Positions 1 to 64,000 of a stretch of DNA of 64,000 bases are shown here, one piece after another. Source of the DNA: Acidobacteriaceae bacterium (GTDB taxonomy: Bacteria > Acidobacteriota > Terriglobia > Terriglobales > Acidobacteriaceae); the NCBI GenBank assembly GCA_003131315.1, contig PKUV01000038.1:1-64000 (forward strand). Direction: 5' to 3'. Position 1 is the stretch's first letter. Each line of letters opens with the position of its first letter. The notes beneath the pieces were generated by a model. That model did not search any database and was not told the origin of the DNA. It saw only the letters and a list, made by a program, of their open reading frames with translations. The position numbers and the translations under genes are program-made.

Positions 1-467
1 GAGCGCTGAAAATGGCTTTGGGGCAGCTTCGAGGTCCGTCTTGGGAGACGGGCACACCTCTTCACTGCCCCAATCAGATTCCTATTATCCCGCAAGGTGG
101 GTTGGAAGTCTGTGACACGTGGCACGGATGTTGGTGATGAAAGAGGCGGGATTGTGTAGGGACGGACGCCCTCGCGAGCCTGCCCTGAGCTTGCCGAAGG
201 GTCCAGCGGAGCGAAGCTCCGCAGCGATTGTGCTTTGACCCATCCTGAGGGCGGAGCGCTTTGGGGTGGAACAGGGCTTCCAGCCCTGCATTGACCTGCT
301 TCTGTCCAACCGGCTTCAACCGCCGAGGTCAGACTGCCGCCCAGCAAAATGTCACGGTGCACACACCCGCCCCCAAAAACCGCAAGGAACGGGGCACCCC
401 CAGTTCATTAGGAGAAATCTTTCGAGATATACTTCTCGGCCAAAGGCCGGGGAACCCGGCACCAACC
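1..467. other. No convincing gene; repeat-like DNA
   Basis: I see no supported gene here. The stretch holds repeat-like pieces: a GTAGGGACGG segment near 157, a CCCTGAGCTTGCCGAAGGG palindrome near 183-201, and GGAGCGAAGCTCC near 208-220. Open frames across it lack protein-like composition. It probably contains the promoter of the membrane protein that starts at 468. Confidence 0.5.
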
Positions 468-893
468 ATGTCCTGGTACTGGAATGAAATTGGCGACAAG
501 GACTCGGCCAAATATGCCACGACGACGGCCGTGTGGATCAGTTACTTGATTGCCGCCGCGGACGCACTGATGGCCATCCTGAGCCTCGCCTACCACAGGC
601 CCATCATAGGACTAAACGGTTGGGCTTTGCTGGATGCCGGTCTGTTTGCGGTCGTCGGCTGGCGGATCGGTCGCTTGTCTCGTGCTTGGGCTGTCGTCGG
701 TCTTTCTCTCTACCTGCTGGAAGCATTGGCCTCAATTCGAACTCGCGGGTTTGCCGTTGGCAGTCTCGGTCCTGGCATGGTGGCCATCGTGTTCCTGATT
801 GCTTACCTCAACGCCCTGCGCGGAACATTCGCCTATCACAAATACGTCAAACTCCATGCAGCCCAGCCCACGGAGTCCGTGCAAGCGGGATGA
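468..893 (+). CDS. Small multi-pass membrane protein, unknown function
   Basis: A protein of 141 residues starting MSWYWNEIGDKDSAKYATTT. It is largely hydrophobic, with about four membrane-spanning stretches (near residues 24-44, 48-62, 68-86 and 98-118) and a short polar C-terminus. The frame stays open upstream to 261, but that part is repeat-like, so the ATG at 468 was chosen; no strong ribosome binding site decides it. The gene converges on the DUF4062-STAND gene with a 19-base gap. I do not recognise a family. A role as a partner of the neighbour cannot be excluded, but nothing in the sequence shows one. Confidence 0.6.
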   Translation: MSWYWNEIGDKDSAKYATTTAVWISYLIAAADALMAILSLAYHRPIIGLNGWALLDAGLFAVVGWRIGRLSRAWAVVGLSLYLLEALASIRTRGFAVGSLGPGMVAIVFLIAYLNALRGTFAYHKYVKLHAAQPTESVQAG

Positions 894-912
894 AGGACCA
901 GCCGGGCACGAT

Positions 913-3900
913 TCATGAGCCGATCGAGCGCTTCAGAGCCGTCGAGAGACCAGCCAGTTCGCCGTTACTAGGGAATGCGGCAACTTGGCTTTTGATTCTC
1001 TCACGATGCTGGGCAAAATAGTCGTTTGGTTCTCCTTGGAATGGGCCGGATGAAAACGAGTGGGCGTCTCCCACGAACGCTTCTATCACCTCTTGCTGAT
1101 TTGCTCCGGACAGCTTTCCCAAAAGTGCTCTCGCAAAATCGGGCTGAGTGAAGGCAAGTCGTCTAGAAGAGCGTCTAATGAGCGTCGCGATTTGCTTTGT
1201 GCGTTGCGTGTTGCTGTCGTCGCAAGCAGTAACGAGCAGATTCAGGATCCCGTCGTCTGCGCCACTGATCATCCAAAAGAGCTTCGCGTAGCCTTCCGAC
1301 TCTTCATCTAACGTGAAATAAACGTCAAGACATTTTTTTGCCAACCGGAGGCGATCCACGGCTTCCAAAGATGCGAACGATACATCTCCGTGTACGCTAC
1401 CCAGAGATCGATAGTTCCACTTGCCCTGCTTCCGCGCTTTTTGCTCCATGGCGATGCGCTCAAGAAGAAGATCTAGCACCTGATCAGGAAACAGCATGAG
1501 TAGGCGACTGAGAAAACGCGGCAGTGTTCCCTGATCTGCGTCAAAATCCTCGACATTCGAAAACTGTTCCAATAAGCGTGAAGCATCGCGCGGAGTGAGC
1601 AAGGACAACGGAATCCCGTAGGGACCAAACGCATCAGCAAGGTGCGTCGCAACGTACGCGTCACCCGCGACATCTACTGACAACGCAGCGTCGAGAAGGT
1701 CGGACCGTAGATGCGCATTCTTCCCCATGTAAGCAATTGCCTGGAGAGCGAGGCCCTTAACCCAAGCGTCCGGATATGCGAGAAATGCTTTGATCTGTGC
1801 AATGTCTTCTACGGTGGCATTATCGGAATAGACTCGCACTGCCGCCGCGGCAGCCCGGACGCAGCCAACCGATTGGCCGCCAAGGATCATGCGTGCGCGG
1901 GGATGGAATTCTTGCGGCGCATGAGAATGTAAGGCATCAAGAACCCTGCTCAGCTGTGTCACGAGACTTTCCAACTGCTCATCCGCAAGAAGCTGGTCGG
2001 TGAGCGCGCTGAGAAATTCAGAGTCGCTGGCAAATGTGTGCACAAGTCTCTGAAAGCCACGAGGCTCAATCTGACAGGCAATCGCGGTCTTGATATCAGC
2101 GATTAGAAGAGCAGCTCGACTGGCTGGTGCAAGCGTGGCGGCTAACGCGTCGTGAGCCTCTTGCATAAGGTGACGAATCTGCAGGTCCCAAGAGTCTGCG
2201 TCGAAGTCCCTCGTCAGAATGGGAAGGCCTGTGTCTCCGGCGCATAACGCGTCGAATATGACAAGTTCGGGATCGCGCACCAGCTTGGCTAATGCCGCAT
2301 AAGCGGCATCGCGGACGGGCTCTGGGCAGTTTATCCCGGTTCCTGATCGAATCGCGTTATACGCCCGGGCACGTACAGCTATGCTGGCCGGTTGTTGCAA
2401 GCGATGCCACAGGATATCTAACGCCTGTAACCGTTCCGCGTTCTGCCATGCGATTTCGCTTTCCGGTGACTCCCTAACCACGCGATTTAGATATTGATGA
2501 AGTAGCGATCCAAGTGATCGGGCTGCTTTGACCGCCAAAACGTCCCTCTTCGACGACAACGAAAATTCCAAGAAGTCTAACGCGTTCTGTCTAAGAGGAC
2601 CTACAGCCGCTATGTTGAGTCCGAAGCCACCAAATCTTATAACGTTGTCGCTGTATTCAGTAAACTCCCCCTCATGTTCCAACAACATGTCGATCAACGC
2701 GATCGGGGTAAACTCCCGCTCGAAGGCATCCTCCCGTTGGCTCAGACGAATCGCTTGCAACAGCATCGCGAAGTTAAAGGCTGGCCAACCATGAAGATCG
2801 TATGACGCGAGACGCTTAAGCACGGCCTTGGCACCACCGGAATCAGAAGTGCCCCCTCTTTCCTGCTTGGAGATTTCCCACAGCAGGTCTACCGATCTTT
2901 CAAGATGGGTCAGATGGTGAGCTGTGGCTTCTAGCAGTCTAGGCATGGCTTCCACGACGTATGCCTGGCTAGCCCTGTGTCTAGTAGCCGCACTTTCTTC
3001 GGGCACAATCGGCTGCCTTAAGGCTAGATTTATAAGGCTCAGAATGTGGTCGGGTTGGTACACCGCGGCAGAGGACAGCTCATCGAAAATGTGGTGGCGA
3101 CCATATTCGTCGCCGTTCAAGAAATCATTCTCTATCTGTTCCCAAATCCCCGACAGCAGATCTAGGCCATATCCATTTCGTTCAAGACGCCAGTCCAATT
3201 CGGAGAGGTTCCGCATGAGATTGCGAAAAAAGACCCCGCCGAACGAGGCGTAAACATGGTCGGCATATTGGGTGCTTCGTTTTGACTTCCCGACACAGCG
3301 ATCTTCTAGAACAAAGTCCGACACTACGTCTGGCAAGACCCGGATTGGGTTCCCTCTTCGGGTCACAATTCCGGTCGCTCCCAGCGCGTCGAGCGTAGAC
3401 AGGATCTCATCACGGCGTCTGTTCAAAAACCCTTCTGCTCCAGCTAGGAAAGCCTCGCTATCCACATCAACTGGGCCAAGCGCCGCAATCAGCTCCAAAA
3501 GAGGTCGCGTCGGGCTGATTGCAAATGTCGGGCCCTCCAACCGCAACTCGTCCAAAAACCGAGTGAAGACGGTGCTTCGGAAGTCCTCGATGTTACTGAG
3601 TTCTGCGGGAACGACGCGTCGCGAGGCGATCAGCCTTCCTCCTGCGACAATCACAAGCGGAGTGTTACCTGCAACCTCGACCAGGGACTCGGCGTAGATA
3701 TCAAAGGCTTTGCCGAGAACTTCCCTAGCGAGGGCTAAGGCCTGCTCTTTGGTGAGCTCCTGCAATTCCGGCACGATTGCAATTTCAGACGGATCCAGAT
3801 CCCTGTATAGGGGCTGCGTCAACATTGCGACTGCACCCGGGCGCGTGGATAGAACCAATTTCATGGGGCGACGCCGGCGGAAATCCTTGAACAGCTGAGC

Positions 3901-4737
3901 AACACGCCCCATACTCTCGGAACGGTGCGCGTCGTCAACAATCAGCACGACTGAACCCGTTGGAACTTCCTTATCAGAGTCTGCGTGCCATAGAGGCTCG
4001 TCTTTCAGGAACACAACTTGCCTTTCCCGAATTGTCCCCGTCCAGTCGTGCAGGAGTTTGCTCTTGCCTATACCACCCCGACCACTGACGACACATATCG
4101 ACTGCGAATCGCTCACCAGAAACGAGTTCAGGGCTTGAAGTTCCTGTTCGCGTCCAAACAATGAAGTTGTGAAGTCGAGTATAGGGGTCGCACTTTGGGG
4201 AGCTTTCGACGCAAAGAACTCTGCCGCAGACGAAAACGTCTTCCGTGCACCGGGTCGGCCTTGGTTCTCCCACTTTTCCAAAGACTGGATGACAGCTAAT
4301 GCGAGCTCGTCAGAAGTGGTAAAAGGTTCCCAAGTGCATCTAGCGCCTACCTCAGCTCGAAAATTCGCAAGCGTCTTGGCCTTGATTGGTGATCGTTCAT
4401 CATTCAACCATTCCTTGCGGCTGCTCCAAGGCCACCTTTTCGCTTGTTTCACAAAAGCCAGAACATGCCTACCGAGCGTGACAGCCTCGGAGTATTCGGC
4501 GGATGTGTATGTCATCCCTGAATTATTGGGAAGCAACGAGCCCGCTTTGAAGCCAATCACTAAGATCATTACGTCAGAATCGCGAAGATGCTGCAGAGCC
4601 GTGTCGAGGGGCGTGGAGGGTGTCGCGAGAAAGTCCTCCATTGCGAGAACGGACTGGCGCTTTCGTCGCAGGGCTTTCAGCACGGCTTCCCGCTCCGCGA
4701 CTAGGTCCGTAAAGGTTGAACTGAGAAAGACTTTCAT
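913..4737 (-). CDS. DUF4062-STAND NTPase with long helical C-terminus
   Basis: A 1274-residue cytoplasmic protein. Residues 1-100 match the DUF4062 pattern (start MKVFLSSTFTDLVAERE, then a Rossmann-like strand DVMILVIG). This domain is known at the N-terminus of STAND/NACHT-type signalling ATPases. A P-loop GRGGIGKS lies at about 219-226, a Walker B VVLIVDDAHR at 263-272 and a sensor STRPG at 297-301, as in NB-ARC-like ATPases. From about 450 to the end the protein is rich in helices and probably forms an ARM/HEAT-like ligand-sensing superhelix. The ATG is preceded by GAGGT. It is a single gene flanked by a convergent membrane protein and parB, and its base composition looks less GC-rich than its neighbours, which fits transfer. 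By analogy with Avs and bacterial NLR-like proteins it may be an antiphage sensor; that is inference. Confidence 0.85.
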   Translation of the reverse strand: MKVFLSSTFTDLVAEREAVLKALRRKRQSVLAMEDFLATPSTPLDTALQHLRDSDVMILVIGFKAGSLLPNNSGMTYTSAEYSEAVTLGRHVLAFVKQAKRWPWSSRKEWLNDERSPIKAKTLANFRAEVGARCTWEPFTTSDELALAVIQSLEKWENQGRPGARKTFSSAAEFFASKAPQSATPILDFTTSLFGREQELQALNSFLVSDSQSICVVSGRGGIGKSKLLHDWTGTIRERQVVFLKDEPLWHADSDKEVPTGSVVLIVDDAHRSESMGRVAQLFKDFRRRRPMKLVLSTRPGAVAMLTQPLYRDLDPSEIAIVPELQELTKEQALALAREVLGKAFDIYAESLVEVAGNTPLVIVAGGRLIASRRVVPAELSNIEDFRSTVFTRFLDELRLEGPTFAISPTRPLLELIAALGPVDVDSEAFLAGAEGFLNRRRDEILSTLDALGATGIVTRRGNPIRVLPDVVSDFVLEDRCVGKSKRSTQYADHVYASFGGVFFRNLMRNLSELDWRLERNGYGLDLLSGIWEQIENDFLNGDEYGRHHIFDELSSAAVYQPDHILSLINLALRQPIVPEESAATRHRASQAYVVEAMPRLLEATAHHLTHLERSVDLLWEISKQERGGTSDSGGAKAVLKRLASYDLHGWPAFNFAMLLQAIRLSQREDAFEREFTPIALIDMLLEHEGEFTEYSDNVIRFGGFGLNIAAVGPLRQNALDFLEFSLSSKRDVLAVKAARSLGSLLHQYLNRVVRESPESEIAWQNAERLQALDILWHRLQQPASIAVRARAYNAIRSGTGINCPEPVRDAAYAALAKLVRDPELVIFDALCAGDTGLPILTRDFDADSWDLQIRHLMQEAHDALAATLAPASRAALLIADIKTAIACQIEPRGFQRLVHTFASDSEFLSALTDQLLADEQLESLVTQLSRVLDALHSHAPQEFHPRARMILGGQSVGCVRAAAAAVRVYSDNATVEDIAQIKAFLAYPDAWVKGLALQAIAYMGKNAHLRSDLLDAALSVDVAGDAYVATHLADAFGPYGIPLSLLTPRDASRLLEQFSNVEDFDADQGTLPRFLSRLLMLFPDQVLDLLLERIAMEQKARKQGKWNYRSLGSVHGDVSFASLEAVDRLRLAKKCLDVYFTLDEESEGYAKLFWMISGADDGILNLLVTACDDSNTQRTKQIATLIRRSSRRLAFTQPDFARALLGKLSGANQQEVIEAFVGDAHSFSSGPFQGEPNDYFAQHRERIKSQVAAFPSNGELAGLSTALKRSIGS

Positions 4738-4838
4738 TGCTGGCCTACCTCTTCATGGGTGGGGCGTGGCCCGAGCTTCATCCCATCCTAAACTCCGAAG
4801 GCTGCCCTGCCTGAGCCCCGTTTGGTGCAGGGATGTTC

Positions 4839-4855
4839 GTGGTTGTACTAACCAC
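4839..4855. other. Hairpin upstream of the STAND gene
   Basis: GTGGTTGTACTAACCAC forms a 6-bp stem with a 5-base loop, between the STAND gene start and the parB terminator. It could be an operator or part of a divergent control region. No promoter could be assigned with confidence. Confidence 0.3.
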
Positions 4856-4868
4856 TAATCACTGCCTC

Positions 4869-4899
4869 AAAACAAAAGGCCCCGCCTCGCGGCGGGACC
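4869..4899 (-). terminator. Intrinsic terminator after parB
   Basis: Read on the minus strand, a GC-rich stem (GGTCCCGCC pairing with GGCGGGGCC, loop GCGA) is followed by CTTTTGTTTTG. It lies about 30 bases past the parB stop codon, which fits a Rho-independent terminator for the parA-parB transcript. Confidence 0.75.
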
Positions 4900-4929
4900 G
4901 CGGGACTCTCTGATTTTCACGAGCAGCAA

Positions 4930-6081
4930 CTAGGCACTGCCGGGCACCTTTCCCTTCAGCATCCTCACCACCCGATCAAAATCCTCCAGCGTCCCGTACT
5001 CGATCGTGATCTTCCCTTTTCCCTTCCGGTCCCGGATCCGCACCCTCATTCCCAGCACTGTCTCCAGCGTTCGCTGCGCCGCCCGCACATTCGGATCCAC
5101 CCACCGCGCTCCGCTCTGCTTCCGCTCTTCGGGCACGCCCATCGGGACGTTGATGTCCAGCACCATCTCTTCCAGGAGCACCACCGACATCTTCTTCGTG
5201 ATCGCCACCTTCGCCACTTTCGAGATCTGGCTGTCGTCATGCAACGAGAGCAACACCCGCGCGTGGCTGTACGTCAGGTCTCCCTTTCGCAGCGCCGTGA
5301 GCACGTCGATCGGCAGCTTCAGCAACCGCAGGTAATTCGATACCTGCTCCCGCGACACGCCCACCCGCTTCCCAATCTCTTCCTGCGTCAGTTTGAATTC
5401 CGTGCTCAGGTTTGCGAAGGCCGCCGCCTGGTCCAGGCAGTCCAGGTCCTCGCGCTGCAGGTTCTCCACCAGCGTCATCTCCGCCGCCTGCTGCTCCGAA
5501 ACCCGCTTCACGATTACCGGGATCGTCGTCTTCCCCGCCAGCTTCGAGGCGCGCAACCGCCGCTCGCCCAAAATCAGGATGAACCGCCCCTCGCTCCCCG
5601 GACGCACCATGATCGGCTGCAACACTCCCTGCACCTGGATCGAATTTGCCAGTTCCTCGAGTAACTCCGGTTCGAACTCCTTTCGCGTCTGGTGCGGATT
5701 GTGGTCGATCTGATCCATCGCCAGCCGAAACACCTGCTCCCCATCCGCAGTCCGCCCCGCAGCCACCGCCTGCAACTCGTCCAAGGTCCCAGACACCGCC
5801 GAGCCCTCCACAGCGTCTGGCGCTGACGGGGGACGGGCGGGGGCGCCCGTCGCTCCACTAGACGGAGAGGCAAACGCCGCGTCTGGTGCGGGCGCCCCGT
5901 CCTTCCGCGCACTTTGCGGAAGGGTGGGAACTGTCGGCACCGTCACCACCCGTGGCCCCGGCAGCAGAGACTCCAGCCCTCGCCCCAAAGCCCGTCGCTT
6001 CTCAGCCAGCTTCTCGCTAACCTTTTCCGGCCCAGTCTTCTCCGCCGTCTTATCGACCGCCGCCGCATTCGATGTAGTCAT
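4930..6081 (-). CDS. parB: Chromosome-partitioning protein ParB
   Basis: A 383-residue ParB/Spo0J-family CTPase that loads at parS sites and spreads along DNA. The order is an N-terminal ParA-activating segment (ALGRGLESLL at 31-40), a Pro/Ala-rich linker (50-95), the CTP-binding domain with GERRLRA at 172-178 and ENLQRED at 206-212, then a helix-turn-helix (TQEEIGKRVGVSREQVSNYL, about 232-251) and a C-terminal dimer domain. The frame runs 30 codons further upstream, but that part is a heptamer repeat. The ATG at 6081 has AGGGAG about 8 bases upstream and was chosen. It follows parA. The linker contains a GC-rich palindromic repeat (near 5820-5855) also seen in intergenic DNA elsewhere in the window. 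Confidence 0.97.
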   Translation of the reverse strand: MTTSNAAAVDKTAEKTGPEKVSEKLAEKRRALGRGLESLLPGPRVVTVPTVPTLPQSARKDGAPAPDAAFASPSSGATGAPARPPSAPDAVEGSAVSGTLDELQAVAAGRTADGEQVFRLAMDQIDHNPHQTRKEFEPELLEELANSIQVQGVLQPIMVRPGSEGRFILILGERRLRASKLAGKTTIPVIVKRVSEQQAAEMTLVENLQREDLDCLDQAAAFANLSTEFKLTQEEIGKRVGVSREQVSNYLRLLKLPIDVLTALRKGDLTYSHARVLLSLHDDSQISKVAKVAITKKMSVVLLEEMVLDINVPMGVPEERKQSGARWVDPNVRAAQRTLETVLGMRVRIRDRKGKGKITIEYGTLEDFDRVVRMLKGKVPGSA

Positions 6082-6112
6082 CAAGCAATCTCCCTGGTCT
6101 AACTTGTTTTCT

Positions 6113-6153
6113 GAGAACTGAGAACTGAGAACTGAGAACTGAGAACTGAGAAC
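6113..6153. repeat. Heptamer array GAGAACT x5.9 upstream of parB
   Basis: Five full copies and one partial copy of GAGAACT lie head to tail between parA and parB, just upstream of the parB ribosome binding site. A degenerate relative (CGGTTCTCGGTTCTCAG) lies near 8128-8144. This is one member of the window-wide class of heptamer arrays; no inverted partner array is seen here. Confidence 0.9.
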
Positions 6154-6203
6154 CTGCCAATCCGCAAACATATCGACGTATATAAATATTTACGTCCATA
6201 AAT

Positions 6204-6998
6204 CTAAGCCGCTTCCCCCGGCCCGCTCACCACCCCCGCCTGCCGGTCCAGGATCTCCTTCGCCAGCCGTATGTAGCTCTCCGCCCCCCGCGACCGCACG
6301 TCATACACCAGCGCCGGCAGCCCGTGGCTCGGAGCCTCCGCCAGCCGTATGTTCCGCGGGATCGTCGTCGTGCACAGCTTCTCTCCGAAGTATTTCTTCA
6401 GCTCCTCCGCCACCTGCTGCGCCAGGTTCGTCCGCTCATCGAACATCGTAAGCACCACGCCCTCAACCGCCAGCGTAGGATTCAGCTCCACCCGTATCCT
6501 CTCGATGGTGTCGAGCAACTCCGACACACCCTCGAGCGCGAAGTACTCCGCTTGCATCGGGATCAGCACCCCGTCCGCGGCGACGAGCGCGTTCAACGTA
6601 AGCAGATCGAGCGCCGGCGGACAGTCCAGCACGATGAACTGAAAGCGATCGCGCAAGCTTGCGAGCGCATCGCGCAGACGATACTCGCGCCGCTCCGCCC
6701 CCACCAGCTCGATGTTGGCACCGATCAAATTCTTGTGCGATGGAATCAGCCAGAGCTGTTCGAGCTCAGTGAGCTGCAACGCCTCCTCAGCGGAGGCCAC
6801 GCCCATGATCACGTCGTAGATGCTGATGCGCTCCGGATTTTTCACCAGGCCCAGACCGCTGGTTGAGTTGGACTGCGGATCGCAGTCAACCAGCAGCGTG
6901 TTGACCTCGGCAGCGGCGAGTGAGGCGGCAAGGTTGATGGCAGTCGTAGTCTTGCCGACGCCACCCTTCTGGTTGGTAATTGCGATGACACGTCCCAT
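6204..6998 (-). CDS. parA: Chromosome-partitioning ATPase ParA
   Basis: A 264-residue ParA/Soj/MinD-type ATPase that works with ParB on parS to segregate the origin region. The deviant Walker A KGGVGKTT is at 11-18, followed by a Walker A' strand (LLVDCDPQSNSTSGL) and Walker B (FIVLDCPPALDLLT). Length and motifs are typical. The frame is open 26 codons further upstream, but the conserved family start MGRVIAITNQKGGVGKTT places the ATG at 6998. The three parS sites lie 85-205 bases upstream, in the interval between rsmG and parA. Confidence 0.97.
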   Translation of the reverse strand: MGRVIAITNQKGGVGKTTTAINLAASLAAAEVNTLLVDCDPQSNSTSGLGLVKNPERISIYDVIMGVASAEEALQLTELEQLWLIPSHKNLIGANIELVGAERREYRLRDALASLRDRFQFIVLDCPPALDLLTLNALVAADGVLIPMQAEYFALEGVSELLDTIERIRVELNPTLAVEGVVLTMFDERTNLAQQVAEELKKYFGEKLCTTTIPRNIRLAEAPSHGLPALVYDVRSRGAESYIRLAKEILDRQAGVVSGPGEAA

Positions 6999-7082
6999 GA
7001 TTTTATTTTCTGTGTGTTGCGCGTCAGAATATGCGAACGCATCCGCGAAATCAATGCCAGATTTTTGTGCAACCACGACGAG

Positions 7083-7098
7083 TGTTTCACGTGAAACA
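7083..7098. promoter_or_regulatory. parS site 1
   Basis: TGTTTCACGTGAAACA, the canonical 16-bp palindromic ParB binding site, with no mismatch to consensus. Confidence 0.97.
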
Positions 7099-7129
7099 CT
7101 CGGCTCGTTTCGAACTACATCGTGCGATG

Positions 7130-7145
7130 TGTTTCACGTGAAACA
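7130..7145. promoter_or_regulatory. parS site 2
   Basis: A second perfect TGTTTCACGTGAAACA palindrome, 31 bases after the first. Confidence 0.97.
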
Positions 7146-7186
7146 CATCGTGACTTGGGATGGTTCGAGGTTGCAATATGGAGAAG

Positions 7187-7202
7187 TGTTTCACGTGAAA
7201 CA
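7187..7202. promoter_or_regulatory. parS site 3
   Basis: A third perfect TGTTTCACGTGAAACA palindrome. The three site starts are 47 and 57 bases apart, forming a compact parS cluster upstream of parA. Confidence 0.97.
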
Positions 7203-7216
7203 CTCTTACTGGCATC

Positions 7217-7290
7217 GTCTCATAATGAGACTACACAATAACTTACCACTTGCCCCATACAATTCGGCTCTAACTTGGAATTAAATTCCA
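7217..7290. promoter_or_regulatory. Two 15-bp inverted repeats between rsmG and parA
   Basis: GTCTCATAATGAGAC (7217-7231) and TGGAATTAAATTCCA (7276-7290) are both palindromes with 7-base arms around one central base. They sit in an AT-richer stretch between the rsmG stop and the parS cluster. They could be operators or an rsmG terminator region; no T-run is present. Confidence 0.4.
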
Positions 7291-7323
7291 CTACAAGCTT
7301 CGCAAAGCAAGCTATTTACCACT

Positions 7324-8055
7324 TCACTCACGTACACCAATCGACAACACTCTTGTATGTGACTGGGGGACTGGTATTGGTGAGTGCCATTTCAGGGTGG
7401 TTAGGGTTGTTAGGTGGGGGATCTGGGCGGCTCCTATTAGCAGGGCTAGGGTTGCGCTGGGAGCCAGAAAAGTTACGGCTTGGGGGAGGATGGTGTCGAA
7501 GCGCTCTACGGCTCGGAGGGTTACGATGTCGGGGCGGGGGAAGCCGGGGAGGGCGGCGAGGACTTCGGCTCGGTCGGTGATTACATTGATGTTGGTCAAT
7601 GTAAGTGCGCGGGCCACTTCGCGGAGGAAGGCGGCCTTCTTGTGATTCGATTCGACCAGCGTCAGGTGGATGTGCGGGGCCCAGAGCTTCAGGGGAAGGG
7701 CGGGGAATCCGGCGCCGGAGCCGATGTCGAGGACGCGTGGAGTGCCGTGGGCGGTGGGCAGTGGGCAGTGGGCAGTAGAACCACTCACACCTCCTGGCCT
7801 CGACGCGAGGCAAAAAGCAGGTCCTTCGCTTCGCTCAGGATGACAGGGTTTTGGGAAGAGGTGGCGGGCGAGGAAGAAGGACTCGCCGAAGTGGCGGGTT
7901 ACGATTTCTTCTGGATGGCGGATGGCGGTCAGGTTGATGCGGGCGTTCCAGCGGAGTAATAGATCGATGTATATCGATATTTGATCGAGCTGGGATTCGG
8001 GAAGCGATGGTTCGAGGAAAGGTTCGAGGAGAGCGGCGATGCGGGCGGTGTCCAT
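7324..8055 (-). CDS. rsmG: 16S rRNA (guanine527-N7)-methyltransferase RsmG with repeat insertion
   Basis: A SAM-dependent methyltransferase of 243 residues that modifies 16S rRNA. The N-terminal helical part (LLLRWNARINLTAIRHPEEIVTRHF) and the SAM loop DIGSGAGFP (110-118) identify it. Between them, about residues 69-104 have no counterpart in the family: they read CHPERSEGPAFCLASRPGG and then TAHCPLPTAHG. The DNA of this part (7744-7851) consists of two repeat types found elsewhere, the HPERSEG palindrome arm and a GTGGGCA-type heptamer array. The frame is kept, so the protein may carry the insert as a surface loop. Its place beside parS/parA is the usual one. Confidence 0.93.
   Translation of the reverse strand: MDTARIAALLEPFLEPSLPESQLDQISIYIDLLLRWNARINLTAIRHPEEIVTRHFGESFFLARHLFPKPCHPERSEGPAFCLASRPGGVSGSTAHCPLPTAHGTPRVLDIGSGAGFPALPLKLWAPHIHLTLVESNHKKAAFLREVARALTLTNINVITDRAEVLAALPGFPRPDIVTLRAVERFDTILPQAVTFLAPSATLALLIGAAQIPHLTTLTTLKWHSPIPVPQSHTRVLSIGVRE
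7744..7851. repeat. Two repeats in frame inside rsmG
   Basis: Bases 7817-7845 match one 29-base arm of the palindrome at 47166-47238. Bases 7745-7779 are five heptamers of the GTGGGCA type. Together they add about 36 codons to rsmG without breaking its frame. Confidence 0.85.
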
Positions 8056-8239
8056 GGAGAACCTGGAGAGATTCTAGCGGGAGCGATTGCGGAAGTGCAG
8101 TTTCTCAGTCCTGTTTCGCCGTTCCCGGTTCTCGGTTCTCAGTCGGGCTGCGGCATTTACGCCAGATCCCCTCTTGTTGAACCGGGTGAAGCGATCCCTG
8201 CCTGCCTTTCGGGCGCATTCCCGCCCGCCCTCCAGCTAC

Positions 8240-9475
8240 TCACTTCGGGCGCGCAGGTGCGTTAAGGAAACTCACCAGATCGCCGATGTCGGTGGCCTTC
8301 AGGGTCGGCCAGGGTATGCCCAATTGCTCAGCGCGATCAATCATGCGGGGGCCATGCCGCCAGAGAGCGGCGGTGAACGAAATCGTGGTGAAAGCTTCGG
8401 CGCCCGACCTAAGCCCGGGCCCAATCTGTGTGCCTTCCGCCATATGGCCATGGCAAGCTGCGCAGCCGCGCTCGGAAAAGACGCGCTCGCCCACCAGGGG
8501 AGATCCAGTGGGCTCGAAGTACCGCAGGCTCGCAAGGAACGTCCGCAAGTCCGCCATCTCGTTGCCCTGAAGAACCGGAGGAGGAATCCCGTTTTCACGG
8601 GCCTGACTGAGCATCGCTGGTGCGTGGTTCCACAGAACGCTGGCAAACTGCCCCGTCGTGAGTGGAAGATCACGCTCTGGCCCCAGCTCCGGACCCACGC
8701 TGCCACCCTGCCCGCGCACGGAATGGCACTGTATGCATCTGCGCTGGAACACACCCCACCCCCGCTCTGCATTGCCGGGTATTTCCCGTGCGCTCGTCGC
8801 TGGCTGGGGAGCGGTGAGACGCACATACGCGATCAGATCATTCATCTCATTACCGGTGAACTGGGGCCACTGTCCCAGGGTGCTGGTAATAGGAGCAATC
8901 ATCGATCCGGCGTGGTTAAGCATGGCGCGTGTCCAGGCGTTCGAGTCAGGGCCGGCAGCGATCTTGGATAACTCGGGCGCCGCCTGGCCGCCCGTTCCGC
9001 CCACCGAATGGCAGCGGACACAGCCCTTCTCGTTGAATACCCGCTGGCCGGCGCTAGGGTTCCCGGCGCGGTCAATGCTGCTCGCCTGGTACAAGAACGC
9101 AAAAATGTCTGCCATTTCTTGCGAGTTCAGCTGGGGATAAGGTTCGTTCTTTCGGCGGATCTGCCGCCACATGCCGGGTCCATGGTTCCACAATACCGTC
9201 ACAAGCCACCCCATTGCGGGAGTACCGGGGCGTTTTCCGGAGAGATCCGGGGCAACGCGCCCCCCTGATCCATTGATGGAATGGCAAATGCCGCATTGCT
9301 TGTCACCAAAAAACAGCGCGGCGCCTTTCTCGGGTTCACCGATAATGTAAAGTGCGCGGCGCGCAGCGGTCGGCCGGCGCGCCTGTATGAACAACCCCAC
9401 CATTAAGGCTACGGCAATCAGTGCTGCAGGGATGATCCAAATGAGAAGCTGTTTGCGTCCATTCCGCATGGTCAT
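8240..9475 (-). CDS. Membrane-anchored cytochrome c with four haem domains
   Basis: A 411-residue c-type cytochrome. An N-terminal membrane anchor (about 10-30) is followed by four tandem monohaem domains with CGICH (61-65), CVRCH (152-156), CIQCH (247-251) and CAACH (338-342). Each domain repeats the plan of a GC..CHS..G.GG..P.L haem part and a later WNHGP-M-like or LNHAGSM segment that probably gives the distal Met ligand. The ATG at 9475 has AGGAG 8 bases upstream; the frame is open further upstream without a better start. It is the last gene of the Rieske/cytochrome b operon and probably accepts electrons on the periplasmic side. The terminal partner is unknown. Confidence 0.9.
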   Translation of the reverse strand: MTMRNGRKQLLIWIIPAALIAVALMVGLFIQARRPTAARRALYIIGEPEKGAALFFGDKQCGICHSINGSGGRVAPDLSGKRPGTPAMGWLVTVLWNHGPGMWRQIRRKNEPYPQLNSQEMADIFAFLYQASSIDRAGNPSAGQRVFNEKGCVRCHSVGGTGGQAAPELSKIAAGPDSNAWTRAMLNHAGSMIAPITSTLGQWPQFTGNEMNDLIAYVRLTAPQPATSAREIPGNAERGWGVFQRRCIQCHSVRGQGGSVGPELGPERDLPLTTGQFASVLWNHAPAMLSQARENGIPPPVLQGNEMADLRTFLASLRYFEPTGSPLVGERVFSERGCAACHGHMAEGTQIGPGLRSGAEAFTTISFTAALWRHGPRMIDRAEQLGIPWPTLKATDIGDLVSFLNAPARPK

Positions 9476-9580
9476 ACACAACACTCCTCTCTCACGCCCG
9501 GCCGGTGAGACTGGGAACGCATCGCGTTCCGCCCGACCCACAGGGCGGTCGAGGACTGATGAATCGCAGGGCGAAGCGCC

Positions 9581-9742
9581 TCACTTCTGTTCCAAGTTCC
9601 CGATATAGAGCCCCAGCCCCACGAGTGTGAGGGCGATCGTAACCAGCGATAGCCCGAGCCCGACACGCCGGAAGCTCCATTCCTGGATCGCCTTCTCCCC
9701 AGCAGCGTACGTCTGACACAAATCGTTTGCCAAAAAAAATGC
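9581..9742 (-). pseudogene. Remnant of a second multihaem cytochrome C-terminus
   Basis: On the minus strand, one frame across this gap reads about LANDLCQTYAAGEKAIQEW, then SFRRVGLGLSLVTIALTLVG and LGLYIGNLEQK, then TGA at 9581. This aligns with the tail of the nine-haem cytochrome just upstream ([20 protein letters not shown], then [20 protein letters not shown]): the same RRVGLG-SL turn into a membrane anchor. There is no start codon and no haem motif, and the frame differs from that of the upstream gene. It is best read as the surviving 3' end of a duplicated cytochrome gene, or less likely a tiny anchor protein with an unusual start. Confidence 0.7.
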
Positions 9743-9752
9743 ATCCGTGGGT

Positions 9753-11021
9753 CTAACTCTCTATCTTCTTGACGTACAGCCAAAGCCCAGCCAACACGAT
9801 CCCGATCGCGATGAGGGACATTCCCAGCCCGACACGGCGATAGTTGCGCTCAACCATGGCTTTCTTCCCAGCTTGCAGGTTGTTGGCGGCAATTTTCAGG
9901 CCGGCTTGAATATCCTGATCCACCAAGTCCGTCCGGAAGCTATGGATCGTGACTCGAGCCTTGGTCAGCGAATCCCGTGCCTGATCCTGTCCCAGCCGAG
10001 CCTCGCTCACCTCCATGCCAGAAGACTCGGCGACACGGAGAACCTGGTCCGCGCTTTTGATGGCCTCGTCCAATCGACTCAAGCTACTCTGTAATCCTGC
10101 CCTTGCTTGATCACAGGCGTCACCTGGGGTATGACACTGCATGCAGACGCCGTCAGGACCAGTGCCAAGCTTCGCGTCCGTTGGATGGATGATGGCATGA
10201 TTGTTATGACACACGACGCATCCTGGAAGAGAAGCCGCTTCAAAGGCCTTTTTGTGCGAACTTTTTTCGTACATCTGGGCTTGGAAAGCGTGACAGTTCG
10301 AGCACACATTCTGAACCTTGTCTACTCCGGGCGGCGCCGCTCCATGGTTTCCATGACACGTTGTACAGGTTGGCGCACTCAGATCGCCTCGCACCGCTAG
10401 CGCCTGGTGGTGCACGCTCGTGCTGTACTTTGCGAACTGATCCGTGGGAATGGAATATCCCTTCATGTAACTCGCGTCAGCATGGCAGCGAGCGCAGGTG
10501 TTGGCCACGTTGACCGGGTTCACCGTGGAGCGGGGATCGCTGGGCGCCCTTAGATCGTGGACACTATGACAATCCGTGCACACTGCAACCTTCGTGTCTC
10601 CAGCCGCGAGGCGCTTGCCGTGCACACTGGTGCGGTACTGGCCCAACTGGTCGGTGCGCAAGCTGGGGTTGAACTGCCGAATATAGGCGGGATCCGAATG
10701 GCAAGTTCCGCACAACTGCGGGATCTGCTTGCGATCAATCTTGCCTTTCCACCCCGCCTTTCGGCTCATGGCTTTGTCTGGATCGTCGCTGGTTGGGTCG
10801 CCGCCGTGGCAGCTGGCGCAAGTCAAACCCTTTTGTGCGTGTATGTCCTGGCTGAACTTCTCCTGGCTCACTCCCAGGGGATCAGGCAAGGCGGAGTGAC
10901 AATCCAGGCAGGAGTTCGTGGTTTGCCCATAACCCAGGCACGCTGCGAGCACGACGAAGCCGGCCAGCCCGACATAACGGGCTGGGCTGAACGGTCGGAG
11001 CTTATTTCGCAAGAAGGCCAT
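9753..11021 (-). CDS. Nine-haem membrane-anchored cytochrome c
   Basis: A 422-residue protein with an N-terminal signal/anchor ([15 protein letters not shown]), nine CxxCH motifs (CLDCH, CASCH, CGTCH, CTDCH, CARCH, CTTCH, CSNCH, CVVCH, CMQCH), then a helical haem-free region and a C-terminal membrane helix ([18 protein letters not shown]). Such multihaem proteins move electrons across the periplasm. The ATG at 11021 overlaps the end of the cytochrome b gene by 20 bases; an in-frame GTG at 11027 is the alternative. Its place after Rieske and cytochrome b suggests it takes the role of cytochrome c1 in this bc-type complex. That role is inference; the haem count is read directly. Confidence 0.92.
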
Positions 11022-12087
11022 AAACACTCATACCTGCCATGTACGCAAGAGCAAAGACTGCGAGCCCAGTGATCCACCGTTTCGTGCGTGAGGGTTGGTC
11101 ACTCTCAAAAAAAGGCAGCAGAATCCACAACAAGCCGACTAGGCCAAAAGCAAGCACCCCCAGAACGTCCCCGTCGATGAACCACACTTTGGGCGGGATG
11201 AGCTTGAGCGTCTGGAACATGAAGAGGAAGTACCATTCGGGCTTGATTCCCGCTGGCGCGGACACAAAAGGATCCGCCTTGACGCCGAGGTTCCACGGGA
11301 AGACTGCCGCCAACGCGCCCAGCACTCCCAGGGCCACGTACCAAGCCATCATTTCCCGCAGCATGAAGTTGGGGAAGAATTTCATTTCCCGTTTGGCAGA
11401 CGGGTTCGCGGTCCACTGCACTTCCAGTTTCGGAGGAATGCTGATGCCCAGGCGCTGCACCAGCAACAGGTGCAGCAGGACCAGCAAGGTTGCCAATCCG
11501 GGTAGAACGGCGACGTGGAACCCAAAAAACCGGGTCAGCGTGGCTCCCGTCACATCTTCACCGCCGCGGAGAAAGATCATCATGGGCTTGCCGACAATCG
11601 GAACCTGCCCCGTAATTTCGGTGCCAACCTTGGTGGCGAAGAAGGCCAGCGTGTTCCAGGGCAGCAGATACCCGCTGAAGCCAAATCCCATGACAAGAAA
11701 TAGAAGAAGCACGCCGCTGATCCACGTCAGCTCTCTGGGTTTGCGGTAGGCCTTCAGAAACAGCACGCTGAACATGTGCGCAAAGGCAGTGAAAATCATG
11801 AGATTGGCCGACCATGAGTGGATGGAACGAACCAGCCAGCCAAACCGCACCTGGGTCATGATGTACTGGACGCTCTCGAAGGCTTCGTTCGCTCCGGGCC
11901 GGTAGTACAGAAGCAGCAGGATGCCGGTCAGCACCTGGATGACGAACAAGAAGAGAGTGATACCCCCGAGGAAGTACCAATAAGAGAGCCGGTGGAGAGG
12001 AACAGTCTTCTTCCGCAACGGGGCGACCAGGTCGTCCCAGCCGAACCGGTCGTCCAACCAGCTGCGCACGTTGCGTAAGGGACTCAT
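11002..12087 (-). CDS. Cytochrome b of a bc-type quinol-oxidising complex
   Basis: A 361-residue integral membrane protein. The N-terminal four-helix core carries the two His pairs for haems bL and bH (around [19 protein letters not shown] and [18 protein letters not shown]), and the C-terminal part has the quinol-site motif PEWYFLFMF. Both the b6-like and subunit-IV-like parts are therefore in one chain. The ATG at 12087 starts one base after the Rieske stop codon (12089-12091); the frame runs further upstream, but the family start [17 protein letters not shown] favours this site. It should oxidise quinol and pass electrons to the Rieske protein and then to the multihaem cytochromes. Confidence 0.95.
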
Positions 12088-12088
12088 C

Positions 12089-12574
12089 TCAAGCCTCCCG
12101 CCGACGCCGCACGAATATCTCTTCCCCTCGCACCTGCACCTCAAAGCCTTCCAGCGGGCGCGGCGGAGGACCCGAAATATTTCGGCCGTTGAGGTCGTAC
12201 TTGCCGTTGTGGCAGGCGCACCAGACTTGGCGCAGATCGTCGCGGTACTGCACGGTGCAGGATAGATGAGTACAGGTCGCCGACATTGCGCGATACTCTC
12301 CGGTGGCAGTGCGAATCAGCAGACCAGGGCGATTACCAAACCGGAAAATCTTTCCACTGTTCGGCTTCAGCTCTCCGACACGCCCGGCGACGACGGAATC
12401 GCTTCCGAGGTCGGAAGCTTTCGGTGGGACCAGGTAGCGCAAGACGGGATAGACGAATGCAGCAGCCGTTGCCAGAAACCCGCCACCCAGTAGCACTTCG
12501 ACAAACCGTCGACGAGGAACAGCGGCCGATAGCCGGTCGTTAGGGTTTGTCATTCCCGGGTCACTTGTTGCCAT
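12089..12574 (-). CDS. Rieske [2Fe-2S] protein
   Basis: A 161-residue Rieske subunit, first gene of the operon. Residues 21-50 form a Tat-type start ([20 protein letters not shown]) that also serves as membrane anchor. The cluster boxes are CTHLSC (101-106) and CACHNG (119-124): C101, H103, C119 and H122 bind the cluster, and C106 and C121 form the usual disulfide. Translation is probably coupled to the cytochrome b gene that starts at 12087. A CRP/FNR-type palindrome lies 84 bases upstream. Confidence 0.95.
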
Positions 12575-12657
12575 AGCCGCCTCTCCAGTGGACTATTTCT
12601 TGTCTGGCCCTTGTCCGAAATCGCTAACCATGTTTAGTGATTGAGCGCGTCATTGTA

Positions 12658-12673
12658 TGTGACAGAAATCACA
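12658..12673. promoter_or_regulatory. CRP/FNR-family type binding site
   Basis: TGTGACAGAAATCACA is an exact TGTGA-N6-TCACA palindrome, the consensus core for CRP-type regulators. It lies 84 bases upstream of the Rieske start, a normal place for an activator site of the respiratory operon. Which regulator binds is unknown. Confidence 0.6.
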
Positions 12674-12711
12674 TTGCGGGAGACCTGGTGGACAGGATTC
12701 TCTCTAGAACT

Positions 12712-12831
12712 TGTTTCATAAACCGGTTTCAGAGGGGAACGGTGGTTCCCTCAGGGGCTAAAGCCCAGTGTTTATGCGGCTCGTAGCGGCCCGGCTGAAG
12801 CCGGGCCCTTTCAAAGACCATTTATGAAACA
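12712..12831. repeat. 120-bp element with 11-bp terminal inverted repeats
   Basis: The ends are TGTTTCATAAA (12712-12722) and TTTATGAAACA (12821-12831), a perfect inverted pair. Inside are GGGCTAAAGCCC (12755-12766) and CCCGGCTGAAGCCGGG (12790-12805), palindromes with CTAAAG or CTGAAG centres. The element has no coding capacity and lies in the 407-base gap between the Rieske gene and the next gene, which holds no gene that I can see. Confidence 0.75.
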
Positions 12832-12981
12832 CATACTAGACCGCCGGACGTTGCAGGTTCAGTCCGCGAAGCAACTGTGCGTTCGCGGGCGGGTGTCCCT
12901 ACGCGAGCAACTTGGCCACATGCACGCGTTCGCGGGCGCCCCGCGTCCACACGGGCTGGGGATTGGTAGTAGCCACCCAAT

Positions 12982-13341
12982 TCATGAATGGAGTCTCCAG
13001 GCGGGAATCAGGGAGTCATAGTGAAGGAATGCGCTGAGAAATATGTGGATGACGATGTAGATTGCCCAGATCAACACGTAAGCCATCGCCATTTTTCGTG
13101 GCTTTCTTAAGACATACCAGAGAAGCAGAATATCCAAGGGAACCGGGGCGGCCACTACCGCCCAGGCGGGCGCGCCCAGGCTCTCGACACTGTAGCCGAA
13201 CAGGCAAACAAAGCAACCAACTGCGAGCGAAGCAAAGATGTACACCCGCTTGTCTACCAGGTAAAGACCGAGTCCCCACGATAGCGCGGTGAAGAGGATC
13301 GCGATGTCCAGCAGAATGGGTGCGGGTAGGGCGTTGAGCAT
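12982..13341 (-). CDS. Small four-helix membrane protein
   Basis: A 119-residue protein from MLNALPAPILLDIAILFTAL with about four hydrophobic helices (near 5-25, 31-52, 58-78 and 86-108) and short loops. The ATG at 13341 has GAGGGA upstream; the frame continues further up but without membrane character. It is divergent from the PEP-CTERM gene across a 454-base region. I do not recognise the family. Confidence 0.7.
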   Translation of the reverse strand: MLNALPAPILLDIAILFTALSWGLGLYLVDKRVYIFASLAVGCFVCLFGYSVESLGAPAWAVVAAPVPLDILLLWYVLRKPRKMAMAYVLIWAIYIVIHIFLSAFLHYDSLIPAWRLHS

Positions 13342-13478
13342 AGTGTTCCCTCTGTGCGCGTCTTTGTGAAGGACGGTGTGATGGAAAACAAGGCAAAGCT
13401 TTCCAACAATAGGCTGGTGGTTTGTCACGTTAGCCTGGGTTCCGTCCTGTGCCGACACGAACAGGTCGGTGCGCTATG

Positions 13479-13607
13479 CTTCCCGCCTATGTAGGCCATC
13501 CGACCGAGAGCAGCTCGGTGGCCCGAAACCCAGACTGGGCGCGGGAAGACGGCTGTCGGCTGCCTTCTTCCGGTCACGAAGAACGGTGACGAAAGTCACC
13601 GCTTTTT
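13479..13607 (+). ncRNA. Structured leader with alternative stems, riboswitch-like
   Basis: CTTCCCGC (13479-13486) pairs with GCGGGAAG (13541-13548) and encloses two further stems: GGCC (13494-13497) with GGCC (13520-13523) extended by ACCGAG (13503-13508) with CTCGGT (13514-13519), and a weak CCC/GGG stem. GGAAGA (13544-13549) can instead pair with TCTTCC (13566-13571), which excludes the first stem. The region ends in an intrinsic terminator that competes with GTCAC (13573-13577) pairing to GTGAC (13586-13590). It matches no riboswitch core that I know. It may be a regulatory leader of the PEP-CTERM gene or a small RNA. Confidence 0.45.
13584..13607 (+). terminator. Intrinsic terminator upstream of the PEP-CTERM gene
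   Basis: CGGTGAC, loop GAAA, GTCACCG, then CTTTTT. A 7-bp perfect stem with a GNRA tetraloop and T-run lies about 190 bases before the PEP-CTERM start codon, on the same strand, so transcription through it must be either independent or conditional. Confidence 0.65.
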
Positions 13608-13631
13608 GCTGCCCAGGAGATTAAGCTGTTG

Positions 13632-13695
13632 GCAGTCGAACCTCCCCTCGACTGCTAGGTTCTAGAGTCTCTTGCACTCTGCACTGTAAGAGTGC
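13632..13695 (+). other. Two perfect hairpins in the PEP-CTERM leader
   Basis: GCAGTCGA (13632-13639) pairs with TCGACTGC (13648-13655), and GCACTCT (13674-13680) with AGAGTGC (13689-13695). They lie between the terminator and the start codon and may be part of the 5' untranslated region. Confidence 0.45.
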
Positions 13696-13795
13696 GTGGC
13701 ATTAGCAATCCAACCTTGGTGATCCGGGAGACCCGCCCCCCAGAGGGTTGTCCGAAAGGGTTGCTTTAGTTCTCGTTAGTTCTGTGGAGGAAACC

Positions 13796-14404
13796 ATGAG
13801 GCGAGTTGCAGTAATGTTTGGTCTATTAGCGCTGCTGTTACCAATGGCAGCTTGGGCAGACGGGATTGATCTTACTAACCAGTTTGGCACGGTAACCATC
13901 ACCAACGCGGGAATCGTATCCAGGGGGTCCGAGCTTATGAGCTTCAACGGGATTAAAGCGCCTCGCGGAAGATCCCTGGGCTCGGTCAACTTTTCAACCG
14001 GCGCTCTGGCGAGCGGCAGCATCTGGAGCGGGGGAACGTTTTCCAGCGCGGGCTCCAGCTTTATCGTGACTGGCGTCGGCGGCTACGGCCAACCGAAGGG
14101 AGTCATTTTTAGCGGCGCCTTCGTCGGGCCAATTTCCTGGACGGTGGTCAGCCAAACCGGCAGGAACAACTATGTCTTTGCGCTCTCGGGCAAGATCCAG
14201 GGGCAGCTCTGGACCGGGCGGACGGTGAGCGGAACCACGACGCAGACCATATATGCGTACAAGAATCAATGGGTCCATGATAACAAGGGGGGGATCCATC
14301 TCGGCAGTACGCACCTCGTTCCTGAACCCGGCACACTGGGATTGTTAGGCACGGGCTTGATCGTCGTCGCCGGAACCATGCGCCGGAAGCTGTTTGGATC
14401 GTAA
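13796..14404 (+). CDS. PEP-CTERM sorted secreted protein
   Basis: A 202-residue exported protein. Residues 1-22 are a signal peptide (MRRVAVMFGLLALLLPMAAW, then A-D). The mature part is rich in Gly, Ser and Thr with short beta-like repeats (TGALASGSIWSGGTFSSAGS). The C-terminus carries the sorting signal VPEPGTLGLLGTGLIVVAG followed by MRRK: a PEP motif, a membrane helix and a basic tail. Family knowledge says exosortase and the PEP-CTERM system process such proteins for the cell surface or matrix. The ATG at 13796 follows GGAGG; the frame runs 16 codons further up without support. The long structured leader upstream suggests post-transcriptional control. Confidence 0.9.
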   Translation: MRRVAVMFGLLALLLPMAAWADGIDLTNQFGTVTITNAGIVSRGSELMSFNGIKAPRGRSLGSVNFSTGALASGSIWSGGTFSSAGSSFIVTGVGGYGQPKGVIFSGAFVGPISWTVVSQTGRNNYVFALSGKIQGQLWTGRTVSGTTTQTIYAYKNQWVHDNKGGIHLGSTHLVPEPGTLGLLGTGLIVVAGTMRRKLFGS

Positions 14405-14532
14405 CCGTTTTTCTTTCTTGGGAACTGGACCGCCGTGTGGCGCGGGCACCCCTGTCCGCGCCCACACGGGTTCCACCACATTCTTGCCCCACATTTGATC
14501 AGCGGCGCGGGTGGCATGCGATACTGAAATTT

Positions 14533-14916
14533 ATGGCGCTGCCTGATTTTTCGCCACGGGTGGGGAACGATCCCAAGTCGGTGTTGATTCATTTGACGAC
14601 GGGGACGGGGATGGAGATTGAGTGGAAGGATGGGCACCGGTCCGTCTATACGTTTGCGTTTTTGCGGGATGCTTGTCCTTGCGCGCTGTGCGAGGATGAG
14701 CGGGGGAAGTCGGGACGAAAGGCGGGCGAGGCGGCGAAGCTCGCGCCGGGGGCTTTGCCGATGTTCAAGGCGGCGGTGAAAGCGCTGTCGGCGGAGGCAG
14801 TGGGCAAGTATGCGCTGAAGTTTTCGTGGAACGATAACCACGATTTGGGAATTTATTCGTGGTTCTATCTGCGGGAAGTTTGTCCTTGCGCGGAGTGCGC
14901 GGCGACGCGGAAGTGA
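14533..14916 (+). CDS. DUF971 domain protein with two Cys clusters
   Basis: A 127-residue protein with the DUF971 (gamma-butyrobetaine-hydroxylase N-terminal-like) pattern. Two similar units, LRDACPCALCEDE (about 47-59) and LREVCPCAECAAT (about 113-125), each carry a CPCA-C motif that probably binds metal. The ATG at 14533 starts the recognisable domain; the upstream frame is repeat-like. Proteins of this type occur alone or next to Fe-S assembly genes; no such neighbour is seen here, so its role stays open. Confidence 0.8.
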   Translation: MALPDFSPRVGNDPKSVLIHLTTGTGMEIEWKDGHRSVYTFAFLRDACPCALCEDERGKSGRKAGEAAKLAPGALPMFKAAVKALSAEAVGKYALKFSWNDNHDLGIYSWFYLREVCPCAECAATRK

Positions 14917-14983
14917 CGGTGGGGGTTGCCCGGCGAGCCTGGGTTCTTGGGTTATCTTTTTAACAAATTCCAGCGGTTGACTT

Positions 14984-15138
14984 GTGCGTGAGAACTGGGC
15001 CGTCCCTCCGGGACTTGAATCATTTCTTTCATTTTTCCCCAGCGCTGAAGCGCTGGGCTAAGCTGGTTCGCCCCTACCGGGGCTGGATTTTCCTGTGTTT
15101 CATTCCACCGAGTTGCCCGAAAACGAGTTCTCACGCAC
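14984..15138. repeat. 155-bp TIR element, copy A
   Basis: Perfect 13-bp terminal inverted repeats GTGCGTGAGAACT (14984-14996) and AGTTCTCACGCAC (15126-15138). Inside are three palindromes: GTCCCTCCGGGAC, CCCAGCGCTGAAGCGCTGGG (15038-15057) and GCCCCTACCGGGGC. Other copies lie at 21979-22131, about 30585-30700 and about 34905-35048. There is no coding sequence. The element fills most of the gap between the DUF971 and PilZ genes. Confidence 0.85.
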
Positions 15139-15240
15139 ACACTAAAGCCCCGTCTTTCATGGCGCGGATTGCGGCGCGGATTGAAGCCGCGCCCCTTCAA
15201 AGCATTTCTATTTATGCCGCGAATTTATGGGACACAACAG

Positions 15241-15594
15241 TCAGGTGGCGATGGCGCCGAGATATCGGATCAGGAGTTGTTCTCCCTGACCTTCGAATTC
15301 CACGAACATGATGCCGTTGCCGAATTGGGGATGGCGGGTGACGACGAGTCCTCGGATGACGATGGGGCAGCCGTCGAGCCAGAGGGTGGCTCGAACGCGG
15401 ACGCCGAGTGAGAACTGCATGAGTAGCTGGATGTAGCAGCCGCCGCGACTGAGGTCGGTGGTTACGAGCCGCATGGGGACGTCGCTGCCTTCCTGGCGGA
15501 TTTCGATTTGGACCTGGACAGTGTAGCGAGCATGGAGGCGGCGATCGCGTTCGGCGAGAGCGGCGGTAGAGGGCTGGGCGTCGGGCGAATTCAT
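15241..15594 (-). CDS. PilZ domain protein
   Basis: A 117-residue single-domain PilZ protein. The RxxxR part is RRLHAR (about 19-24), and the second box is DLSRGGCYI (about 48-56), close to the consensus D/NxSxxG. PilZ domains bind cyclic di-GMP and alter the activity of partners in motility, adhesion or exopolysaccharide synthesis. It stands alone, followed on the minus strand by repeat copy A. No partner gene is adjacent. Confidence 0.9.
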   Translation of the reverse strand: MNSPDAQPSTAALAERDRRLHARYTVQVQIEIRQEGSDVPMRLVTTDLSRGGCYIQLLMQFSLGVRVRATLWLDGCPIVIRGLVVTRHPQFGNGIMFVEFEGQGEQLLIRYLGAIAT

Positions 15595-15783
15595 GGATCG
15601 GCTCCGGGGCTCGGCGGGAGTTGGTTCTTGCAGGGCCCCTTAGCTGATCATCGGCGTTGAGATTGGGCGAGTCTAGGGCAGGCGTCACAGAGAAGCGGTT
15701 ACGGAGGGGGGCGTCCCCGGGGGGCGGAGGATGGGTAGGGATCCCTCGGCTTCACGCAGGATAACAATTCATAAATCTCATCA

Positions 15784-15813
15784 CGTCCGCGTGAGAGCTG
15801 TTTCACGCGGACG
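15784..15813. other. 11-bp perfect hairpin after the FecR gene
   Basis: CGTCCGCGTGA (15784-15794) and TCACGCGGACG (15803-15813) are perfect inverted repeats with an 8-base loop, in the 331-base gap between the FecR-domain gene and the PilZ gene. There is no clear T-run, so it may be a repeat or a weak terminator. The rest of this gap shows no gene. Confidence 0.5.
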
Positions 15814-15925
15814 GATAAGAGAACAAATGATGGACTGTACTCCCACTCGAACCCGCAGCCGTCGGCTGAATGACAAACAACGGTAGATCGAGTCGAGAAG
15901 TGGAACGAGAAAGCCTGTTGAGCCT

Positions 15926-18163
15926 CTACTCACCCGGAGGCTTCTGCTGTTCCTGCTGCCGCTTTTTCTCCTCGGGTGTTTGCGGCTTCTGCTGCTGGCG
16001 CTGGGGCGCCGGTTTCGTCTCCGCAGGGGGCGTGCGTGGTTGCGCGCTCGGCTGAGGAGTTTGCGGTCGCGGAGCGGGTTGATTCCGGCTCGGCTCGGGT
16101 CGATTGTTCGGCGCCGGCTGATTCGGCTGCGCTGAAGGTGGGCGATTGTTCCGCACCGGCGGCTCAGTTGGACGGTTCGGCTCGGGTCGATTGCTCGGCT
16201 GTGTCGGCGTCGGCCGATTCGGTTGAGCGGGATTGGTCGCGCCCGGACGCTCGTTCGGAGCAGGCTGGTTGCTCGGGCGGTTCGCCGGCGGCGCATTGGC
16301 GGGTTGGCTTGGTCTGGCAGCATTCGGTTGATTCGCAGGCGGCGTATTGGCGGGTTGGCTTGGCCTGGCAGTATTCGGCTGATTGGCAGGCGGCGCACTA
16401 CCGGGTCGATCCGGTCTGGCAGTATTCGGTTGGTTCGCGGGCGGCGTATTGGCGGGTTGGCTTGGTCTGGCAGCATTCGGCTGATTGGCAGGCGGCGCAC
16501 TACCGGGTCGATCCGGTCTCGCAGCACCCGGTTGGTTCCCAGGTTGGTTCGGCTGGTTCCCCGGACGGCCCGTGTTCGGTGTCGCCGGTTTTCCTGGAGG
16601 CGCCTGCCTCACCATCGGTTGCGTCGCAGTCACATTGGCCGGACGCAAGCTTCGCACTTCGCTCCTCGCCAACGGTTGGCCGGGATGCGCTGCTAGAGCT
16701 TGCTGCTGTTTTGCAAACGGTACCGGCGGAGGTGGTGGCGTCGTCTTCGCGATCACCTGCCGGTTCATCACTGCCGCCGGCGGAGCGGTCACATGATTGG
16801 CGGTCGCAGCCTTCGCTCCAAGTACGCTCTCCCGTGTGGGGGCGACCGCTACCCTCGCATTCACAGACGCAGCGGCGATCTGCTGCGCGTTCACGGCAAC
16901 CGCTGCTCGGCCCACGGGCTGCGCACTCGCGAAGGCGCGTTGCGGAACCGCCGTCACCGCACCCTGTACATTCCTGTTCGCGTAAGTCACATTCGTGATG
17001 TTCGTGGTTTTGTTGATGATGGTGGTGTTGTACACGTTCGTGATCTGGGTGTTATTGACGGTCGTATTGCTGATGTTCACCCGGTTCACGTACTCCCGGC
17101 TGACGTGGTACGACGGCACATAAACTTCCCGCGGACCCAGCGGAAACCATCCCACATTGCCGCCGAAGCCAACTCCTCCACCGCCAATAAAGACCACCAG
17201 CGCGGGCGCATATACCGCCCGCACCGCGACAGGCCCGGCCACCCAACCCCAGCGTCCGCCGACCGTCACCCAGCGTCCGTAGTGGAATGGCGCGTAGCCC
17301 CACGAAGCGTCATCGACCCACGTATATCCCCAAGGGGCAATCCAGTCCCAATGGCCATCGTGATAAGGCGCCCAACCTGCGGCAACCTGGTTGGGGAACC
17401 AGACGTGGCCATAGTTCGAATCGTCGCGCCAGTCGCCTTTGTCATCCAGATCCTCATAGCCGACAACATCGTGGGACAAATACTGCGCCGAGCGCGAGTT
17501 GTCGTAACGGCGATCGCGGTTGTACGCCCAGTTATCAAATTGGTCGGGTCCGCCGATGTCAATTACCTCGGCGTTCAGCGAGTCCGTCCCGCTGAAAGTG
17601 CCTCTTTGTCCGGCGTGCAGCGTATAGGTCTGGCCGTTGCCGGTCGACTCGCCTCCGCCCTCGCGTATGCTGACGACCGAGTAGGTGCCGTCTTCACTAG
17701 CCTCTAAACGATAGCTTCCCGGCTGGGAAACCGAAAACGCCAGGTTGGGGGTATCGATCTCGAAGACATCGTTCTGGTCCAGCCGGCGCACACGAATGTT
17801 AAGCGCGCCTGAGGTCAACTGAATCTGCACCGTGCGGTCGTCCAGGTTTAGAAAAGAGAAGCCGGTATTGGCCGCCAGGCGAATCACGGCCGATCCCAGT
17901 TGCAGCTCGGCGCGCGAGTCCTTGTCCGCCCAGAGCTTATCTCCGGTCGTCATGGGCCGGTTGGCAACCGCCTGCACCCACTCCGATTCACCGGCCGGCT
18001 GGAATGAAACCGAACCCTCCATGTAGCCGAGTCGAGCCACCCGGCTCGGCGGATCGTCTTGTTGATCCTGAGCGGCTGCTTGTTGCGGTAGGGCCACAGT
18101 CGTGAGCGCAACCAGCAGCACCGCGCTCAACCAGCCCAGCTTCTTGTTCAGTGTCATATTCAT
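15926..18163 (-). CDS. Secreted FecR-domain protein with repetitive Pro/Asn-rich tail
   Basis: A 745-residue exported protein: signal peptide (about 1-31), a FecR-like beta domain (about 45-200, with GSVSFQPAG and AELQLGSAVIRLA), then a Trp/Tyr/Gly-rich segment (about 230-345: HVWFPNQVAAGWAPYHDGHW, WGYTWVDDASWGYAPFHYGR) seen in DUF6600-type proteins. An Asn/Thr/Ile-rich stretch follows, and after about 480 a low-complexity tail rich in Pro, Asn, Gln and Arg. The tail has a 17-residue repeat (ARPSQPANTPPANQPNT and ARPDRPGSAPPANQPNA) arranged as a 34-residue double unit. No sigma or anti-sigma gene is adjacent, so the FecR part is probably structural or surface-related. It is divergent from fabZ. 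Confidence 0.85.
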   Translation of the reverse strand: MNMTLNKKLGWLSAVLLVALTTVALPQQAAAQDQQDDPPSRVARLGYMEGSVSFQPAGESEWVQAVANRPMTTGDKLWADKDSRAELQLGSAVIRLAANTGFSFLNLDDRTVQIQLTSGALNIRVRRLDQNDVFEIDTPNLAFSVSQPGSYRLEASEDGTYSVVSIREGGGESTGNGQTYTLHAGQRGTFSGTDSLNAEVIDIGGPDQFDNWAYNRDRRYDNSRSAQYLSHDVVGYEDLDDKGDWRDDSNYGHVWFPNQVAAGWAPYHDGHWDWIAPWGYTWVDDASWGYAPFHYGRWVTVGGRWGWVAGPVAVRAVYAPALVVFIGGGGVGFGGNVGWFPLGPREVYVPSYHVSREYVNRVNISNTTVNNTQITNVYNTTIINKTTNITNVTYANRNVQGAVTAVPQRAFASAQPVGRAAVAVNAQQIAAASVNARVAVAPTRESVLGAKAATANHVTAPPAAVMNRQVIAKTTPPPPPVPFAKQQQALAAHPGQPLARSEVRSLRPANVTATQPMVRQAPPGKPATPNTGRPGNQPNQPGNQPGAARPDRPGSAPPANQPNAARPSQPANTPPANQPNTARPDRPGSAPPANQPNTARPSQPANTPPANQPNAARPSQPANAPPANRPSNQPAPNERPGATNPAQPNRPTPTQPSNRPEPNRPTEPPVRNNRPPSAQPNQPAPNNRPEPSRNQPAPRPQTPQPSAQPRTPPAETKPAPQRQQQKPQTPEEKKRQQEQQKPPGE

Positions 18164-18430
18164 AACCAGATGCCCTCAAACTTTCTGTTCGCGAACCCAG
18201 TTTATCGGAATTTGCGTCAAACTTTAATGCCGGATATGGTCGCCTGGGCTAGGATTTCTTGCAGCGTGTCTGGCAGCGACCTGGCGACGAGAGCCGCGAA
18301 CACACGCTGGCGCTCGGTTGACACACTCACCAGGGTGAAGAATGACAGATGGGCAGTGGCAAATCTGAGCAAGATAGCTCACATGCTGAGATTAGGGCTT
18401 GGGTGGTTGGACGTTGGATGGTGACTGCTG

Positions 18431-18514
18431 CTACCAGAGGATGGAGGCGAGAAGGATCGGAAGGATAAGGATAAGGATGATGACATCACGCAGCGGAGAT
18501 TTTGCGGTGTTCAT
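18431..18514 (-). CDS. Possible 27-residue membrane peptide
   Basis: A short frame starting MNTAKSPLRDVIILILILPI, with one strongly hydrophobic helix and a basic start, in the divergent gap between the FecR gene and fabZ. No clear ribosome binding site is seen. It could be a real small membrane protein or chance. The rest of the gap (18164-18707) holds an ACCACGAAGGACACAAAGG-type repeat near 18542-18560 and no other gene. Confidence 0.25.
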   Translation of the reverse strand: MNTAKSPLRDVIILILILPILLASILW

Positions 18515-18707
18515 GGCGATCGTTTCGCGGAACGGGGCATTAACCACGAAGGACACAAAGGAAACCCTCAGCGGATTCAAACCTTTGTCCGACTTTGTGG
18601 TTGATGAATTTGGGACCCCCCCCGGGTTCCATTCGCAACCAAGATCCTCGCAAGCAAGCTCGTAGGAACGTGCGCTGCAGTATAATCTTCGCCTTGAACG
18701 AAACAGC

Positions 18708-19244
18708 ATGACTGACACGAACCAGACTACTGAAGCGGCGGCGACTGAAGCGGCGGCGCCGGCGAAAACCGGGATGGATATTGGCGACATTTTCAAGATC
18801 CTGCCCCATCGCTATCCATTTCTATTGATCGACCGGGTTATCGAACTGGTGCGGATGAAGAGCATTGTCGCATTGAAAAACGTGACCATCACCGAGCCCT
18901 TTTTTCAGGGACACTTTCCGGATAAGCCGATCATGCCGGGCGTGTTGATTGTGGAGGCCATCGCGCAGGCGGGCGGGCTGCTGCTGTTGACGGAGATTCC
19001 GAACCGGGACGAGATGCTGATGGTGTTTACGGGGATCGAGAAGGCGCGATTCCGGCGTCCGGTGGTGCCGGGAGATCAGCTGCGGATTGAAGTGGTGGTG
19101 AAGGCCTGGCGAATGACGGCGGCTCGTCTGGAAGGCAAGGCGTATGTGGACGGCAAAGTGGCTTGCGAGGCTACGGTGACTTGCCGGCTGGTGCCGCGGA
19201 ATGTGGGCGCGGGAGCGGCGGACGCGCCGGGCGAGGAAGCGTAA
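18708..19244 (+). CDS. fabZ: 3-hydroxyacyl-ACP dehydratase FabZ
   Basis: A hot-dog fold dehydratase of 178 residues that removes water from 3-hydroxyacyl-ACP in fatty acid elongation. LPHRYPFL lies at 32-39 and the catalytic segment GHFPDKPIMPGVLIVEA carries His69 and Glu84. An Ala/Thr/Glu-rich extension of about 22 residues precedes the usual start and another tail follows. It heads a run fabZ-lpxA-lpxI, which links lipid A acyl supply with lipid A synthesis. Confidence 0.96.
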   Translation: MTDTNQTTEAAATEAAAPAKTGMDIGDIFKILPHRYPFLLIDRVIELVRMKSIVALKNVTITEPFFQGHFPDKPIMPGVLIVEAIAQAGGLLLLTEIPNRDEMLMVFTGIEKARFRRPVVPGDQLRIEVVVKAWRMTAARLEGKAYVDGKVACEATVTCRLVPRNVGAGAADAPGEEA

Positions 19245-19246
19245 GA

Positions 19247-19326
19247 GAATTTGTAATTTCAAATTTGTAATTTGTGATTACAGCTCGCCAACCCAAATTA
19301 CAAATTACAAATTACCAGATTACAAA
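19247..19326. repeat. Inverted heptamer arrays between fabZ and lpxA
   Basis: Units of the type TGTAATT run through 19247-19281. After a 12-base spacer, AAATTAC units run through 19293-19326 as the inverted form, up to and including the lpxA start codon. The whole can fold into a long AT-rich hairpin inside the transcript. Confidence 0.85.
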
Positions 19327-20102
19327 TGACCCTTCATCCTACGGCGATCGTCGATCCGAAAAGCAAGATACATCCATCGTGCAAGATTGGGCCTTATTGC
19401 GTGGTTGGGCCCGAGGTCGAGATCGGCGAGAGCTGCCATCTGGTTTCGCACGTCGCGATCGAAGGGCCCACGAAAATTGGCGCGGGCAATCGCTTCTCCC
19501 CTTTCACTTCGATTGGCATGGCGCCGCAGGATATTACCTATGCAGGCGAACCGACGCGGCTGGAGATCGGCGACCATAACAAAATCCGCGAGTTTGTCAC
19601 CATCAACCGCGGCACGGTGAAGGGTGGGGGATGCACCCGAGTCGGCGACCACAACCTGATCATGGCGTATACGCATATTGCGCATGATTGTCAGGTTGGG
19701 AGTCACATCATCATGGCGAACGCGGCTACGCTGGGCGGACACGTCACCGTGGGAGACTGGGCAACGGTCGGGGCGCTGTGCCCGGTGCATCACTTCGTGC
19801 GGATTGGGACGCATGCCTTTATCGGAGGCGGCACTACCGTTACGCGAGATGTGCTGCCATTTTCGAAGACGTCCGCCGAGCGCGGGACGCGGGCGTATGG
19901 ATTGAATGCCGTGGGTTTGGAGCGGCGGGGATTCACCAAAGAACGGATTGGGAAGATTCATCATGCGTACCGTCTATTGCTGGCGTCGAAGCTGAACACG
20001 TCGCAGGCGATCGAGAAGCTGAAAGCGGAAACAGACATCGGTGAGGACGTCGAGATGCTGATCCGCTTCATTGAAGCGTCGGAACGCGGAGTGATTAAGT
20101 AG
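19326..20102 (+). CDS. lpxA: UDP-N-acetylglucosamine acyltransferase LpxA
   Basis: The first enzyme of lipid A synthesis, 258 residues. It shows the hexapeptide-repeat left-handed beta-helix (IHPSCKIGPYCVVGPEVEIG and later NAATLGGHVTVGDWATVGAL) and the expected catalytic His in HIAHDCQVGSH, then a helical C-terminal domain (LNTSQAIEKLKAE). Length is normal. The stop codon overlaps the lpxI start by one base. Confidence 0.96.
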   Translation: MTLHPTAIVDPKSKIHPSCKIGPYCVVGPEVEIGESCHLVSHVAIEGPTKIGAGNRFSPFTSIGMAPQDITYAGEPTRLEIGDHNKIREFVTINRGTVKGGGCTRVGDHNLIMAYTHIAHDCQVGSHIIMANAATLGGHVTVGDWATVGALCPVHHFVRIGTHAFIGGGTTVTRDVLPFSKTSAERGTRAYGLNAVGLERRGFTKERIGKIHHAYRLLLASKLNTSQAIEKLKAETDIGEDVEMLIRFIEASERGVIK

Positions 20103-20950
20103 TGGGCAGGGGAGAGAAACTCGGGCTCATCGCCGGCAATGGGACGTTCCCTTTCTTGGTACTGGACGCTGCGCGGGCGCAGGGGTACGACGTGGTCGTC
20201 GCTGCTATCAAAGAAGAGGCCTTTCCCGAGATCGAATCGAAGGGCGCCGCTTCCGTTCACTGGCTTTCTCTGGGCGAGCTGTCGAAGCTCATCGACACTT
20301 TCAAAGCCGCGGGCGTTACGCGCGCCGTCATGGCGGGGCAGGTCAAGCACAAGCAGATTTTTTCGGCCATCAAGCCGGACTGGCGGCTGGCGAAGCTGCT
20401 GCTCTCGCTTGGCACGCGCAATACGGACTCGCTGCTGGGCGCGGTGGCGAAGGTTCTGGCGGATGAGGGCATCATGCTCGAGAACTCGACCGCGCTGCTG
20501 GAACCGCTGCTGGCGAAAACGGGCGTGCTCAGCAAGCGGGCTCCGAGTGGGCAGGAGCGTAAGAACATCGAATATGGACGCGCGGTGGGGCGGCAGCTGG
20601 CAGAGTACGACATTGGACAGACGGTGGTGATTGCGGAAGCGGCGTGCGTGGCGGTGGAGGCGATGGAGGGCACGGATGCGACGATCGAGCGCGCGGGGCA
20701 GCTGATGCGGTCGTTGGAATTGGAGGGCGAGGCTTCGACGCTGAGCCGCGCGCTGACGGTGGTGAAGATCGCGAAGCCGAAGCAGGACATGCGATTCGAC
20801 GTGCCGGTGATTGGGGTGAAGACGATCGAGACGATGGCGCGCGCCGGGGCGAGTTGTCTGGCGGTGGACGCGGGGCGATGTCTGTTGCTGGATGGCGATG
20901 CGACGACGCGGGCAGCGGATGATGCGGGGATCGCGGTGTGCGCGGAGTAA
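20102..20950 (+). CDS. lpxI: UDP-2,3-diacylglucosamine pyrophosphatase LpxI
   Basis: A 282-residue LpxI (DUF1009) protein that cleaves UDP-2,3-diacylglucosamine to lipid X, replacing LpxH. Family marks are LIAGNGTFPFLVLDAARAQG near the start and the C-terminal GVKTIETMARAGASCLAVDA. The start is GTG at 20102, overlapping the lpxA stop (TAGTG), so translation is coupled. The 3' end is 10 bases from the convergent higA remnant. Confidence 0.93.
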   Translation: MGRGEKLGLIAGNGTFPFLVLDAARAQGYDVVVAAIKEEAFPEIESKGAASVHWLSLGELSKLIDTFKAAGVTRAVMAGQVKHKQIFSAIKPDWRLAKLLLSLGTRNTDSLLGAVAKVLADEGIMLENSTALLEPLLAKTGVLSKRAPSGQERKNIEYGRAVGRQLAEYDIGQTVVIAEAACVAVEAMEGTDATIERAGQLMRSLELEGEASTLSRALTVVKIAKPKQDMRFDVPVIGVKTIETMARAGASCLAVDAGRCLLLDGDATTRAADDAGIAVCAE

Positions 20951-20960
20951 GCTGCGTTGA

Positions 20961-21303
20961 TCAGTCCGCGCCTTGGGCGCGACGGCGGGCTTTTGGGGGC
21001 GTCTTGATTCGGGTGATTTCGCCGGGGCGTTTGCGCATGTCTTTGCGCATTTCCTGGCGCGCGCGCGAGATCATGCGCGGTTTGAAGGTTCATCCAGAAC
21101 TCGGGAGAATTCCTGAAGTACTCCGAAAGCAAAAGGGCGGACTCGGGTGTGATGCCGCGCTTGCCGCGAACCAGTTCGTTGACGCGGTTGAGAGGGATAC
21201 TCAGAGCGCGGGCAAGTTCGGCCTGAGTCAGCCGCAGCGGTTCGAGAAACTCCGCGAGCAGGATTTGACCGGGATGAGTTGCGGTGCGAAATTCTGGCAG
21301 CAT
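20961..21303 (-). pseudogene. higA: HigA-type antitoxin with a frameshift in a CG run
   Basis: The first 80 residues are a clear HigA-like helix-turn-helix antitoxin (LPEFRTATHPGQILLAEFLE, LTQAELARALSIPLNRVNEL, then RGKRGITPESALLLSEYF and PEFWMNLQTAHDLARA). After that the zero frame turns into Pro/Arg-rich nonsense and runs on across lpxI antisense DNA. In the neighbouring frame, starting exactly at a GCGCGCGCGC tract (21055-21066), the sequence continues RQEMRKDMRKRPGEITRIKT and stops at TGA 20961, as expected for the family. One lost CG dinucleotide explains it. No higB toxin gene lies upstream. It is a frameshift mutation, a slippage-prone switch, or a sequencing error. Confidence 0.8.
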
Positions 21304-21465
21304 GGACGAGACTCCGCAATTTTATAGCGAATCCAGAGTTGCTGTGAGCGCAGGCAACTGCCGAGCTGCGCTCGGCTTGGACGGGCGAGGGCGCCCGTCC
21401 CTACAGGAGCAGGGTACAGCAATGCTGGATCCGCTTTAGTCCGCCCAGCGAATGGAGGAATTTCA

Positions 21466-21930
21466 ATGTCTGAAGCGGCTCGCATTGCCGGCCAGCTTCG
21501 CCGCGCTTTCAGTGGTGAGGCTTGGCATGGGGATTCTGTGTTTGAAACTCTGGAGGGCGTTACGGCGGCGCAGGCGGCGGCGCGTCCGATTGCGCGTGCC
21601 CACACGATCTGGGAATTGGTGCTGCATATTGCGGCCTGGGATGGCGCGGTGCTGCTGCGGCTGGGCGGAGACGCGGTGAGTCTCTCCGATGCGGAGAATT
21701 TTCCGCCGGTCAGGGACGCGAGCGAGGCGGCTTGGCGCACGGCGCTGGCCGAGGTGCGGCGCGTGCACGAGGAACTGGTCGAGGCCGTTGCTGTCTTCCC
21801 GGACTCGCGGCTTGACGAGATCGTTCCGGGCAAGGAGGGAGCGCACTACACCTACTACTACATGCTTCATGGCGTGGTGCAGCACGAGCTGTATCATGCG
21901 GGGCAGATTGCGCTGCTGAAGAAGATATGA
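21466..21930 (+). CDS. DinB-like metal-binding protein
   Basis: A 154-residue four-helix protein of the DinB/YfiT superfamily. Three His in the expected places suggest a metal site: LHIAAWD (about 52-58), and HGVVQHELYHAGQIALLK near the end. GGAGGAATTTCA precedes the ATG. Members include thiol transferases and damage-inducible proteins of unknown reaction. It is isolated between the higA remnant and TIR element copy B. Confidence 0.85.
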   Translation: MSEAARIAGQLRRAFSGEAWHGDSVFETLEGVTAAQAAARPIARAHTIWELVLHIAAWDGAVLLRLGGDAVSLSDAENFPPVRDASEAAWRTALAEVRRVHEELVEAVAVFPDSRLDEIVPGKEGAHYTYYYMLHGVVQHELYHAGQIALLKKI

Positions 21931-21978
21931 AGGCTGGACAGCTCAAGACTGAGTCCATGCCCCAGGGTCTGAAAGAGT

Positions 21979-22131
21979 GTGCGTAAGAGTGGGTCGTCTC
22001 TCCGGGACTTCACTGATGTTTTCTATCCTACCCCGCGCTGAAGCGCGGGGCTAAGCTGGCTCGCCCCTACCGGGGCTGGGTTCTCCAGCGTTTCGTCCCA
22101 CCGGGTTGCCCGAAGACGAGTTCTCACGCAC
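21979..22131. repeat. 153-bp TIR element, copy B
   Basis: The left end GTGCGTAAGAGT is a degenerate form of GTGCGTGAGAACT, and the right end AGTTCTCACGCAC (22119-22131) is perfect. The inner palindromes are the same three as in copy A, with a compensatory change: CCGCGCTGAAGCGCGG replaces CAGCGCTGAAGCGCTG, so both arms changed together. Confidence 0.85.
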
Positions 22132-22282
22132 ACAGTGAAAGCCCATCTGATAACAACCCGCTGGACGGGCGGGGGCGGCTGTCCCTACGTGGTTCGTGGT
22201 TTTGCGTTGTGGTTTTGCGCTTTCCTATCGGGGTATGGAACTGCGACAATAGCGCGTTATTTCTTCGTTCCGGAGCACTCAT

Positions 22283-23320
22283 CTGAGCCAGGAATTTCCG
22301 ATCAATGTTGCGGTCATTGGCGTGGGCGCCTTCGGGCGCAATCACGCGCGCGTCTATCAGCAACTGCAGCAGGCGGGCAGCGTGCGGCTGGTGGGGGTGG
22401 TCGATCCGGATACGGCGCGTGCCGACGCGATTGCGCGCGAGTTCGGCTGCAAATCGTTCGGGTCGGTCGAGCAGATGCTGACGACGCACAGCGAGGTGCA
22501 GGCGGCGTCGGTCGCGGTGCCGACCGTTCTCCATCGGGAGGTGGCGCGCGCGCTGATGGAAGCTGGGGTTGACGTGCTGATCGAAAAGCCGGTGGCCGCG
22601 ACGCTCGGCGAGGCCGACGAACTGCTTCGCGTGGCGCTGGAGCACAAGCGGGTGGCGCAGGTGGGGCATCTGGAGCGCTTCAATCCGGCGGTGCGGGCTA
22701 CGTTGCCGCTGATCAACCGGCCGATGTTTTTTGAAGTGCACCGGCTGAGCGTGTTCTCTCCGCGGGCGCTTGATGTGGACGTGGTGCTGGATCTGATGAT
22801 CCACGACCTCGACGTGGTGCTGACATTCGTGAAGTCGGAGGTGAAGGAAATCCGGGCGGTGGGGCTGCCGATTCTTTCGGGCAAGGTGGATATTGCGAAT
22901 GTGCGCATCGAGTTTGAATCGGGCTGCGTGGCAAACTTTACGGCCAGCCGGGTTTCGACGGAGCGCGTGCGCAAGCTGCGTTTCTTCCAGGCGGGGCAGT
23001 ATATTTCGGTCGATTATGCACGGCAGGATGTGCTGGTGTGCTCGGTCGGAAGTGCGGTCGGAGCCGCCCACTCATTCGCAACAGACGCGAATGAGTGGGG
23101 CACCCGGCCGAGCGTGAATCCGCAGATCCAGATGGCGAAGCCGCCGATCACGGCGGAGGAGCCGCTGCTGGCGGAGATCAAGGCATTCCTGCGGTCGGTG
23201 CGGGACCGGTCGCGTCCGGCGGTTTCGCTGGAGGATGGGCGGAAAGCGCTGGAGCTTGGGCTGGCGATTCTGGCGGAGATTGGGCGGCACGCGGGACGGA
23301 TCGCGGTGGGGAAAGGTTAG
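22283..23320 (+). CDS. Gfo/Idh/MocA-family oxidoreductase, probable CTG start
   Basis: An NAD(P)-dependent sugar-type dehydrogenase of about 345 residues. The Rossmann strand INVAVIGVGAFGRNHARVYQ and the EKPVAATLGEADEL segment (the EKP motif) identify it. The first ATG/GTG/TTG in frame is the GTG at 22322, which would delete the first beta strand; a stop codon lies at 22250. Between them only CTG (22283) fits, and it has GGAG 7 bases upstream. The gene follows the lipid A genes, as in related genomes, so a nucleotide-sugar role is likely but unproved. Its stop codon lies in a heptamer array. Confidence 0.8.
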   Translation: MSQEFPINVAVIGVGAFGRNHARVYQQLQQAGSVRLVGVVDPDTARADAIAREFGCKSFGSVEQMLTTHSEVQAASVAVPTVLHREVARALMEAGVDVLIEKPVAATLGEADELLRVALEHKRVAQVGHLERFNPAVRATLPLINRPMFFEVHRLSVFSPRALDVDVVLDLMIHDLDVVLTFVKSEVKEIRAVGLPILSGKVDIANVRIEFESGCVANFTASRVSTERVRKLRFFQAGQYISVDYARQDVLVCSVGSAVGAAHSFATDANEWGTRPSVNPQIQMAKPPITAEEPLLAEIKAFLRSVRDRSRPAVSLEDGRKALELGLAILAEIGRHAGRIAVGKG

Positions 23321-23456
23321 AGGTCAGAGCTCAGATTGCAGAGGTTTGTTCGCGCCACGGACAAAATTCTTTAGCGCAGAGGACACGGAGTTCACAGAAG
23401 ACCCGTAGGGCGGTTGGGTTCACCTCTGCAATCTGACCTCTGACCTCTGCAATTGC
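23315..23456. repeat. Inverted heptamer arrays GGTCAGA type
   Basis: The left array has the units GGTTAGA, GGTCAGA, GCTCAGA and TTGCAGA. After a spacer of about 75 bases the right array has ACCTCTG, CAATCTG, ACCTCTG, ACCTCTG, the inverse. Unit sequence and order match the pair around the four-helix-bundle gene at 25640, so these are two copies of one family with different spacers. Confidence 0.85.
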
Positions 23457-23613
23457 CGTTACCCAGGTACTCACTCGGTTCGCGCAAAAAATGCGACAAT
23501 AGATTTGGCGGTCGCAACTCCATACTTTACGTAACTTTACGCAGGAACTTTACTCGTAATCTTACGCAACCCAGGAGGCTGCCCGTGGCTCTAAGCTTTA
23601 TAGCCTCTGCCTG

Positions 23614-24720
23614 ATGCCGGTCACCCAAATTCCGTCTCGCGATCCGTTGACTCCGCCTGCCGAGCAGCCGGAGCAGCGCGACTTGTTCGAAGCGCAGCAT
23701 TGGGAGACGGCTTACCGCAGCTTCAATCCTGACGATGTTCCGCATCTTCTCATCCAGTTGCAGGACGATCTCTCGCGGGCGCGCAAGCGCGAAGCGCTGT
23801 GGCTGTCGGTCATCCTGCACTTGTTTGTGATCATTCTGTTGTGGAACAGCGAGAAGTTGATGATGATGATGCAGCACCGGACGGTGGCTCTGGCGATTCG
23901 GACGGATGCGGACCGGTCGAAAGACGCGACGTTTTTGGAGTTGCCGCCCGACGCGCAGAAGCTGGCGCGGCGTCCCGATGCGAAGGTGATTTCGGACAAG
24001 GACCGCATCGCGACCAGCAAAGCGCCGCAGATCAATCGCGAAGAGTTGAAGAAGATACTGGAAAGCGCGCGTCCGGGACGGCCGGGCGAGAACGTGCCGC
24101 AGCCACCGGCGGAGGGCCAGGCAGCGCAGAATCAGCAGCCGCCAGCGCCGCAGGAGAATTCGGGATTCGCGCCGCCGCCGCCGAGCGATCAGACGGCGCA
24201 GTTGCGGACGCCTCCCCAGAACAGACCGCAGCCGAATTTCAATGCTCACGCAACGGCAGGCTCGGCGATCGAACAAGCGACGCGGGCCGCAGCCGCCAAC
24301 CGCGGGGGCTACGGTAGTGGACAAGCGGGCGATTCCGGGTTGAGCCAGGGCCGGGGCGGGGCGAAAGCGCTGGATCAGGCGGAAATTCTGACCGACACGA
24401 TGGGCGTGGATTTTGGGCCGTATCTGACGCGGATCGTGCAAATCGTGCGCCAGAACTGGTATAGCCTGATGCCGCCGTCGGTGTATCCGCCGATCTTAAA
24501 ACAGGGCAAGCTTCAGATTGAATTCGTCATCCTGAAGGATGGCAAAGTGAGCGGCATGACGGTGCATACCTCGTCCGGCGACGTGGCGCTTGACCGGGCC
24601 GCGTGGGGGAGCATCACCGCATCCACCCCGTTCCCACCGCTGCCGAAAGAATTTCCCGGCCAAATCCTCGGTCTGCGTTTCTATTATTTTTACAACCTCG
24701 AAGTCAGAGACGTGAAGTAA
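23614..24720 (+). CDS. TonB-family energy transducer
   Basis: A 368-residue inner-membrane protein. A cytoplasmic start of about 60 residues is followed by one membrane helix (LWLSVILHLFVIILLW, about 63-78), a Pro/Gln/Ala-rich periplasmic linker (about 150-240) and a C-terminal TonB-type domain (PPILKQGKLQIEFVILKDGK, VSGMTVHTSSGDVALDRAAW). The domain layout is that of TonB, but no ExbB/ExbD genes are next to it, so the receptor and energising partners are elsewhere. The ATG at 23614 is the first in frame. Confidence 0.85.
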   Translation: MPVTQIPSRDPLTPPAEQPEQRDLFEAQHWETAYRSFNPDDVPHLLIQLQDDLSRARKREALWLSVILHLFVIILLWNSEKLMMMMQHRTVALAIRTDADRSKDATFLELPPDAQKLARRPDAKVISDKDRIATSKAPQINREELKKILESARPGRPGENVPQPPAEGQAAQNQQPPAPQENSGFAPPPPSDQTAQLRTPPQNRPQPNFNAHATAGSAIEQATRAAAANRGGYGSGQAGDSGLSQGRGGAKALDQAEILTDTMGVDFGPYLTRIVQIVRQNWYSLMPPSVYPPILKQGKLQIEFVILKDGKVSGMTVHTSSGDVALDRAAWGSITASTPFPPLPKEFPGQILGLRFYYFYNLEVRDVK

Positions 24721-24908
24721 GCTCGCGGAATCTGCCCGCGCAGTGTGCGAGGGGCAAAAGAAGCGATACGGGCCCAGCAGGACGTGAACATGAGAAAGCC
24801 TGAAGCGACGGCCTCCGGCTCTGTGATCGTGTGGGCTTCAGGTGCGCGAACGGGCTGAATTCGCTACCATAGGGATATTCTCAGTTCGATGTGCATCCAA
24901 ATAAAACT

Positions 24909-25517
24909 ATGAAGATTCAACGACTGCCGCTCTTAGTTCTGCCGTCCCTTGTTCTGGCGTGTCTGGTTCTACTCCGCCCGCCGGTTTTCGCGCAGGATGC
25001 GCCGGAGGCTCTCCGTCCGCCGAAGGGTGCGCAGGTTGCACTGGTCGTTTTCGAAGACCTGCAATGTCCCCAATGTAGTCGAACCGCGCCGCTGCTGGCT
25101 CAGGCCGGACGGACCTATAAAATTCCGGTTGTCCGCCACGATTTCCCGCTGCCGGCGCACAACTGGTCGTTCGACGCTGCCGTGCTGGCGCGCTACTTCG
25201 ACACGCATTCCAAGGAGACCGGGAACGCCTTCCGGGACTCTGTGTTCGAGCACCAACTGGAGATCAACCCGCAGAATTTGCGGGGCTTTGCGGAAAAGTT
25301 TGCCGCCGATCACAAGATTGGTTTGCCGTTCGTGGTGGATCCGACGGGCAAGCTGGCGGGGCTGGTGAGGGCGGACAAAGAGTTGGGCATGAGTCTGCAC
25401 CTCGAGCACACGCCGACCATCTGGGTGGTCAGCAACAAGCGTAACGGCAAGCCCTACGTGGAGGTGACGGACACTAACCAGCTCTATGTGTTGATCGACG
25501 CCATGAAGAAAGATTGA
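24909..25517 (+). CDS. Secreted DsbA-like thioredoxin-fold protein
   Basis: A 202-residue exported thioredoxin-fold protein. A signal peptide (LLVLPSLVLACLVLLRPPVF) is followed by the active site CPQC (Cys53, Cys56) in FEDLQCPQCSRTAP and a late cis-Pro region (EHTPTIWVV). It resembles DsbA/DsbG-type disulfide enzymes and the protein encoded at the window end. The ATG at 24909 was preferred to an in-frame GTG at 24891. Confidence 0.85.
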   Translation: MKIQRLPLLVLPSLVLACLVLLRPPVFAQDAPEALRPPKGAQVALVVFEDLQCPQCSRTAPLLAQAGRTYKIPVVRHDFPLPAHNWSFDAAVLARYFDTHSKETGNAFRDSVFEHQLEINPQNLRGFAEKFAADHKIGLPFVVDPTGKLAGLVRADKELGMSLHLEHTPTIWVVSNKRNGKPYVEVTDTNQLYVLIDAMKKD

Positions 25518-26028
25518 AGAGGTTAGAGGTCAGAGGTTAGAGGTCAGATTGCAGAGGTAAAAACCTCACATTCTCGATGTGAGGATCATCACGTTCAAGA
25601 TTGAAAATCAAAGAATAGAATCGCCTCACGAGGCGTGGCATGAAGCGGGACTCCGAGGCTCTGAAGATCCGCACCAAGGATTTTGCGTTGCGAGTCCTAA
25701 GGCTTTATCGCTCCCTGCCGCGAACTAAAGAAGCTCGAATCTTGGGTACCCAGCTGCTTCGCTCCAGCACATCGATCGGCGCAAACTACCGAGCGGCGTG
25801 CCGCGGAAGATCTCGGGCTGAATTCGTAGCCAAACTGGGAATCGTCTTGGAAGAGGCAGACGAGACAGTTTTCTGGCTAGAACTCTTTCAGGAAGGAAAT
25901 ATTTTTCCGGCGGACAAATTGCGCGATCTTGTCCAAGAGGCGAACGAATTAGTCTCAATTTTTGTCAGTTCCGTGCGGACCGCGAGAGGTTTACCTCTGC
26001 AATCCGACCTCTAACCTCTGACCTTCTT
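25512..26028. mobile_element. Heptamer-bounded element enclosing a four-helix-bundle gene
   Basis: The left boundary (25514-25559) has the units TTAGAGG, TCAGAGG, TTAGAGG, TCAGATT, GCAGAGG. The right boundary (25990-26028) is the same series inverted (ACCTCTG, CAATCCG, ACCTCTA, ACCTCTG). Inside come a perfect hairpin (CCTCACAT 25564-25571 with ATGTGAGG 25577-25584), a GCCTCACGAGGC hairpin just before the ATG, and the gene. The last codons and stop codon of the gene lie in the right array. The plan, an ORF for a four-helix-bundle protein inside a long inverted repeat, resembles rRNA intervening sequences. That it moves is inference. Confidence 0.6.
25640..26014 (+). CDS. Four-helix-bundle protein (S23/IVS family)
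   Basis: A 124-residue all-helical protein of the family known as four-helix-bundle or S23 proteins, first met in 23S rRNA intervening sequences and related in fold to the Avd accessory proteins of diversity-generating retroelements. Recognisable parts are LRTK-type DFALRVLRLYRSLP, QLLRSSTSIGANYRAACRG, RSRAEFVAKLGIVLEEADET and FWLELFQE. The reaction is unknown; the basic surface suggests nucleic-acid binding. The last eight residues (GLPLQSDL) come from the flanking heptamer array. It ends 20 bases from the convergent fabF. Confidence 0.88.
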   Translation: MKRDSEALKIRTKDFALRVLRLYRSLPRTKEARILGTQLLRSSTSIGANYRAACRGRSRAEFVAKLGIVLEEADETVFWLELFQEGNIFPADKLRDLVQEANELVSIFVSSVRTARGLPLQSDL

Positions 26029-26033
26029 AGTTC

Positions 26034-27269
26034 TTATTCCGACCATCTGCGGAACAGCAGGGCGCCATTGGTGCCGCCGAAGCCGAATGAATTCGACATG
26101 GCGTATTCAAATTCCGTTTTGCGGGCGTGGTTGGGAACGAAATCCATGCCCTCGGTTTCAGGGTCCTGACTCTCGAGGTTAATGGTGGGTGGCAGAATCT
26201 GATCGCGCAGCGCAAGCACGGTCACTCCAGCCTCTAATCCGCCCGCCCCGCCCAGAAGATGGCCGGTCATGGACTTGGTGGAACTGACCGGGACTTTCTT
26301 TCCAAATAAATTTCGAATGGCGTGCGCTTCGAGCGTGTCGCCGATGGGTGTCGAGGTGCCGTGGGCGTTGACGTAGCCGACGACGCTGGCATCGAGTTTC
26401 GCATCGCGCAGCGCGTTGCGCATGACGCGGAAACCGCCTTCGTGCTCAGGGGCGGGTTGAGTCATGTGATACGCGTCCGCGCTCATGCCGTAGCCGACGA
26501 TTTCCGCCAGGATGGGAGCGCCCCGGCGGCGGGCATGCTCGAGTTCTTCGAGGACCATGATGCCGGCGCCTTCGCCCATCACGAAGCCGTCGCGGTCCTT
26601 GTCCCAGGGACGGCTGGCGCGAGCGGGGTCGTCATTGCGGGTGGAAAGCGCGCGCATGGCGGCGAATCCGCCGACGCCCATGGGAGTAATGGCGGCCTCG
26701 GCGCCTCCAGCAATCATTACGTCGGCATCCTGGTGCTGGATGATGCGGAAGGAGTCGCCGATGGAGTGGGCGCTGGTGGTGCAGGCCGTGGCCGTCGCTT
26801 CATTCGGGCCCTTGGCGCCGAACCGCATGGAAACGTGGCCGGCGGCGAGGTTGACGATGGCGGCAGGAATGAAGAAAGGCGAGATCTTGCGCGGACCGCC
26901 TTCGAGGAGCGCGTTATGCTCGCGCTCGATCACGTCGAATCCGCCGATGCCCGAGCCGATATGCACGCCGACGTTCTCGGCGATTTCGGGCGTGACCTTG
27001 AGCTGCGACATCTTCATCGCTTCATCCGAGGCGGCGATCGCGAAGTGGATGAAGCGGCCCATCTTCTTCACTTCTTTTTTCTCGATGAAATCGAAGGGAT
27101 CGAAGTTGCGGACCTCGGCTGCGATCTGGCAGGCAAATGCGGAGGCGTCGAACCGGGTAATGCGGTCGACGCCGCTCTTGCCCGCGAGCAGGGCCTGCCA
27201 CACCGCGCCGGTGGTATTGCCCACGGAGCAGATCAGGCCGATGCCGGTAATGACGACCCGTCGTGCCAA
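26034..27269 (-). CDS. fabF: Beta-ketoacyl-ACP synthase II FabF, TTG start
   Basis: A 411-residue condensing enzyme of fatty acid elongation. The catalytic Cys163 is in TATACTTSAHS, and the two His are in VNAHGTSTPIGD and STKSMTGHLLGG. The family start is RRVVITGIG; in frame it is preceded by TTG at 27269, one base after the acpP stop, so translation is coupled to acpP and the start is TTG. Gene order acpP-fabF is standard. Confidence 0.96.
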   Translation of the reverse strand: MARRVVITGIGLICSVGNTTGAVWQALLAGKSGVDRITRFDASAFACQIAAEVRNFDPFDFIEKKEVKKMGRFIHFAIAASDEAMKMSQLKVTPEIAENVGVHIGSGIGGFDVIEREHNALLEGGPRKISPFFIPAAIVNLAAGHVSMRFGAKGPNEATATACTTSAHSIGDSFRIIQHQDADVMIAGGAEAAITPMGVGGFAAMRALSTRNDDPARASRPWDKDRDGFVMGEGAGIMVLEELEHARRRGAPILAEIVGYGMSADAYHMTQPAPEHEGGFRVMRNALRDAKLDASVVGYVNAHGTSTPIGDTLEAHAIRNLFGKKVPVSSTKSMTGHLLGGAGGLEAGVTVLALRDQILPPTINLESQDPETEGMDFVPNHARKTEFEYAMSNSFGFGGTNGALLFRRWSE

Positions 27270-27270
27270 A

Positions 27271-27516
27271 TTACTTGCCCGCCTTCGCGTGCTTGCCGAT
27301 GTAGTCGACGGCATCCGACACGGTGCGAATCTTCTCCGCATCCTCGTCGGGGATTTCGATATCGAAGGCCTCTTCGAAGGCCATCACGAGCTCGACGGTA
27401 TCGAGCGAATCGGCGCCCAGGTCATCCACGAACGAAGCGCTGGGCGTGACCTCGCCCTCGTCCACACCCAACTGCTCGACGATAATCTGTTTCACTTTTT
27501 CATCAACGGCTGCCAT
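27271..27516 (-). CDS. acpP: Acyl carrier protein
   Basis: An acidic 81-residue carrier of growing acyl chains. The phosphopantetheine site is Ser37 in [12 protein letters not shown]. The ATG is preceded by a strong GAGGAG. It is the first gene of acpP-fabF. The 297-base gap upstream shows a GC-rich palindromic stretch (near 27729-27775) and no gene. Confidence 0.98.
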
Positions 27517-27813
27517 GTTTCTCCTCGTTTCTAAATCTGGGGATCGCGGGCCCGGGTTCCGGGCCGGCGTTTGCTGATTTACGACTGCATGTTGCTCAAT
27601 GGATCGAATGAAGTCGAAACCAGTAGTCTAAAAGGGATCGGAAAAGTATGCAAAGGAAGCAACGGAAGAAAACTGGTATGTGTGGAGATCACTACCGAAT
27701 CCTAACTGGCGGCGGGGACGGCGGTCAAACCTCGCCCGTCCAGCCGGGCGGGGACGCCCGGCTCTCCACCGGCAAACTCGCATCGAGAAGCACGAAGGAA
27801 ACCCCGCAGGTCT

Positions 27814-29181
27814 TCACTTCGAATACTCGTCCCTCAGGCGGACCTGCCGGTCGGTCATCGGGACTTCGCGTCCGGCGATGAAGACCTGCTTGACATCGGT
27901 TTTCACGTCCAGCGGATCGCCGTTCGCGACGACGACGTTGGCGGTCTTGCCGACATCGAGGGAGCCGAGCTGGTCGGCGACGCCCCAGATTTCGGCGGCG
28001 TTGATGGTGATTGCCTTGAGCGCTTCGTCATAGGGAAGGCCGAAGGCGGTGGCGAATCCTGCCTGGTCGGGCAGGTTGCGCACGTTGTGCGCCGAGTAGG
28101 AGGCAAAAACTATTTTGACGCCGCGCTTGTAGAGTTGCGCCGGAAGGCTGTAGACCGCGTCGTAACGCTCGTCTTCTTTCGGAGCTTCGTAGATGGGCCC
28201 GACGATCACCGGCACCTTGAGGCTGGCCACGTAGTCGAGGACTGGCTGGGAGTGGCTGATGTGGTTCAGCACGAACTTCAGCTTGAACTCGTTTGCCAGA
28301 TTGACAGCAGTTTCAAGATCGCTCGGGCTTTCGGCCGCAAGCACGATGGTTTTTTTGCCTTCGAGATAAGGGAGCAGCGCTTCCGACTTGAGATCGCGTT
28401 TGGGAGCGAGCGGCTCGAACTTCTTATTCTGGGCAGCGTCGGCTTTCTTGCGATCATAGTCGGCCCACTTCGCTTTGTAGTCTTGGGCATCGATGAAGGC
28501 CTGGCGTATTTGCGCCGCCAGACCCATGCGCGTCGAGGGGAACTTGCGCTTTTCGAAACCGCCCTTGTTACGGCGCTCATCACCGGTGAAGTTCAGAGGC
28601 ATGGCGTTGTCGCGGATCAGCAGCATCTCGCTGGCATTGGCTCCGGCGAGTTGGATGAAAGAATCCTGGCCGGGCAACGTGTCCGCGCCTTCCGGCGCAA
28701 CGACGGCATTGGTGATACCGTTCATGCGGGCCACCGGGATCAAGGCCGACTCCGCATGGAACGCCTCGGCGGTGTGCATGTGCGGCATGATCTCGTCGCT
28801 CAGTTCGACCAGATCGTTGGTCATGGTTTCGGCGGAAATCTCCGTGAGACCAAGGCTGGTTTCTGAATCGATCAGGCCCGGATAGATGGTCATGCCGGTC
28901 ACGTCGATGACCTGCGCGGCGCTCGGGACATTGACGGAACTTGCCGCACCGACGGCAGTGATCTTTCCGCCTTGCATTACGATTACACCGTTCTCAATTA
29001 CACCGTGGGTGACGGTTAAGAGCTTGCCGCCCTTGAGAACGACGGGCGTGTCCTGGGTCAAGGCTAGGGTTGAGACGATGGCGACAAAGATCAAGACCAA
29101 GATCAAAGACCGCGGACAAGAGTGTCCGCGCCACACGGGCTTGCTTGCTGAAAGCTGATAACTGATGGCTGACGGCTGCAT
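27814..29181 (-). CDS. Secreted amidohydrolase-like protein lacking the first metal-binding motif
   Basis: A 455-residue amidohydrolase-superfamily protein with a signal peptide. The family feature before the barrel, usually G-I-V-D-x-H-x-H, here reads YPGLIDSETSLGL, so both metal-binding His are missing. NHISHS remains near the middle and SYSAHN replaces the usual Asp motif. The C-terminal LDVGKTANVVVANGDPLDVK is typical. ATG 29181 follows AAGGAGG and overlaps the upstream stop. The first 20 residues come from repeats: a GCTGATA-type heptamer array, then a GTGTGGCGCGGACACTC segment. It may be an inactive partner of the next protein. Confidence 0.88.
   Translation of the reverse strand: MQPSAISYQLSASKPVWRGHSCPRSLILVLIFVAIVSTLALTQDTPVVLKGGKLLTVTHGVIENGVIVMQGGKITAVGAASSVNVPSAAQVIDVTGMTIYPGLIDSETSLGLTEISAETMTNDLVELSDEIMPHMHTAEAFHAESALIPVARMNGITNAVVAPEGADTLPGQDSFIQLAGANASEMLLIRDNAMPLNFTGDERRNKGGFEKRKFPSTRMGLAAQIRQAFIDAQDYKAKWADYDRKKADAAQNKKFEPLAPKRDLKSEALLPYLEGKKTIVLAAESPSDLETAVNLANEFKLKFVLNHISHSQPVLDYVASLKVPVIVGPIYEAPKEDERYDAVYSLPAQLYKRGVKIVFASYSAHNVRNLPDQAGFATAFGLPYDEALKAITINAAEIWGVADQLGSLDVGKTANVVVANGDPLDVKTDVKQVFIAGREVPMTDRQVRLRDEYSK
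29147..29181. repeat. Heptamer array supplying an amidohydrolase start codon
   Basis: GCTGAAA, GCTGATA, ACTGATG, GCTGACG and GCTGCAT run in phase; the last unit contains the start codon of the minus-strand gene. The array is in frame, so it is translated. Confidence 0.75.
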
Positions 29182-30479
29182 CACTCTCCCTCCTTGTAAT
29201 GCGTGGTTCCGAGGCCCGGTTGCGAGCGGTCGAAGTAAACTTCGCCATCGATCAGAACTTTTTCGGGCACACCATAACTTGACAGCGGATATCCGTCCCA
29301 GATGACCAGGTCGGCATCCTTACCGACTTCGATGGAACCGACGCGATCGTCCACGCCGACGATCCATGCGGCATTCAGCGTGATCATCTTCAAGGCTTCT
29401 TCTTCGGTGGCGCCGCCGTAGCGCATGGTCTTGGCGGCTTCCTGATTGAGGCGGCGGGTGTAATCCTCGGAGTCGCTCTTGATCGCCACGCGCACGCCTT
29501 TGTGCATGGACAGCGTGGCGTTCCAAGGGATCGCGTCCCAAGCCTCCTGCTTATAGCCCCACCAATCGGAGAATGTGGCGATGGCGATGTTGTTGGCAGC
29601 GAGCTGGGCGGCGACTTTGTAGGCTTCGAGGGCGTGGTGGAAGGCGCGAATCTTGTAGCCGAATTCCTTGGCCATTGCGATTTCGGTCAGCATTTCGTCG
29701 GCGCGATAGATGTGGATCTGGACCATGAGTTTGCCGCGCAGCACGTCGGCGAGGGCTTCGAGCTTCAGGTCGTGCTTGGGCAGTGTGGCATCCTTATCGC
29801 CGCGCTTGACCTTGTCGTTGTAGTTGTCCCACTCACGCATGTAGTCCTGAGCCTGGACGAGGGCTTCGCGCTGCACGGCAAAATTGCCCATGCGGGTCGA
29901 AGGCGATTGCTCGCGGCTGCCATAGACGCGCTTGGGATTTTCGCCGCTTGCGAACTTGATCGACCGGGGCGCATTCGGGAAAAGCATTTCATCGCGCGAG
30001 GCGCCGAACTTGTGCTTGATGACGACAGCCTGTCCGCCGATCATGTTGGCCGATCCGTGCAGGAGCAGCGACGTGGTCACGCCGCCGGCCAGCGCGCGGT
30101 AGATCGCTTTGTCCTGGTAGTCGAAGGCATCTTTCATCATCATCTGGGGCGTGATGGGGCTGGTGGCTTCGTTGACGTCGTCATTCAGAGCAATGTGCGA
30201 GTGCGAATCGACGATTCCCGGGGTCAGGTACTTTCCTCCGGCATCGATAACGGTGGCGCTGGCGGGCGCGTTCACGTTTTCGCCGACCGCGGCGATCTTG
30301 CCGTCCTTGATATAGATCGAGCCGTTCGTGATGTTGCCGTGAGTTACGGTCATCACGGTGGCATTCTTGATCACAACGTCGTGATGGGCGGCGCTGGCGG
30401 ATTGGGCGAAGGCTGAGGCCAGCATCATTGCCAGGCAGACGCAGTGGAGCGCAAAGTTTCTTGTCGACGTTAGTTGCAT
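29181..30479 (-). CDS. Secreted amidohydrolase
   Basis: A 432-residue metal-dependent hydrolase with a signal peptide (start MQLTSTRNFALHCVCLAMML). The metal motif is VDSHSHIAL, then FHHALEAYKVAAQ, and the late Asp is in KSDSEDY; the C-terminal SIEVGKDADLVIWDGYPL is typical. Similar secreted pairs in this phylum are annotated as imidazolonepropionase- or dipeptidase-like; the substrate is not readable. The downstream gene overlaps by one base (TGATG), so the two products probably act together. Confidence 0.9.
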   Translation of the reverse strand: MQLTSTRNFALHCVCLAMMLASAFAQSASAAHHDVVIKNATVMTVTHGNITNGSIYIKDGKIAAVGENVNAPASATVIDAGGKYLTPGIVDSHSHIALNDDVNEATSPITPQMMMKDAFDYQDKAIYRALAGGVTTSLLLHGSANMIGGQAVVIKHKFGASRDEMLFPNAPRSIKFASGENPKRVYGSREQSPSTRMGNFAVQREALVQAQDYMREWDNYNDKVKRGDKDATLPKHDLKLEALADVLRGKLMVQIHIYRADEMLTEIAMAKEFGYKIRAFHHALEAYKVAAQLAANNIAIATFSDWWGYKQEAWDAIPWNATLSMHKGVRVAIKSDSEDYTRRLNQEAAKTMRYGGATEEEALKMITLNAAWIVGVDDRVGSIEVGKDADLVIWDGYPLSSYGVPEKVLIDGEVYFDRSQPGLGTTHYKEGE

Positions 30480-30584
30480 GTACGGAACCCCGGAAAATAA
30501 GTTCGCTTGCAGGGAAATCTGGATTGTAGGAGTCGCAGCGTAGAGGGTCAAACGCGAAATAAGTTAATGCCCGGCACGTAAAAA

Positions 30585-30700
30585 GTGTCGATGAGAACTC
30601 GGCCGTCCCTCCGGGACTTGACTCACTTCTTGCACTTTTCCCAGCGCTGAAGCGCTGGGCTAAGCTCGTTCGCCCCTCCGGGGCTGGGGACCCCGGTGCT
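30585..30700. repeat. TIR element copy C, right end lost
   Basis: The left end (GTGTCGATGAGAACT) is close to the family end. GTCCCTCCGGGAC, CCAGCGCTGAAGCGCTGG and GCCCCTCCGGGGC follow, then the sequence departs and the right terminal repeat is missing. It fills much of the 330-base gap between the divergent amidohydrolase operon and the next gene. Confidence 0.75.
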
Positions 30701-30809
30701 GGGCCAAGTTAGGTTACCTCTCCGGCGCTGGGTTCTCCGTTGTGATGGGCTGTTATGTTTCGTCCTCTCGTGCTTGCTCGTTTCGGCGAACTCATGTCAC
30801 GATTTGGAC

Positions 30810-31256
30810 GTGAAAATCCTAACCCTGCTTGCTATTCCACTGGCGCTCGCGCTTTCCGCATTTGCCGCCGATTGCCCTAAGAATCAGCCGAAGACCGAGG
30901 CCGCGCTCATCGAACTCGAACAGAACTGGGCTGCGGCCCTCAGCCGCAAGGACGCTGACGCCGTCGCCTGCATGGTAGCTGACGAATTCGAAGACGCCGA
31001 CGTCGATGGCTCGCTGCATACCCGTAGCCAGATGCTGGAGCACATCCCGCAGCGGAAGCCGGGCACGAACCACCTCTCGGAAATGCGCGCGCACGTCGAG
31101 GGCAACTCCGGATTTACGCGCGGACTCGCCACTCTGGTGGACGCTTCCGGCAAGGTCGTGGCCCGCGTCCGCTTCACCGACGTTTTCACCTACCGCGACG
31201 GCCGCTGGCAGGCGCTCGCCGGACACGAGACGCTTCTCGGCGAGGCTAGCCGCTAA
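30810..31256 (+). CDS. Secreted NTF2-like (DUF4440/SnoaL-type) protein
   Basis: A 148-residue protein with a signal peptide (KILTLLAIPLALALSAFAAD) and one NTF2-like domain (ALIELEQNWAAALSRKDADA, later RVRFTDVFTYRDGRWQALAG). Such folds serve as small enzymes or binding proteins. The start is taken as GTG at 30810; the upstream frame is repeat DNA. The stop codon is directly followed by the dtd start. Confidence 0.82.
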   Translation: MKILTLLAIPLALALSAFAADCPKNQPKTEAALIELEQNWAAALSRKDADAVACMVADEFEDADVDGSLHTRSQMLEHIPQRKPGTNHLSEMRAHVEGNSGFTRGLATLVDASGKVVARVRFTDVFTYRDGRWQALAGHETLLGEASR

Positions 31257-31706
31257 ATGCGCGCCGTCGTGCAACGCGTGAGCCGCGCCCGAGTTACGGT
31301 CACTGGCGAGATCACCGGCGAGATCGGCCTCGGCTTGCTGGTGCTGCTCGGGGTGGGCGCGGGAGATACGCGCGCTGAGGCGGATTACCTTGCCGAGAAG
31401 ACGATTGGCCTGCGCATTTTTGAAGATGCTGGCGGCAAGATGAATTTGTCGGTCGCGGAGGTTGGCGGCGCGCTGCTGGTGGTCTCGCAGTTCACCCTCT
31501 ACGGAGACGCGCGCCGCGGCAAGCGTCCATCGTTCGACGCGGCCGCTCCGCCCGAGCAGGCGCGCGAACTCTACGAATATTTTGTGGAGAAAGTCCGCGC
31601 CGCCGGCCTGCGTTGCGAAACCGGACGCTTCCAGGAAACAATGCAGGTGGAACTGATCAACGAAGGGCCGGTCACGATTCTGCTGGATTCGGCGAAGGGG
31701 TTTTGA
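31257..31706 (+). CDS. dtd: D-aminoacyl-tRNA deacylase
   Basis: A 149-residue DTD that removes D-amino acids from tRNA. The two family motifs are SQFTLYGD (about 79-86) and [11 protein letters not shown] (about 136-146), and the start [15 protein letters not shown] is standard. Its ATG follows the previous TAA without a gap. Confidence 0.97.
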
Positions 31707-31721
31707 AACTGGAGGAACCAG

Positions 31722-31928
31722 GTGAGAGACGAGATGCCCGGAGTTGAATGGGGGCCATGCTGTTTTTGTGGATTTGACATTGAGTCCTCCGACATCGACC
31801 CATGCCGAGTTACCGTCTCGACGGCAAGCGGGAAGTGGCAAACGTGGTTTTGTCATGCAGCCTGCTTCAAACAACGAATCGCCAACCTCCCGGACATACC
31901 CGGCTTCCTCGATCCGGCACATTTTTAG
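31722..31928 (+). CDS. Small Cys-rich protein, putative zinc binding
   Basis: A 68-residue protein with CCFCG near the start and WFCHAACF near residue 42-49, a spacing that fits a single zinc site. Start GTG 31722 has GGAGG upstream; an in-frame ATG at 31734 is possible. I recall similar unnamed small proteins with a PCCFCG...CHAACF pattern in bacteria. Function unknown. Confidence 0.65.
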   Translation: MRDEMPGVEWGPCCFCGFDIESSDIDPCRVTVSTASGKWQTWFCHAACFKQRIANLPDIPGFLDPAHF

Positions 31929-32156
31929 GTGGTTCGTCACAAGCATAATTCCACGTCTTCCGTTTGACCGATTTCCACAGCGCACGATAGACTAGATGAG
32001 TTTGCCTGTACTTGCGGACCCGTTCTGGGGCCGCGCCGCGTTTCCGGTCAGAAGCCGCAGCGGGAAAACAGCAAGCACATGAAAGTGCAAGCGGAGCTTC
32101 TTTCCGCCGGGTGGACGCAATCGTCCGGCCCTGTCAGAGTTCGTCGAGGAGAGCTT

Positions 32157-32627
32157 ATGTACGCGGTGATCCGCGCAGGTGGAAAGCAGTATCGTGTCGC
32201 CCCGGGCGACGTGATCCGGGTGGAAACACAAGACGACAAGGACGGAAAGGTCGAGTTCGGCGACGTGCTGGCGGTTTCGGCCGAGGCGGGCAGCGTATTG
32301 CCTCCGGGGTCGGGAGCGCTCGTAACCGGCGAGGTCGTCGAGCAGGGACGCGGCAACAAGATCCTGGTCTTCCACTACAAGCGCAAGAAGCAATACAAGA
32401 AACTGCGTGGACACCGGCAGGACTATACCGCGGTCCGCATCACCGAGATTGCTTTTGATGGTCAGTCGTTCAAAGCGCCCGAGCTTCCGAAAAAGAAGGT
32501 GAAGCAGGCGCGCGAGGGCGGCGAAGAAGTGAAGTCTTCGAAACGGCCGGGGAAAACTGCGAAGAAGCATGTGGCTCACAAAAAGCCGGCGGCGAAGAAA
32601 GCAGCGGCGAAGAAGAAGAAAAAGTAG
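32157..32627 (+). CDS. rplU: Ribosomal protein L21 with basic C-terminal tail
   Basis: Residues 1-103 are a normal L21 (MYAVIRAGGKQYRVAPGDVI, later KKLRGHRQDYTAVRI). A tail of about 50 residues follows, rich in Lys and Ala (KKPAAKKAAAKKKKK at the end), unlike the usual L21 length. The ATG at 32157 has GGAG upstream. rpmA follows, the standard order. The HPERSEG-type repeat begins directly after the stop codon. Confidence 0.97.
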   Translation: MYAVIRAGGKQYRVAPGDVIRVETQDDKDGKVEFGDVLAVSAEAGSVLPPGSGALVTGEVVEQGRGNKILVFHYKRKKQYKKLRGHRQDYTAVRITEIAFDGQSFKAPELPKKKVKQAREGGEEVKSSKRPGKTAKKHVAHKKPAAKKAAAKKKKK

Positions 32628-32655
32628 CATGTCCTTCGCTTCGCTCAGGATGACA
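32628..32655. repeat. Single arm of the HPERSEG palindrome
   Basis: The sequence around GTCCTTCGCTTCGCTCAGGA (32631-32650) matches the right arm of the palindrome at 47166-47238. It starts immediately after the rplU stop codon. Confidence 0.85.
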
Positions 32656-32690
32656 AATTAGTTTGTTGTGACGAAAAATTGGGATTGGAA

Positions 32691-32725
32691 TTACTGGCAA
32701 CTGGCCACTGGAAACCGGAAACTGA
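32691..32725. repeat. Heptamer array between rplU and rpmA
   Basis: TACTGGC, AACTGGC, CACTGGA, AACCGGA and AACTGAT follow in phase, ending just before the rpmA start. There is no inverted partner. Confidence 0.7.
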
Positions 32726-32728
32726 TTT

Positions 32729-32998
32729 ATGGCGCATAAAAAAGGACAAGGCACCTCACGAAACGGGCGCGACTCGAACGCGCAGCGGCTTGGCTTTAAG
32801 GCTTTCGGCGGACAACTGGTGCCCGGCGGCACGATCATCGTCCGCCAGCGCGGCACGCGGGTGAAGCCCGGATTGAACGTTGGGCGCGGCAAGGACGACA
32901 CTCTGTTCGCCAAGATCACGGGGCGGATCAAATTCCTCGACAAGGGATCGATGGGGAAGTTTGTGATGGTCGAGCCCGAGGCTATAGAAGCGAAGTAG
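32729..32998 (+). CDS. rpmA: Ribosomal protein L27
   Basis: An 89-residue L27, part of the large subunit near the peptidyl-transferase centre. [20 protein letters not shown] and [11 protein letters not shown] are diagnostic. The N-terminus begins directly with MAHKKG, with no cleaved extension. It follows rplU by about 100 bases. Confidence 0.98.
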
Positions 32999-33010
32999 GT
33001 TGCAAACTTT

Positions 33011-33110
33011 AGCAGGCTGCGATTTCGATGCCCGGGCCCCTAAAGGGGCGTCTGATTTGGAACAACTTACGGCATCGCTAAAGCGATACCCTGATACGAA
33101 ACCTGAGCCG
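33011..33110. repeat. CTTTAG/CTAAAG palindromic repeat, inverted copy
   Basis: It starts with AGCAGGCTGCGATTT, then GCCCCTAAAGGGGC and GGCATCGCTAAAGCGATACC and GATACGAAACCTGAG. It is the reverse orientation of the copies at 51558-51679 and 56244-56361. The second terminal repeat is not recognisable. Confidence 0.75.
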
Positions 33111-33261
33111 GCGAGACGCCGACGCTACTGGCCTCGGCTTCGGTCGATGCTTTGTTATCTGGGTGAGCGGCTGAAGTTCGTGGCAGCACCACAAATCGGC
33201 GCGGGCGGGCTGAGGACTGTGGGATAATGAGCGCAGTAGGTGGCCGGCGGGGGTGTCGCCA

Positions 33262-33495
33262 ATGCCAAGAGCGAAGTTCAGCAAGTCAGAGTGGCCCGAT
33301 CTTCCCGGGGAACCCGAGGGTTGGCGTGAGCTTCAGGAACGGGCCCAGAGCGAACGGGACCCCAGGAAGCTGGAAGCGGTTATCGAAGAGATGAACCGGC
33401 TCCTCACTGAGTGCGAAAAAAGAGCCGTTGCCGGCGAAGGGCTGCGTCGTACCTCCCGGCGTGGAAGCTCGAAGCAGACATCAAGAGCCGAATAG
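33262..33495 (+). CDS. Small hypothetical protein
   Basis: A 77-residue hydrophilic, charged protein (MPRAKFSKSEWPDLPGEPEG at the start; a helix ERDPRKLEAVIEEMNRLLTE in the middle). An in-frame GTG at 33253 is an alternative start. I recognise no domain. Its amphipathic helix and its ending 7 bases before the convergent next gene suggest a real gene. Confidence 0.5.
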   Translation: MPRAKFSKSEWPDLPGEPEGWRELQERAQSERDPRKLEAVIEEMNRLLTECEKRAVAGEGLRRTSRRGSSKQTSRAE

Positions 33496-33502
33496 CGTTC
33501 CG

Positions 33503-33688
33503 CTATGCTGCGTTGGCGAGCCGGTGTAGTTCGGAACGCAGTTCCGTAATTCGGGATTTCCGCTTCCGATAGGCATCCGATTCTTCCGGCGTGAAATCCG
33601 ACAACTTGCGACCCATGATCGAATCGAGTTGCAGCTGGAGCAGATCGCACACCTCGAGAGCAATTTGAGCGATTCCGCTGGAGTCCAT
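33503..33688 (-). CDS. Small helical hypothetical protein
   Basis: A 61-residue all-helical protein (LEVCDLLQLQLDSIMGRKLS; then FTPEESDAYRKRKSRITELR). The heptad-like spacing suggests a short coiled coil. It converges on the previous small gene. Function unknown. Confidence 0.5.
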   Translation of the reverse strand: MDSSGIAQIALEVCDLLQLQLDSIMGRKLSDFTPEESDAYRKRKSRITELRSELHRLANAA

Positions 33689-33770
33689 GCCATGATTGAA
33701 GAGCGGGACCGCGCGACGCGCGGTGACGGCGGATTGCCTTAGCTGTGTCGTCCGTTACAGGTCGTTGTGA

Positions 33771-34844
<1,074 letters not shown>

Positions 34845-34847
34845 CCA

Positions 34848-35048
34848 GATTGCGAAAAAGCTCGGGTTTCGTACCAGCGCATCGCTTCACCGATCCCGTA
34901 AGAAGCCTGGGTCGTCCCTCCGGGACTTGAATCATTTCTACCACTTTTCCCAGCGTTGAAGCGCTGGGCTAAGCTGGTTTGCCCCTCCGGGGCTGGATTC
35001 TCCCTTGCTTCATTCCACCGGGTCGCCCGAAAACGAGTTCTCACGCAC
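34848..35048. repeat. Chimeric repeat: CTTTAG-type piece fused to TIR element copy D
   Basis: The left part (to about 34904) reads GCGAAAAAGCTC, TTTCGTACCAGCGCATCGC, like the repeats at 51558 and 56244 but decayed. It then passes into the TIR element with GTCCCTCCGGGAC, CCCAGCGTTGAAGCGCTGGG and GCCCCTCCGGGGC and ends with a perfect AGTTCTCACGCAC (35036-35048). The left TIR was lost, apparently by insertion into or recombination with the other repeat. Confidence 0.75.
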
Positions 35049-35119
35049 GCTCTTTAGGGGCTGGGTGTCCCCACACCGTGCTAGAATTTCCACAGCTTCT
35101 CCTTATCCTGGACCCTGTT

Positions 35120-35794
35120 TTGATCGAACTTGCACCCTCGATACTCGCGGCGAATTTCGCCCACTTGGCGGACCAGGTGGAGCGGGCGGCGGCGGGCGGC
35201 GGCAGCGTGATCCATGTGGACATCATGGACGGGCATTTTGTGCCGAACCTGACGATTGGGCCTCCAGTGGTGAAATCTTTGCGCCAGGCAACCCGGCTTC
35301 CGCTGGATTGCCATCTGATGATAGAGAACCCGGACCAGTACATTGCGGAATTTGCGGAAGCGGGAGCGGACTGGATTTCGGTGCATCAGGAAGCGTGCCG
35401 GCATTTGAATCGGACGCTGAACCTGATTAAGCAGCATGAATGCCGGGCGGGGGTTGTGATTAATCCCGCGACGCCGGTGGAGACGCTCAGTGAAGTGCTC
35501 GACATCGTCGATTATGTGCTGGTGATGAGCGTGAATCCGGGGTTTGGCGGGCAGAAGTTTATCCCGGCAACGCTGCATAAAATGAGGAAGCTGGCGGAGA
35601 TTCGCGCGGCGCGGGGATACCAGTTCCGCATCGAAGTAGATGGCGGTGTGGGGATGGACACGGTGGCGGAAGTGGTGCGCGCCGGGGCGGAGATTCTGGT
35701 GGCGGGGAATGCGGTGTTCGGCAAGGGCGATGCCAAGGTGAATGCGCAGGCGCTGCTGGAAGCGGCGCGGAGCGCAAGTTTGCAGCGGGTGTAG
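35120..35794 (+). CDS. rpe: Ribulose-phosphate 3-epimerase
   Basis: A 224-residue TIM-barrel enzyme of the pentose phosphate pathway. Metal-binding parts are HVDIMDGHFVPNLTIGP and CHLMIENP, and the catalytic Asp is in IEVDGGVG. The family start IELAPSILAANF is preceded in frame by TTG (35120), which was taken as start; a GTG at 35078 is the alternative. The upstream frame is repeat DNA. Confidence 0.95.
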   Translation: MIELAPSILAANFAHLADQVERAAAGGGSVIHVDIMDGHFVPNLTIGPPVVKSLRQATRLPLDCHLMIENPDQYIAEFAEAGADWISVHQEACRHLNRTLNLIKQHECRAGVVINPATPVETLSEVLDIVDYVLVMSVNPGFGGQKFIPATLHKMRKLAEIRAARGYQFRIEVDGGVGMDTVAEVVRAGAEILVAGNAVFGKGDAKVNAQALLEAARSASLQRV

Positions 35795-35795
35795 G

Positions 35796-35904
35796 GTAAT
35801 TTGTAATTGGTAATTTGTAATTGGTAATTTAAAAGCCAATCCGGGCCACCGAGGATTAGGATTGGTCTGCCAAATTACCAATTACAAATTACCAATTACA
35901 AATT
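35796..35904. repeat. Inverted heptamer arrays between rpe and bamD
   Basis: TTTGTAA/TTGGTAA units (35796-35830), a 41-base spacer, then AATTACA/AATTACC units (35872-35904). Close in unit sequence to the arrays at 45412 and 63315, but the spacer is different. Confidence 0.85.
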
Positions 35905-35920
35905 GACTTTGAGGTCTTCT

Positions 35921-37333
35921 ATGCGTCGGAATTCTAGTTTTGTATTTCTCGCGTTGCTGCTGACGTTGACGGTGGCGTGCACGAACAAGAAATCGGTGAA
36001 TCCGCTGGCGAACGTCGGGTCGAAACAGCCCGACAAGGTGCTGTTTGACCGGGCCATGGATGCGATGAAGCACAACCGCTTCGACGTGTCGCGGATGACA
36101 CTGCAGACGCTGATCAACACGTATCCGGATTCGGAGTTTATCGCGCGGGCGAAGCTGGCGGTGGCGGATTCGTGGTACGCCGAGGGCGGCACGACGGCGA
36201 TGCAGCAGGCCGAGATTGAATACAAGGATTTCCGCACCTTCTTTCCCAACATGCCGGAGGCGGCCGAGGCGCAGTTGAAGGTGGCGAACATCCATTATCA
36301 GGAGATGGAAAAGGCGGACCGCGACTTCACGCACGCGATGCGGGCGGAGGAGGAGTACCGGTCGCTGATTCTGGAGTACCCGGACAGCAAGCTGGTGCCG
36401 GAGGCGAAGCAGCGGTTGCGGGAAGTGCAGGAAGTGCTGGCGCAACGGGAGTTCAACATTGGGCGGTTCTATTATCTGCGGCTGGCGTATCCGGCGGCGA
36501 TTGCGCGCCTGAAAACGCTGGTGGACCGGTATCCGCTATACAGCGGCGCGGACGAAGCGCTGTATCTGCTGGGGCAATCGTACGAAGGCGAGATCGATGT
36601 GATCCGGAAGAACGGGCGCATGAATGAAGTGGCCAAGGGCAAAATGATCGAGCAACTAACGAAGGAGGCGTCGGAGGCGTACGGGAAGATCATCAAGCGG
36701 TATCCGGCGATGGACCGGGCGCTGGATGCGAAGGCGCGGCTGGAGGGGTTGCATCAGCAGGTGCCGCGGCCGACGCGGGCGGCGCTCGAACTGAATAAGA
36801 AGGAAGTGGCGAGCCGGCATGAAGCGGGCATAGTCTCGAGCATGCTGGGGAATTTCGAGAAGCATCCGGACGTGGAGAAAGCGACCCGGGTGGGCGAGCC
36901 GACGATGGTGGATCCGGCGCCGACCAATCCGAACGATGTGGTGCGGAAGGTGGCGAGCGCGGCGGGAATGGCGGGCGGTGACAATAAGGTCAGTGTGGAA
37001 ACGGTCAATGGCAATGGGACGGTAGCGCCGAACCAGGAGGCGCCGCGTTCGGATGCTCCAGCAGCGGCAGACCCGGCGGCGGCAACAGCTCCGGAACAGC
37101 CTGCGGCGACCGAGTTGAAGCCGAGTGTGGCGGATCCGAATGAACTGAAGCCGAACGTTGAGGCCGATCCGAACGCGCTTCCCCCGTTGCAGCAGAGCAA
37201 TCAACTGGAGAACAGTGGTGGGTCGCCGAGCGGTGTCTCTTCGAGTGCGTCGGCGAAAACCGAGGAGCTGGCGGATATTTCTTCGAGCAAGAAGAAAAAG
37301 AAAAAGGGTTTGGGGAAGCTGAACCCGTTCTAG
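35921..37333 (+). CDS. bamD: Outer-membrane assembly lipoprotein BamD with long tail
   Basis: A 470-residue lipoprotein. The lipobox LTVAC puts the lipidated Cys at 20. Residues about 40-290 are TPR-type repeats (KVLFDRAMDAMKHNRFDVSR, LINTYPDSEFIARAKLAVAD, ILEYPDSKLVPEAKQRLREV) of BamD, which helps fold beta-barrel proteins in the outer membrane. A tail of about 170 residues, rich in Ala, Pro and Glu and ending in a Lys run (SSKKKKKKGLGKLNPF), is absent from E. coli BamD. GAGG precedes the ATG at 35921; the in-frame ATG at 35903 is not needed. Confidence 0.9.
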   Translation: MRRNSSFVFLALLLTLTVACTNKKSVNPLANVGSKQPDKVLFDRAMDAMKHNRFDVSRMTLQTLINTYPDSEFIARAKLAVADSWYAEGGTTAMQQAEIEYKDFRTFFPNMPEAAEAQLKVANIHYQEMEKADRDFTHAMRAEEEYRSLILEYPDSKLVPEAKQRLREVQEVLAQREFNIGRFYYLRLAYPAAIARLKTLVDRYPLYSGADEALYLLGQSYEGEIDVIRKNGRMNEVAKGKMIEQLTKEASEAYGKIIKRYPAMDRALDAKARLEGLHQQVPRPTRAALELNKKEVASRHEAGIVSSMLGNFEKHPDVEKATRVGEPTMVDPAPTNPNDVVRKVASAAGMAGGDNKVSVETVNGNGTVAPNQEAPRSDAPAAADPAAATAPEQPAATELKPSVADPNELKPNVEADPNALPPLQQSNQLENSGGSPSGVSSSASAKTEELADISSSKKKKKKGLGKLNPF

Positions 37334-37338
37334 GGATG

Positions 37339-37366
37339 GCAGAGGTTAGAGGTCAGATTACAGAAA
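37339..37366. repeat. Short heptamer array after bamD
   Basis: GCAGAGG, TTAGAGG, TCAGATT, ACAGAAA: the same unit family as at 25514, single orientation only. The rest of the 247-base gap shows no gene. Confidence 0.65.
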
Positions 37367-37580
37367 TGGTTTAGGCTGCGAGTGCTGCCAGGCACCCGTA
37401 GGTCAATCGCCCGGTAGCTCGACAGCTTGAGGTTACCAATGGCATGACGACCCAGAAACGGAACACTCCCCAACAGACTAGGAACGGTCGTAACCTGTTA
37501 CCTCTGCGGGAATCGTTGACTTAGGTTGAGGGACAAGGTAGTTTCGCGTTATCTCTCCTTTTTTTGCCGAAGGATGACGC

Positions 37581-40058
37581 TTGGCGCGGAAAATACTGCT
37601 CGCCGATGACAGTGTGACGGCCCAGAACATGGGGCGAAAGATCCTGGCCGATGCCGGGTATGACGTCGTCACGGTCAACAACGGATCTGCCGCCCTGAAG
37701 CGGATCACCGAACTCAAACCGGATCTGATCGTGCTGGACGTGTACATGCCCGGCTACAGCGGGCTGGAAGTCTGCCAGCGGCTGAAGGATTCGGCCGAGA
37801 CGGCGCACATTCCCGTACTGCTGACGGTGGGCAAGCTGGAACCTTTCAAGGCGGAAGAAGCGCGCCGGGTCAAGGCCGACGCACACATCGTGAAGCCGTT
37901 TGAAGCCAGCGAGTTGCTGACTGCGATCACGCGACTCGAAGACCGCATGGTTCCGCAGCAATCCGAGGGCTCTCGCTTCAGTACGTCGGTTTCGGGCGTG
38001 GAGCGGTTCGGCGGCGAGGGAAGCGGCAGGAAAACGGAAAGTAACGCGGAAGCCGATACCGGATGGAAGAGCCGGCTGCGTTTTCCGTTGAAGAAAAAGA
38101 AAGAAGAACCGGAACCAGAAGATGTCGCGGCCGGAGCGACCTTCCGGGATTTCCGGAAGGCGAAGGGCAAGACTGGCGCGAGCGTAGCGTTCACGGTGAA
38201 GGCGCCGCCGCCGCTGGGACAGGAGCCTGGCCTCGTTCCGGATATTCCGCGCGACATCACGCCGGAAGAGTTGGACGCACTCAGTGCGTTAGTCGCAAAA
38301 CTCGATGGACCGATTCCGGCGGCTGAGAATATTGCGCCGCTGGCGGAACAGATGGGCCCGGTTGAGGCTCCGGCGGCAGAGTCCGTGGCAAAGTTTGCGG
38401 CGGCAAAGACTGAAGTGGAAGTTCCTGCTGCCGCGGCGGAAGCGAAGAAAGAACTTGAAACCCCGGCGCCGGCCGTTGAGCCCGCCGCGGCAGCCGTTGA
38501 AGCCCCGGCGTTAGCCGTCGAAGCCAAGAGCGAAGGCGAAATCCCGGTCGAGCGCGTGGAGCCGGCGGCCGAAGGTGCTGCGGCGGTAGTTGCCGAGCCG
38601 GTTGCGGTCGAAATACATCGGCACGAGACCGAGCGTCCAGAAACCCAGCATCCCGAAACGCCGGCTGCGGTCGTCGCAGTCGCGGTGAATACTGCCCTCC
38701 TTCCGCAGGAGCCCGCGCCCGTGGACAGGAACGATGAGCCGATGTTCGCTTCGGCTGCGAGCGCAGTTGAGCAGGCGGCGGAAGACAAGGCCGGAGAAAA
38801 GATTGAAGGGAAGCCGGCCAAAGCCGTCGCCAAGAGCGAGACGAGCGAGGCGAGCGCGCCAGCGGAAGCAGTTGCTGCGAAGGACCTGGAATCCAAGTCC
38901 GAAGAATCGAAGGCCGAAGAATCACGGGCGGAAGAGTTGAAGGCGGAGAAGACTGCACAACCGGTCCCGGTTGCGGCGAGCATGCAAGAGACGGCGGAGG
39001 CGGAAGAGCCAGCGCCGAGCGACGCGGAGCTGGCCGAAGCGTTGCGCTTGCTGACACCCGCTACCGGGCACGCGGATGTCTTCACAGTTCCGTCGCACGG
39101 AACCCTGGTGGCGGCCGGCCAGTTGCTGGCGGAAGAAGCGGCACGCAATGCGGCAGCCGGTCCGCGGTGGGTAGCGGAGCCGGTGGCGTTGAGTCCGGAG
39201 GAAGCGGCGATTTCGCTGGAAGCGGAAATGTTCCGCACGTTTGCGGCAACATTCGCAGCAGCGCCCGCGGCAGCGTCCGGCGGCGAAATTGAACCGAGAC
39301 GGATCACCGGAGTTTCAGCGATTGCGTCCACGGTTGAGAACAGACTGGCAGAAGCAGAATTGGCGGCCAGTGCGAAAGCTTTGGCAGAGCAAGGGGCTGA
39401 GCGTTGTTCAGAGATCACGGCTGCAGAAGCGTCGGCCGTGGAGGCGCCTGCGGAAGTGATGGCGGCGGTTTCGAACGCAGCGAGTCCGGTGGTGGACGAG
39501 GTCGCACCAGACAAGATCGAACCAGAGAAACTCGAACCAGAGAAGCTCGAAGTGGAGCAGAAAGATTCCCCGGCGAAAGTCGCGGAGAAAGTGCCTGCGA
39601 AAGAGGTCGCGGCAGCGACCTTCGCGGATGCGGTGGGTAAGGACGAGATCGAGGTACCAGCGAAACAGAACGGAGAGCCCGTCAGCGGTACGACGGCTGC
39701 GGTGACGACGGCTGTGACGACGGCTGTGACGGCAGAAGAGAATCAGGGGTCGAGTTCAGATGTTGGGGGTCAGGAATCCATGGGCGACGTGAAAGCGAAG
39801 TCGGGGAAATCGAACTGGCATCAGATCCACACGGCGCCGGGCAGCGCTGCCGCTAAGAGTGATGTAGTGGAAGCGGCGAAACAGGCTGAACACGCAGCCG
39901 AGGAGGCTCCGAAGGCCATGGCAGCGGCGGCGGCAGAGGGTTCAGCGTCGGCGTCTGCAACGGACGCCAGCACGATTGCCAGCATCGTGGACAGCGTAAT
40001 GGCCGATCTTCGCCCGAAGATCGTGGAAGAAATTGCGAAGAGGCTGGCGGGGAAGTAA
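37581..40058 (+). CDS. Receiver-domain protein with very long Ala/Glu-rich region
   Basis: An 825-residue protein. Residues 1-125 are a CheY-like receiver with D9/D10, phosphorylatable D53 (IVLDVYMPG), and the late Lys in IVKPFEASE. About 145-780 is low complexity, rich in Ala, Glu, Pro and Val, probably disordered and acidic. The last 30 residues (ASTIASIVDSVMADLRPKIV, then EEIAKRLAGK) form an amphipathic helical end. TTG start (37581) has AAGGA upstream. No kinase is adjacent. It may be a phosphorylation-controlled scaffold or polar hub. The linker codons are highly repetitive, so its length may vary. Confidence 0.85.
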   Translation: MARKILLADDSVTAQNMGRKILADAGYDVVTVNNGSAALKRITELKPDLIVLDVYMPGYSGLEVCQRLKDSAETAHIPVLLTVGKLEPFKAEEARRVKADAHIVKPFEASELLTAITRLEDRMVPQQSEGSRFSTSVSGVERFGGEGSGRKTESNAEADTGWKSRLRFPLKKKKEEPEPEDVAAGATFRDFRKAKGKTGASVAFTVKAPPPLGQEPGLVPDIPRDITPEELDALSALVAKLDGPIPAAENIAPLAEQMGPVEAPAAESVAKFAAAKTEVEVPAAAAEAKKELETPAPAVEPAAAAVEAPALAVEAKSEGEIPVERVEPAAEGAAAVVAEPVAVEIHRHETERPETQHPETPAAVVAVAVNTALLPQEPAPVDRNDEPMFASAASAVEQAAEDKAGEKIEGKPAKAVAKSETSEASAPAEAVAAKDLESKSEESKAEESRAEELKAEKTAQPVPVAASMQETAEAEEPAPSDAELAEALRLLTPATGHADVFTVPSHGTLVAAGQLLAEEAARNAAAGPRWVAEPVALSPEEAAISLEAEMFRTFAATFAAAPAAASGGEIEPRRITGVSAIASTVENRLAEAELAASAKALAEQGAERCSEITAAEASAVEAPAEVMAAVSNAASPVVDEVAPDKIEPEKLEPEKLEVEQKDSPAKVAEKVPAKEVAAATFADAVGKDEIEVPAKQNGEPVSGTTAAVTTAVTTAVTAEENQGSSSDVGGQESMGDVKAKSGKSNWHQIHTAPGSAAAKSDVVEAAKQAEHAAEEAPKAMAAAAAEGSASASATDASTIASIVDSVMADLRPKIVEEIAKRLAGK

Positions 40059-40060
40059 GG

Positions 40061-40120
40061 CAGCTTTCAGCCGTCAGCATTCAGCTCTTAGCCCTTAGCT
40101 TTTGGCCCTTAGCCTTTAGG
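40061..40120. repeat. Heptamer array, CAGCTTT/TAGCCCT type
   Basis: CAGCTTT, CAGCCGT, CAGCATT, CAGCTCT, TAGCCCT, TAGCTTT, TGGCCCT, TAGCCTT in phase, single orientation. The rest of the 391-base gap before valS holds a GGCGGCCGTCC-type repeat (near 40386-40433, also near 21357-21401) and no gene. Confidence 0.7.
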
Positions 40121-40449
40121 TGTTCCTGCCGGGACGACCGACTGCTATGTTACAAAAACCACTCTGCTGGCAAAATCGCCGACTGCCAAACCTGCTCCTA
40201 GTGCCGCGACCGCGTAATTGCTACTGCTGTCGATCCAAGCTTGCTGGTGGAGAGGCGGCCGTCCCCGCCCGTCCCTCCACCGTATGACTCATCACGCGGT
40301 CACGGTACTAGTTTGACCCCTGTTTTCTCGCGCCTGTAAGATCAATGTTTCACCCTCTTGCTGCCGACGTTTGTCTCTCCGCAAGGAGTTGCCGAGCTTT
40401 GCTCGGCTGGACGGCCGGGGGCGGCCGTCCCTACACGATCAGGATAAAG

Positions 40450-43314
40450 ATGCCGCACGAATTGCCGAAAGCTTACGAACCGGGCGCGATTGAAGCGCGC
40501 TGGGCCGAGTATTGGGTCCAGGAAAAACTGTTTCATGTGGAGACGCCGGCGCCGGGAGATGCGCGTCCGGTGTTCACGCTCCTGTTGCCGCCGCCGAATG
40601 TGACGGGGCGGCTGCACATGGGGCACATGCTGAACCAGACGCAGATGGACATCGTCGCGCGCTGGCACCGCATGCGCGGCCATGTGGCGCTCTGGCTGCC
40701 GGGCACCGACCATGCCGGCATTGCCACGCAGATGATGGTGGAGCGCCAGTTGGCGAAAGAAGGCAAGAAGCGGCGCGAACTGGGACGCGAGAAGTTTATC
40801 GAGCGCGTCTGGGAATGGCGGCGCGAGTATGGCGGCGCGATCCTCGACCAGATGAAGCGGCTGGGCGCGTCGGTCGATTGGGGCCGCGAATACTTCACCA
40901 TGGACGACAACCTGTCGCACGCGGTGAAGGAAGTGTTCGTGCGGCTGTATGAAGATGGGCTGATTTATCGCGGGAAGTACATCGTGAACTGGTGCTCCGA
41001 CTGCGGGACCGCGATCTCGGACCTCGAAGTGAAGCACGAGGACGTGGCGGGCAAGCTGTACGAGATCCGGTACCCGGTGGTGGGCAGCGACGAGTTCATC
41101 ACCGTCGCGACGACGCGTCCGGAGACGATGCTGGGCGACACGGCCGTCGCGGTGAATCCGAAGGACGAGCGCTACACGCATCTGCACGGCAAGCATGTGA
41201 TGCTGCCGCTGATGAATCGGGAGATTCCGATCATCGCGGACGAACTGGCGCAGCCTGAGTTCGGCACCGGCGCGGTGAAGGTGACGCCGGCGCACGATCC
41301 CAACGACTTCGAGGCCGGACTGCGGCACAACCTGCCGCAGATCGAAGTGATTGATGAGCACGCAAAGATGAATGCGAATGCCGGTCCCTACGCGGGATTG
41401 GATCGCTTTGCCGCGCGCGAGCATGTGGTGGAGGACCTCTCCGAGCAAGGCTTCCTGGTGGGCACAAAGGATTACACGATTGCGCTCGGCAAGTGCGACC
41501 GCTCGGGCACGATTGTCGAGCCGCGGCTCTCGACACAGTGGTTCATCAAGATTGCGCCGCTGGCCAAGCGCGCCATTGAGGTGGTGGAGAAGGGATACAT
41601 ACGGTTCACGCCGGAGAATTACGGGCAGATTTATTTGAACTGGATGCACAACATCCACGACTGGTGCATCTCGCGGCAGTTATGGTGGGGACACCGGATT
41701 CCGGCGTGGTATTGCGGCGCGTGCAAGGAAGTGGTGGTGGCGCGCGAGGCTCCGTCGGCGTGCAAATGCGGCTGCACGAAACTGGAGCAGGATACGGACG
41801 TGCTGGATACGTGGTTCTCGTCGGGGCTGCTGCCGTTCACGACGCTGGGCTGGCCGGAGGCGACGCGCGACGAGGAAGTGTTCTATCCCAATTCGCTGAT
41901 GATTACCGGCTTCGACATCCTGTTTTTCTGGGTGGCGCGCATGATCATGCTCGGGTGCTGGTTTAAGGGGCCTCCGGAGGACAGCCGTCCTATGCTGGGT
42001 TCCCGCAGTTTTGCCTCTGGCGAACTAGACCGTGAACAAAAGAGATTCGACGACGCTCTCCGCGCGAGCGTTCCCTTTCGCGAGGTTTACATCCATGCGC
42101 TGGTGCGCGATGCCGACCGGCAGAAGATGTCGAAGACGAAGGGGAACGTGCTCGATCCGATTGAGGTGATCGGGAAGTACGGAACGGATGCGACGCGCTT
42201 CACCCTGGCGGCGATGGCGGCGCCGGGGACCGATATCGCATTCAGCGAGAGCCGCACGGCGGGGTATCGGAATTTTGCCAACAAGATATGGAATGCGGCG
42301 CGCTTCATGTTCATGAACGTGGACCGGGCGGAACAAGCCAAGTTATGGTCACTGGAGGAGTTTCAAAAGAAGCCCCTGAGCGGCCGGGCAGGGCTTTCGG
42401 ACTTTGCAACGGACACGGTCGAGGATCGCTGGATTGTCTCTCGTTTCAATCTCACTGCGACAGAAGTTAATCTAGCGCTTGGGGACTACAGATTCGACGA
42501 TGCTGCCCACAAAATTTACAGCTTTTTTTGGGGTGACATGTGTGATTGGTACCTCGAACTGATCAAGCCGCGGCTGACCTCGAATGATCGAGGTGAGGTG
42601 CGTGCAGCCTGCTCAAATCTAGTTACTCTTTTTGAGGCGTCGCTAAGATTGTTGCATCCAATGATGCCCTTTATTACCGAGGAGATTTGGCAGGCAATCT
42701 ACGACGGCCACCCTCCAAAGCAGTCGATTGCTCTCGTCCCCTTTCCACAAGGCGAGTGGCTCGAACAGGTTGACTATAAGCTGCTCAGCGAATTGGATGT
42801 CCTCCGAATACTAGAGAAGAGGGCAGAAGCTGACCCCAAGGCTTTGGAGCAGATGACCATCCTGCAAGATTTCATCGTCAGCGTGCGCAATTTGCGGGCG
42901 GAATTGAAAGTCGAGCCTAAGGTCAAAGTACCGATCGAGGTGTTTGCACACGAGTCAGAGATACGCGCGATGCTCGAACAGAATCTGGCGGCGATCGAGC
43001 GGCTGGCGAGTGTGGGAAAAATCACGTTCGTCGAGGCTTCGCTCGAGAAAGTGGCGGGCGCGCGCAGCACGTCGCGGTTTGATGTGCATGCGGTATATGA
43101 AAAAAAGATTGACGTTGCGGCCGAGCGCGAGCGTCTAACGAAAGACCTGGAGAAGATTGAGAAAGAGCAGGCCAACGGGCAGCGGCAGCTTTCCAACGAG
43201 CAGTTTCTGGCGAAGGCTCCGGCGAAGGTGGTGGAGGGGCTGAAGACGCGAGCGGAAGAACTGAGAGTGCTACGGGAGAAGACGTTGGCGAAGTTGAAGG
43301 AAATCAGTGGATAG
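40450..43314 (+). CDS. valS: Valyl-tRNA synthetase
   Basis: A 954-residue class I synthetase. HMGH (HIGH-type, 56-59) follows PPPNVTGRL, and KMSKT lies at about 559. The editing domain, the anticodon-binding domain and the C-terminal coiled coil (about 885-954) are all present. The ATG at 40450 has AGGA upstream; the upstream frame is repeat. Two parts stand out: an insertion-like stretch before the KMSKT part ([20 protein letters not shown]), and a segment at 42340-42860 with AT-richer codons (AGA, CTA, TTG, TCA, ACT) than both flanks, which suggests a recombined segment. Confidence 0.97.
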
Positions 43315-43380
43315 TGGCCAGTGGTTGGTGAATCGTATTCGGACCACTTGCGACTGACCACTGACCACTGACCACTGGTT
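43306..43380. repeat. Inverted heptamer arrays between valS and nadC
   Basis: AGTGGAT, AGTGGCC, AGTGGTT overlap the valS stop codon; after a 20-base spacer come ACTGACC, ACTGACC, ACTGACC, ACTGGTT. The array ends just before the nadC start. Confidence 0.8.
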
Positions 43381-43383
43381 CTT

Positions 43384-44262
43384 ATGGACTGGAATTCACG
43401 ACGCATTACCGCGATTCTTGAGAACGCGCTGAACGAAGATCGGGCGACGCGCGATGCGACCAGCTACGCCTGTATCGATCCCAACCAGCGCGCTTCGGCG
43501 ACGATTATCGCCAAGCAGGAGTGCATTCTGGCTGGCCTCGGATGTGTGCCGCGGATTCTCGACGTCTACGCGGCGTTGGACGGAGCGGTCACTTCGCATT
43601 ACGAGGTGACGAGCCATCCTTCGATTTTTGATGGGATCCGCGTGAACCCGGGGCAGCAGATCGCGGTGATCAGGCATAACGCGCGGGTGATTCTGTCGTG
43701 CGAGCGGGTGATCCTGAATTTTCTGCAGCGGATGGCAGGAATCGCGACCACAACCCGCAAGTTTGTGGATGCCGTGGAAGGCACGCGCGTGCGGATTCTC
43801 GATACCCGCAAGACGGCGCCGGGCCTGCGCGTGATTGACAAGTACGCGGTGCGCCGCGGTGGGGGGCAGAATCACCGGCTGGATCTTTCCGACGGCGTGT
43901 TGATTAAGAGCAATCACATTGCGCTGGCTGGCGGCGCGATTCCGGCGCTGGAGCGCGCGATCCGCAACCGGCGGGGCCGGCAGCCGATCGAGATTGAAGT
44001 GCGGTCGCTGGAAGAACTGCAGCAGGCGCTGGAGCACGGGGCGGAGGCGATCCTACTCGACAATGTGAGCGTTGAGGATGTGCGCAAGGCGGTCGAGATT
44101 TGTTCGCGGCAGCCGCGGCGGATTCCGCTTGAGTGCGCGGGCGGAATCAATCTGGAGAACGTGCGGTCGTACGCCGAGACGGGCGTGGATTTCATCTCGG
44201 TGGGGGCGCTGACGCATTCATCGACGGCGGTGGATATGAGTTTGCGGGTTACTCCGGCTTAG
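43384..44262 (+). CDS. nadC: Nicotinate-nucleotide pyrophosphorylase NadC
   Basis: A 292-residue enzyme that turns quinolinate and PRPP into nicotinate mononucleotide in NAD synthesis. ILDTRKTAPGLR and RRGGGQNHRLDLSDGVLIKS are the PRPP and quinolinate-binding parts, and IEIEVRSLEELQ and LECAGGI follow. Length is normal. It begins a nadC-birA-coaX run of cofactor genes. Confidence 0.97.
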   Translation: MDWNSRRITAILENALNEDRATRDATSYACIDPNQRASATIIAKQECILAGLGCVPRILDVYAALDGAVTSHYEVTSHPSIFDGIRVNPGQQIAVIRHNARVILSCERVILNFLQRMAGIATTTRKFVDAVEGTRVRILDTRKTAPGLRVIDKYAVRRGGGQNHRLDLSDGVLIKSNHIALAGGAIPALERAIRNRRGRQPIEIEVRSLEELQQALEHGAEAILLDNVSVEDVRKAVEICSRQPRRIPLECAGGINLENVRSYAETGVDFISVGALTHSSTAVDMSLRVTPA

Positions 44263-44275
44263 GGTTGGGTCGCTG

Positions 44276-44357
44276 GCTATTCGCTATTCGTCGTTCGCTG
44301 TTCGCTAAAACCAAGGCCGTCGGCGAATAGCGAACGACGAATAGCGAACAGCGAACG
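44276..44357. repeat. Inverted heptamer arrays between nadC and birA
   Basis: GCTATTC, GCTATTC, GTCGTTC, GCTGTTC (44276-44303), a 19-base spacer, then GCGAATA, GCGAACG, ACGAATA, GCGAACA, GCGAACG (44323-44357). The two arms can form a near-perfect hairpin. Confidence 0.85.
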
Positions 44358-44417
44358 ACGTGACTGTTTATAATTCCCTCCATCTCCGCTTCCACGAAAA
44401 CTCGCAGCTTACCGTCC

Positions 44418-45422
44418 GTGCACAAGGCGACAGATGTTCGCTTGGGCCGCATCGTCCGCCTGCTCATGAGCCACGCTATCGTTGTCGTCAGCGGTACGAA
44501 GATTGCCGAAGAGATCGGCACGAGCCGGTCGGAAGTTTGGCGGCTGATTCAGCAACTGCGCGGGTTGGGCGTGGATGTCGCTGGACATCTGGCGACCGGC
44601 TATCAGCTGCGCGCGGTTCCAGACTTGCTGCTGCCGGAGATGTTGGCGCCGTCGCTGAAGGGGACGATCTTCGGCGGCGCCAAGCAGATCCATCACTATT
44701 ACAAGATCGGCTCGACCAATTCGGAGGCAATGCGATCCGCCGCGGAGGGCGCGCCAGAGGGCAGCGTATTTCTCGCCGAAGAACAGCTGGCCGGGCGCGG
44801 ACGTGGCGCGCATACCTGGCATTCGGCGCGGTCGGCGGGGATCTACTGCTCGGTGATCCTGCGTCCGGCAATGCCGCCTTCGGATGCGCTGATTTTTTCG
44901 CTGGCTGCGGGACTGGCGGTGCGCGCGGCGGTGGCGGAGATTGCGCCGCAGCTTCTGGCTGATCTGAAATGGCCGAACGACCTGCTGCTGGGCGGCAAGA
45001 AGTTCTGCGGCATTCTCACGGAAATGAATGCCGAGGCAACGCGGGTGCGCCATCTGGTCGTGGGAGTGGGGATCAACGTGAATCAGGTGAAGTTTCCGGC
45101 TGAGCTGCGCGAAATTGCGACTTCGTTGCGGATCGAGACCGGCACGGAGTGGTCGCGCGTGGAGCTCTGCGCTGCTTTGCTAAAATCGCTCGACCGGGAG
45201 TATCGCAGTTTGATTGAGGATGCGGGCGCGCGAGATGCGATCCTGCGCCGGTTCGAGGAGAGTTCGTCGTCGGTGCGCGGAACAAAAGTGAGTATCGGGG
45301 AGAACGGCGGGCTGGCGGGCGTTACCGAGGGATTGGACGATCGCGGGTTCTTGCGGGTGAGAACGGCGGAGGGGTTGCGGACGGTGGTGAGTGGAACGGT
45401 GAGAATCATTGGTAATTTGTAA
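44418..45422 (+). CDS. birA: Biotin-[acetyl-CoA carboxylase] ligase BirA
   Basis: A 334-residue bifunctional type BirA: N-terminal winged helix (GTKIAEEIGTSRSEVWRLIQ) that binds DNA, then the ligase core with STNSEAM, GRGRGAHTW and KWPNDLLLGGKKFCGIL, and a C-terminal SH3-like domain. Start is GTG at 44418; no strong ribosome site is seen. It may repress biotin genes as well as load biotin. The stop codon lies inside the following heptamer array. Confidence 0.95.
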   Translation: MHKATDVRLGRIVRLLMSHAIVVVSGTKIAEEIGTSRSEVWRLIQQLRGLGVDVAGHLATGYQLRAVPDLLLPEMLAPSLKGTIFGGAKQIHHYYKIGSTNSEAMRSAAEGAPEGSVFLAEEQLAGRGRGAHTWHSARSAGIYCSVILRPAMPPSDALIFSLAAGLAVRAAVAEIAPQLLADLKWPNDLLLGGKKFCGILTEMNAEATRVRHLVVGVGINVNQVKFPAELREIATSLRIETGTEWSRVELCAALLKSLDREYRSLIEDAGARDAILRRFEESSSSVRGTKVSIGENGGLAGVTEGLDDRGFLRVRTAEGLRTVVSGTVRIIGNL

Positions 45423-45491
45423 TTTGTAATTGGTAATTTAAGGGCAGCCGCTTTTTCCAATTACAAATTACAAATCACCAATTACAAATTC
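45412..45491. repeat. Inverted heptamer arrays between birA and coaX
   Basis: TTGGTAA, TTTGTAA, TTTGTAA, TTGGTAA (45412-45441), then, after a spacer of about 19 bases, AATTACA, AATTACA, AATCACC, AATTACA. The left arm encodes the last birA residues and its stop codon. Confidence 0.85.
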
Positions 45492-45493
45492 TT

Positions 45494-46414
45494 ATGCTTC
45501 TCGTCATCGATGTCGGAAACACGAATACGGTGCTGGGCGTTTTTGCGCGGGTGGCGCACCGTCCGGGCGAGGATGTGACCACGGAAGCTGCTCGTTACGA
45601 GCGGCTGGTTGCGAACTGGCGCGTCGGCTCGCATCTGAACCGTACGGTCGACGAATACGGAGTAATCTTCCGCAACCTTTTCTCGATGGAGAACCTGGAA
45701 GTTTCGGACGTGCGTGGGATCGTGATTTCATCGGTGGTGCCGCCGCTCGATTCGGTGCTGCGGCAAGTGTGCGAGCGCTATTTCAACACCAAGCCGCTGT
45801 TCATCGAGCCGGGCGTGAAGACGGGCATGCAGGTTCTGTACGACAATCCCGCGGAAGTGGGCGCGGACCGGATCGTGAACGCGGTGGCGGCGTTTGAGAA
45901 ATATGGCGGGCCCTGCGTGATTGTGGACTTTGGCACGGCGACGACCTTCGACTGCATTTCGAAGAAGGGCGAGTACATGGGCGGAGTGATTTGTCCGGGG
46001 ATTGGGATTTCGGCGGACGCGCTGTTTCAGCGTGCGGCGCGGCTGCCGCGGGTGGAGATACGCAAGCCGGCGCGAGTGATTGGATCGAATACGGTCGGGA
46101 GTGTGCAGTCGGGGCTTTACTACGGGTATCTCGGCCTGGTCGACGGCATCCTGGAGCGGCTGGTGGATGAGCTGGGCGTGGAAACTCACGTGATTGCGAC
46201 GGGCGGCCTGGGATCGCTGATTGGCACTGCTTCACACTTCATCAAAGATGTGGACGAGTTTCTAACCCTCGAGGGGCTGCGCATCATATGGGATCGGAAC
46301 CAGTCCTTCCGCCGCGAAGCCGCGCCGAAAGCAACAAAGACGCCGGCGCCGGCCAAGCCCTTGGATGCCGATGCGAAACCGTGGCCCTCGCCGAAGTCTC
46401 CTAAATCGCGCTGA
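45494..46414 (+). CDS. coaX: Type III pantothenate kinase CoaX
   Basis: A 306-residue ASKHA-fold kinase, first step of coenzyme A synthesis. LLVIDVGNTNTVLGVF is the phosphate motif, GADRIVNAVAA and VDFGTATTFD are family signatures, and GGLGSLI follows. A Lys/Pro/Ala-rich tail of about 35 residues (PKATKTPAPAKPLDADAKPW) extends the usual length. It follows birA. Confidence 0.96.
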   Translation: MLLVIDVGNTNTVLGVFARVAHRPGEDVTTEAARYERLVANWRVGSHLNRTVDEYGVIFRNLFSMENLEVSDVRGIVISSVVPPLDSVLRQVCERYFNTKPLFIEPGVKTGMQVLYDNPAEVGADRIVNAVAAFEKYGGPCVIVDFGTATTFDCISKKGEYMGGVICPGIGISADALFQRAARLPRVEIRKPARVIGSNTVGSVQSGLYYGYLGLVDGILERLVDELGVETHVIATGGLGSLIGTASHFIKDVDEFLTLEGLRIIWDRNQSFRREAAPKATKTPAPAKPLDADAKPWPSPKSPKSR

Positions 46415-46420
46415 GCCATC

Positions 46421-47131
46421 GTGGAAAATTACTTCAATTACTTCACGGAAATCGAAGAGCACTATCTGAGACGGCGTGGGACTCATCTGCTGCTCTCAAC
46501 TCTCGATTGGGCTTTGATTGAGACTTGGAAAAGTGCAGGCGTGCCGCTGGAGGCCGTGCTCCGTGGCGTGGATGATGCGTTTGACAAGTATGATCGGCGT
46601 CCCTCGAAATCGAAAAAAGTGAATAGCCTGGCATACTGCTCGCAGGCCGTGCTGGCTGCGGCGGAAGATATGAAAGAAGCGGCAGTAGGTGCGACCGGCG
46701 AAGAAAAAGCTCGGCCAGAGCCCGGATTTGAAGCGGCGCAGATTGCGGCGTTCTTGCGGGGAAACGCCGAGAAGCTTGAAAGAGCGAAGCTGCCGGAGCG
46801 CGCGGGATTCGCGATTGGAGAGCTGGCACGGGAAGAAGCAGGTTCGTTACGTGAGATGGCGGAGGCAATCGAGCGCAGCGGGAAGCTTCCGCGGCTGGAA
46901 GATTTAGAGCGGCGACTGACGGTGCTGGAGGAAAAGCTGTTCGCGGTGTTGATGGCGGCTACTCCGGATGAAGATCTGGTGAATGTTCGCGCGGAAGCGG
47001 ATCGGGATATTGCTCCCTACCGGCGGAACATGACGGCGTCGCAGATTGAACAGCTACACAAGCAGTATGTGCACAAGCGGCTGCTGGAGCAGTGCGGCGT
47101 GCCGCGGCTGAGTTTGTTCTATATGCATTAG
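46421..47131 (+). CDS. Conserved hypothetical helical protein
   Basis: A 236-residue hydrophilic protein starting at GTG 46421, 6 bases after coaX. The N-terminal part (MENYFNYFTEIEEHYLRRRG, then LLLSTLDWALIETWKSAGVP) reads like a folded helical domain, followed by a linker (about 85-105) and a second helical part with a coiled-coil-like segment (LEDLERRLTVLEEKLFAVLM). I do not recognise a named family. Its close spacing implies co-transcription with coaX. Confidence 0.75.
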   Translation: MENYFNYFTEIEEHYLRRRGTHLLLSTLDWALIETWKSAGVPLEAVLRGVDDAFDKYDRRPSKSKKVNSLAYCSQAVLAAAEDMKEAAVGATGEEKARPEPGFEAAQIAAFLRGNAEKLERAKLPERAGFAIGELAREEAGSLREMAEAIERSGKLPRLEDLERRLTVLEEKLFAVLMAATPDEDLVNVRAEADRDIAPYRRNMTASQIEQLHKQYVHKRLLEQCGVPRLSLFYMH

Positions 47132-47165
47132 CGGTGTGTCCGAAGAGTTCGAACATTATCAATGT

Positions 47166-47238
47166 TGTCATCCTGAGCGAAGCGAAGGACCTGCTGTTCG
47201 CCACTAGAAGCAGGTCCTTCGCTTCGCTCAGGATGACA
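47166..47238. repeat. HPERSEG palindrome: perfect 29-bp inverted repeat
   Basis: The left arm 47166-47194 and right arm 47210-47238 are exact inverses over 29 bases, with a 15-base loop. Single arms of the same repeat are at 7817-7845 (inside rsmG) and 32628-32655. The right arm contains the probable start codon of the next gene. It could also work as a strong hairpin between the two genes. Confidence 0.9.
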
Positions 47239-48630
47239 ATCTACTTCGGTGGTGCGGAATTGCAGGAGTGCCCGCGCTACACTTACGACTTGCTTCTTTC
47301 CATCGAAAAACTGATTTACGGCGGCGACGGGCTGGCTCGGACTCCGGCCGGCGCCGACGGGCGCAGCATGGCGGTGTTTGTGCCATTTGTGCTGCCGGGG
47401 GAGCGGGTTGAGGCCGAGATCCGGCAAGAGAAGCCTGGGTTCGCGCGCGGCTCGGTTGCGCAGTTGATCGAAGCGTCGCCCGATCGCGTCGAAGCGCGCT
47501 GCCCGTACTTCCGGCAATGCGGCGGATGCCACTACCAGCACATTCCCTACGAGCGGCAGCTGGAGTTCAAGGCTGGAATTCTGCGCGAGACGCTGCAGCG
47601 GATTGCAAAAATAAAGATCGAGCTGAAGTCCGAGATTCGCCTGCATGCTTCTCCTCCCTGGAACTACCGCAACCGGACGCGGCTGCAGGTGCGGACTGCG
47701 CCGGAGTTCGCGCTGGGGTACTTCCGGTTCGGATCGCACGAATTTCTTCCGGTGCGCGAATGTCCGATCAGCTCGCCGCTGCTCAATCGGGTGATGGCGC
47801 GGCTGGTTGAGCTGCGCGGGTTGAACTGCCCGGCGGCAGTGGAAGAGATTGAGCTGTTCGCAGACGCGGCGGATGAGCGTTTGCTGGCCTGGGCATTCTG
47901 TGGACGCGACGCCGACAAGAAAGACCTGTTGCGCTGGGCGGAGGCGATCAAGCGCGAGTTGCCGGAGATCGGCGGCGTGACTTTTTTCTCTTCGCGGCGG
48001 CGATCTTCGAATGGACGATCTTCACAACAACGCATAGAAGAAGATGACGCCCCGATGGACCTGAAATCGCTGGCGCAATCGGGCGCGAAGGCAATTCGCT
48101 ATCGAACCAAGGACCACGAGTATCAGGTCAGCGCCGGCTCCTTCTTCCAGGTGAACCGTTATCTGGTGGACGAGCTGGTTTCGGTTGTGACCGGCAATGC
48201 CAGCGGGGACGTCGCACTCGACCTCTATGCCGGAGTGGGACTGTTTTCGGCGGCTTTGGCGCGAAACTTTCATCACATATTTGGTGTAGAGGCGTCACTG
48301 ACATCGCATGGGGACTTTGTGCAGAATGTTCCTGCGAACGTGAAAGCGGCCGGCGCGCGAACCGAGGACTACCTGAGAAGCTGGCCGGTGCGAAAAAGGC
48401 CTGACCTGGTCGTCCTGGACCCTCCCCGCACCGGTGCCGGCAAGGTGGTGATCCGCTCTCTGGTGGAACTCGGAGCGCCCCGCGTCAGATATGTTTCGTG
48501 CGATCCGGCGACGCTGGCGAGGGATCTCGCTCCCCTACTGGCGGACGGATACCGCATCGAGGAAGCACACTTGTTCGATCTCTTTCCTGAGACGTTTCAC
48601 ATCGAATCGGTGATGCTGCTGGCGCACTGA
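47233..48630 (+). CDS. rlmD: 23S rRNA (uracil-5-)-methyltransferase, RlmD/TrmA family
   Basis: A SAM-dependent m5U methyltransferase of about 465 residues. An N-terminal TRAM domain (IEKLIYGGDGLAR), the Fe-S cysteines CPYFRQCGGCHYQ, a SAM loop (LDLYAGVGLFSAAL), the DPPRTGAG segment and the catalytic Cys in VSCDPATLARD identify it. The first ATG that gives a sensible N-terminus is at 47233, inside the HPERSEG repeat arm; TTG 47290 is an alternative. Whether it acts on U1939-type or U747-type sites, or on tRNA, cannot be read from the sequence. Confidence 0.9.
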   Translation: MTIYFGGAELQECPRYTYDLLLSIEKLIYGGDGLARTPAGADGRSMAVFVPFVLPGERVEAEIRQEKPGFARGSVAQLIEASPDRVEARCPYFRQCGGCHYQHIPYERQLEFKAGILRETLQRIAKIKIELKSEIRLHASPPWNYRNRTRLQVRTAPEFALGYFRFGSHEFLPVRECPISSPLLNRVMARLVELRGLNCPAAVEEIELFADAADERLLAWAFCGRDADKKDLLRWAEAIKRELPEIGGVTFFSSRRRSSNGRSSQQRIEEDDAPMDLKSLAQSGAKAIRYRTKDHEYQVSAGSFFQVNRYLVDELVSVVTGNASGDVALDLYAGVGLFSAALARNFHHIFGVEASLTSHGDFVQNVPANVKAAGARTEDYLRSWPVRKRPDLVVLDPPRTGAGKVVIRSLVELGAPRVRYVSCDPATLARDLAPLLADGYRIEEAHLFDLFPETFHIESVMLLAH

Positions 48631-48859
48631 CCGCTTTCGCGTTCGTCCAAGTTCCTCCTGGAAGACGGGTGGGTTGGCCGAGGGCCCTGGCACAAGCAAC
48701 GCATGCGCTAGGGCCCCGCTCGTCCGACCGTTTGTTCCGAGCCTGGCCGAGATGCGCCCCGCCGCTCGGCGAGGCTGCTGACTGCCTCCTTCTAGCGCAG
48801 GCGATGGACGGTCGAGGCCCCATTTCTCCATCGGAGATCAAAGCCCGGAGATCAATGCA

Positions 48860-51547
48860 ATGACGCACGACCGGAAGCCGCCACGGCAGCCGTTGTTCTG
48901 GGCGGCGCTGGCATTTTCGCTCGGTCTGTGGACGGGCGTGCGAGCTTGGCGGCCGCCGTCGTGGTGGGTGATCGCAGTAGTGGCCTTCGTTTTCGCGGCA
49001 TCATGGTTTCTTCCGAAGCGAGCCTGGCTGGCCAAGGGGCTCTCTTTAGGCGCGTGGTTTCTTCTCGGCGCATTTCTGATTCAGATTCGCGGTCAACACC
49101 CCGGCGATCCTCACATTCTTAACCTGGCGGATGGCCGTGCAGTCACCCTCACGGCGCGTGTGATGCGGGAGGGATACGCACGCGCCGCGGGGCCGCGGTC
49201 GATTCGTGAATCCATTGATGTGGAGACGGAAGAGATCGCGAGCCAGGGCGAACCCTGGCCGGTGCGGGCTGGGGTGCGGCTGACGATTTACGAGAAAGTA
49301 GAGAATTCCGAGGCGGTGGAGCGCCGGGAAGATCGGGTCATCGGATCATCGGGTCATCGGGTGATTTTTGATGACCCGATGGCCCGATCACCCGATGACC
49401 CGATCCTTCCCGTCTCTCCACCTGCATTAACCTACGGGACGCGCGTTCAGATTCGCGCGAAGCTGCATCCGGCGCGCAATTACCGCAATCCGGGAGCCTT
49501 CGATTATGAAGGCTATCTGCGCAACAACGGCATCAGCGTGCTGGGGTCGGCGGAGGCAAAGGACATTGAGCGGCTTCCCGGGTTTTCTGGCAGCCGGATT
49601 CAACTCTGGCGGACGCGCGTTCATGCCAGCATCGTGGCCAAAATTCACGAACTATACCCCGCGTCGCAGGCCTCGCTCATGGACGCCATGGTTCTCGGCG
49701 AAGAAACATTCCTGCGCAACGCAACGCGCACCGAGTACCAGCGCTCGGGCACTTATCACGTGCTGGTTGTTTCCGGAATGAACCTAAGCATCCTGGCGTT
49801 CGCCATTTTTTGGACGCTGCGCCAGTTTCGCGTGGATCCCGCGCTGGCGGCCATCACCACGGTCGTGGTCTCGTTCGCATATGCGTTTGTAGTGGGGGTC
49901 GGTCCACCGGTGTGGCGCGCGGCGCTGATGCTGGCGACATATTTAGGCGCGCGTCTGCTGTATCGCGAACGCAACATGATGAACGCAATTGGAGCGGCGG
50001 CGCTGGGAGTTCTGATCGCCGATCCGCACGCCCTGTTTGGCGCCAGTTTTCAGCTGACGTTTCTTGCGGTCTTCATCATCGCGGGCATCGGCTCGCCGAT
50101 TCTGGAACGGACAACGTTGCCCTACGCCCGTGGTTTACGGCTGTTGCGAGCTGCAAGCTACGATTTGCACGTCGCTCCCGAGGTGGCGCAATTTCGGATC
50201 GACCTGCGGTTGATCGCGGGGCGGCTGACGAGGTTCATCGGCGACCGCCTTAGCCTGGCACTGCCCGCGATCCTCATGCGGGTGGCAATTGGCCTGGGCG
50301 AATTGATCTTCATCTCGGCGCTGATGCAGGCGGGACTGGCGCTGCTCATGGCGTACCACTTTCATCGCGCCACCACCATGGGAATGCCGGCAAATTTGGC
50401 GGTGATTCCGCTCACCCAGGTGCTGATGCCCACCGCCGCGGCCGCCGTCGGCTTGGGATACATGTCGAGCGCGCTGGCCAAGCCGGCGGTTTGGATTTCT
50501 GGCCTCGCGCTCGAGGGAATCGCTGGCACGGTGCACTGGCTGGGCGGCGCCCAGGTCATCGGAACATCAATCGCCGACCTGCGGGTGGCCATGCCCTCGC
50601 TCACGATGGTACTGGCCTCGATCGCCGCGCTGACGCTCGCCATGCTCGCGGCGCAGATCCGTCGCACGCGCCTGGCCGCTTTCGCTTCTGTGGTGTTGCT
50701 GTTCGTCGTTGCGAGCTGGATTGCGTTTGTCCCCTCGCGCCCTCACCTTCGCGCCGGCGTGATGGAGATGACTACCATTGACGTCGGACAAGGCGACTCC
50801 ATTCTGCTGGTCACGCCCGAGGGCCGCGCCCTGCTCATTGATGCCGGAGGCCTGCCGCAGTGGATGCATTCGGACTTTGATCTCGGCGAACAGGTTGTCT
50901 CTTCTTATCTTTGGAATCGAGGCATCGATCGTCTGGACGTGGTCGCGATCACGCATCCTCATGCCGACCACCTGGGTGGGATGCCCGCGGTAATTGCAAA
51001 TTTCCACCCGCGAGAACTCTGGCTGAGTATCGACAAGCCGGTGGGCGAATTGCTGCCGATCGTTGCGCAAGCCGAGACAGCGGGGATGAAAGTTTCGGTG
51101 AAAAAAGAAGGCGATCAATTCGATTACGGTGGAGCGCATTTCCACATGCTCGCTCCCGGGCGCGACCAAATCACCGGCTTGATGCGGCCGAACGACGATT
51201 GCCTGGTGTTTACGGCCACTTTTGGCGGGACCACCGCTTTGCTCGAGGGAGACGCGGACCGTCCGGTGGAACGACGCGTCGTGGAAGAGCATCCGGAGGC
51301 GATGCTGCTGAAGGTCGCGCATCACGGAAGCGCGAGCGGAACTTCTGCCGATCTGCTCTCGACCATTCATCCGCGCTACGCGGTCATTTCCGTCGGTGTG
51401 CGAAATGTGTACGGACATCCCCGGCGCGAAGTGCTGGAGCGGCTACAGCAGGCTGGGGTGAAAACCTACCGCACCGACGAGGAGGGCGCGGTCAGTTTTT
51501 ACCTGGACGGCAAGTCCGTGACTCCGGACGTCGCACTCCTTCACTGA
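48860..51547 (+). CDS. comEC: ComEC/Rec2 DNA-uptake channel
   Basis: An 895-residue protein for transport of single-stranded DNA across the inner membrane. N-terminal helices and the DUF4131 part (about 1-230), the multi-span Competence domain (about 260-590: GTYHVLVVSGMNLSILAFAI is diagnostic) and a C-terminal metallo-beta-lactamase domain with THPHADHLGG (about 697-706). An 8-base-unit inverted array is in frame near residues 160-182 (SSGHRVIFDDPMARSPDDPI). The ATG at 48860 has GGAG upstream. Full length suggests natural competence is possible. Confidence 0.95.
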   Translation: MTHDRKPPRQPLFWAALAFSLGLWTGVRAWRPPSWWVIAVVAFVFAASWFLPKRAWLAKGLSLGAWFLLGAFLIQIRGQHPGDPHILNLADGRAVTLTARVMREGYARAAGPRSIRESIDVETEEIASQGEPWPVRAGVRLTIYEKVENSEAVERREDRVIGSSGHRVIFDDPMARSPDDPILPVSPPALTYGTRVQIRAKLHPARNYRNPGAFDYEGYLRNNGISVLGSAEAKDIERLPGFSGSRIQLWRTRVHASIVAKIHELYPASQASLMDAMVLGEETFLRNATRTEYQRSGTYHVLVVSGMNLSILAFAIFWTLRQFRVDPALAAITTVVVSFAYAFVVGVGPPVWRAALMLATYLGARLLYRERNMMNAIGAAALGVLIADPHALFGASFQLTFLAVFIIAGIGSPILERTTLPYARGLRLLRAASYDLHVAPEVAQFRIDLRLIAGRLTRFIGDRLSLALPAILMRVAIGLGELIFISALMQAGLALLMAYHFHRATTMGMPANLAVIPLTQVLMPTAAAAVGLGYMSSALAKPAVWISGLALEGIAGTVHWLGGAQVIGTSIADLRVAMPSLTMVLASIAALTLAMLAAQIRRTRLAAFASVVLLFVVASWIAFVPSRPHLRAGVMEMTTIDVGQGDSILLVTPEGRALLIDAGGLPQWMHSDFDLGEQVVSSYLWNRGIDRLDVVAITHPHADHLGGMPAVIANFHPRELWLSIDKPVGELLPIVAQAETAGMKVSVKKEGDQFDYGGAHFHMLAPGRDQITGLMRPNDDCLVFTATFGGTTALLEGDADRPVERRVVEEHPEAMLLKVAHHGSASGTSADLLSTIHPRYAVISVGVRNVYGHPRREVLERLQQAGVKTYRTDEEGAVSFYLDGKSVTPDVALLH
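49337..49406. repeat. Inverted octamer array in frame inside comEC
   Basis: ATCGGGTC, ATCGGATC, ATCGGGTC, ATCGGGTG, then ATTTTT, then GATGACCC, GATGGCCC, GATCACCC, GATGACCC. The frame is kept through both arms. This is the only array with 8-base units. Confidence 0.85.
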
Positions 51548-51557
51548 TTCTCACCTG

Positions 51558-51679
51558 GCAAGCTGCGGAAAAACTCAAGTTTCGTATCAGGGTATCGCTT
51601 TAGCGATGCCGTAACTTCTTCGAAATCGGACGCCCCTTTAGGAGCTGGGCATCAAGTAGCGACTTTTTCCGCAGCCTGC
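51558..51679. repeat. 122-bp element with 16-bp terminal inverted repeats
   Basis: Ends GCAAGCTGCGGAAAAA (51558-51573) and TTTTTCCGCAGCCTGC (51664-51679) match in 15 of 16 positions as inverses. Inside: TTTCGTATCAGGG, TATCGCTTTAGCGATGCC and CGCCCCTTTAGGAGCTGGGC. Related copies: 56244-56361, 33011-33110 and part of 34848-34904. Confidence 0.85.
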
Positions 51680-51704
51680 TAGTGATTCTCGCCCACGGAC
51701 ACTC

Positions 51705-51992
51705 TCACCCACTGATATCGGCGGTCTCGTCATCGAGGGGCGGCAATTTACGGTACGCCTCGATAATCTTTTCAGCTTCGGGCGCGTCTTCTTCGCGCAC
51801 AAGAATGACCGTCCCACCGACGCCGGGAAACGCGTCCTGGACCGCGTCAATGGATTTCAAGTCCGAGTCGATGCCGGCAGATTCGAGCAAGCCCTGCACG
51901 ACGATGGCTTCGTTTTCCTGCTCAGCGTCGAAAATCTTGACGAGTTTCTCGTTGGGCTCGGGTTGAGGCGAGGGGCTAGTCGGCTCTGGCAT
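51705..51992 (-). CDS. DUF2007 domain protein
   Basis: A 95-residue protein with a ferredoxin-like DUF2007 domain (KLVKIFDAEQENEAIVVQGL, LLESAGIDSDL, later GGTVILVREEDAPEAEKIIE). Such small domains are thought to be signalling or binding modules; the ligand is unknown. An N-terminal Pro-rich lead of about 13 residues precedes it. It is a lone gene on the minus strand. Confidence 0.88.
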   Translation of the reverse strand: MPEPTSPSPQPEPNEKLVKIFDAEQENEAIVVQGLLESAGIDSDLKSIDAVQDAFPGVGGTVILVREEDAPEAEKIIEAYRKLPPLDDETADISG

Positions 51993-52166
51993 GCGTCCTC
52001 CGTAAAAGTGTCTGTCAACAGATTACGGCAGTCACCATACCTCTGTCTTGCGGGTCACAAAAGTGTACGGCCAAGGGAAGCTTGATTCGCGGGCGGAAGC
52101 TGGCACAATGGCGACTGGGGCGCAACGCGGGGGACGCGGGCAACATCCAATAAGCACGGGGGCAGC

Positions 52167-52436
52167 ATGGAAGTTCAACGGGCCGAACAACCGGGCGGAG
52201 AGCACAATGAGCGCATGCAGGAGGCCCGAAGACTGCGGCGCCTGCAGGTGATGATGAGCATGGTGATGTCGGTGATCGGCCAGGATCCCGATCTGACGCT
52301 GGAAGAAGCGGCGGAGATGGCCGCGAATGCCCGCCGGGCCGCTCTGAGCATGTTTCCCGACAAAGAACTTGCCTACGATCTTATCTACCGGCCGCGACTG
52401 CAGCGGCTGATGAATGAGCGCTTTCGGCTGCAGTAG
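52167..52436 (+). CDS. Small hypothetical protein
   Basis: An 89-residue helical, hydrophilic protein (QEARRLRRLQVMMSMVMSVI, then EEAAEMAANARRAALSMF, then DLIYRPRLQRLMNERFRL). The composition is protein-like and the Met-rich helix is distinctive. I recognise no family. Start ATG 52167. Confidence 0.65.
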   Translation: MEVQRAEQPGGEHNERMQEARRLRRLQVMMSMVMSVIGQDPDLTLEEAAEMAANARRAALSMFPDKELAYDLIYRPRLQRLMNERFRLQ

Positions 52437-52552
52437 AAATTACAGTTGCCCTCTTACCAGTTTGGTCCGAACCTTCGTTTCTATCATTGACAGTTGCTTG
52501 GGGCGGCTTAAGCTTGAGGACAGCTTAAAAGCAGAAGCCCCGAGGTCTTTTC

Positions 52553-53014
52553 ATGAGGAAATATGGCAGGCCGTTCTGCGCCGCGTTGTTGGTCTCGTTT
52601 TTCTTTTCCGTGGCGCTCGCGCAAGATCCCACCAAGGTCGAGCCAACGCACTACAAGCTGGCTTTTGAGAACGAGTACGTGCAGGTGGTAAACGTCCACT
52701 ATGGACCTCATGAGAAGTCGAGCCTGCACGCGCATATGGGAGGCGTGGTCGTCGTTCTCACCTCCGGGCACCTCAAGTTCACGGATGAAAATGGCAAGAC
52801 ACAAGAGGTGTTTGCCAAGCCGGGCGATCCCCGGTGGTTCCCGCCCTTCAAGCACAAAGTGGAAAACCTCGGGGAGACTTCATACAACGCCGTCTATATT
52901 GGGATCAAGTCCAAGCATTTAGCCAACGAGGCCAGCCTGAAAGCTGGGCCATCGGAGATGGATGAGCAGACGAGGAAGCTCGTGGCAGACGCCCTTCTGG
53001 CCGCGATGAAGTGA
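52553..53014 (+). CDS. Secreted cupin-fold protein
   Basis: A 153-residue exported protein with a signal peptide (about 1-23) and one cupin domain: YGPHEKSSLHAHMGGVVVVL carries three His and Glu residues that may bind metal, and FPPFKHKVENLGET closes the barrel. The substrate is unknown. It converges on the DUF3108 gene with a 4-base gap. A TTAAGCT/AGCTTAA stem-loop lies upstream near 52509-52529. Confidence 0.85.
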   Translation: MRKYGRPFCAALLVSFFFSVALAQDPTKVEPTHYKLAFENEYVQVVNVHYGPHEKSSLHAHMGGVVVVLTSGHLKFTDENGKTQEVFAKPGDPRWFPPFKHKVENLGETSYNAVYIGIKSKHLANEASLKAGPSEMDEQTRKLVADALLAAMK

Positions 53015-53018
53015 GGAT

Positions 53019-53861
53019 TTACTTCTCGATCCTCTGCAGGCGGAACAGCAGCGTGCCCCATCCCAGCTTGGCGCGCATTTGCACCGGCGTGTGACTGGGA
53101 TCCTCCGAATACCACACCCATACTTTGCCCTTGGACTGCAGCGGGCCCGAGGTGGCTTCGGCTGTAACCAGCACGGCGGGGAATGTTCCGGCTGGCACTT
53201 TGATCTGCTCGCGCTTGTCCACGGTGGCGTGGACGATGGTCGTCTTCCCGTCGCTGATCGGGAACTCGTAGCTGGCGCCGAGTTGCAGCGGCAGCGACTG
53301 CAGGTAGTAGAAGCCGGTGATGACGTCGGTGGCGCAGCCGGCAAGATCGTTTTCAACGTGCTTGGTCTCCCCGGTCTTCAGGTTCTTTTCATCGAGCGCG
53401 CTTTTCTTGCGCGCGTAATCGAAGTGGATCGAAGTCTCGCGTTTGTGCGCGCCTTCCTCGCTATGCTTGAAGATCGAGAGCGAGCAGAACGTCCGGGGAT
53501 CGAAGCGCGATTCGAAGCGGTCGTGCACTGGAAAGATGACGTTGACGGCTCCTGAAGATTCGGCGGACGCGGTGACTTTGCGGTCCTTCCCGGCAGCGTC
53601 CATTTTCACGACCGCGGTCCCGGCGGTGATCAAATGCCACTCCGCCGAATAAACGTAGCTCCGTCCATCGGGGAAAGGATAGTTGGGACGTGGAGGCGCG
53701 ATCTGCACGGGAGCGGGGCCGATCGATGCTGTGGGCGGGGCTTGCTGTGCCCACAACCTAGCCGCGATCGGGAAGATCAGGCAGCAGAGCAGCCCACCAA
53801 GCGCCAGCAGGGCGCCGAAAAAGTTCCGTTTCGCATCGGGGCATCGCTTCAGCGATGCCAT
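53019..53861 (-). CDS. DUF3108 secreted protein with repeat-derived N-terminus
   Basis: A 280-residue exported protein. After a signal-type helix (FFGALLALGGLLCCLIFPIA) the mature part (YVYSAEWHLITAGTAVVKMD, VHDRFESRFDPRTFCSLSIF, KHVENDLAGCATDVITGFYY) matches the DUF3108 beta-barrel-like family of Gram-negative envelopes. The first residues MASLKRCPDAKRN come from a CTTCAG-centred repeat, which also gives the ATG at 53861. It is downstream of the core-LPS operon on the same strand. Confidence 0.88.
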   Translation of the reverse strand: MASLKRCPDAKRNFFGALLALGGLLCCLIFPIAARLWAQQAPPTASIGPAPVQIAPPRPNYPFPDGRSYVYSAEWHLITAGTAVVKMDAAGKDRKVTASAESSGAVNVIFPVHDRFESRFDPRTFCSLSIFKHSEEGAHKRETSIHFDYARKKSALDEKNLKTGETKHVENDLAGCATDVITGFYYLQSLPLQLGASYEFPISDGKTTIVHATVDKREQIKVPAGTFPAVLVTAEATSGPLQSKGKVWVWYSEDPSHTPVQMRAKLGWGTLLFRLQRIEK

Positions 53862-53965
53862 AAGCTGCTGAAAAACTCCGATACACGCAGGTTTTTGGGA
53901 AGGGCACGACTTCAGTCGTGCCGTAAATGCCGCTAAATAGACGGGCTTTAGCCCCTGAGGTAAAC
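53826..53965. repeat. Cluster of CTTCAG/CTTTAG-centred palindromes
   Basis: GGCATCGCTTCAGCGATGCC (about 53840-53859), GGCACGACTTCAGTCGTGCC (about 53903-53922) and GGGCTTTAGCCC (near 53943-53954) lie close together. The arms differ but the centre is CTTCAG or CTTTAG each time. The first is inside the DUF3108 coding sequence. Confidence 0.8.
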
Positions 53966-53985
53966 GGCTCATGCTCCACGGCAGA

Positions 53986-54567
53986 CTACCACACCAGCTT
54001 GACGACGAGGACGGCCAGCACGACCACGCAGCCAATACTTGCCTCGTATTCGCGGTGCTTCCAGTAGCGCGCGGAAGAGCACGCGCTCTGCTGGCTGCCA
54101 TAGGGCAAAAGCCGCGGCAACATGCGCGGCACGTGGCGGGCATAGTCGTCGTAGTCGGGGAACGTCTGACGCAGGTAACGCTCTTCGCCGGCGATGACCG
54201 GGATATAAATCACGGCGAACATCAGGAGCATGACCGCGACGATCCACCAACTGCGCGCCGCGATGGCGAAGCCGGCGGCCAGCAGCAGCGAGCCGAGGTA
54301 CAGAGGGTTGCGAGTGTAGGCATAGGGGCCGCTGGTGGTGAGCTGCTTGTCTTTTTGCACGTGGCCGGACGCCAGTCCGCGCAAGACGAGGCCGGGAAGC
54401 AGCACCAATGCGCCAGCGATGAGCGAAATTTTTGTGGGCCGCGCCAGCCAGACGTAAACAAGCGCAAAAATAAATCCCAGGGGCACGCGGATGCGGCGAG
54501 CCACGCGCGACCATTTGTCGCCGGTGGTCTCGGAGGGTTGCGATCCGGATTGTGAAACCTCACTCAC
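53986..54567 (-). CDS. ICMT/PEMT-type membrane methyltransferase
   Basis: A 193-residue integral membrane protein of the isoprenylcysteine-carboxyl-methyltransferase-like family. LTTSGPYAYTRNPLYLGSLL is the family signature, and EERYLRQTFPDYDDYARHVP gives the SAM-site end. About five membrane helices. The start overlaps the glycosyltransferase stop (ATGA). The substrate is unknown; it may modify lipid or isoprenoid products of the envelope pathway. Confidence 0.88.
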   Translation of the reverse strand: MSEVSQSGSQPSETTGDKWSRVARRIRVPLGFIFALVYVWLARPTKISLIAGALVLLPGLVLRGLASGHVQKDKQLTTSGPYAYTRNPLYLGSLLLAAGFAIAARSWWIVAVMLLMFAVIYIPVIAGEERYLRQTFPDYDDYARHVPRMLPRLLPYGSQQSACSSARYWKHREYEASIGCVVVLAVLVVKLVW

Positions 54568-55703
54568 TTTGATTGTGCAGTATGCTGCAACAGCTTCCGG
54601 GTTGCGGCGACAACCTCGCCGACAGTGATTTCGAGCAAACCTTGCTCTGGCTCGCGGCGGCGGGTGTGATCGGTCATACTGCTCGCGCTTCGCAGCACAA
54701 TCGATCGCGTCCCGAATGGGCCGTTGCGTGCCGGATTTGTCGGACCAAAAATCGCCACCACCGGAATTTTCAAAGCGGCCGCCAGGTGCATCGGCCCGGT
54801 ATCGCCGCCGATGAACAGGCGAGCCCGGCGCGTGAGCGCGATCAATTCAGAAACCGAGCAGGAGACTTTTCGCGCCGCTCCTTCGCTCGCGGCTTTGACG
54901 GCCACGGCCAGCTCTTCTTCTCCCGGTCCGTAGTTTACGAGCGAACATAATCCATCTTTTGCGAGTTCCTTCGCAACCTGTCCGTAACGCTCGGCCGGCC
55001 ACCGCTTCGCTCCCCAGCCCGCGCCGGGATTGAGAATCGCGAAGTTCTGCGCATCCGCGGTGAGAGCGGCAATCTTGTTTTCCGCATCCGGGTCCACGGG
55101 AAACTCTACCTGAGCTTCCGCCATCGGTGTTGGAACGATCGGCGTTGGAATGATCGCTTCAGCCAGCGCAACCGCCTGTTCGACGACATGAGTGCCGTTC
55201 GTCTTCAGAAGTACCTTTCGTGTGTAAAACATGCTGGCGGCATTCTCGCGCGGTTGTGCGCTCCCATACACAATGGGCGCGCCCGACCAGCGTGCCAGCA
55301 ATGCCGAACGAACCGCACCCTGAAAATCAATCACCGCGTCGTATTGAATTCCGCGTAACTGACTCAAGCCCACGGCCATCTGTTGCCAGGTGTTGAACGA
55401 GAACGGCGCGCGACGCCATTCCGCCGTGTTGACGGAGTGGACGCGGTCGACCAGAGGGCGCTGCGGAGAGAGCCGTCCCGATCGCGGATAGCGCAGCGTG
55501 CACAGCAGTTCTGCCCAGCGCTCTTCGACGAGCCATCCCAAAGTGGCGTGAGGAAACGCCTGGCGCAGCGCGGCTGCCGCGGGCAGAGTGTGAATGATGT
55601 CTCCCATGGCGCTGAGGCGCACGACGAGCAGGCTGTCGAATCGCGGAGTGCCGGCTGTGAGAGAAAAAAAGTCGGTCATTCCCATTGCCATCCGCGCTGC
55701 CAT
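54564..55703 (-). CDS. Glycosyltransferase family 9 (heptosyltransferase-like)
   Basis: A 379-residue GT-B enzyme (FDSLLVVRLSAMGDIIHTLP at the start, then ILNPGAGWGAKRWPAERYGQ and FIGGDTGPMHLAAAL), most like heptosyltransferase I (WaaC). It should add ADP-heptose-derived sugar to Kdo2-lipid A, in line with rfaE1/rfaE2/waaA in the operon. Several in-frame ATGs follow the rfaE2 stop; ATG 55703 has GAGG upstream, and GTG 55709 and ATG 55679 are alternatives. Confidence 0.9.
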   Translation of the reverse strand: MAARMAMGMTDFFSLTAGTPRFDSLLVVRLSAMGDIIHTLPAAAALRQAFPHATLGWLVEERWAELLCTLRYPRSGRLSPQRPLVDRVHSVNTAEWRRAPFSFNTWQQMAVGLSQLRGIQYDAVIDFQGAVRSALLARWSGAPIVYGSAQPRENAASMFYTRKVLLKTNGTHVVEQAVALAEAIIPTPIVPTPMAEAQVEFPVDPDAENKIAALTADAQNFAILNPGAGWGAKRWPAERYGQVAKELAKDGLCSLVNYGPGEEELAVAVKAASEGAARKVSCSVSELIALTRRARLFIGGDTGPMHLAAALKIPVVAIFGPTNPARNGPFGTRSIVLRSASSMTDHTRRREPEQGLLEITVGEVVAATRKLLQHTAQSK

Positions 55704-55713
55704 CCGCACCGCC

Positions 55714-56238
55714 TCACGATTTTCGCAGCCCCAGCCGCGAGCGCGAACGAATGATCTCGGTGGCCGAGTGATTCTTGGGATCGCCCACGATGACAACTCG
55801 GCCTCCACAGGCTTCGACCTCGTCGCGCTCGGGGACGCTCTCCGCCGTGTAGTCGGTGCCCTTGGCATGAAAATCGGGACGGATTTCGCGAATGATCGCG
55901 CGCACATCCTTTTCTGAAAAGACTACGACGGCGTCCACATCCGCCAGCGACGCCAAAATTTCAGCGCGTTCTTCGGCCGGCATCGCTGGCCGCCCTTCAC
56001 CCTTCAACGCGCGCACGGATGCATCGGCGTTCACCGCGACAATCAGTTTGCCGCCGAGTTCCCGCGCGGCATGCAGGTAGCGTACATGGCCGACATGCAG
56101 CAGATCGAAACATCCGTTGGCCAGCGTGACGCGATCGCCGGCGCGCCGCCAATCCGCCACACGTTGCTGAAGTTCGCCGCGCGAAACAATCTTCCGATGG
56201 AGTGATGTGCTCAATGATGATGTGCTCAATGATCTCAA
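55714..56238 (-). CDS. rfaE2: D-glycero-beta-D-manno-heptose 1-phosphate adenylyltransferase
   Basis: A 174-residue nucleotidyltransferase, the separate C-terminal half of what is fused HldE in E. coli. [20 protein letters not shown] carries the HxGH motif, and the late RSRSR segment is typical. It makes ADP-heptose. The start appears to be a TTG; two near-identical TTGAGCACATCA units put TTGs at 56238, 56229 and 56214, so the exact start is unsure. The repeat at 56244-56361 separates it from rfaE1. Confidence 0.93.
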
Positions 56239-56243
56239 GCTAT

Positions 56244-56361
56244 CAGGCTGCCGAAAAACTCATGTTTCGTATCAGGGCATCGCTTTAGCGATGCCGCTCG
56301 TTCTTCGGAATCAGATGCCCCTTTAGGGGCTGGGCATCAAAAATCAATCTTCCGCAGCCTA
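56244..56361. repeat. 118-bp CTTTAG-type element between rfaE1 and rfaE2
   Basis: CAGGCTGCCGAAAAACT at the left and CTTCCGCAGCCTA at the right, with GGCATCGCTTTAGCGATGCC and GCCCCTTTAGGGGCTGGGC inside. Close relative of 51558-51679. Confidence 0.85.
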
Positions 56362-56397
56362 TTTAACAGCCGGTGGTGAAACTCTAATCTCCGGCCT

Positions 56398-56462
56398 CAG
56401 CGCCTGAAGGCGCTTTCATAACTCGGCACTTACGGCACGCCTGAAGGCGTGCCCTGATACGA
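56398..56462. repeat. CTGAAG-centred palindromes
   Basis: AGCGCCTGAAGGCGCT and GGCACGCCTGAAGGCGTGCC followed by CTGATACGAA. The palindromes have different arms around the same CTGAAG centre. Confidence 0.75.
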
Positions 56463-56480
56463 ACCGTTGCTGCGCCACCG

Positions 56481-57515
56481 CTAATGCTCTCGAGCAACCG
56501 GCGGCGTCTTTTCCAGCGCCTCCAGTAATTCCTGCTGGCTGACGGTGGCGGTGCCGCGCTTCATGACCACGATGCCGCCCGCGTAGTTCGCCAGGTGGGC
56601 GGCCTCTTCGGCGGTTGCGCCCGCAGCCAGGGCAGCGGTAAAAGTCGCGATGACGGTATCGCCGGCGCCGGTTACGTCGGTGACTTCATCGCTGCCGTAG
56701 ATCGGAATATCCACCGGCTTGTGGCGGCGCGGGAAAACCACCATGCCATCCTTGCCGCGCGTGATCAGCAGCGATTCCAGATTCATCTCGCCAGCGATCT
56801 GGTCCCCGGCGGCCAGAAGGCGCTCCCAGTCGTTGCCGATGCGGATGCCGAGAACTTCTTCCACCTCAGACTCATTCGGCGTTGCGGCCGTGACACCGGA
56901 AAATTCGAGCATGCGATGACGCGAGTCGAGCGTCACGGGAACTTTGTCAAGCCCGCGCTTTTCCCGAATCACATTCAACAGGGTTGGCGTTGCAGCGCCG
57001 TATCCATAGTCGGAAACCAGCAGCGCATCGGAGGCCCGGGTGTATTCGTGGGCGGCAAGTACGAGTTCGCGGCGCAAATGCGAATTGGGGCCTTCGGTGG
57101 GCTCACGGTCAAGGCGCACGACTTGTTGTCCGGCGGTGTGCGCGAATCCGGCCAGGATGCGCGTTTTGGTCACGGTGGTGTAGCTCTTGTCTTTCAAAAC
57201 TCCGTTGACCGGGATACGTTTGTGGCGGAAAGCGCGCAGCAGCAGCTTTCCTGGCTCGTCGTCGCCCACGACCCCAACCGGCAAGACGTTCACTCCGAGG
57301 TCGGCAAGGTTGTAGATGGCATTCGCGCCGCCGCCAGGAACCACCTTGCGATCGCGGTGCTTCAAAATCAGCACGGGCGCTTCGCGCGAGACGCGAGAAA
57401 TCTCGCCGAACACAAACTCGTCGGCAACCAGATCTGCGAGGACGGTTACCGTGAGCTTGGGAAAAGATTCGACGATCTTCCGCAGGCGGTCGTTTTCCTT
57501 AATATGTTTTGTCAT
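56481..57515 (-). CDS. rfaE1: D-glycero-beta-D-manno-heptose-7-phosphate kinase
   Basis: A 344-residue PfkB/ribokinase-type kinase, the separate N-terminal half of HldE. KVVPGGGANAIYNLADLGVN binds sugar, and VTDVTGAGDTVIATFTAALA carries the catalytic Asp. It phosphorylates heptose-7-phosphate for ADP-heptose. ATG 57515 was taken; an in-frame TTG precedes it. Confidence 0.94.
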   Translation of the reverse strand: MTKHIKENDRLRKIVESFPKLTVTVLADLVADEFVFGEISRVSREAPVLILKHRDRKVVPGGGANAIYNLADLGVNVLPVGVVGDDEPGKLLLRAFRHKRIPVNGVLKDKSYTTVTKTRILAGFAHTAGQQVVRLDREPTEGPNSHLRRELVLAAHEYTRASDALLVSDYGYGAATPTLLNVIREKRGLDKVPVTLDSRHRMLEFSGVTAATPNESEVEEVLGIRIGNDWERLLAAGDQIAGEMNLESLLITRGKDGMVVFPRRHKPVDIPIYGSDEVTDVTGAGDTVIATFTAALAAGATAEEAAHLANYAGGIVVMKRGTATVSQQELLEALEKTPPVAREH

Positions 57516-57567
57516 CAATATGCTGGGTCACAATATTCTGGTTCATCGGGTGTAACCCAAGATTTTC

Positions 57568-58557
57568 TCACGAGCGGGGCTTCCGTTCCCTGATTCTTGC
57601 GAAAATGGTTCTCGCCAAAATGGTATCCACAACGTCAGTGGGATGGTCGAGCGTAAGGCTGAGCGCGGCAACCGCGAACGGCTTGAGATCCTCCTGCCAT
57701 GACCCCAGATTGACCGCATCTTTTTCCGTGGTCAGGAAGCCGCCGGCGCCGAGCTTGCCGCGCATGGCAAGCAAGCGCTCGATGTCACTTCTGTCATAGG
57801 CATGGTGGTCGCGAAACTCGACTTCTGCCGCAGGCGTGATTCCGGCGGCGCGTACCTGGGCGAAAAACTGCTGCGGCCTCGCGATAGCGCAGAACACAAT
57901 CGGCGCGACGGGCGCAGCGGGCACGACGATTTCTCGCTGCATTCGCCAGATAAATTTCCCTTGCCGAGCGAAACTCTCGATCGCCAGGTCGTGCATAGAA
58001 AGGTTCTGCCCAGAAAAGTCCCACGGTAACACGATCGCATCGGCACGTTGCAGCGAGGAGAGCGGCTCGCGCAGCCGCCCCGAGGGCAGCAGCCTGTCGT
58101 CGAAGTCGCACTCCGTCATCAATACGATGTCGAAGTCGCGAACCAGAGAACGGTGCTGAAAGCCGTCGTCGAGGATGTGCAATTGCGGCTGGAACTTCTG
58201 CTCGGCGACTCGGCCCGCGGCATAGCGGCTTTCACCGACGATGACCGGAACGCCCAGCCGCCGGGCGATCAGCAGCGGCTCATCGCCGAAGTCGGCAGCG
58301 TTGCCATCGGTCTCAACCACCAGAACGCCGCGAGTCTTGCGGCGATATCCGCGTGTGAGCACGTCGAAGCGAATGCCGCGAGCCTTCAGCAGCTCACCGA
58401 GCGCAATCACGAATGGGGTCTTGCCCGAACCACCCGCCGACAGATTCCCGACGCTGACCACGGGTTGCTCCAGCCTCCGCGAAGACAGCACGCCGCGATC
58501 GAACAGCGTGTTTCGCAGAGCGGTAGCGGCACCGTAAAGTCCGGTGAGCGGATTCAT
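57568..58557 (-). CDS. lpxK: Tetraacyldisaccharide 4'-kinase LpxK
   Basis: A 329-residue inner-membrane-associated kinase that phosphorylates the lipid A precursor at the 4' position. The P-loop is in SVGNLSAGGSGKTPFVIALG (about 35-54); LDDGFQHRSL and FLTTEKDAVNL are family marks. Its ATG overlaps the waaA stop by four bases (ATGA). No DxD mutation is seen. Confidence 0.95.
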   Translation of the reverse strand: MNPLTGLYGAATALRNTLFDRGVLSSRRLEQPVVSVGNLSAGGSGKTPFVIALGELLKARGIRFDVLTRGYRRKTRGVLVVETDGNAADFGDEPLLIARRLGVPVIVGESRYAAGRVAEQKFQPQLHILDDGFQHRSLVRDFDIVLMTECDFDDRLLPSGRLREPLSSLQRADAIVLPWDFSGQNLSMHDLAIESFARQGKFIWRMQREIVVPAAPVAPIVFCAIARPQQFFAQVRAAGITPAAEVEFRDHHAYDRSDIERLLAMRGKLGAGGFLTTEKDAVNLGSWQEDLKPFAVAALSLTLDHPTDVVDTILARTIFARIRERKPRS

Positions 58558-59846
58558 GATGAAACACTCATCAGTTGAAGCAGCGCCGAAACCGTCCTGT
58601 CTGTGGCGCCGCGTTGCGATTCGAGCGCCGCCAGTGCGTTCCGGCCGAGCGTCGCTCGTTCGTCGCCGTTTTCGATCAGCTCCATGAAGACCAGGGGCAT
58701 CTCCGCCAGTCCAACGATGCGGACCGCATTGCGACTGGCAAAAAAATTGACGACGTCGCGAAAATTTTCGTAGTGGTTGCCGGTGACGATGGGAACGCCA
58801 TAGAGTGCGGGCTCAAGAATATTGTGTCCGCCGCGCGGCACCAGGCTGCCGCCGACGAACGCGACGGTGGCCAGCGAATAGAGCGCAGCCAACTCCCCGA
58901 TACTATCGACCAGAAACACGCCGCCAGCGAGCGCTTCGCCGCTCCACAGAGAACGCCGCCACATCCGGAAGCCGAGTTTCTCGACGAGCTCGGCAACCTC
59001 CGCGAAACGCTCCGGATGACGTGGCGCAAGGATCATCACCGCCTTTGGATGATTGGCCAGAATGTTGCGAAACGCCGAGAGCAGCGAGCCTTCTTCGTCC
59101 TCAAGCGTGCTGCCACACACCAGAATCGGCCCCGTTCCGGAGTGGCGGAAGCTCTCGCGAAGACTCGCAACGATAGCCGGGGATGGCGGTGGCGCCACAT
59201 CGAATTTCAGGTTGCCGGCCACTGTGACCCGCGATTCGGCCGCGCCAATTTCTATGAGCCGCTGCCGGTCTTCTTCTGTCTGGGCCAAAAAAACATCGAC
59301 GTTCCCGAGCGTCTTCTCCAACAATCTCGGAAGCCAGAATCGGAACCGCTTGTAGCCTGGAAGCGAGCGGTCGGAAATCCGGCAGTTGATCACCGCAATG
59401 CGCGCCTCGCTGCGCTTGGCAAGCCGGAGAAAATTAGGCCAAAATTCAGTTTCAGCAACGACCACGAGTTGCGGCCGCAAAGCGTCGAGGTAGGGCCGGA
59501 TGGCGAAGGCGAAGTCCAAGGGGAAATAGAACACGTTCTCCGCGCCGAACCTCTGCGCAGCGAGTTTCTGCCCCGTGCTGGTGGTCGTCGAAACCAGCAC
59601 GCGATGGGACGGGAATTTCTGTTGCAGCGCCACGGCGACTGCGCTCGAAGCCACCACCTCGCCCACCGAAACCGCATGAACCCAGATTGCGGGCTTCTCG
59701 CCGCGACCAGCGAGAGCGGGCGGGACGGCGCCGAACCTCTGGCGTAAACCCGCCCGATACTTGCCATGCCGCATCATCTGCAGCAGCCAGTAGGGCAGCG
59801 TCAGCACCAGAAAAAAAGCGAGCAGCGCACTGTAGAGCGCGTACAT
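58554..59846 (-). CDS. waaA: Kdo transferase WaaA
   Basis: A 430-residue GT-B glycosyltransferase that adds Kdo to lipid IVA. An N-terminal membrane helix (LYSALLAFFLVLTLPYWLLQ), then KPAIWVHAVSVGEVVASSAV, the ETEFWPNFLRLA motif, and a C-terminal NILEPALYGVPIVTGNHYENF motif. First gene of the core operon on the minus strand; the divergent gene at 59941 leaves about 95 bases for the promoter. Confidence 0.95.
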   Translation of the reverse strand: MYALYSALLAFFLVLTLPYWLLQMMRHGKYRAGLRQRFGAVPPALAGRGEKPAIWVHAVSVGEVVASSAVAVALQQKFPSHRVLVSTTTSTGQKLAAQRFGAENVFYFPLDFAFAIRPYLDALRPQLVVVAETEFWPNFLRLAKRSEARIAVINCRISDRSLPGYKRFRFWLPRLLEKTLGNVDVFLAQTEEDRQRLIEIGAAESRVTVAGNLKFDVAPPPSPAIVASLRESFRHSGTGPILVCGSTLEDEEGSLLSAFRNILANHPKAVMILAPRHPERFAEVAELVEKLGFRMWRRSLWSGEALAGGVFLVDSIGELAALYSLATVAFVGGSLVPRGGHNILEPALYGVPIVTGNHYENFRDVVNFFASRNAVRIVGLAEMPLVFMELIENGDERATLGRNALAALESQRGATDRTVSALLQLMSVSS

Positions 59847-59940
59847 GAAGGAAGTCCCATTCTAAATGGGAAGCCAAAATCTGATCTTCGATCGCGACGG
59901 GACGGCACGGCTTGCGCTGACGGCATCCTATAATTCACCT

Positions 59941-60639
59941 ATGCATAATGCAGGTAAGCAAAAATCACTTCGCGCGCCGATGCCGCCAGCCCCGCGTTTT
60001 GCGGCAGTCTGTGCTTTTGTGCTGCTCGGCTGCCTGGGCGCGCTTGCGGCAAAAGAGTTTGTGATGCCCTCGGCGCAGCCCGCCCGCACCTACCCGGCAC
60101 ACGACGACCACCCCACGGAAAAAGTTGTGGTCGCCGTCGATCCGTATGACGTAGAGGGCAAAGCTTCGATCTTCAGCGTCAACTACCGCAACCACGATTA
60201 CATGCCGGTCTTCTTTGTAATCACGAATGACGGCGATCAGCCAGTTTCTCTCGTCGGCATGAAGGCGCAGTTGAATACCAAAGATCGCAGCAAGCTGTTT
60301 CCCGCTACTACGGACGATCTGCTGCGCAGGCTCTCGCATCCTTCGCGGAATGACCGGCCGAATCCGTTGCCGATTCCGCTGCCCAAGAAAGAAGTCAAAG
60401 GCGGCGTGAGCCGCAAGACGTGGGACGAAATCGAGCAGGCTCAGTTTGGCGCCAAGGCGGTGGAACCGCACTCCACGGCGCGTGGTTTTCTGTTTTTCGA
60501 TATCGCGGACATCCCGAATCCGCTGGCCGGAGCCAGCTTCTACCTGACGGGAGTGCGCGACGCGAAAGGCAATGAGCTGATGTATTTCGAAATCCCGATG
60601 GAGAAGTACTTGAGCGCGCCGGAAGCGAAGAGACCGTAA
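59941..60639 (+). CDS. Secreted hypothetical protein
   Basis: A 232-residue protein with a signal peptide (FAAVCAFVLLGCLGALAAKE) and a beta-rich mature domain (EKVVVAVDPYDVEGKASIFS, DYMPVFFVITNDGDQPVSLV, GFLFFDIADIPNPLAGASFY). The fold reads like an immunoglobulin-like or transglutaminase-adjacent beta domain, but I do not recognise the family. The ATG at 59941 was chosen, since the upstream frame has no signal-peptide logic. Confidence 0.75.
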   Translation: MHNAGKQKSLRAPMPPAPRFAAVCAFVLLGCLGALAAKEFVMPSAQPARTYPAHDDHPTEKVVVAVDPYDVEGKASIFSVNYRNHDYMPVFFVITNDGDQPVSLVGMKAQLNTKDRSKLFPATTDDLLRRLSHPSRNDRPNPLPIPLPKKEVKGGVSRKTWDEIEQAQFGAKAVEPHSTARGFLFFDIADIPNPLAGASFYLTGVRDAKGNELMYFEIPMEKYLSAPEAKRP

Positions 60640-60671
60640 CTGCCCGTCCGCGCCAGCTATAATCTCCCGAT

Positions 60672-62150
60672 ATGGCGACCACTCCAGCCGTTTCCGAGGA
60701 TTTACTCGCGAAATACGAGCCGGTCATCGGACTCGAAGTCCACGTACAACTGCTGACCGCGTCGAAAATCTTTTGCTCATGTTCGACTCGTTTTGGCGAT
60801 CCGCCGAACACGAATGTGTGCCCGGTGTGTCTGGGACTTCCAGGAGCCTTGCCGGTACTGAATCGGAAGGCCGTGGAATTCGCGGCTCTGGCGGCGATGG
60901 CTTTGGAGTGCCGCATCAACGAAGTTTCCATCTTTGCGCGGAAAAACTATTTTTACCCTGACCTGCCGAAGGGCTACCAGATTTCGCAGTATGACAAACC
61001 GTTGGCGGAGTTCGGATTTATCGAAATCGACCTGAACGGCAGCAAGAAGAAAATCGGCATCACCCGCCTGCACCTGGAAGAAGATGCGGGCAAGAGCCTG
61101 CATGAAGGCTTCCCCGATGCCGCCCATAAGACCGCGATCGATCTGAACCGGACTGGTGTTCCATTGGCGGAGATCGTCAGCGAACCGGACATGCGATCGC
61201 CAGAGGAAGCTTACGAATACCTCACTCGGCTCAAGGAAATCATCCTCTACACCGGCGTCAGCGACTGCAACATGGAAGAAGGTTCGCTGCGCTGCGACGC
61301 GAACATTAGCGTGCGGCCTCGCGGGCAGAAAGAATTCGGCACGAAAACCGAGATCAAGAACGTCAACTCGTTCCGCTTCGTCAAGCAGGCGTTGGAGTAC
61401 GAGATCGAGCGCCACATCGAGGTCCTCGAATCCGGCGGCAAGATCACGCAAGAATCGCGCCTCTACAACGCGCACGAGGGCAAGACTTACGGCATGCGCT
61501 CGAAAGAGCAAGCGCACGACTACCGCTATTTTCCCGAGCCCGATTTGCTTCCCCTGGTGGTGGATGAGAAATGGCAAGCCGCAATACGCGCCGGCCTGCC
61601 CGAGCTTCCGGAAGCGCGCCGCCAGCGCATGATGAAGGACTACGGCATTACGGCAGGCGACGCGCACACGCTGACGCTGACGCGAGCGCTGGCGGATCAG
61701 TTCGAGTCCGCGGCTCGCACGGCAAAAAATCCGAAGCGCGTCGCCAACCTGGTGCAGAGCGAGTTACTCGGACGCCTGAAGGCGCAGGGCCTCGAACTCG
61801 AGCGGTCGCCAATTTCGATGGCTGGGGTTACGGCCTCGGCCGATCTGGTCGAGTCGGGCGCAATCTCGGGCAAAATGCTGAAGGATTTCTACGACCTCTG
61901 CTTCGAACGCAACCAGGACTTTCCTGCCGTTTACGAGGAACAGGGGCGTCCCGAGCAGTCGCGGGACACGTCGGCCCTGGAGAAACTCGCCGATGAGTTA
62001 ATCGCAGCGAATCCCAAGCAGGTGGAGCAGTATCGCGCGGGTAAGAAAACCATGATCGGGTTCTTCGTGGGCCAGGTGATGAAGGCCTCGAAGGGGCAAG
62101 CCAATCCCCAGTTGGTGAACGAAGTTTTGACGAAGAAGCTGGAAGGCTAG
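60672..62150 (+). CDS. gatB: Aspartyl/glutamyl-tRNA amidotransferase subunit B
   Basis: A 492-residue GatB that forms Gln-tRNA and/or Asn-tRNA with GatA and Gat[21 protein letters not shown] is the start signature, [20 protein letters not shown] carries the zinc-type cysteines, and the YqeY-like C-terminal tail domain ends the protein. GatA and GatC genes are not next to it. Confidence 0.97.
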
Positions 62151-62166
62151 TGTCGTCTAATTTCCC

Positions 62167-62194
62167 GTAGAGACGCGGCAAGCCCCGTCTCTAC
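62167..62194. repeat. 9-bp-arm palindrome after gatB
   Basis: GTAGAGACG (62167-62175) and CGTCTCTAC (62186-62194) around CGGCAAGCCC. It lies between convergent gatB and the SurA-like gene and could serve as a bidirectional terminator, though no T-run follows. Confidence 0.5.
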
Positions 62195-62228
62195 AAGCGG
62201 AGGAATTGTTTTAAACGCCGAGATCGCT

Positions 62229-63299
62229 CTATTTCGCCGCTCCCGCGTTCTTCAGCACTTCTTCCGCATAGTAATTCGTGACTTTGGCGTCGTCGCGGAG
62301 GCTTTCGTAGTAAGCCGCCTTCAATAACTGCTCGCGGCGATCGCGCAATTGCTGGCGGATGGCCTGCTGCACCCGCGGATCATTCAAGTCCCTCTGGCCC
62401 GCCGGCTCCTTCGAAATCAGTTTCACGATCATGTAAGCGTAGGGCTGATGATTGGTCGGATTGATCATGGGAATCACAGGCGTGTATTGCCCCGGTTTGA
62501 GCTGCATCACCGCCTCGCGGGTTGCCGGATCGGCGTTCTTTAGCGCGGATTCGGGAGCCATTCCCAAATCGCCGCCATTGTTGCTGGTCTCCGGGTCCTC
62601 GGAATAATTCATGGCCATCGTAGCGAAGTCGTCGCCACTATCGAGGCGGTTGGCGATCATCTGGATCTTCTTTCCCGCCTCGACAGCGTTCTGCGCCTTA
62701 CTGTTCTGCAGGTTGTGCACCTGCGCGCTGACCACTCCAGAAACCATGATTTTGGCCAAATGGTACTGCGCTTCGATCAGGTTGAACTCGGCCTTGTGAT
62801 CGTGGTAGTAGCCGGAAACGTCCTGGTCGGTGATGTTGATGCGCGAGGTGATTTCCTTGTTCAGCACCTTGTCGCGGGTAAGCGAGCGCCGCAGGTCGCG
62901 CTTGAAGTCATCGAGCGATATCTTTTTGTCCTGAAGGCGCTTGTTAAATTCCTCGGCGGTGTAGGGCGACTTGATTTCGTTCAGCTTGCGGTCCACTTCT
63001 TCGTCCGTCGCCAGCAGCCCAAGCTTCTCCGCGCGCTGCATCAGGATTTCCGTCTCGATCAGCTCATTCAGAATGCTCAGCCGAAGGCTAACCGCCTGCT
63101 CGCCCGTCGGCTGCTGATCGGAGCCCGCCGTCTGGTTGGCGTAATACTTGTCGACTTCGCTGCGATAAATCTTCCGCCCATTGACCGAAGCCATGACGTC
63201 GCCGCCGCTGCTGTTGCGGTTACAAGCCGATAGCCCAAGCAACAGAAACGCGCTGACCATGACCAGGCCCGCTCGCCCAAAGCAGTTACGATTTTTCAA
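62229..63299 (-). CDS. SurA-like peptidyl-prolyl isomerase lipoprotein
   Basis: A 356-residue lipoprotein (lipobox LGLSAC, Cys26) with a SurA N-terminal-type chaperone domain and a parvulin/PpiC domain (YSEDPETSNNGGDLGMAPES, MQLKPGQYTPVIPM). It should help fold outer-membrane proteins or act as a PrsA-like foldase. Start is TTG 63299, with GAGGG upstream. Confidence 0.9.
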   Translation of the reverse strand: MKNRNCFGRAGLVMVSAFLLLGLSACNRNSSGGDVMASVNGRKIYRSEVDKYYANQTAGSDQQPTGEQAVSLRLSILNELIETEILMQRAEKLGLLATDEEVDRKLNEIKSPYTAEEFNKRLQDKKISLDDFKRDLRRSLTRDKVLNKEITSRINITDQDVSGYYHDHKAEFNLIEAQYHLAKIMVSGVVSAQVHNLQNSKAQNAVEAGKKIQMIANRLDSGDDFATMAMNYSEDPETSNNGGDLGMAPESALKNADPATREAVMQLKPGQYTPVIPMINPTNHQPYAYMIVKLISKEPAGQRDLNDPRVQQAIRQQLRDRREQLLKAAYYESLRDDAKVTNYYAEEVLKNAGAAK

Positions 63300-63314
63300 G
63301 TTCTTCCCTCAAGG

Positions 63315-63403
63315 AATTTGTAATTGGCAATTTGTAATTGGCAATTTGAATCCACCATCGCCAGGTGTTCAATTACAAATTACAAATCGCGAATTACAAA
63401 TTC
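63315..63403. repeat. Inverted heptamer arrays, TTTGTAA/TTGGCAA type
   Basis: TTTGTAA, TTGGCAA, TTTGTAA, TTGGCAA (left), spacer of about 22 bases, AATTACA, AATTACA, AATCGCG, AATTACA (right). The right arm ends next to the stop codon of the DsbA-like gene. Confidence 0.85.
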
Positions 63404-63404
63404 G

Positions 63405-64000
63405 TTACTTGTGCTCCGGAGGCGCAACGCCGGCATCCTTCAACGCCTGGTCGAGCGCGAGTCGTACCTCATCCGGAGGCACGGCTCCATCCAGTTTCTG
63501 TCCATTTACAAACATCGTCGGAGTTGCGTCCACTCCGACTGTTTCTCCTTCGCGCATCGAGGCGCGCACGGCCTTTTCATCCTGGGCCTTGACGCATGCC
63601 TGCAACTTCGCAACGTCGAGATTATGCTTCTGAGCCTGCAGAGTGGCCAGCTTATCGAGTTCTGCATTCTGGCCGTCCCGGCCTTTTTCGCCGCCGATCG
63701 CGTGCTGATTGCCGTGCAGGTAATCGGCATAATCCCAGTAGGCGTCGCTGTTTTGCGCGCCCAGGCAATTGGCGTTCACCGCCGCGTGCACCGCCCAGGG
63801 GTGAATTTCCTCGAGCGGGTAATCCTTGTAGATGAAAAGGACGCGATCGCCGTATTCCTTGAAAAGCCCGGGAAAAAGTGTCGAGTGCATGCGCGAACAG
63901 AACGGACACTCGAAGTCGTCATAATTGACGACCGTCACCTTGGCATCTTTGTTGCCGCGTGTCGGACGCCCGTTGACGTCGATCTTTTTCATGATCTCAG
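63405..64000 (-). CDS. DsbA-like thioredoxin-fold protein, 5' part outside the window
   Basis: A thioredoxin-fold oxidoreductase of the DsbA/Com1 type. VVNYDDFECPFCSRMHSTLF holds the CPFC active site, then a helical insert and VDATPTMFVNGQKLDG with the cis-Pro. The reading frame stays open to the window end (…EIMKKIDVNG), so the signal peptide and true start are probably beyond 64000. It is followed on the same strand by the SurA-like gene, so both work in envelope protein folding. Confidence 0.9.
   Translation of the reverse strand, partial: EIMKKIDVNGRPTRGNKDAKVTVVNYDDFECPFCSRMHSTLFPGLFKEYGDRVLFIYKDYPLEEIHPWAVHAAVNANCLGAQNSDAYWDYADYLHGNQHAIGGEKGRDGQNAELDKLATLQAQKHNLDVAKLQACVKAQDEKAVRASMREGETVGVDATPTMFVNGQKLDGAVPPDEVRLALDQALKDAGVAPPEHK

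What the first reader, a model, noticed from the sequence alone, without database searches (positions are those of the whole stretch)
25512..26028. Four-helix-bundle gene enclosed by inverted heptamer arrays, IVS-like mobile unit
Seen: left and right arrays with the same unit order inverted; two perfect hairpins before the ATG; the gene's last codons and stop lie in the right array. The same array pair occurs at 23315-23456 with only a 75-base non-coding spacer, so this copy has the gene as its cargo. Established: S23-type four-helix-bundle proteins sit in inverted-repeat-bounded 23S rRNA intervening sequences, and the similar Avd protein assists reverse transcription in diversity-generating retroelements. 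Inference: the protein may act on the array hairpins, making or spreading them.
Basis: partly seen in the sequence, partly recalled or inferred. Interest (0 to 1): 0.82.

Follow-up and report, generated by a model that had tools for sequence, protein, structure and literature searches.

The report
Bundle-protein genes inside heptamer palindromes
Genes for a small four-helix-bundle protein of unknown function sit, in many kinds of bacteria, inside mirror-image arrays of 7-letter repeats, and gene and repeat appear to form an undescribed dispersed, probably mobile element in which the protein's sequence tracks that of its repeat.

Summary
At 25527-25561 and 25990-26024, 35-nt arms (97% complementary) built of 7-mers enclose a PF05635/TIGR02436 (S23-type) gene whose stop lies in the right arm; 23319-23345/23422-23448 is a gene-less copy. 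It is a rule, not a local oddity. All five S23 genes of this genome with both flanks visible lie between inverted 7-8-mer arrays, each with its own unit. The flank test is passed by 52 of 55 loci of the bacterial family, 67 of 79 from many phyla, 38 of 40 of the window's subtype. Periodic inverted arms: 79 of 134 S23 loci, but 0 of 25 small GIY-YIG, 0 of 30 ParE, 0 of 20 RAYT loci. Unit and protein co-vary at unrelated sites (0 of 999 permutations); 16 of 18 gene-less palindromes match an S23 arm. Congeners show occupied, gene-less, decayed, differently occupied and empty sites. The protein is under purifying selection. Best reading: a RAYT/REPIN-like partnership with a non-transposase protein. 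That S23 acts on the arrays is inferred; enzyme and intermediate are unknown. It is not an rRNA IVS.

The parts
25518..25561 (+). left heptamer array (AGAGGTT/AGAGGTC); inverted-repeat arm 25527-25561
25564..25584 (+). internal perfect hairpin 1 (8-bp stem, 5-nt loop); recurs in orthologous copies L060 and, one pair shorter, L064
   Evidence: read by eye
25622..25635 (+). internal hairpin 2 (6 bp, 2-nt loop) just before the ATG; not kept intact in L060 or L064
   Evidence: read by eye
25640..26014 (+). S23-type four-helix-bundle gene (PF05635 E 3.2e-17; TIGR02436 E 8.2e-26); stop codon inside the right arm
   Evidence: solved relative 2RLD
25990..26024 (+). right inverted array (arm)
23319..23448 (.). 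gene-less palindrome of the same AGAGGTC/GATTGCAGAGGT family: arms 23319-23345 and 23422-23448, 76-nt spacer; orthologous site empty in G078, shorter palindrome in G075 (by eye)
   Evidence: DNA fold z -5.45
19253..19315 (.). gene-less AATTTGT palindrome, also present in G078 and G075 (by eye); best S23 arm L467 at 14.5, below the 15 cut
35798..35904 (.). gene-less GGTAATTTGTAATT palindrome, 33-nt perfect arms; other palindrome sequence in G078 at the same spot; S23-bearing counterpart L468
44269..44359 (.). gene-less TTCGCTATTCGTCG palindrome; S23-bearing counterpart L003 in the same genome
45408..45482 (.). gene-less ATTGGTAATTTGT palindrome; S23-bearing counterpart L468
49331..49405 (.). 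gene-less 8-mer ATCGGGTC palindrome; S23-bearing counterpart L442
63311..63406 (.). gene-less AATTTGTAATTGGC palindrome; not seen at the orthologous site in G080 (by eye); S23-bearing counterpart L465
6111..6153 (.). unpaired heptamer array CTGAGAA (= AGTTCTC), not seen at the orthologous site in G075 (by eye)

Best explanation
The gene and its two arms form one element. It belongs to a class of dispersed palindromes whose arms are tandem 7-mers (sometimes 8- or 9-mers), and S23-type four-helix-bundle genes are protein-coding members of that class in many bacterial phyla. SHOWN: the association and its specificity against three other gene families, co-variation of protein and unit, matching gene-less copies, presence/absence at orthologous sites, purifying selection on the protein; shown by eye and by a score test at most but not all sites: both arms of a copy change together. 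INFERRED: the S23 protein (its relative 2GSC is published as an assembly of five four-helix bundles) recognises its own unit as folded single-stranded DNA or RNA and brings in a host or trans-acting copying/integrating enzyme, so that the palindrome is copied into, or over, other intergenic sites, often directly at stop codons. Gene-less palindromes are non-autonomous derivatives used in trans, as REPINs are thought to be by RAYTs. One arm is probably rewritten from the other while the hairpin is copied.
For: Flank inverted-repeat test against non-homologous left/right pairings, above the 95% null: 52 of 55 family loci, 20 of 21 Acidobacteria and 47 of 58 loci from other phyla, 38 of 40 window-subtype loci. 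The family threshold (12.5) is passed by 41 of 901 random positions and by one of 30 ParE loci. Score 15 or more with period 7-9: 32 of 55 and 47 of 79 S23 loci, against 0 of 25 GIY-YIG, 0 of 30 ParE, 0 of 20 RAYT. Protein identity vs arm similarity at non-homologous flanks: rho 0.11 (mostly classical set, 102 loci) and 0.26 (window type, 40 loci), 0 of 999 permutations each; 68% of 34 window-type pairs at 70-80% identity share the unit, against 0-7% in the lower bins; reverse-complement control -0.02 in both. 16 of 18 gene-less palindromes match an S23 arm at 15 or more, against 3 (reversed arms) and 2 (reverse complement). 52 matches of one unit, up to 1 mismatch, in G000; backwards control 0. 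Orthologous sites: S23-bearing, inverted, decayed, gene-less, other unit, empty; 34 genus loci at 16 sites. dN/dS 0.04-0.25 in the 20 estimable of 36 compared pairs. Opposite arms more alike within a locus than between orthologues in 28 of 35 pairs. Array index vs S23 copy number in 60 genomes: rho 0.61; partial 0.38, p 0.004.
Against: No catalytic domain is known in S23 (recalled) and no mobility enzyme was identified. Six of 15 genomes without a detected S23 still have arrays (G026: 33 hits) and six of 45 with S23 have none by the same index. RAYT copy number correlates with S23 copy number (rho 0.76) and with arrays (0.54; partial 0.21, p 0.13); RAYT flanks are other palindromes, but one of 20 RAYT genes (L342) has 7-mer tandem arrays on both sides too. 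Outside the window no S23 gene lay in any of the other 18 periodic pairs of 1.18 Mb. One AGAGGTC pair encloses a TonB-C gene instead. 28 of 109 arms are not periodic at the threshold used. In the arm test, 4 of 35 pairs go the other way and two of six sites show almost no difference; an earlier version with 35 of 40 picked arm segments by their within-locus match and is biased. No target-site duplication was established. Host relatedness was controlled only by dropping pairs with homologous flanks. The unit/protein link could be plain co-inheritance of a unit that moves whole, without specific binding.
Confidence: 0.6

Rival explanations
1. Landing-site model: the palindromes are made by something else (replication slippage plus fold-back repair, or a RAYT-like enzyme), and S23 genes are selfish or passenger genes that insert into or persist in them.
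For: Gene-less palindromes outnumber S23-bearing ones; a TonB-C gene also sits in one pair; RAYT and S23 copy numbers co-vary; some genomes without detected S23 have arrays.
Against: Does not predict that protein sequence tracks unit sequence at unrelated sites, nor that 16 of 18 gene-less palindromes have an S23-bearing counterpart, nor that three other gene families never have such arms (0 of 75 loci).
Confidence: 0.17
2. RNA-level model: the arms form a long dsRNA stem around the S23 message (as in 23S rRNA IVSs), and S23 binds it for autoregulation or processing; mobility is incidental.
For: IVS architecture with an S23 ORF between terminal inverted repeats is published (PMC4990558, passages); the S23 stop codon lies in the right arm in 34 of 102 loci.
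Against: Mismatches between the arms are not skewed to G.U in the gene sense (121 G.U vs 135 A.C); the cargo is inverted relative to its flanks at three sites; gene-less copies are common; no rRNA in the loci searched.
Confidence: 0.12
3. The palindromes are transcription terminators or mRNA stabilisers that evolve fast; S23 lies between them because it is a small intergenic gene.
For: Many lie directly after stop codons or between convergent genes (by eye), and the three tested fold strongly as DNA.
Against: ParE, GIY-YIG and RAYT genes in the same genomes lack such arms; one unit has 52 matches in one genome and the unit at one site changes wholesale between species, which a terminator need not do.
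Confidence: 0.07
4. Chance: arrays are so common that S23 genes fall between them by accident.
For: The window is array-rich (7 gene-less palindromes in 64 kb).
Against: Score above 12.5: 52 of 55 S23 loci against 41 of 901 random positions; score 15 or more: 45 of 55 against 9 of 901 (2.0% of 448) and 1 of 30 ParE loci. Other S23-bearing genomes had only 7 periodic palindromes in 400 kb.
Confidence: 0.01

Closest known systems
REPIN / RAYT systems (PMC3116915, passages; PMC2817692 and PMC3733652, listing and start of abstract only)
   Same: Dispersed intergenic palindromes in many copies, plus a gene family flanked by the same palindrome, with co-evolution of the two; most copies carry no gene.
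   Different: Partner protein is an S23 four-helix bundle, not a Y1 transposase; arms are tandem 7-mers of many different units. In the same genomes the 20 sampled RAYT genes lie between other, GC-rich palindromes (an AGCCC hairpin in 17 by eye) and none has periodic arms.
23S rRNA intervening sequences with an S23 ORF (PMC4990558, passages)
   Same: Same protein family (PF05635), one ORF between terminal inverted repeats of similar length (28-bp stem in the published case); a mobile or transposition origin is discussed there.
   Different: Intergenic: no rRNA match in Rfam in 100 S23 loci or the window. Heptamer arms; many gene-less copies; protein under purifying selection.
Inverted GGGAATC heptamer repeats of Xanthomonas (PMC4692102, passages)
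   Same: Intergenic heptamer arrays, 70 and 75 inverted pairs in two species, mostly at the same places with variable length and sequence.
   Different: The paper generally found no association with mobile elements, and 'four helix' has 0 hits in its main text. Whether XCC0516, the S23 protein of PDB 2GSC, lies between such repeats was not testable here.
Avd of diversity-generating retroelements (PMC10053308, passages)
   Same: PF05635 resembles Avd according to that paper; the S23 protein of L021 has a weak bAvd hit (4.7e-4, below that model's cut-off).
   Different: The genome has one RVT_1 match, on a contig with no S23 gene; RT copy number does not clearly track arrays (rho 0.24, p 0.06).
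TAACTGA repeats of Beggiatoaceae (PMC4679880, abstract and passages)
   Same: Intergenic heptamer arrays; [quoted passage not shown]
   Different: Direct repeats with one exception; 'four helix' has 0 hits in the main text.

Membership tests
23S rRNA intervening sequence (IVS) | Lies inside a 23S rRNA gene | tested here: not met
   No rRNA match at Rfam gathering scores in 100 S23 loci (L002-L021, L217-L296) or in the window; 35 further family loci were checked only for nine typed 23S motifs, without a positive control. The window copy lies between a thioredoxin-fold gene and a convergent ketoacyl-synthase gene.
23S rRNA intervening sequence (IVS) | S23 ORF between terminal inverted repeats | tested here: met
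23S rRNA intervening sequence (IVS) | Excised from RNA by RNase III | not testable with these tools
   No RNA data; the G.U test was neutral.
REPIN/RAYT | Associated gene is a Y1 tyrosine transposase | tested here: not met
   The gene is PF05635. Sampled Y1 genes of the same genomes carry other palindromes.
REPIN/RAYT | Many dispersed gene-less palindromes sharing the sequence that flanks the gene | tested here: met
   52 unit matches in G000, palindromes read by eye; 16 of 18 gene-less palindromes match an S23 arm.
Diversity-generating retroelement | Reverse transcriptase next to the Avd-like gene | tested here: not met
   One RVT_1 match in the whole genome, on contig C121; the six S23 genes are on C44, C62, C6, C147, C17, C98. 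Template/variable repeat pairs were not searched for.
IS / MITE with fixed terminal repeats | Constant terminal inverted repeats and target-site duplication | tested here: inconclusive
   Arms differ from locus to locus; no duplication recognised by eye at the empty site in G078, not tested systematically.
S23 / four helix bundle protein (PF05635, TIGR02436) | Profile match above the curated cut-off | tested here: met
   63.1 bits vs 33.8; 90.4 vs 24

The most novel reading that the evidence does not exclude
S23 proteins are sequence-specific makers of palindromes: each S23 lineage writes, spreads and overwrites hairpins of its own heptamer across its host genome, a bacteria-wide class of mobile element that has no transposase of its own and whose terminal sequence is free to change because the partner protein changes with it. 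The replacement of one palindrome family by another at the same spot in congeners would then be retrohoming-like rewriting of pre-existing hairpins, tying S23 functionally to its relative Avd.
Probability: 0.33. Interest if true: 0.95.

Novelty: categorically new. Interest (0 to 1): 0.87.

Why it matters
S23/four-helix-bundle genes outside rRNA have no known role that I can recall, and 7-mer repeats of bacterial genomes have been described lineage by lineage without a cause (PMC4692102, PMC4679880). If the two belong together, one unknown explains the other: a widespread palindromic element class with its own protein, a source of many intergenic hairpins, and a directly testable system (one small protein, one short repeat).

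Tried and rejected
The first null had a false high tail, probably from orthologous flanks; pairs with homologous flanks were excluded afterwards. The 'pattern read backwards' control is not neutral, since TGA-phased heptamer arrays match it; forward, reverse and control counts were therefore summed, a choice made after seeing them. Without the control counts 35 of 45 S23+ and 4 of 15 S23- genomes have a match (counted).

GIY-YIG as an alternative cargo of the same arrays was suggested by L060 and rejected as a rule: of 18 GIY-YIG loci with arm score 15 or more none is periodic, and 15 are by eye TGTCATCC...GAAGGA-type repeats. RAYT as the carrier was rejected on flanks but not as a helper. An RNA-stem signature was sought and not found. 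A defence role: no PADLOC match for three S23 proteins. The arm test (35 of 40) was replaced by an unbiased one (28 of 35).

Rows dropped: L001 (contig edge) from all flank tests; 5 of 30 GIY-YIG loci (three UvrC-sized, two about 400-aa frames); L223; of 135 loci with flank data, 26 with arm score below 15 (low score, short, or with stops); two of 42 window-type loci below 15; the contig-edge or partial matches of both sites; the pairs with inverted cargo. dN/dS: 4 of the 40 pairs involve the decayed L003 and were not computed, and 16 of the other 36 had saturated dS.

Full report
WHAT IS THERE. The window (G000:C17:1-64000, a 6.0-Mb assembly in 194 contigs) has at 25640-26014 a gene of 124 codons matching PF05635 (3.2e-17) and TIGR02436 'four helix bundle protein' (8.2e-26). 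It lies between two 35-nt arms, 97% complementary, made of 7-mers (AGAGGTC/AGAGGTT) and ending inside with GATTGCAGAGGTAAA. Its stop codon is inside the right arm. A gene-less copy of the same palindrome, with a 76-nt spacer, is at 23319-23448. Six further gene-less 7- or 8-mer palindromes and some unpaired arrays lie in the window. The host is probably an acidobacterium: contig C5 of same-family genome G001 and a record titled Candidatus Korobacter versatilis both have 268702 bases; that identification is inference; the lineage of the name is.

THE RULE WITHIN THE GENOME. The genome has six PF05635 genes. Five have both flanks and all five lie between inverted arrays, each with its own unit: GCTCACC, TTCGTCG (a decayed gene), TTAGCTC, AGAGGTC, and an 8-mer TCATTGAA. 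L002 has the weakest arms (13.5, above the 95% but not the 99% null). The sixth is at a contig edge with an array on the visible side (by eye).

THE RULE ACROSS BACTERIA. I scored the best inverted repeat between the 350 bases left and right of each gene, against a null of left flanks paired with right flanks of other loci without homology. S23 genes of the family: 52 of 55 above the 95% null (12.5), 39 above the 99% null. Of 901 random positions 41 exceed 12.5 and 9 reach 15. Eighty S23 loci from all of GTDB, the best of 585, 79 usable: 20 of 21 Acidobacteria and 47 of 58 from other phyla (Bacteroidota, Planctomycetota, Clostridia, Proteobacteria, Nitrospirae, Chloroflexi, Treponema and others by record title) above 95%, 20 and 34 above 99%. 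The window's own protein subtype: 38 of 40 above 95%, 21 above 99%. Genus: score 13 or more in 33 of 34. Of 109 loci with arm score 15 or more, the best period of the 5' arm is 7 in 75, 8 in 4, 9 in 2, none in 28; shuffled arms give 2 of 109 with any period.

SPECIFICITY. Score 15 or more and period 7-9: S23 32 of 55 and 47 of 79; small GIY-YIG 0 of 25; ParE 0 of 30; RAYT/Y1 0 of 20. 18 of 25 GIY-YIG and 20 of 20 RAYT loci do have inverted repeats at 15 or more (ParE 1 of 30), but of other kinds: by eye 15 of the 18 GIY-YIG pairs are TGTCATCC...GAAGGA-type and 17 of the 20 RAYT pairs hold an AGCCC hairpin. One RAYT locus, L342, has 7-mer tandem arrays in both flanks besides.

PROTEIN AND UNIT GO TOGETHER. 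Among 102 S23 loci (mostly classical type), protein identity and arm similarity correlate over 5073 pairs with non-homologous flanks (rho 0.11, 0 of 999 permutations; reverse-complement control -0.02). Pairs at 60-70% identity share the unit in 17.7% of 113, three of four above 70%, pairs below 55% in at most 2% per bin. Among 40 window-type loci rho is 0.26 (0 of 999; control -0.02), and of 34 pairs at 70-80% identity 68% share the unit, against 0-7% in all lower bins. Between the two protein types 0.1% of pairs share a unit. Host relatedness was controlled only by dropping pairs with 60 or more aligned bases of flank. Either S23 recognises its unit, or gene and arms travel together; both make them one element.

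GENE-LESS COPIES. GTYAGATTGCAGAGGT has 52 hits (arms, not palindromes; up to one mismatch) in G000, none backwards; the loci read by eye are mostly hairpins with short spacers. In 1.18 Mb that includes the window and 20 stretches around its orthologues, 19 periodic pairs were found; the only one holding an S23 gene is the window's own. Of the 18 others, 16 match some S23 arm at score 15 or more (reversed arms 3, reverse complement 2), including six of the seven in the window.

MOVEMENT AND TURNOVER. The window's site in 22 congeners, read by eye: S23 in the same orientation between arms (G000, G067), in the opposite orientation among several arrays (G064, G063), fragments only (G062, G065), palindrome only (for example G076, G061, G066, G068), another palindrome (for example G080), a GIY-YIG gene next to the left arm (G075), and none (for example G079). 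The 23319 site is empty in G078. Two more sites, G000 C101:36118 and C83:34567, carry palindromes of different units in different species, mostly directly after the same stop codon: AGAGGTC, AGAAGTC, TAATTTGGTAATCGGG, ATTTGTG, TTAGCCT, ATTGAGTC, CAGTACC and others, or none (18 and 20 genomes printed). Thirty-four S23 genes of the genus occupy 16 sites, with the gene inverted relative to its flanks within two of the shared sites. Several copies are broken (10 of 135 loci have a stop inside the match). Opposite arms are more alike within a locus than between orthologues in 28 of 35 pairs (3 equal, 4 less; mean 20.6 vs 15.3), clearly at four of six sites: arms tend to change together. dN/dS of the protein is 0.04-0.25 in 20 estimable pairs (many dS above 1, so approximate): the protein is kept.

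GENOME-LEVEL LINK. A count of 7-phased AGT (and TGA) arrays in 60 genomes rises with S23 copy number (rho 0.61); 9 of 15 genomes without S23 have none, against 6 of 45 with it. S23 keeps a partial correlation of 0.38 (p 0.004) after RAYT, RT, ParE, GIY-YIG and genome size; RAYT does not (0.21, p 0.13). Phylogeny is not corrected for, and S23 copies contribute some of the arrays. In sampled stretches there were 0 periodic palindromes in 371 kb of nine S23-less and 7 in 400 kb of eleven S23-bearing genomes.

MECHANISM. Shown: association, specificity, co-variation, turnover, selection. Inferred: the protein is the partner that makes or spreads the palindrome. DNA or RNA level is open. Three palindromes of the window fold strongly as DNA, a control stretch does not. 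Mismatches give no RNA signature. 5' arms have more G than C in 80 loci and fewer in 23, a polarity without explanation. Both protein types have solved relatives deposited with five chains, 2GSC and 2RLD, and the title of 2GSC's paper speaks of five four-helix bundles (title seen in the reference list of PMC10053308). PF05635 resembles Avd (passages of PMC10053308; weak bAvd hit of L021's protein), which suggests but does not show a reverse-transcription route.

WHAT IS KNOWN. In ten searches of the held open library no listed title or abstract start links S23 genes to heptamer arrays; long lists were seen only in part, most papers were not opened, and most subscription journals are not held, so this is a limited negative. 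Inverted heptamers in Xanthomonas were described without a cause (PMC4692102, passages), TAACTGA repeats likewise (PMC4679880), the S23 IVS as a selfish element in 23S rRNA (PMC4990558, passages), and REPIN/RAYT is the nearest working analogue (PMC3116915, passages). Membership fails for IVS (no rRNA in 100 loci searched), REPIN/RAYT (no Y1) and DGR (no RT beside it). Hence 'categorically new' for the kind, with the reservation that it works most like REPIN/RAYT.

VERDICT. The association is as good as certain (about 0.97); that it is a dispersed, probably mobile element about 0.85; that S23 acts on the arrays about 0.6.

Noticed in passing
L087-L111; also L106, L114; L060:905-1435 (-): Small GIY-YIG genes in these genomes are often flanked by inverted TGTCATCC...GAAGGA-type repeats (18 of 25 with arm score 15 or more; 15 of these of that type by eye): a second gene/palindrome partnership. 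At C83:34567 such a repeat takes the place of the heptamer palindrome in G061.
   Followed up: partly
L151:1480-2230 (G000:C63:15470-16189): An AGAGGTC array pair encloses a TonB-C domain gene (PF03544, 3.7e-15) instead of S23: possible cargo capture.
   Followed up: partly
60 family genomes: RAYT (Y1_Tnp) and S23 copy numbers co-vary strongly (rho 0.76) although their palindromes differ.
   Followed up: partly
S23 arms, 109 loci: Palindrome polarity: the 5' arm has more G than C in 80 loci and fewer in 23; unexplained.
   Followed up: no
window 16281-16543: 51/102-bp tandem repeat array, not examined.
   Followed up: no
L315 (G078), orthologue of window 35798-35904: Composite: a left AGAGGTC arm next to a TTCGCTA palindrome, perhaps an intermediate in the replacement of one palindrome by another (by eye).
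   Followed up: no
G079 (genus): The one genus member of 24 with no S23 match shows, by eye, no heptamer palindrome at the ketoacyl-synthase site or at C83:34567.
   Followed up: no
window 15038-15084, 22031-22077, 30640-30685, 34949-34994: Four Acido-Lenti-1 RNA matches (RF01687) in 64 kb, another small dispersed element not examined.
   Followed up: no
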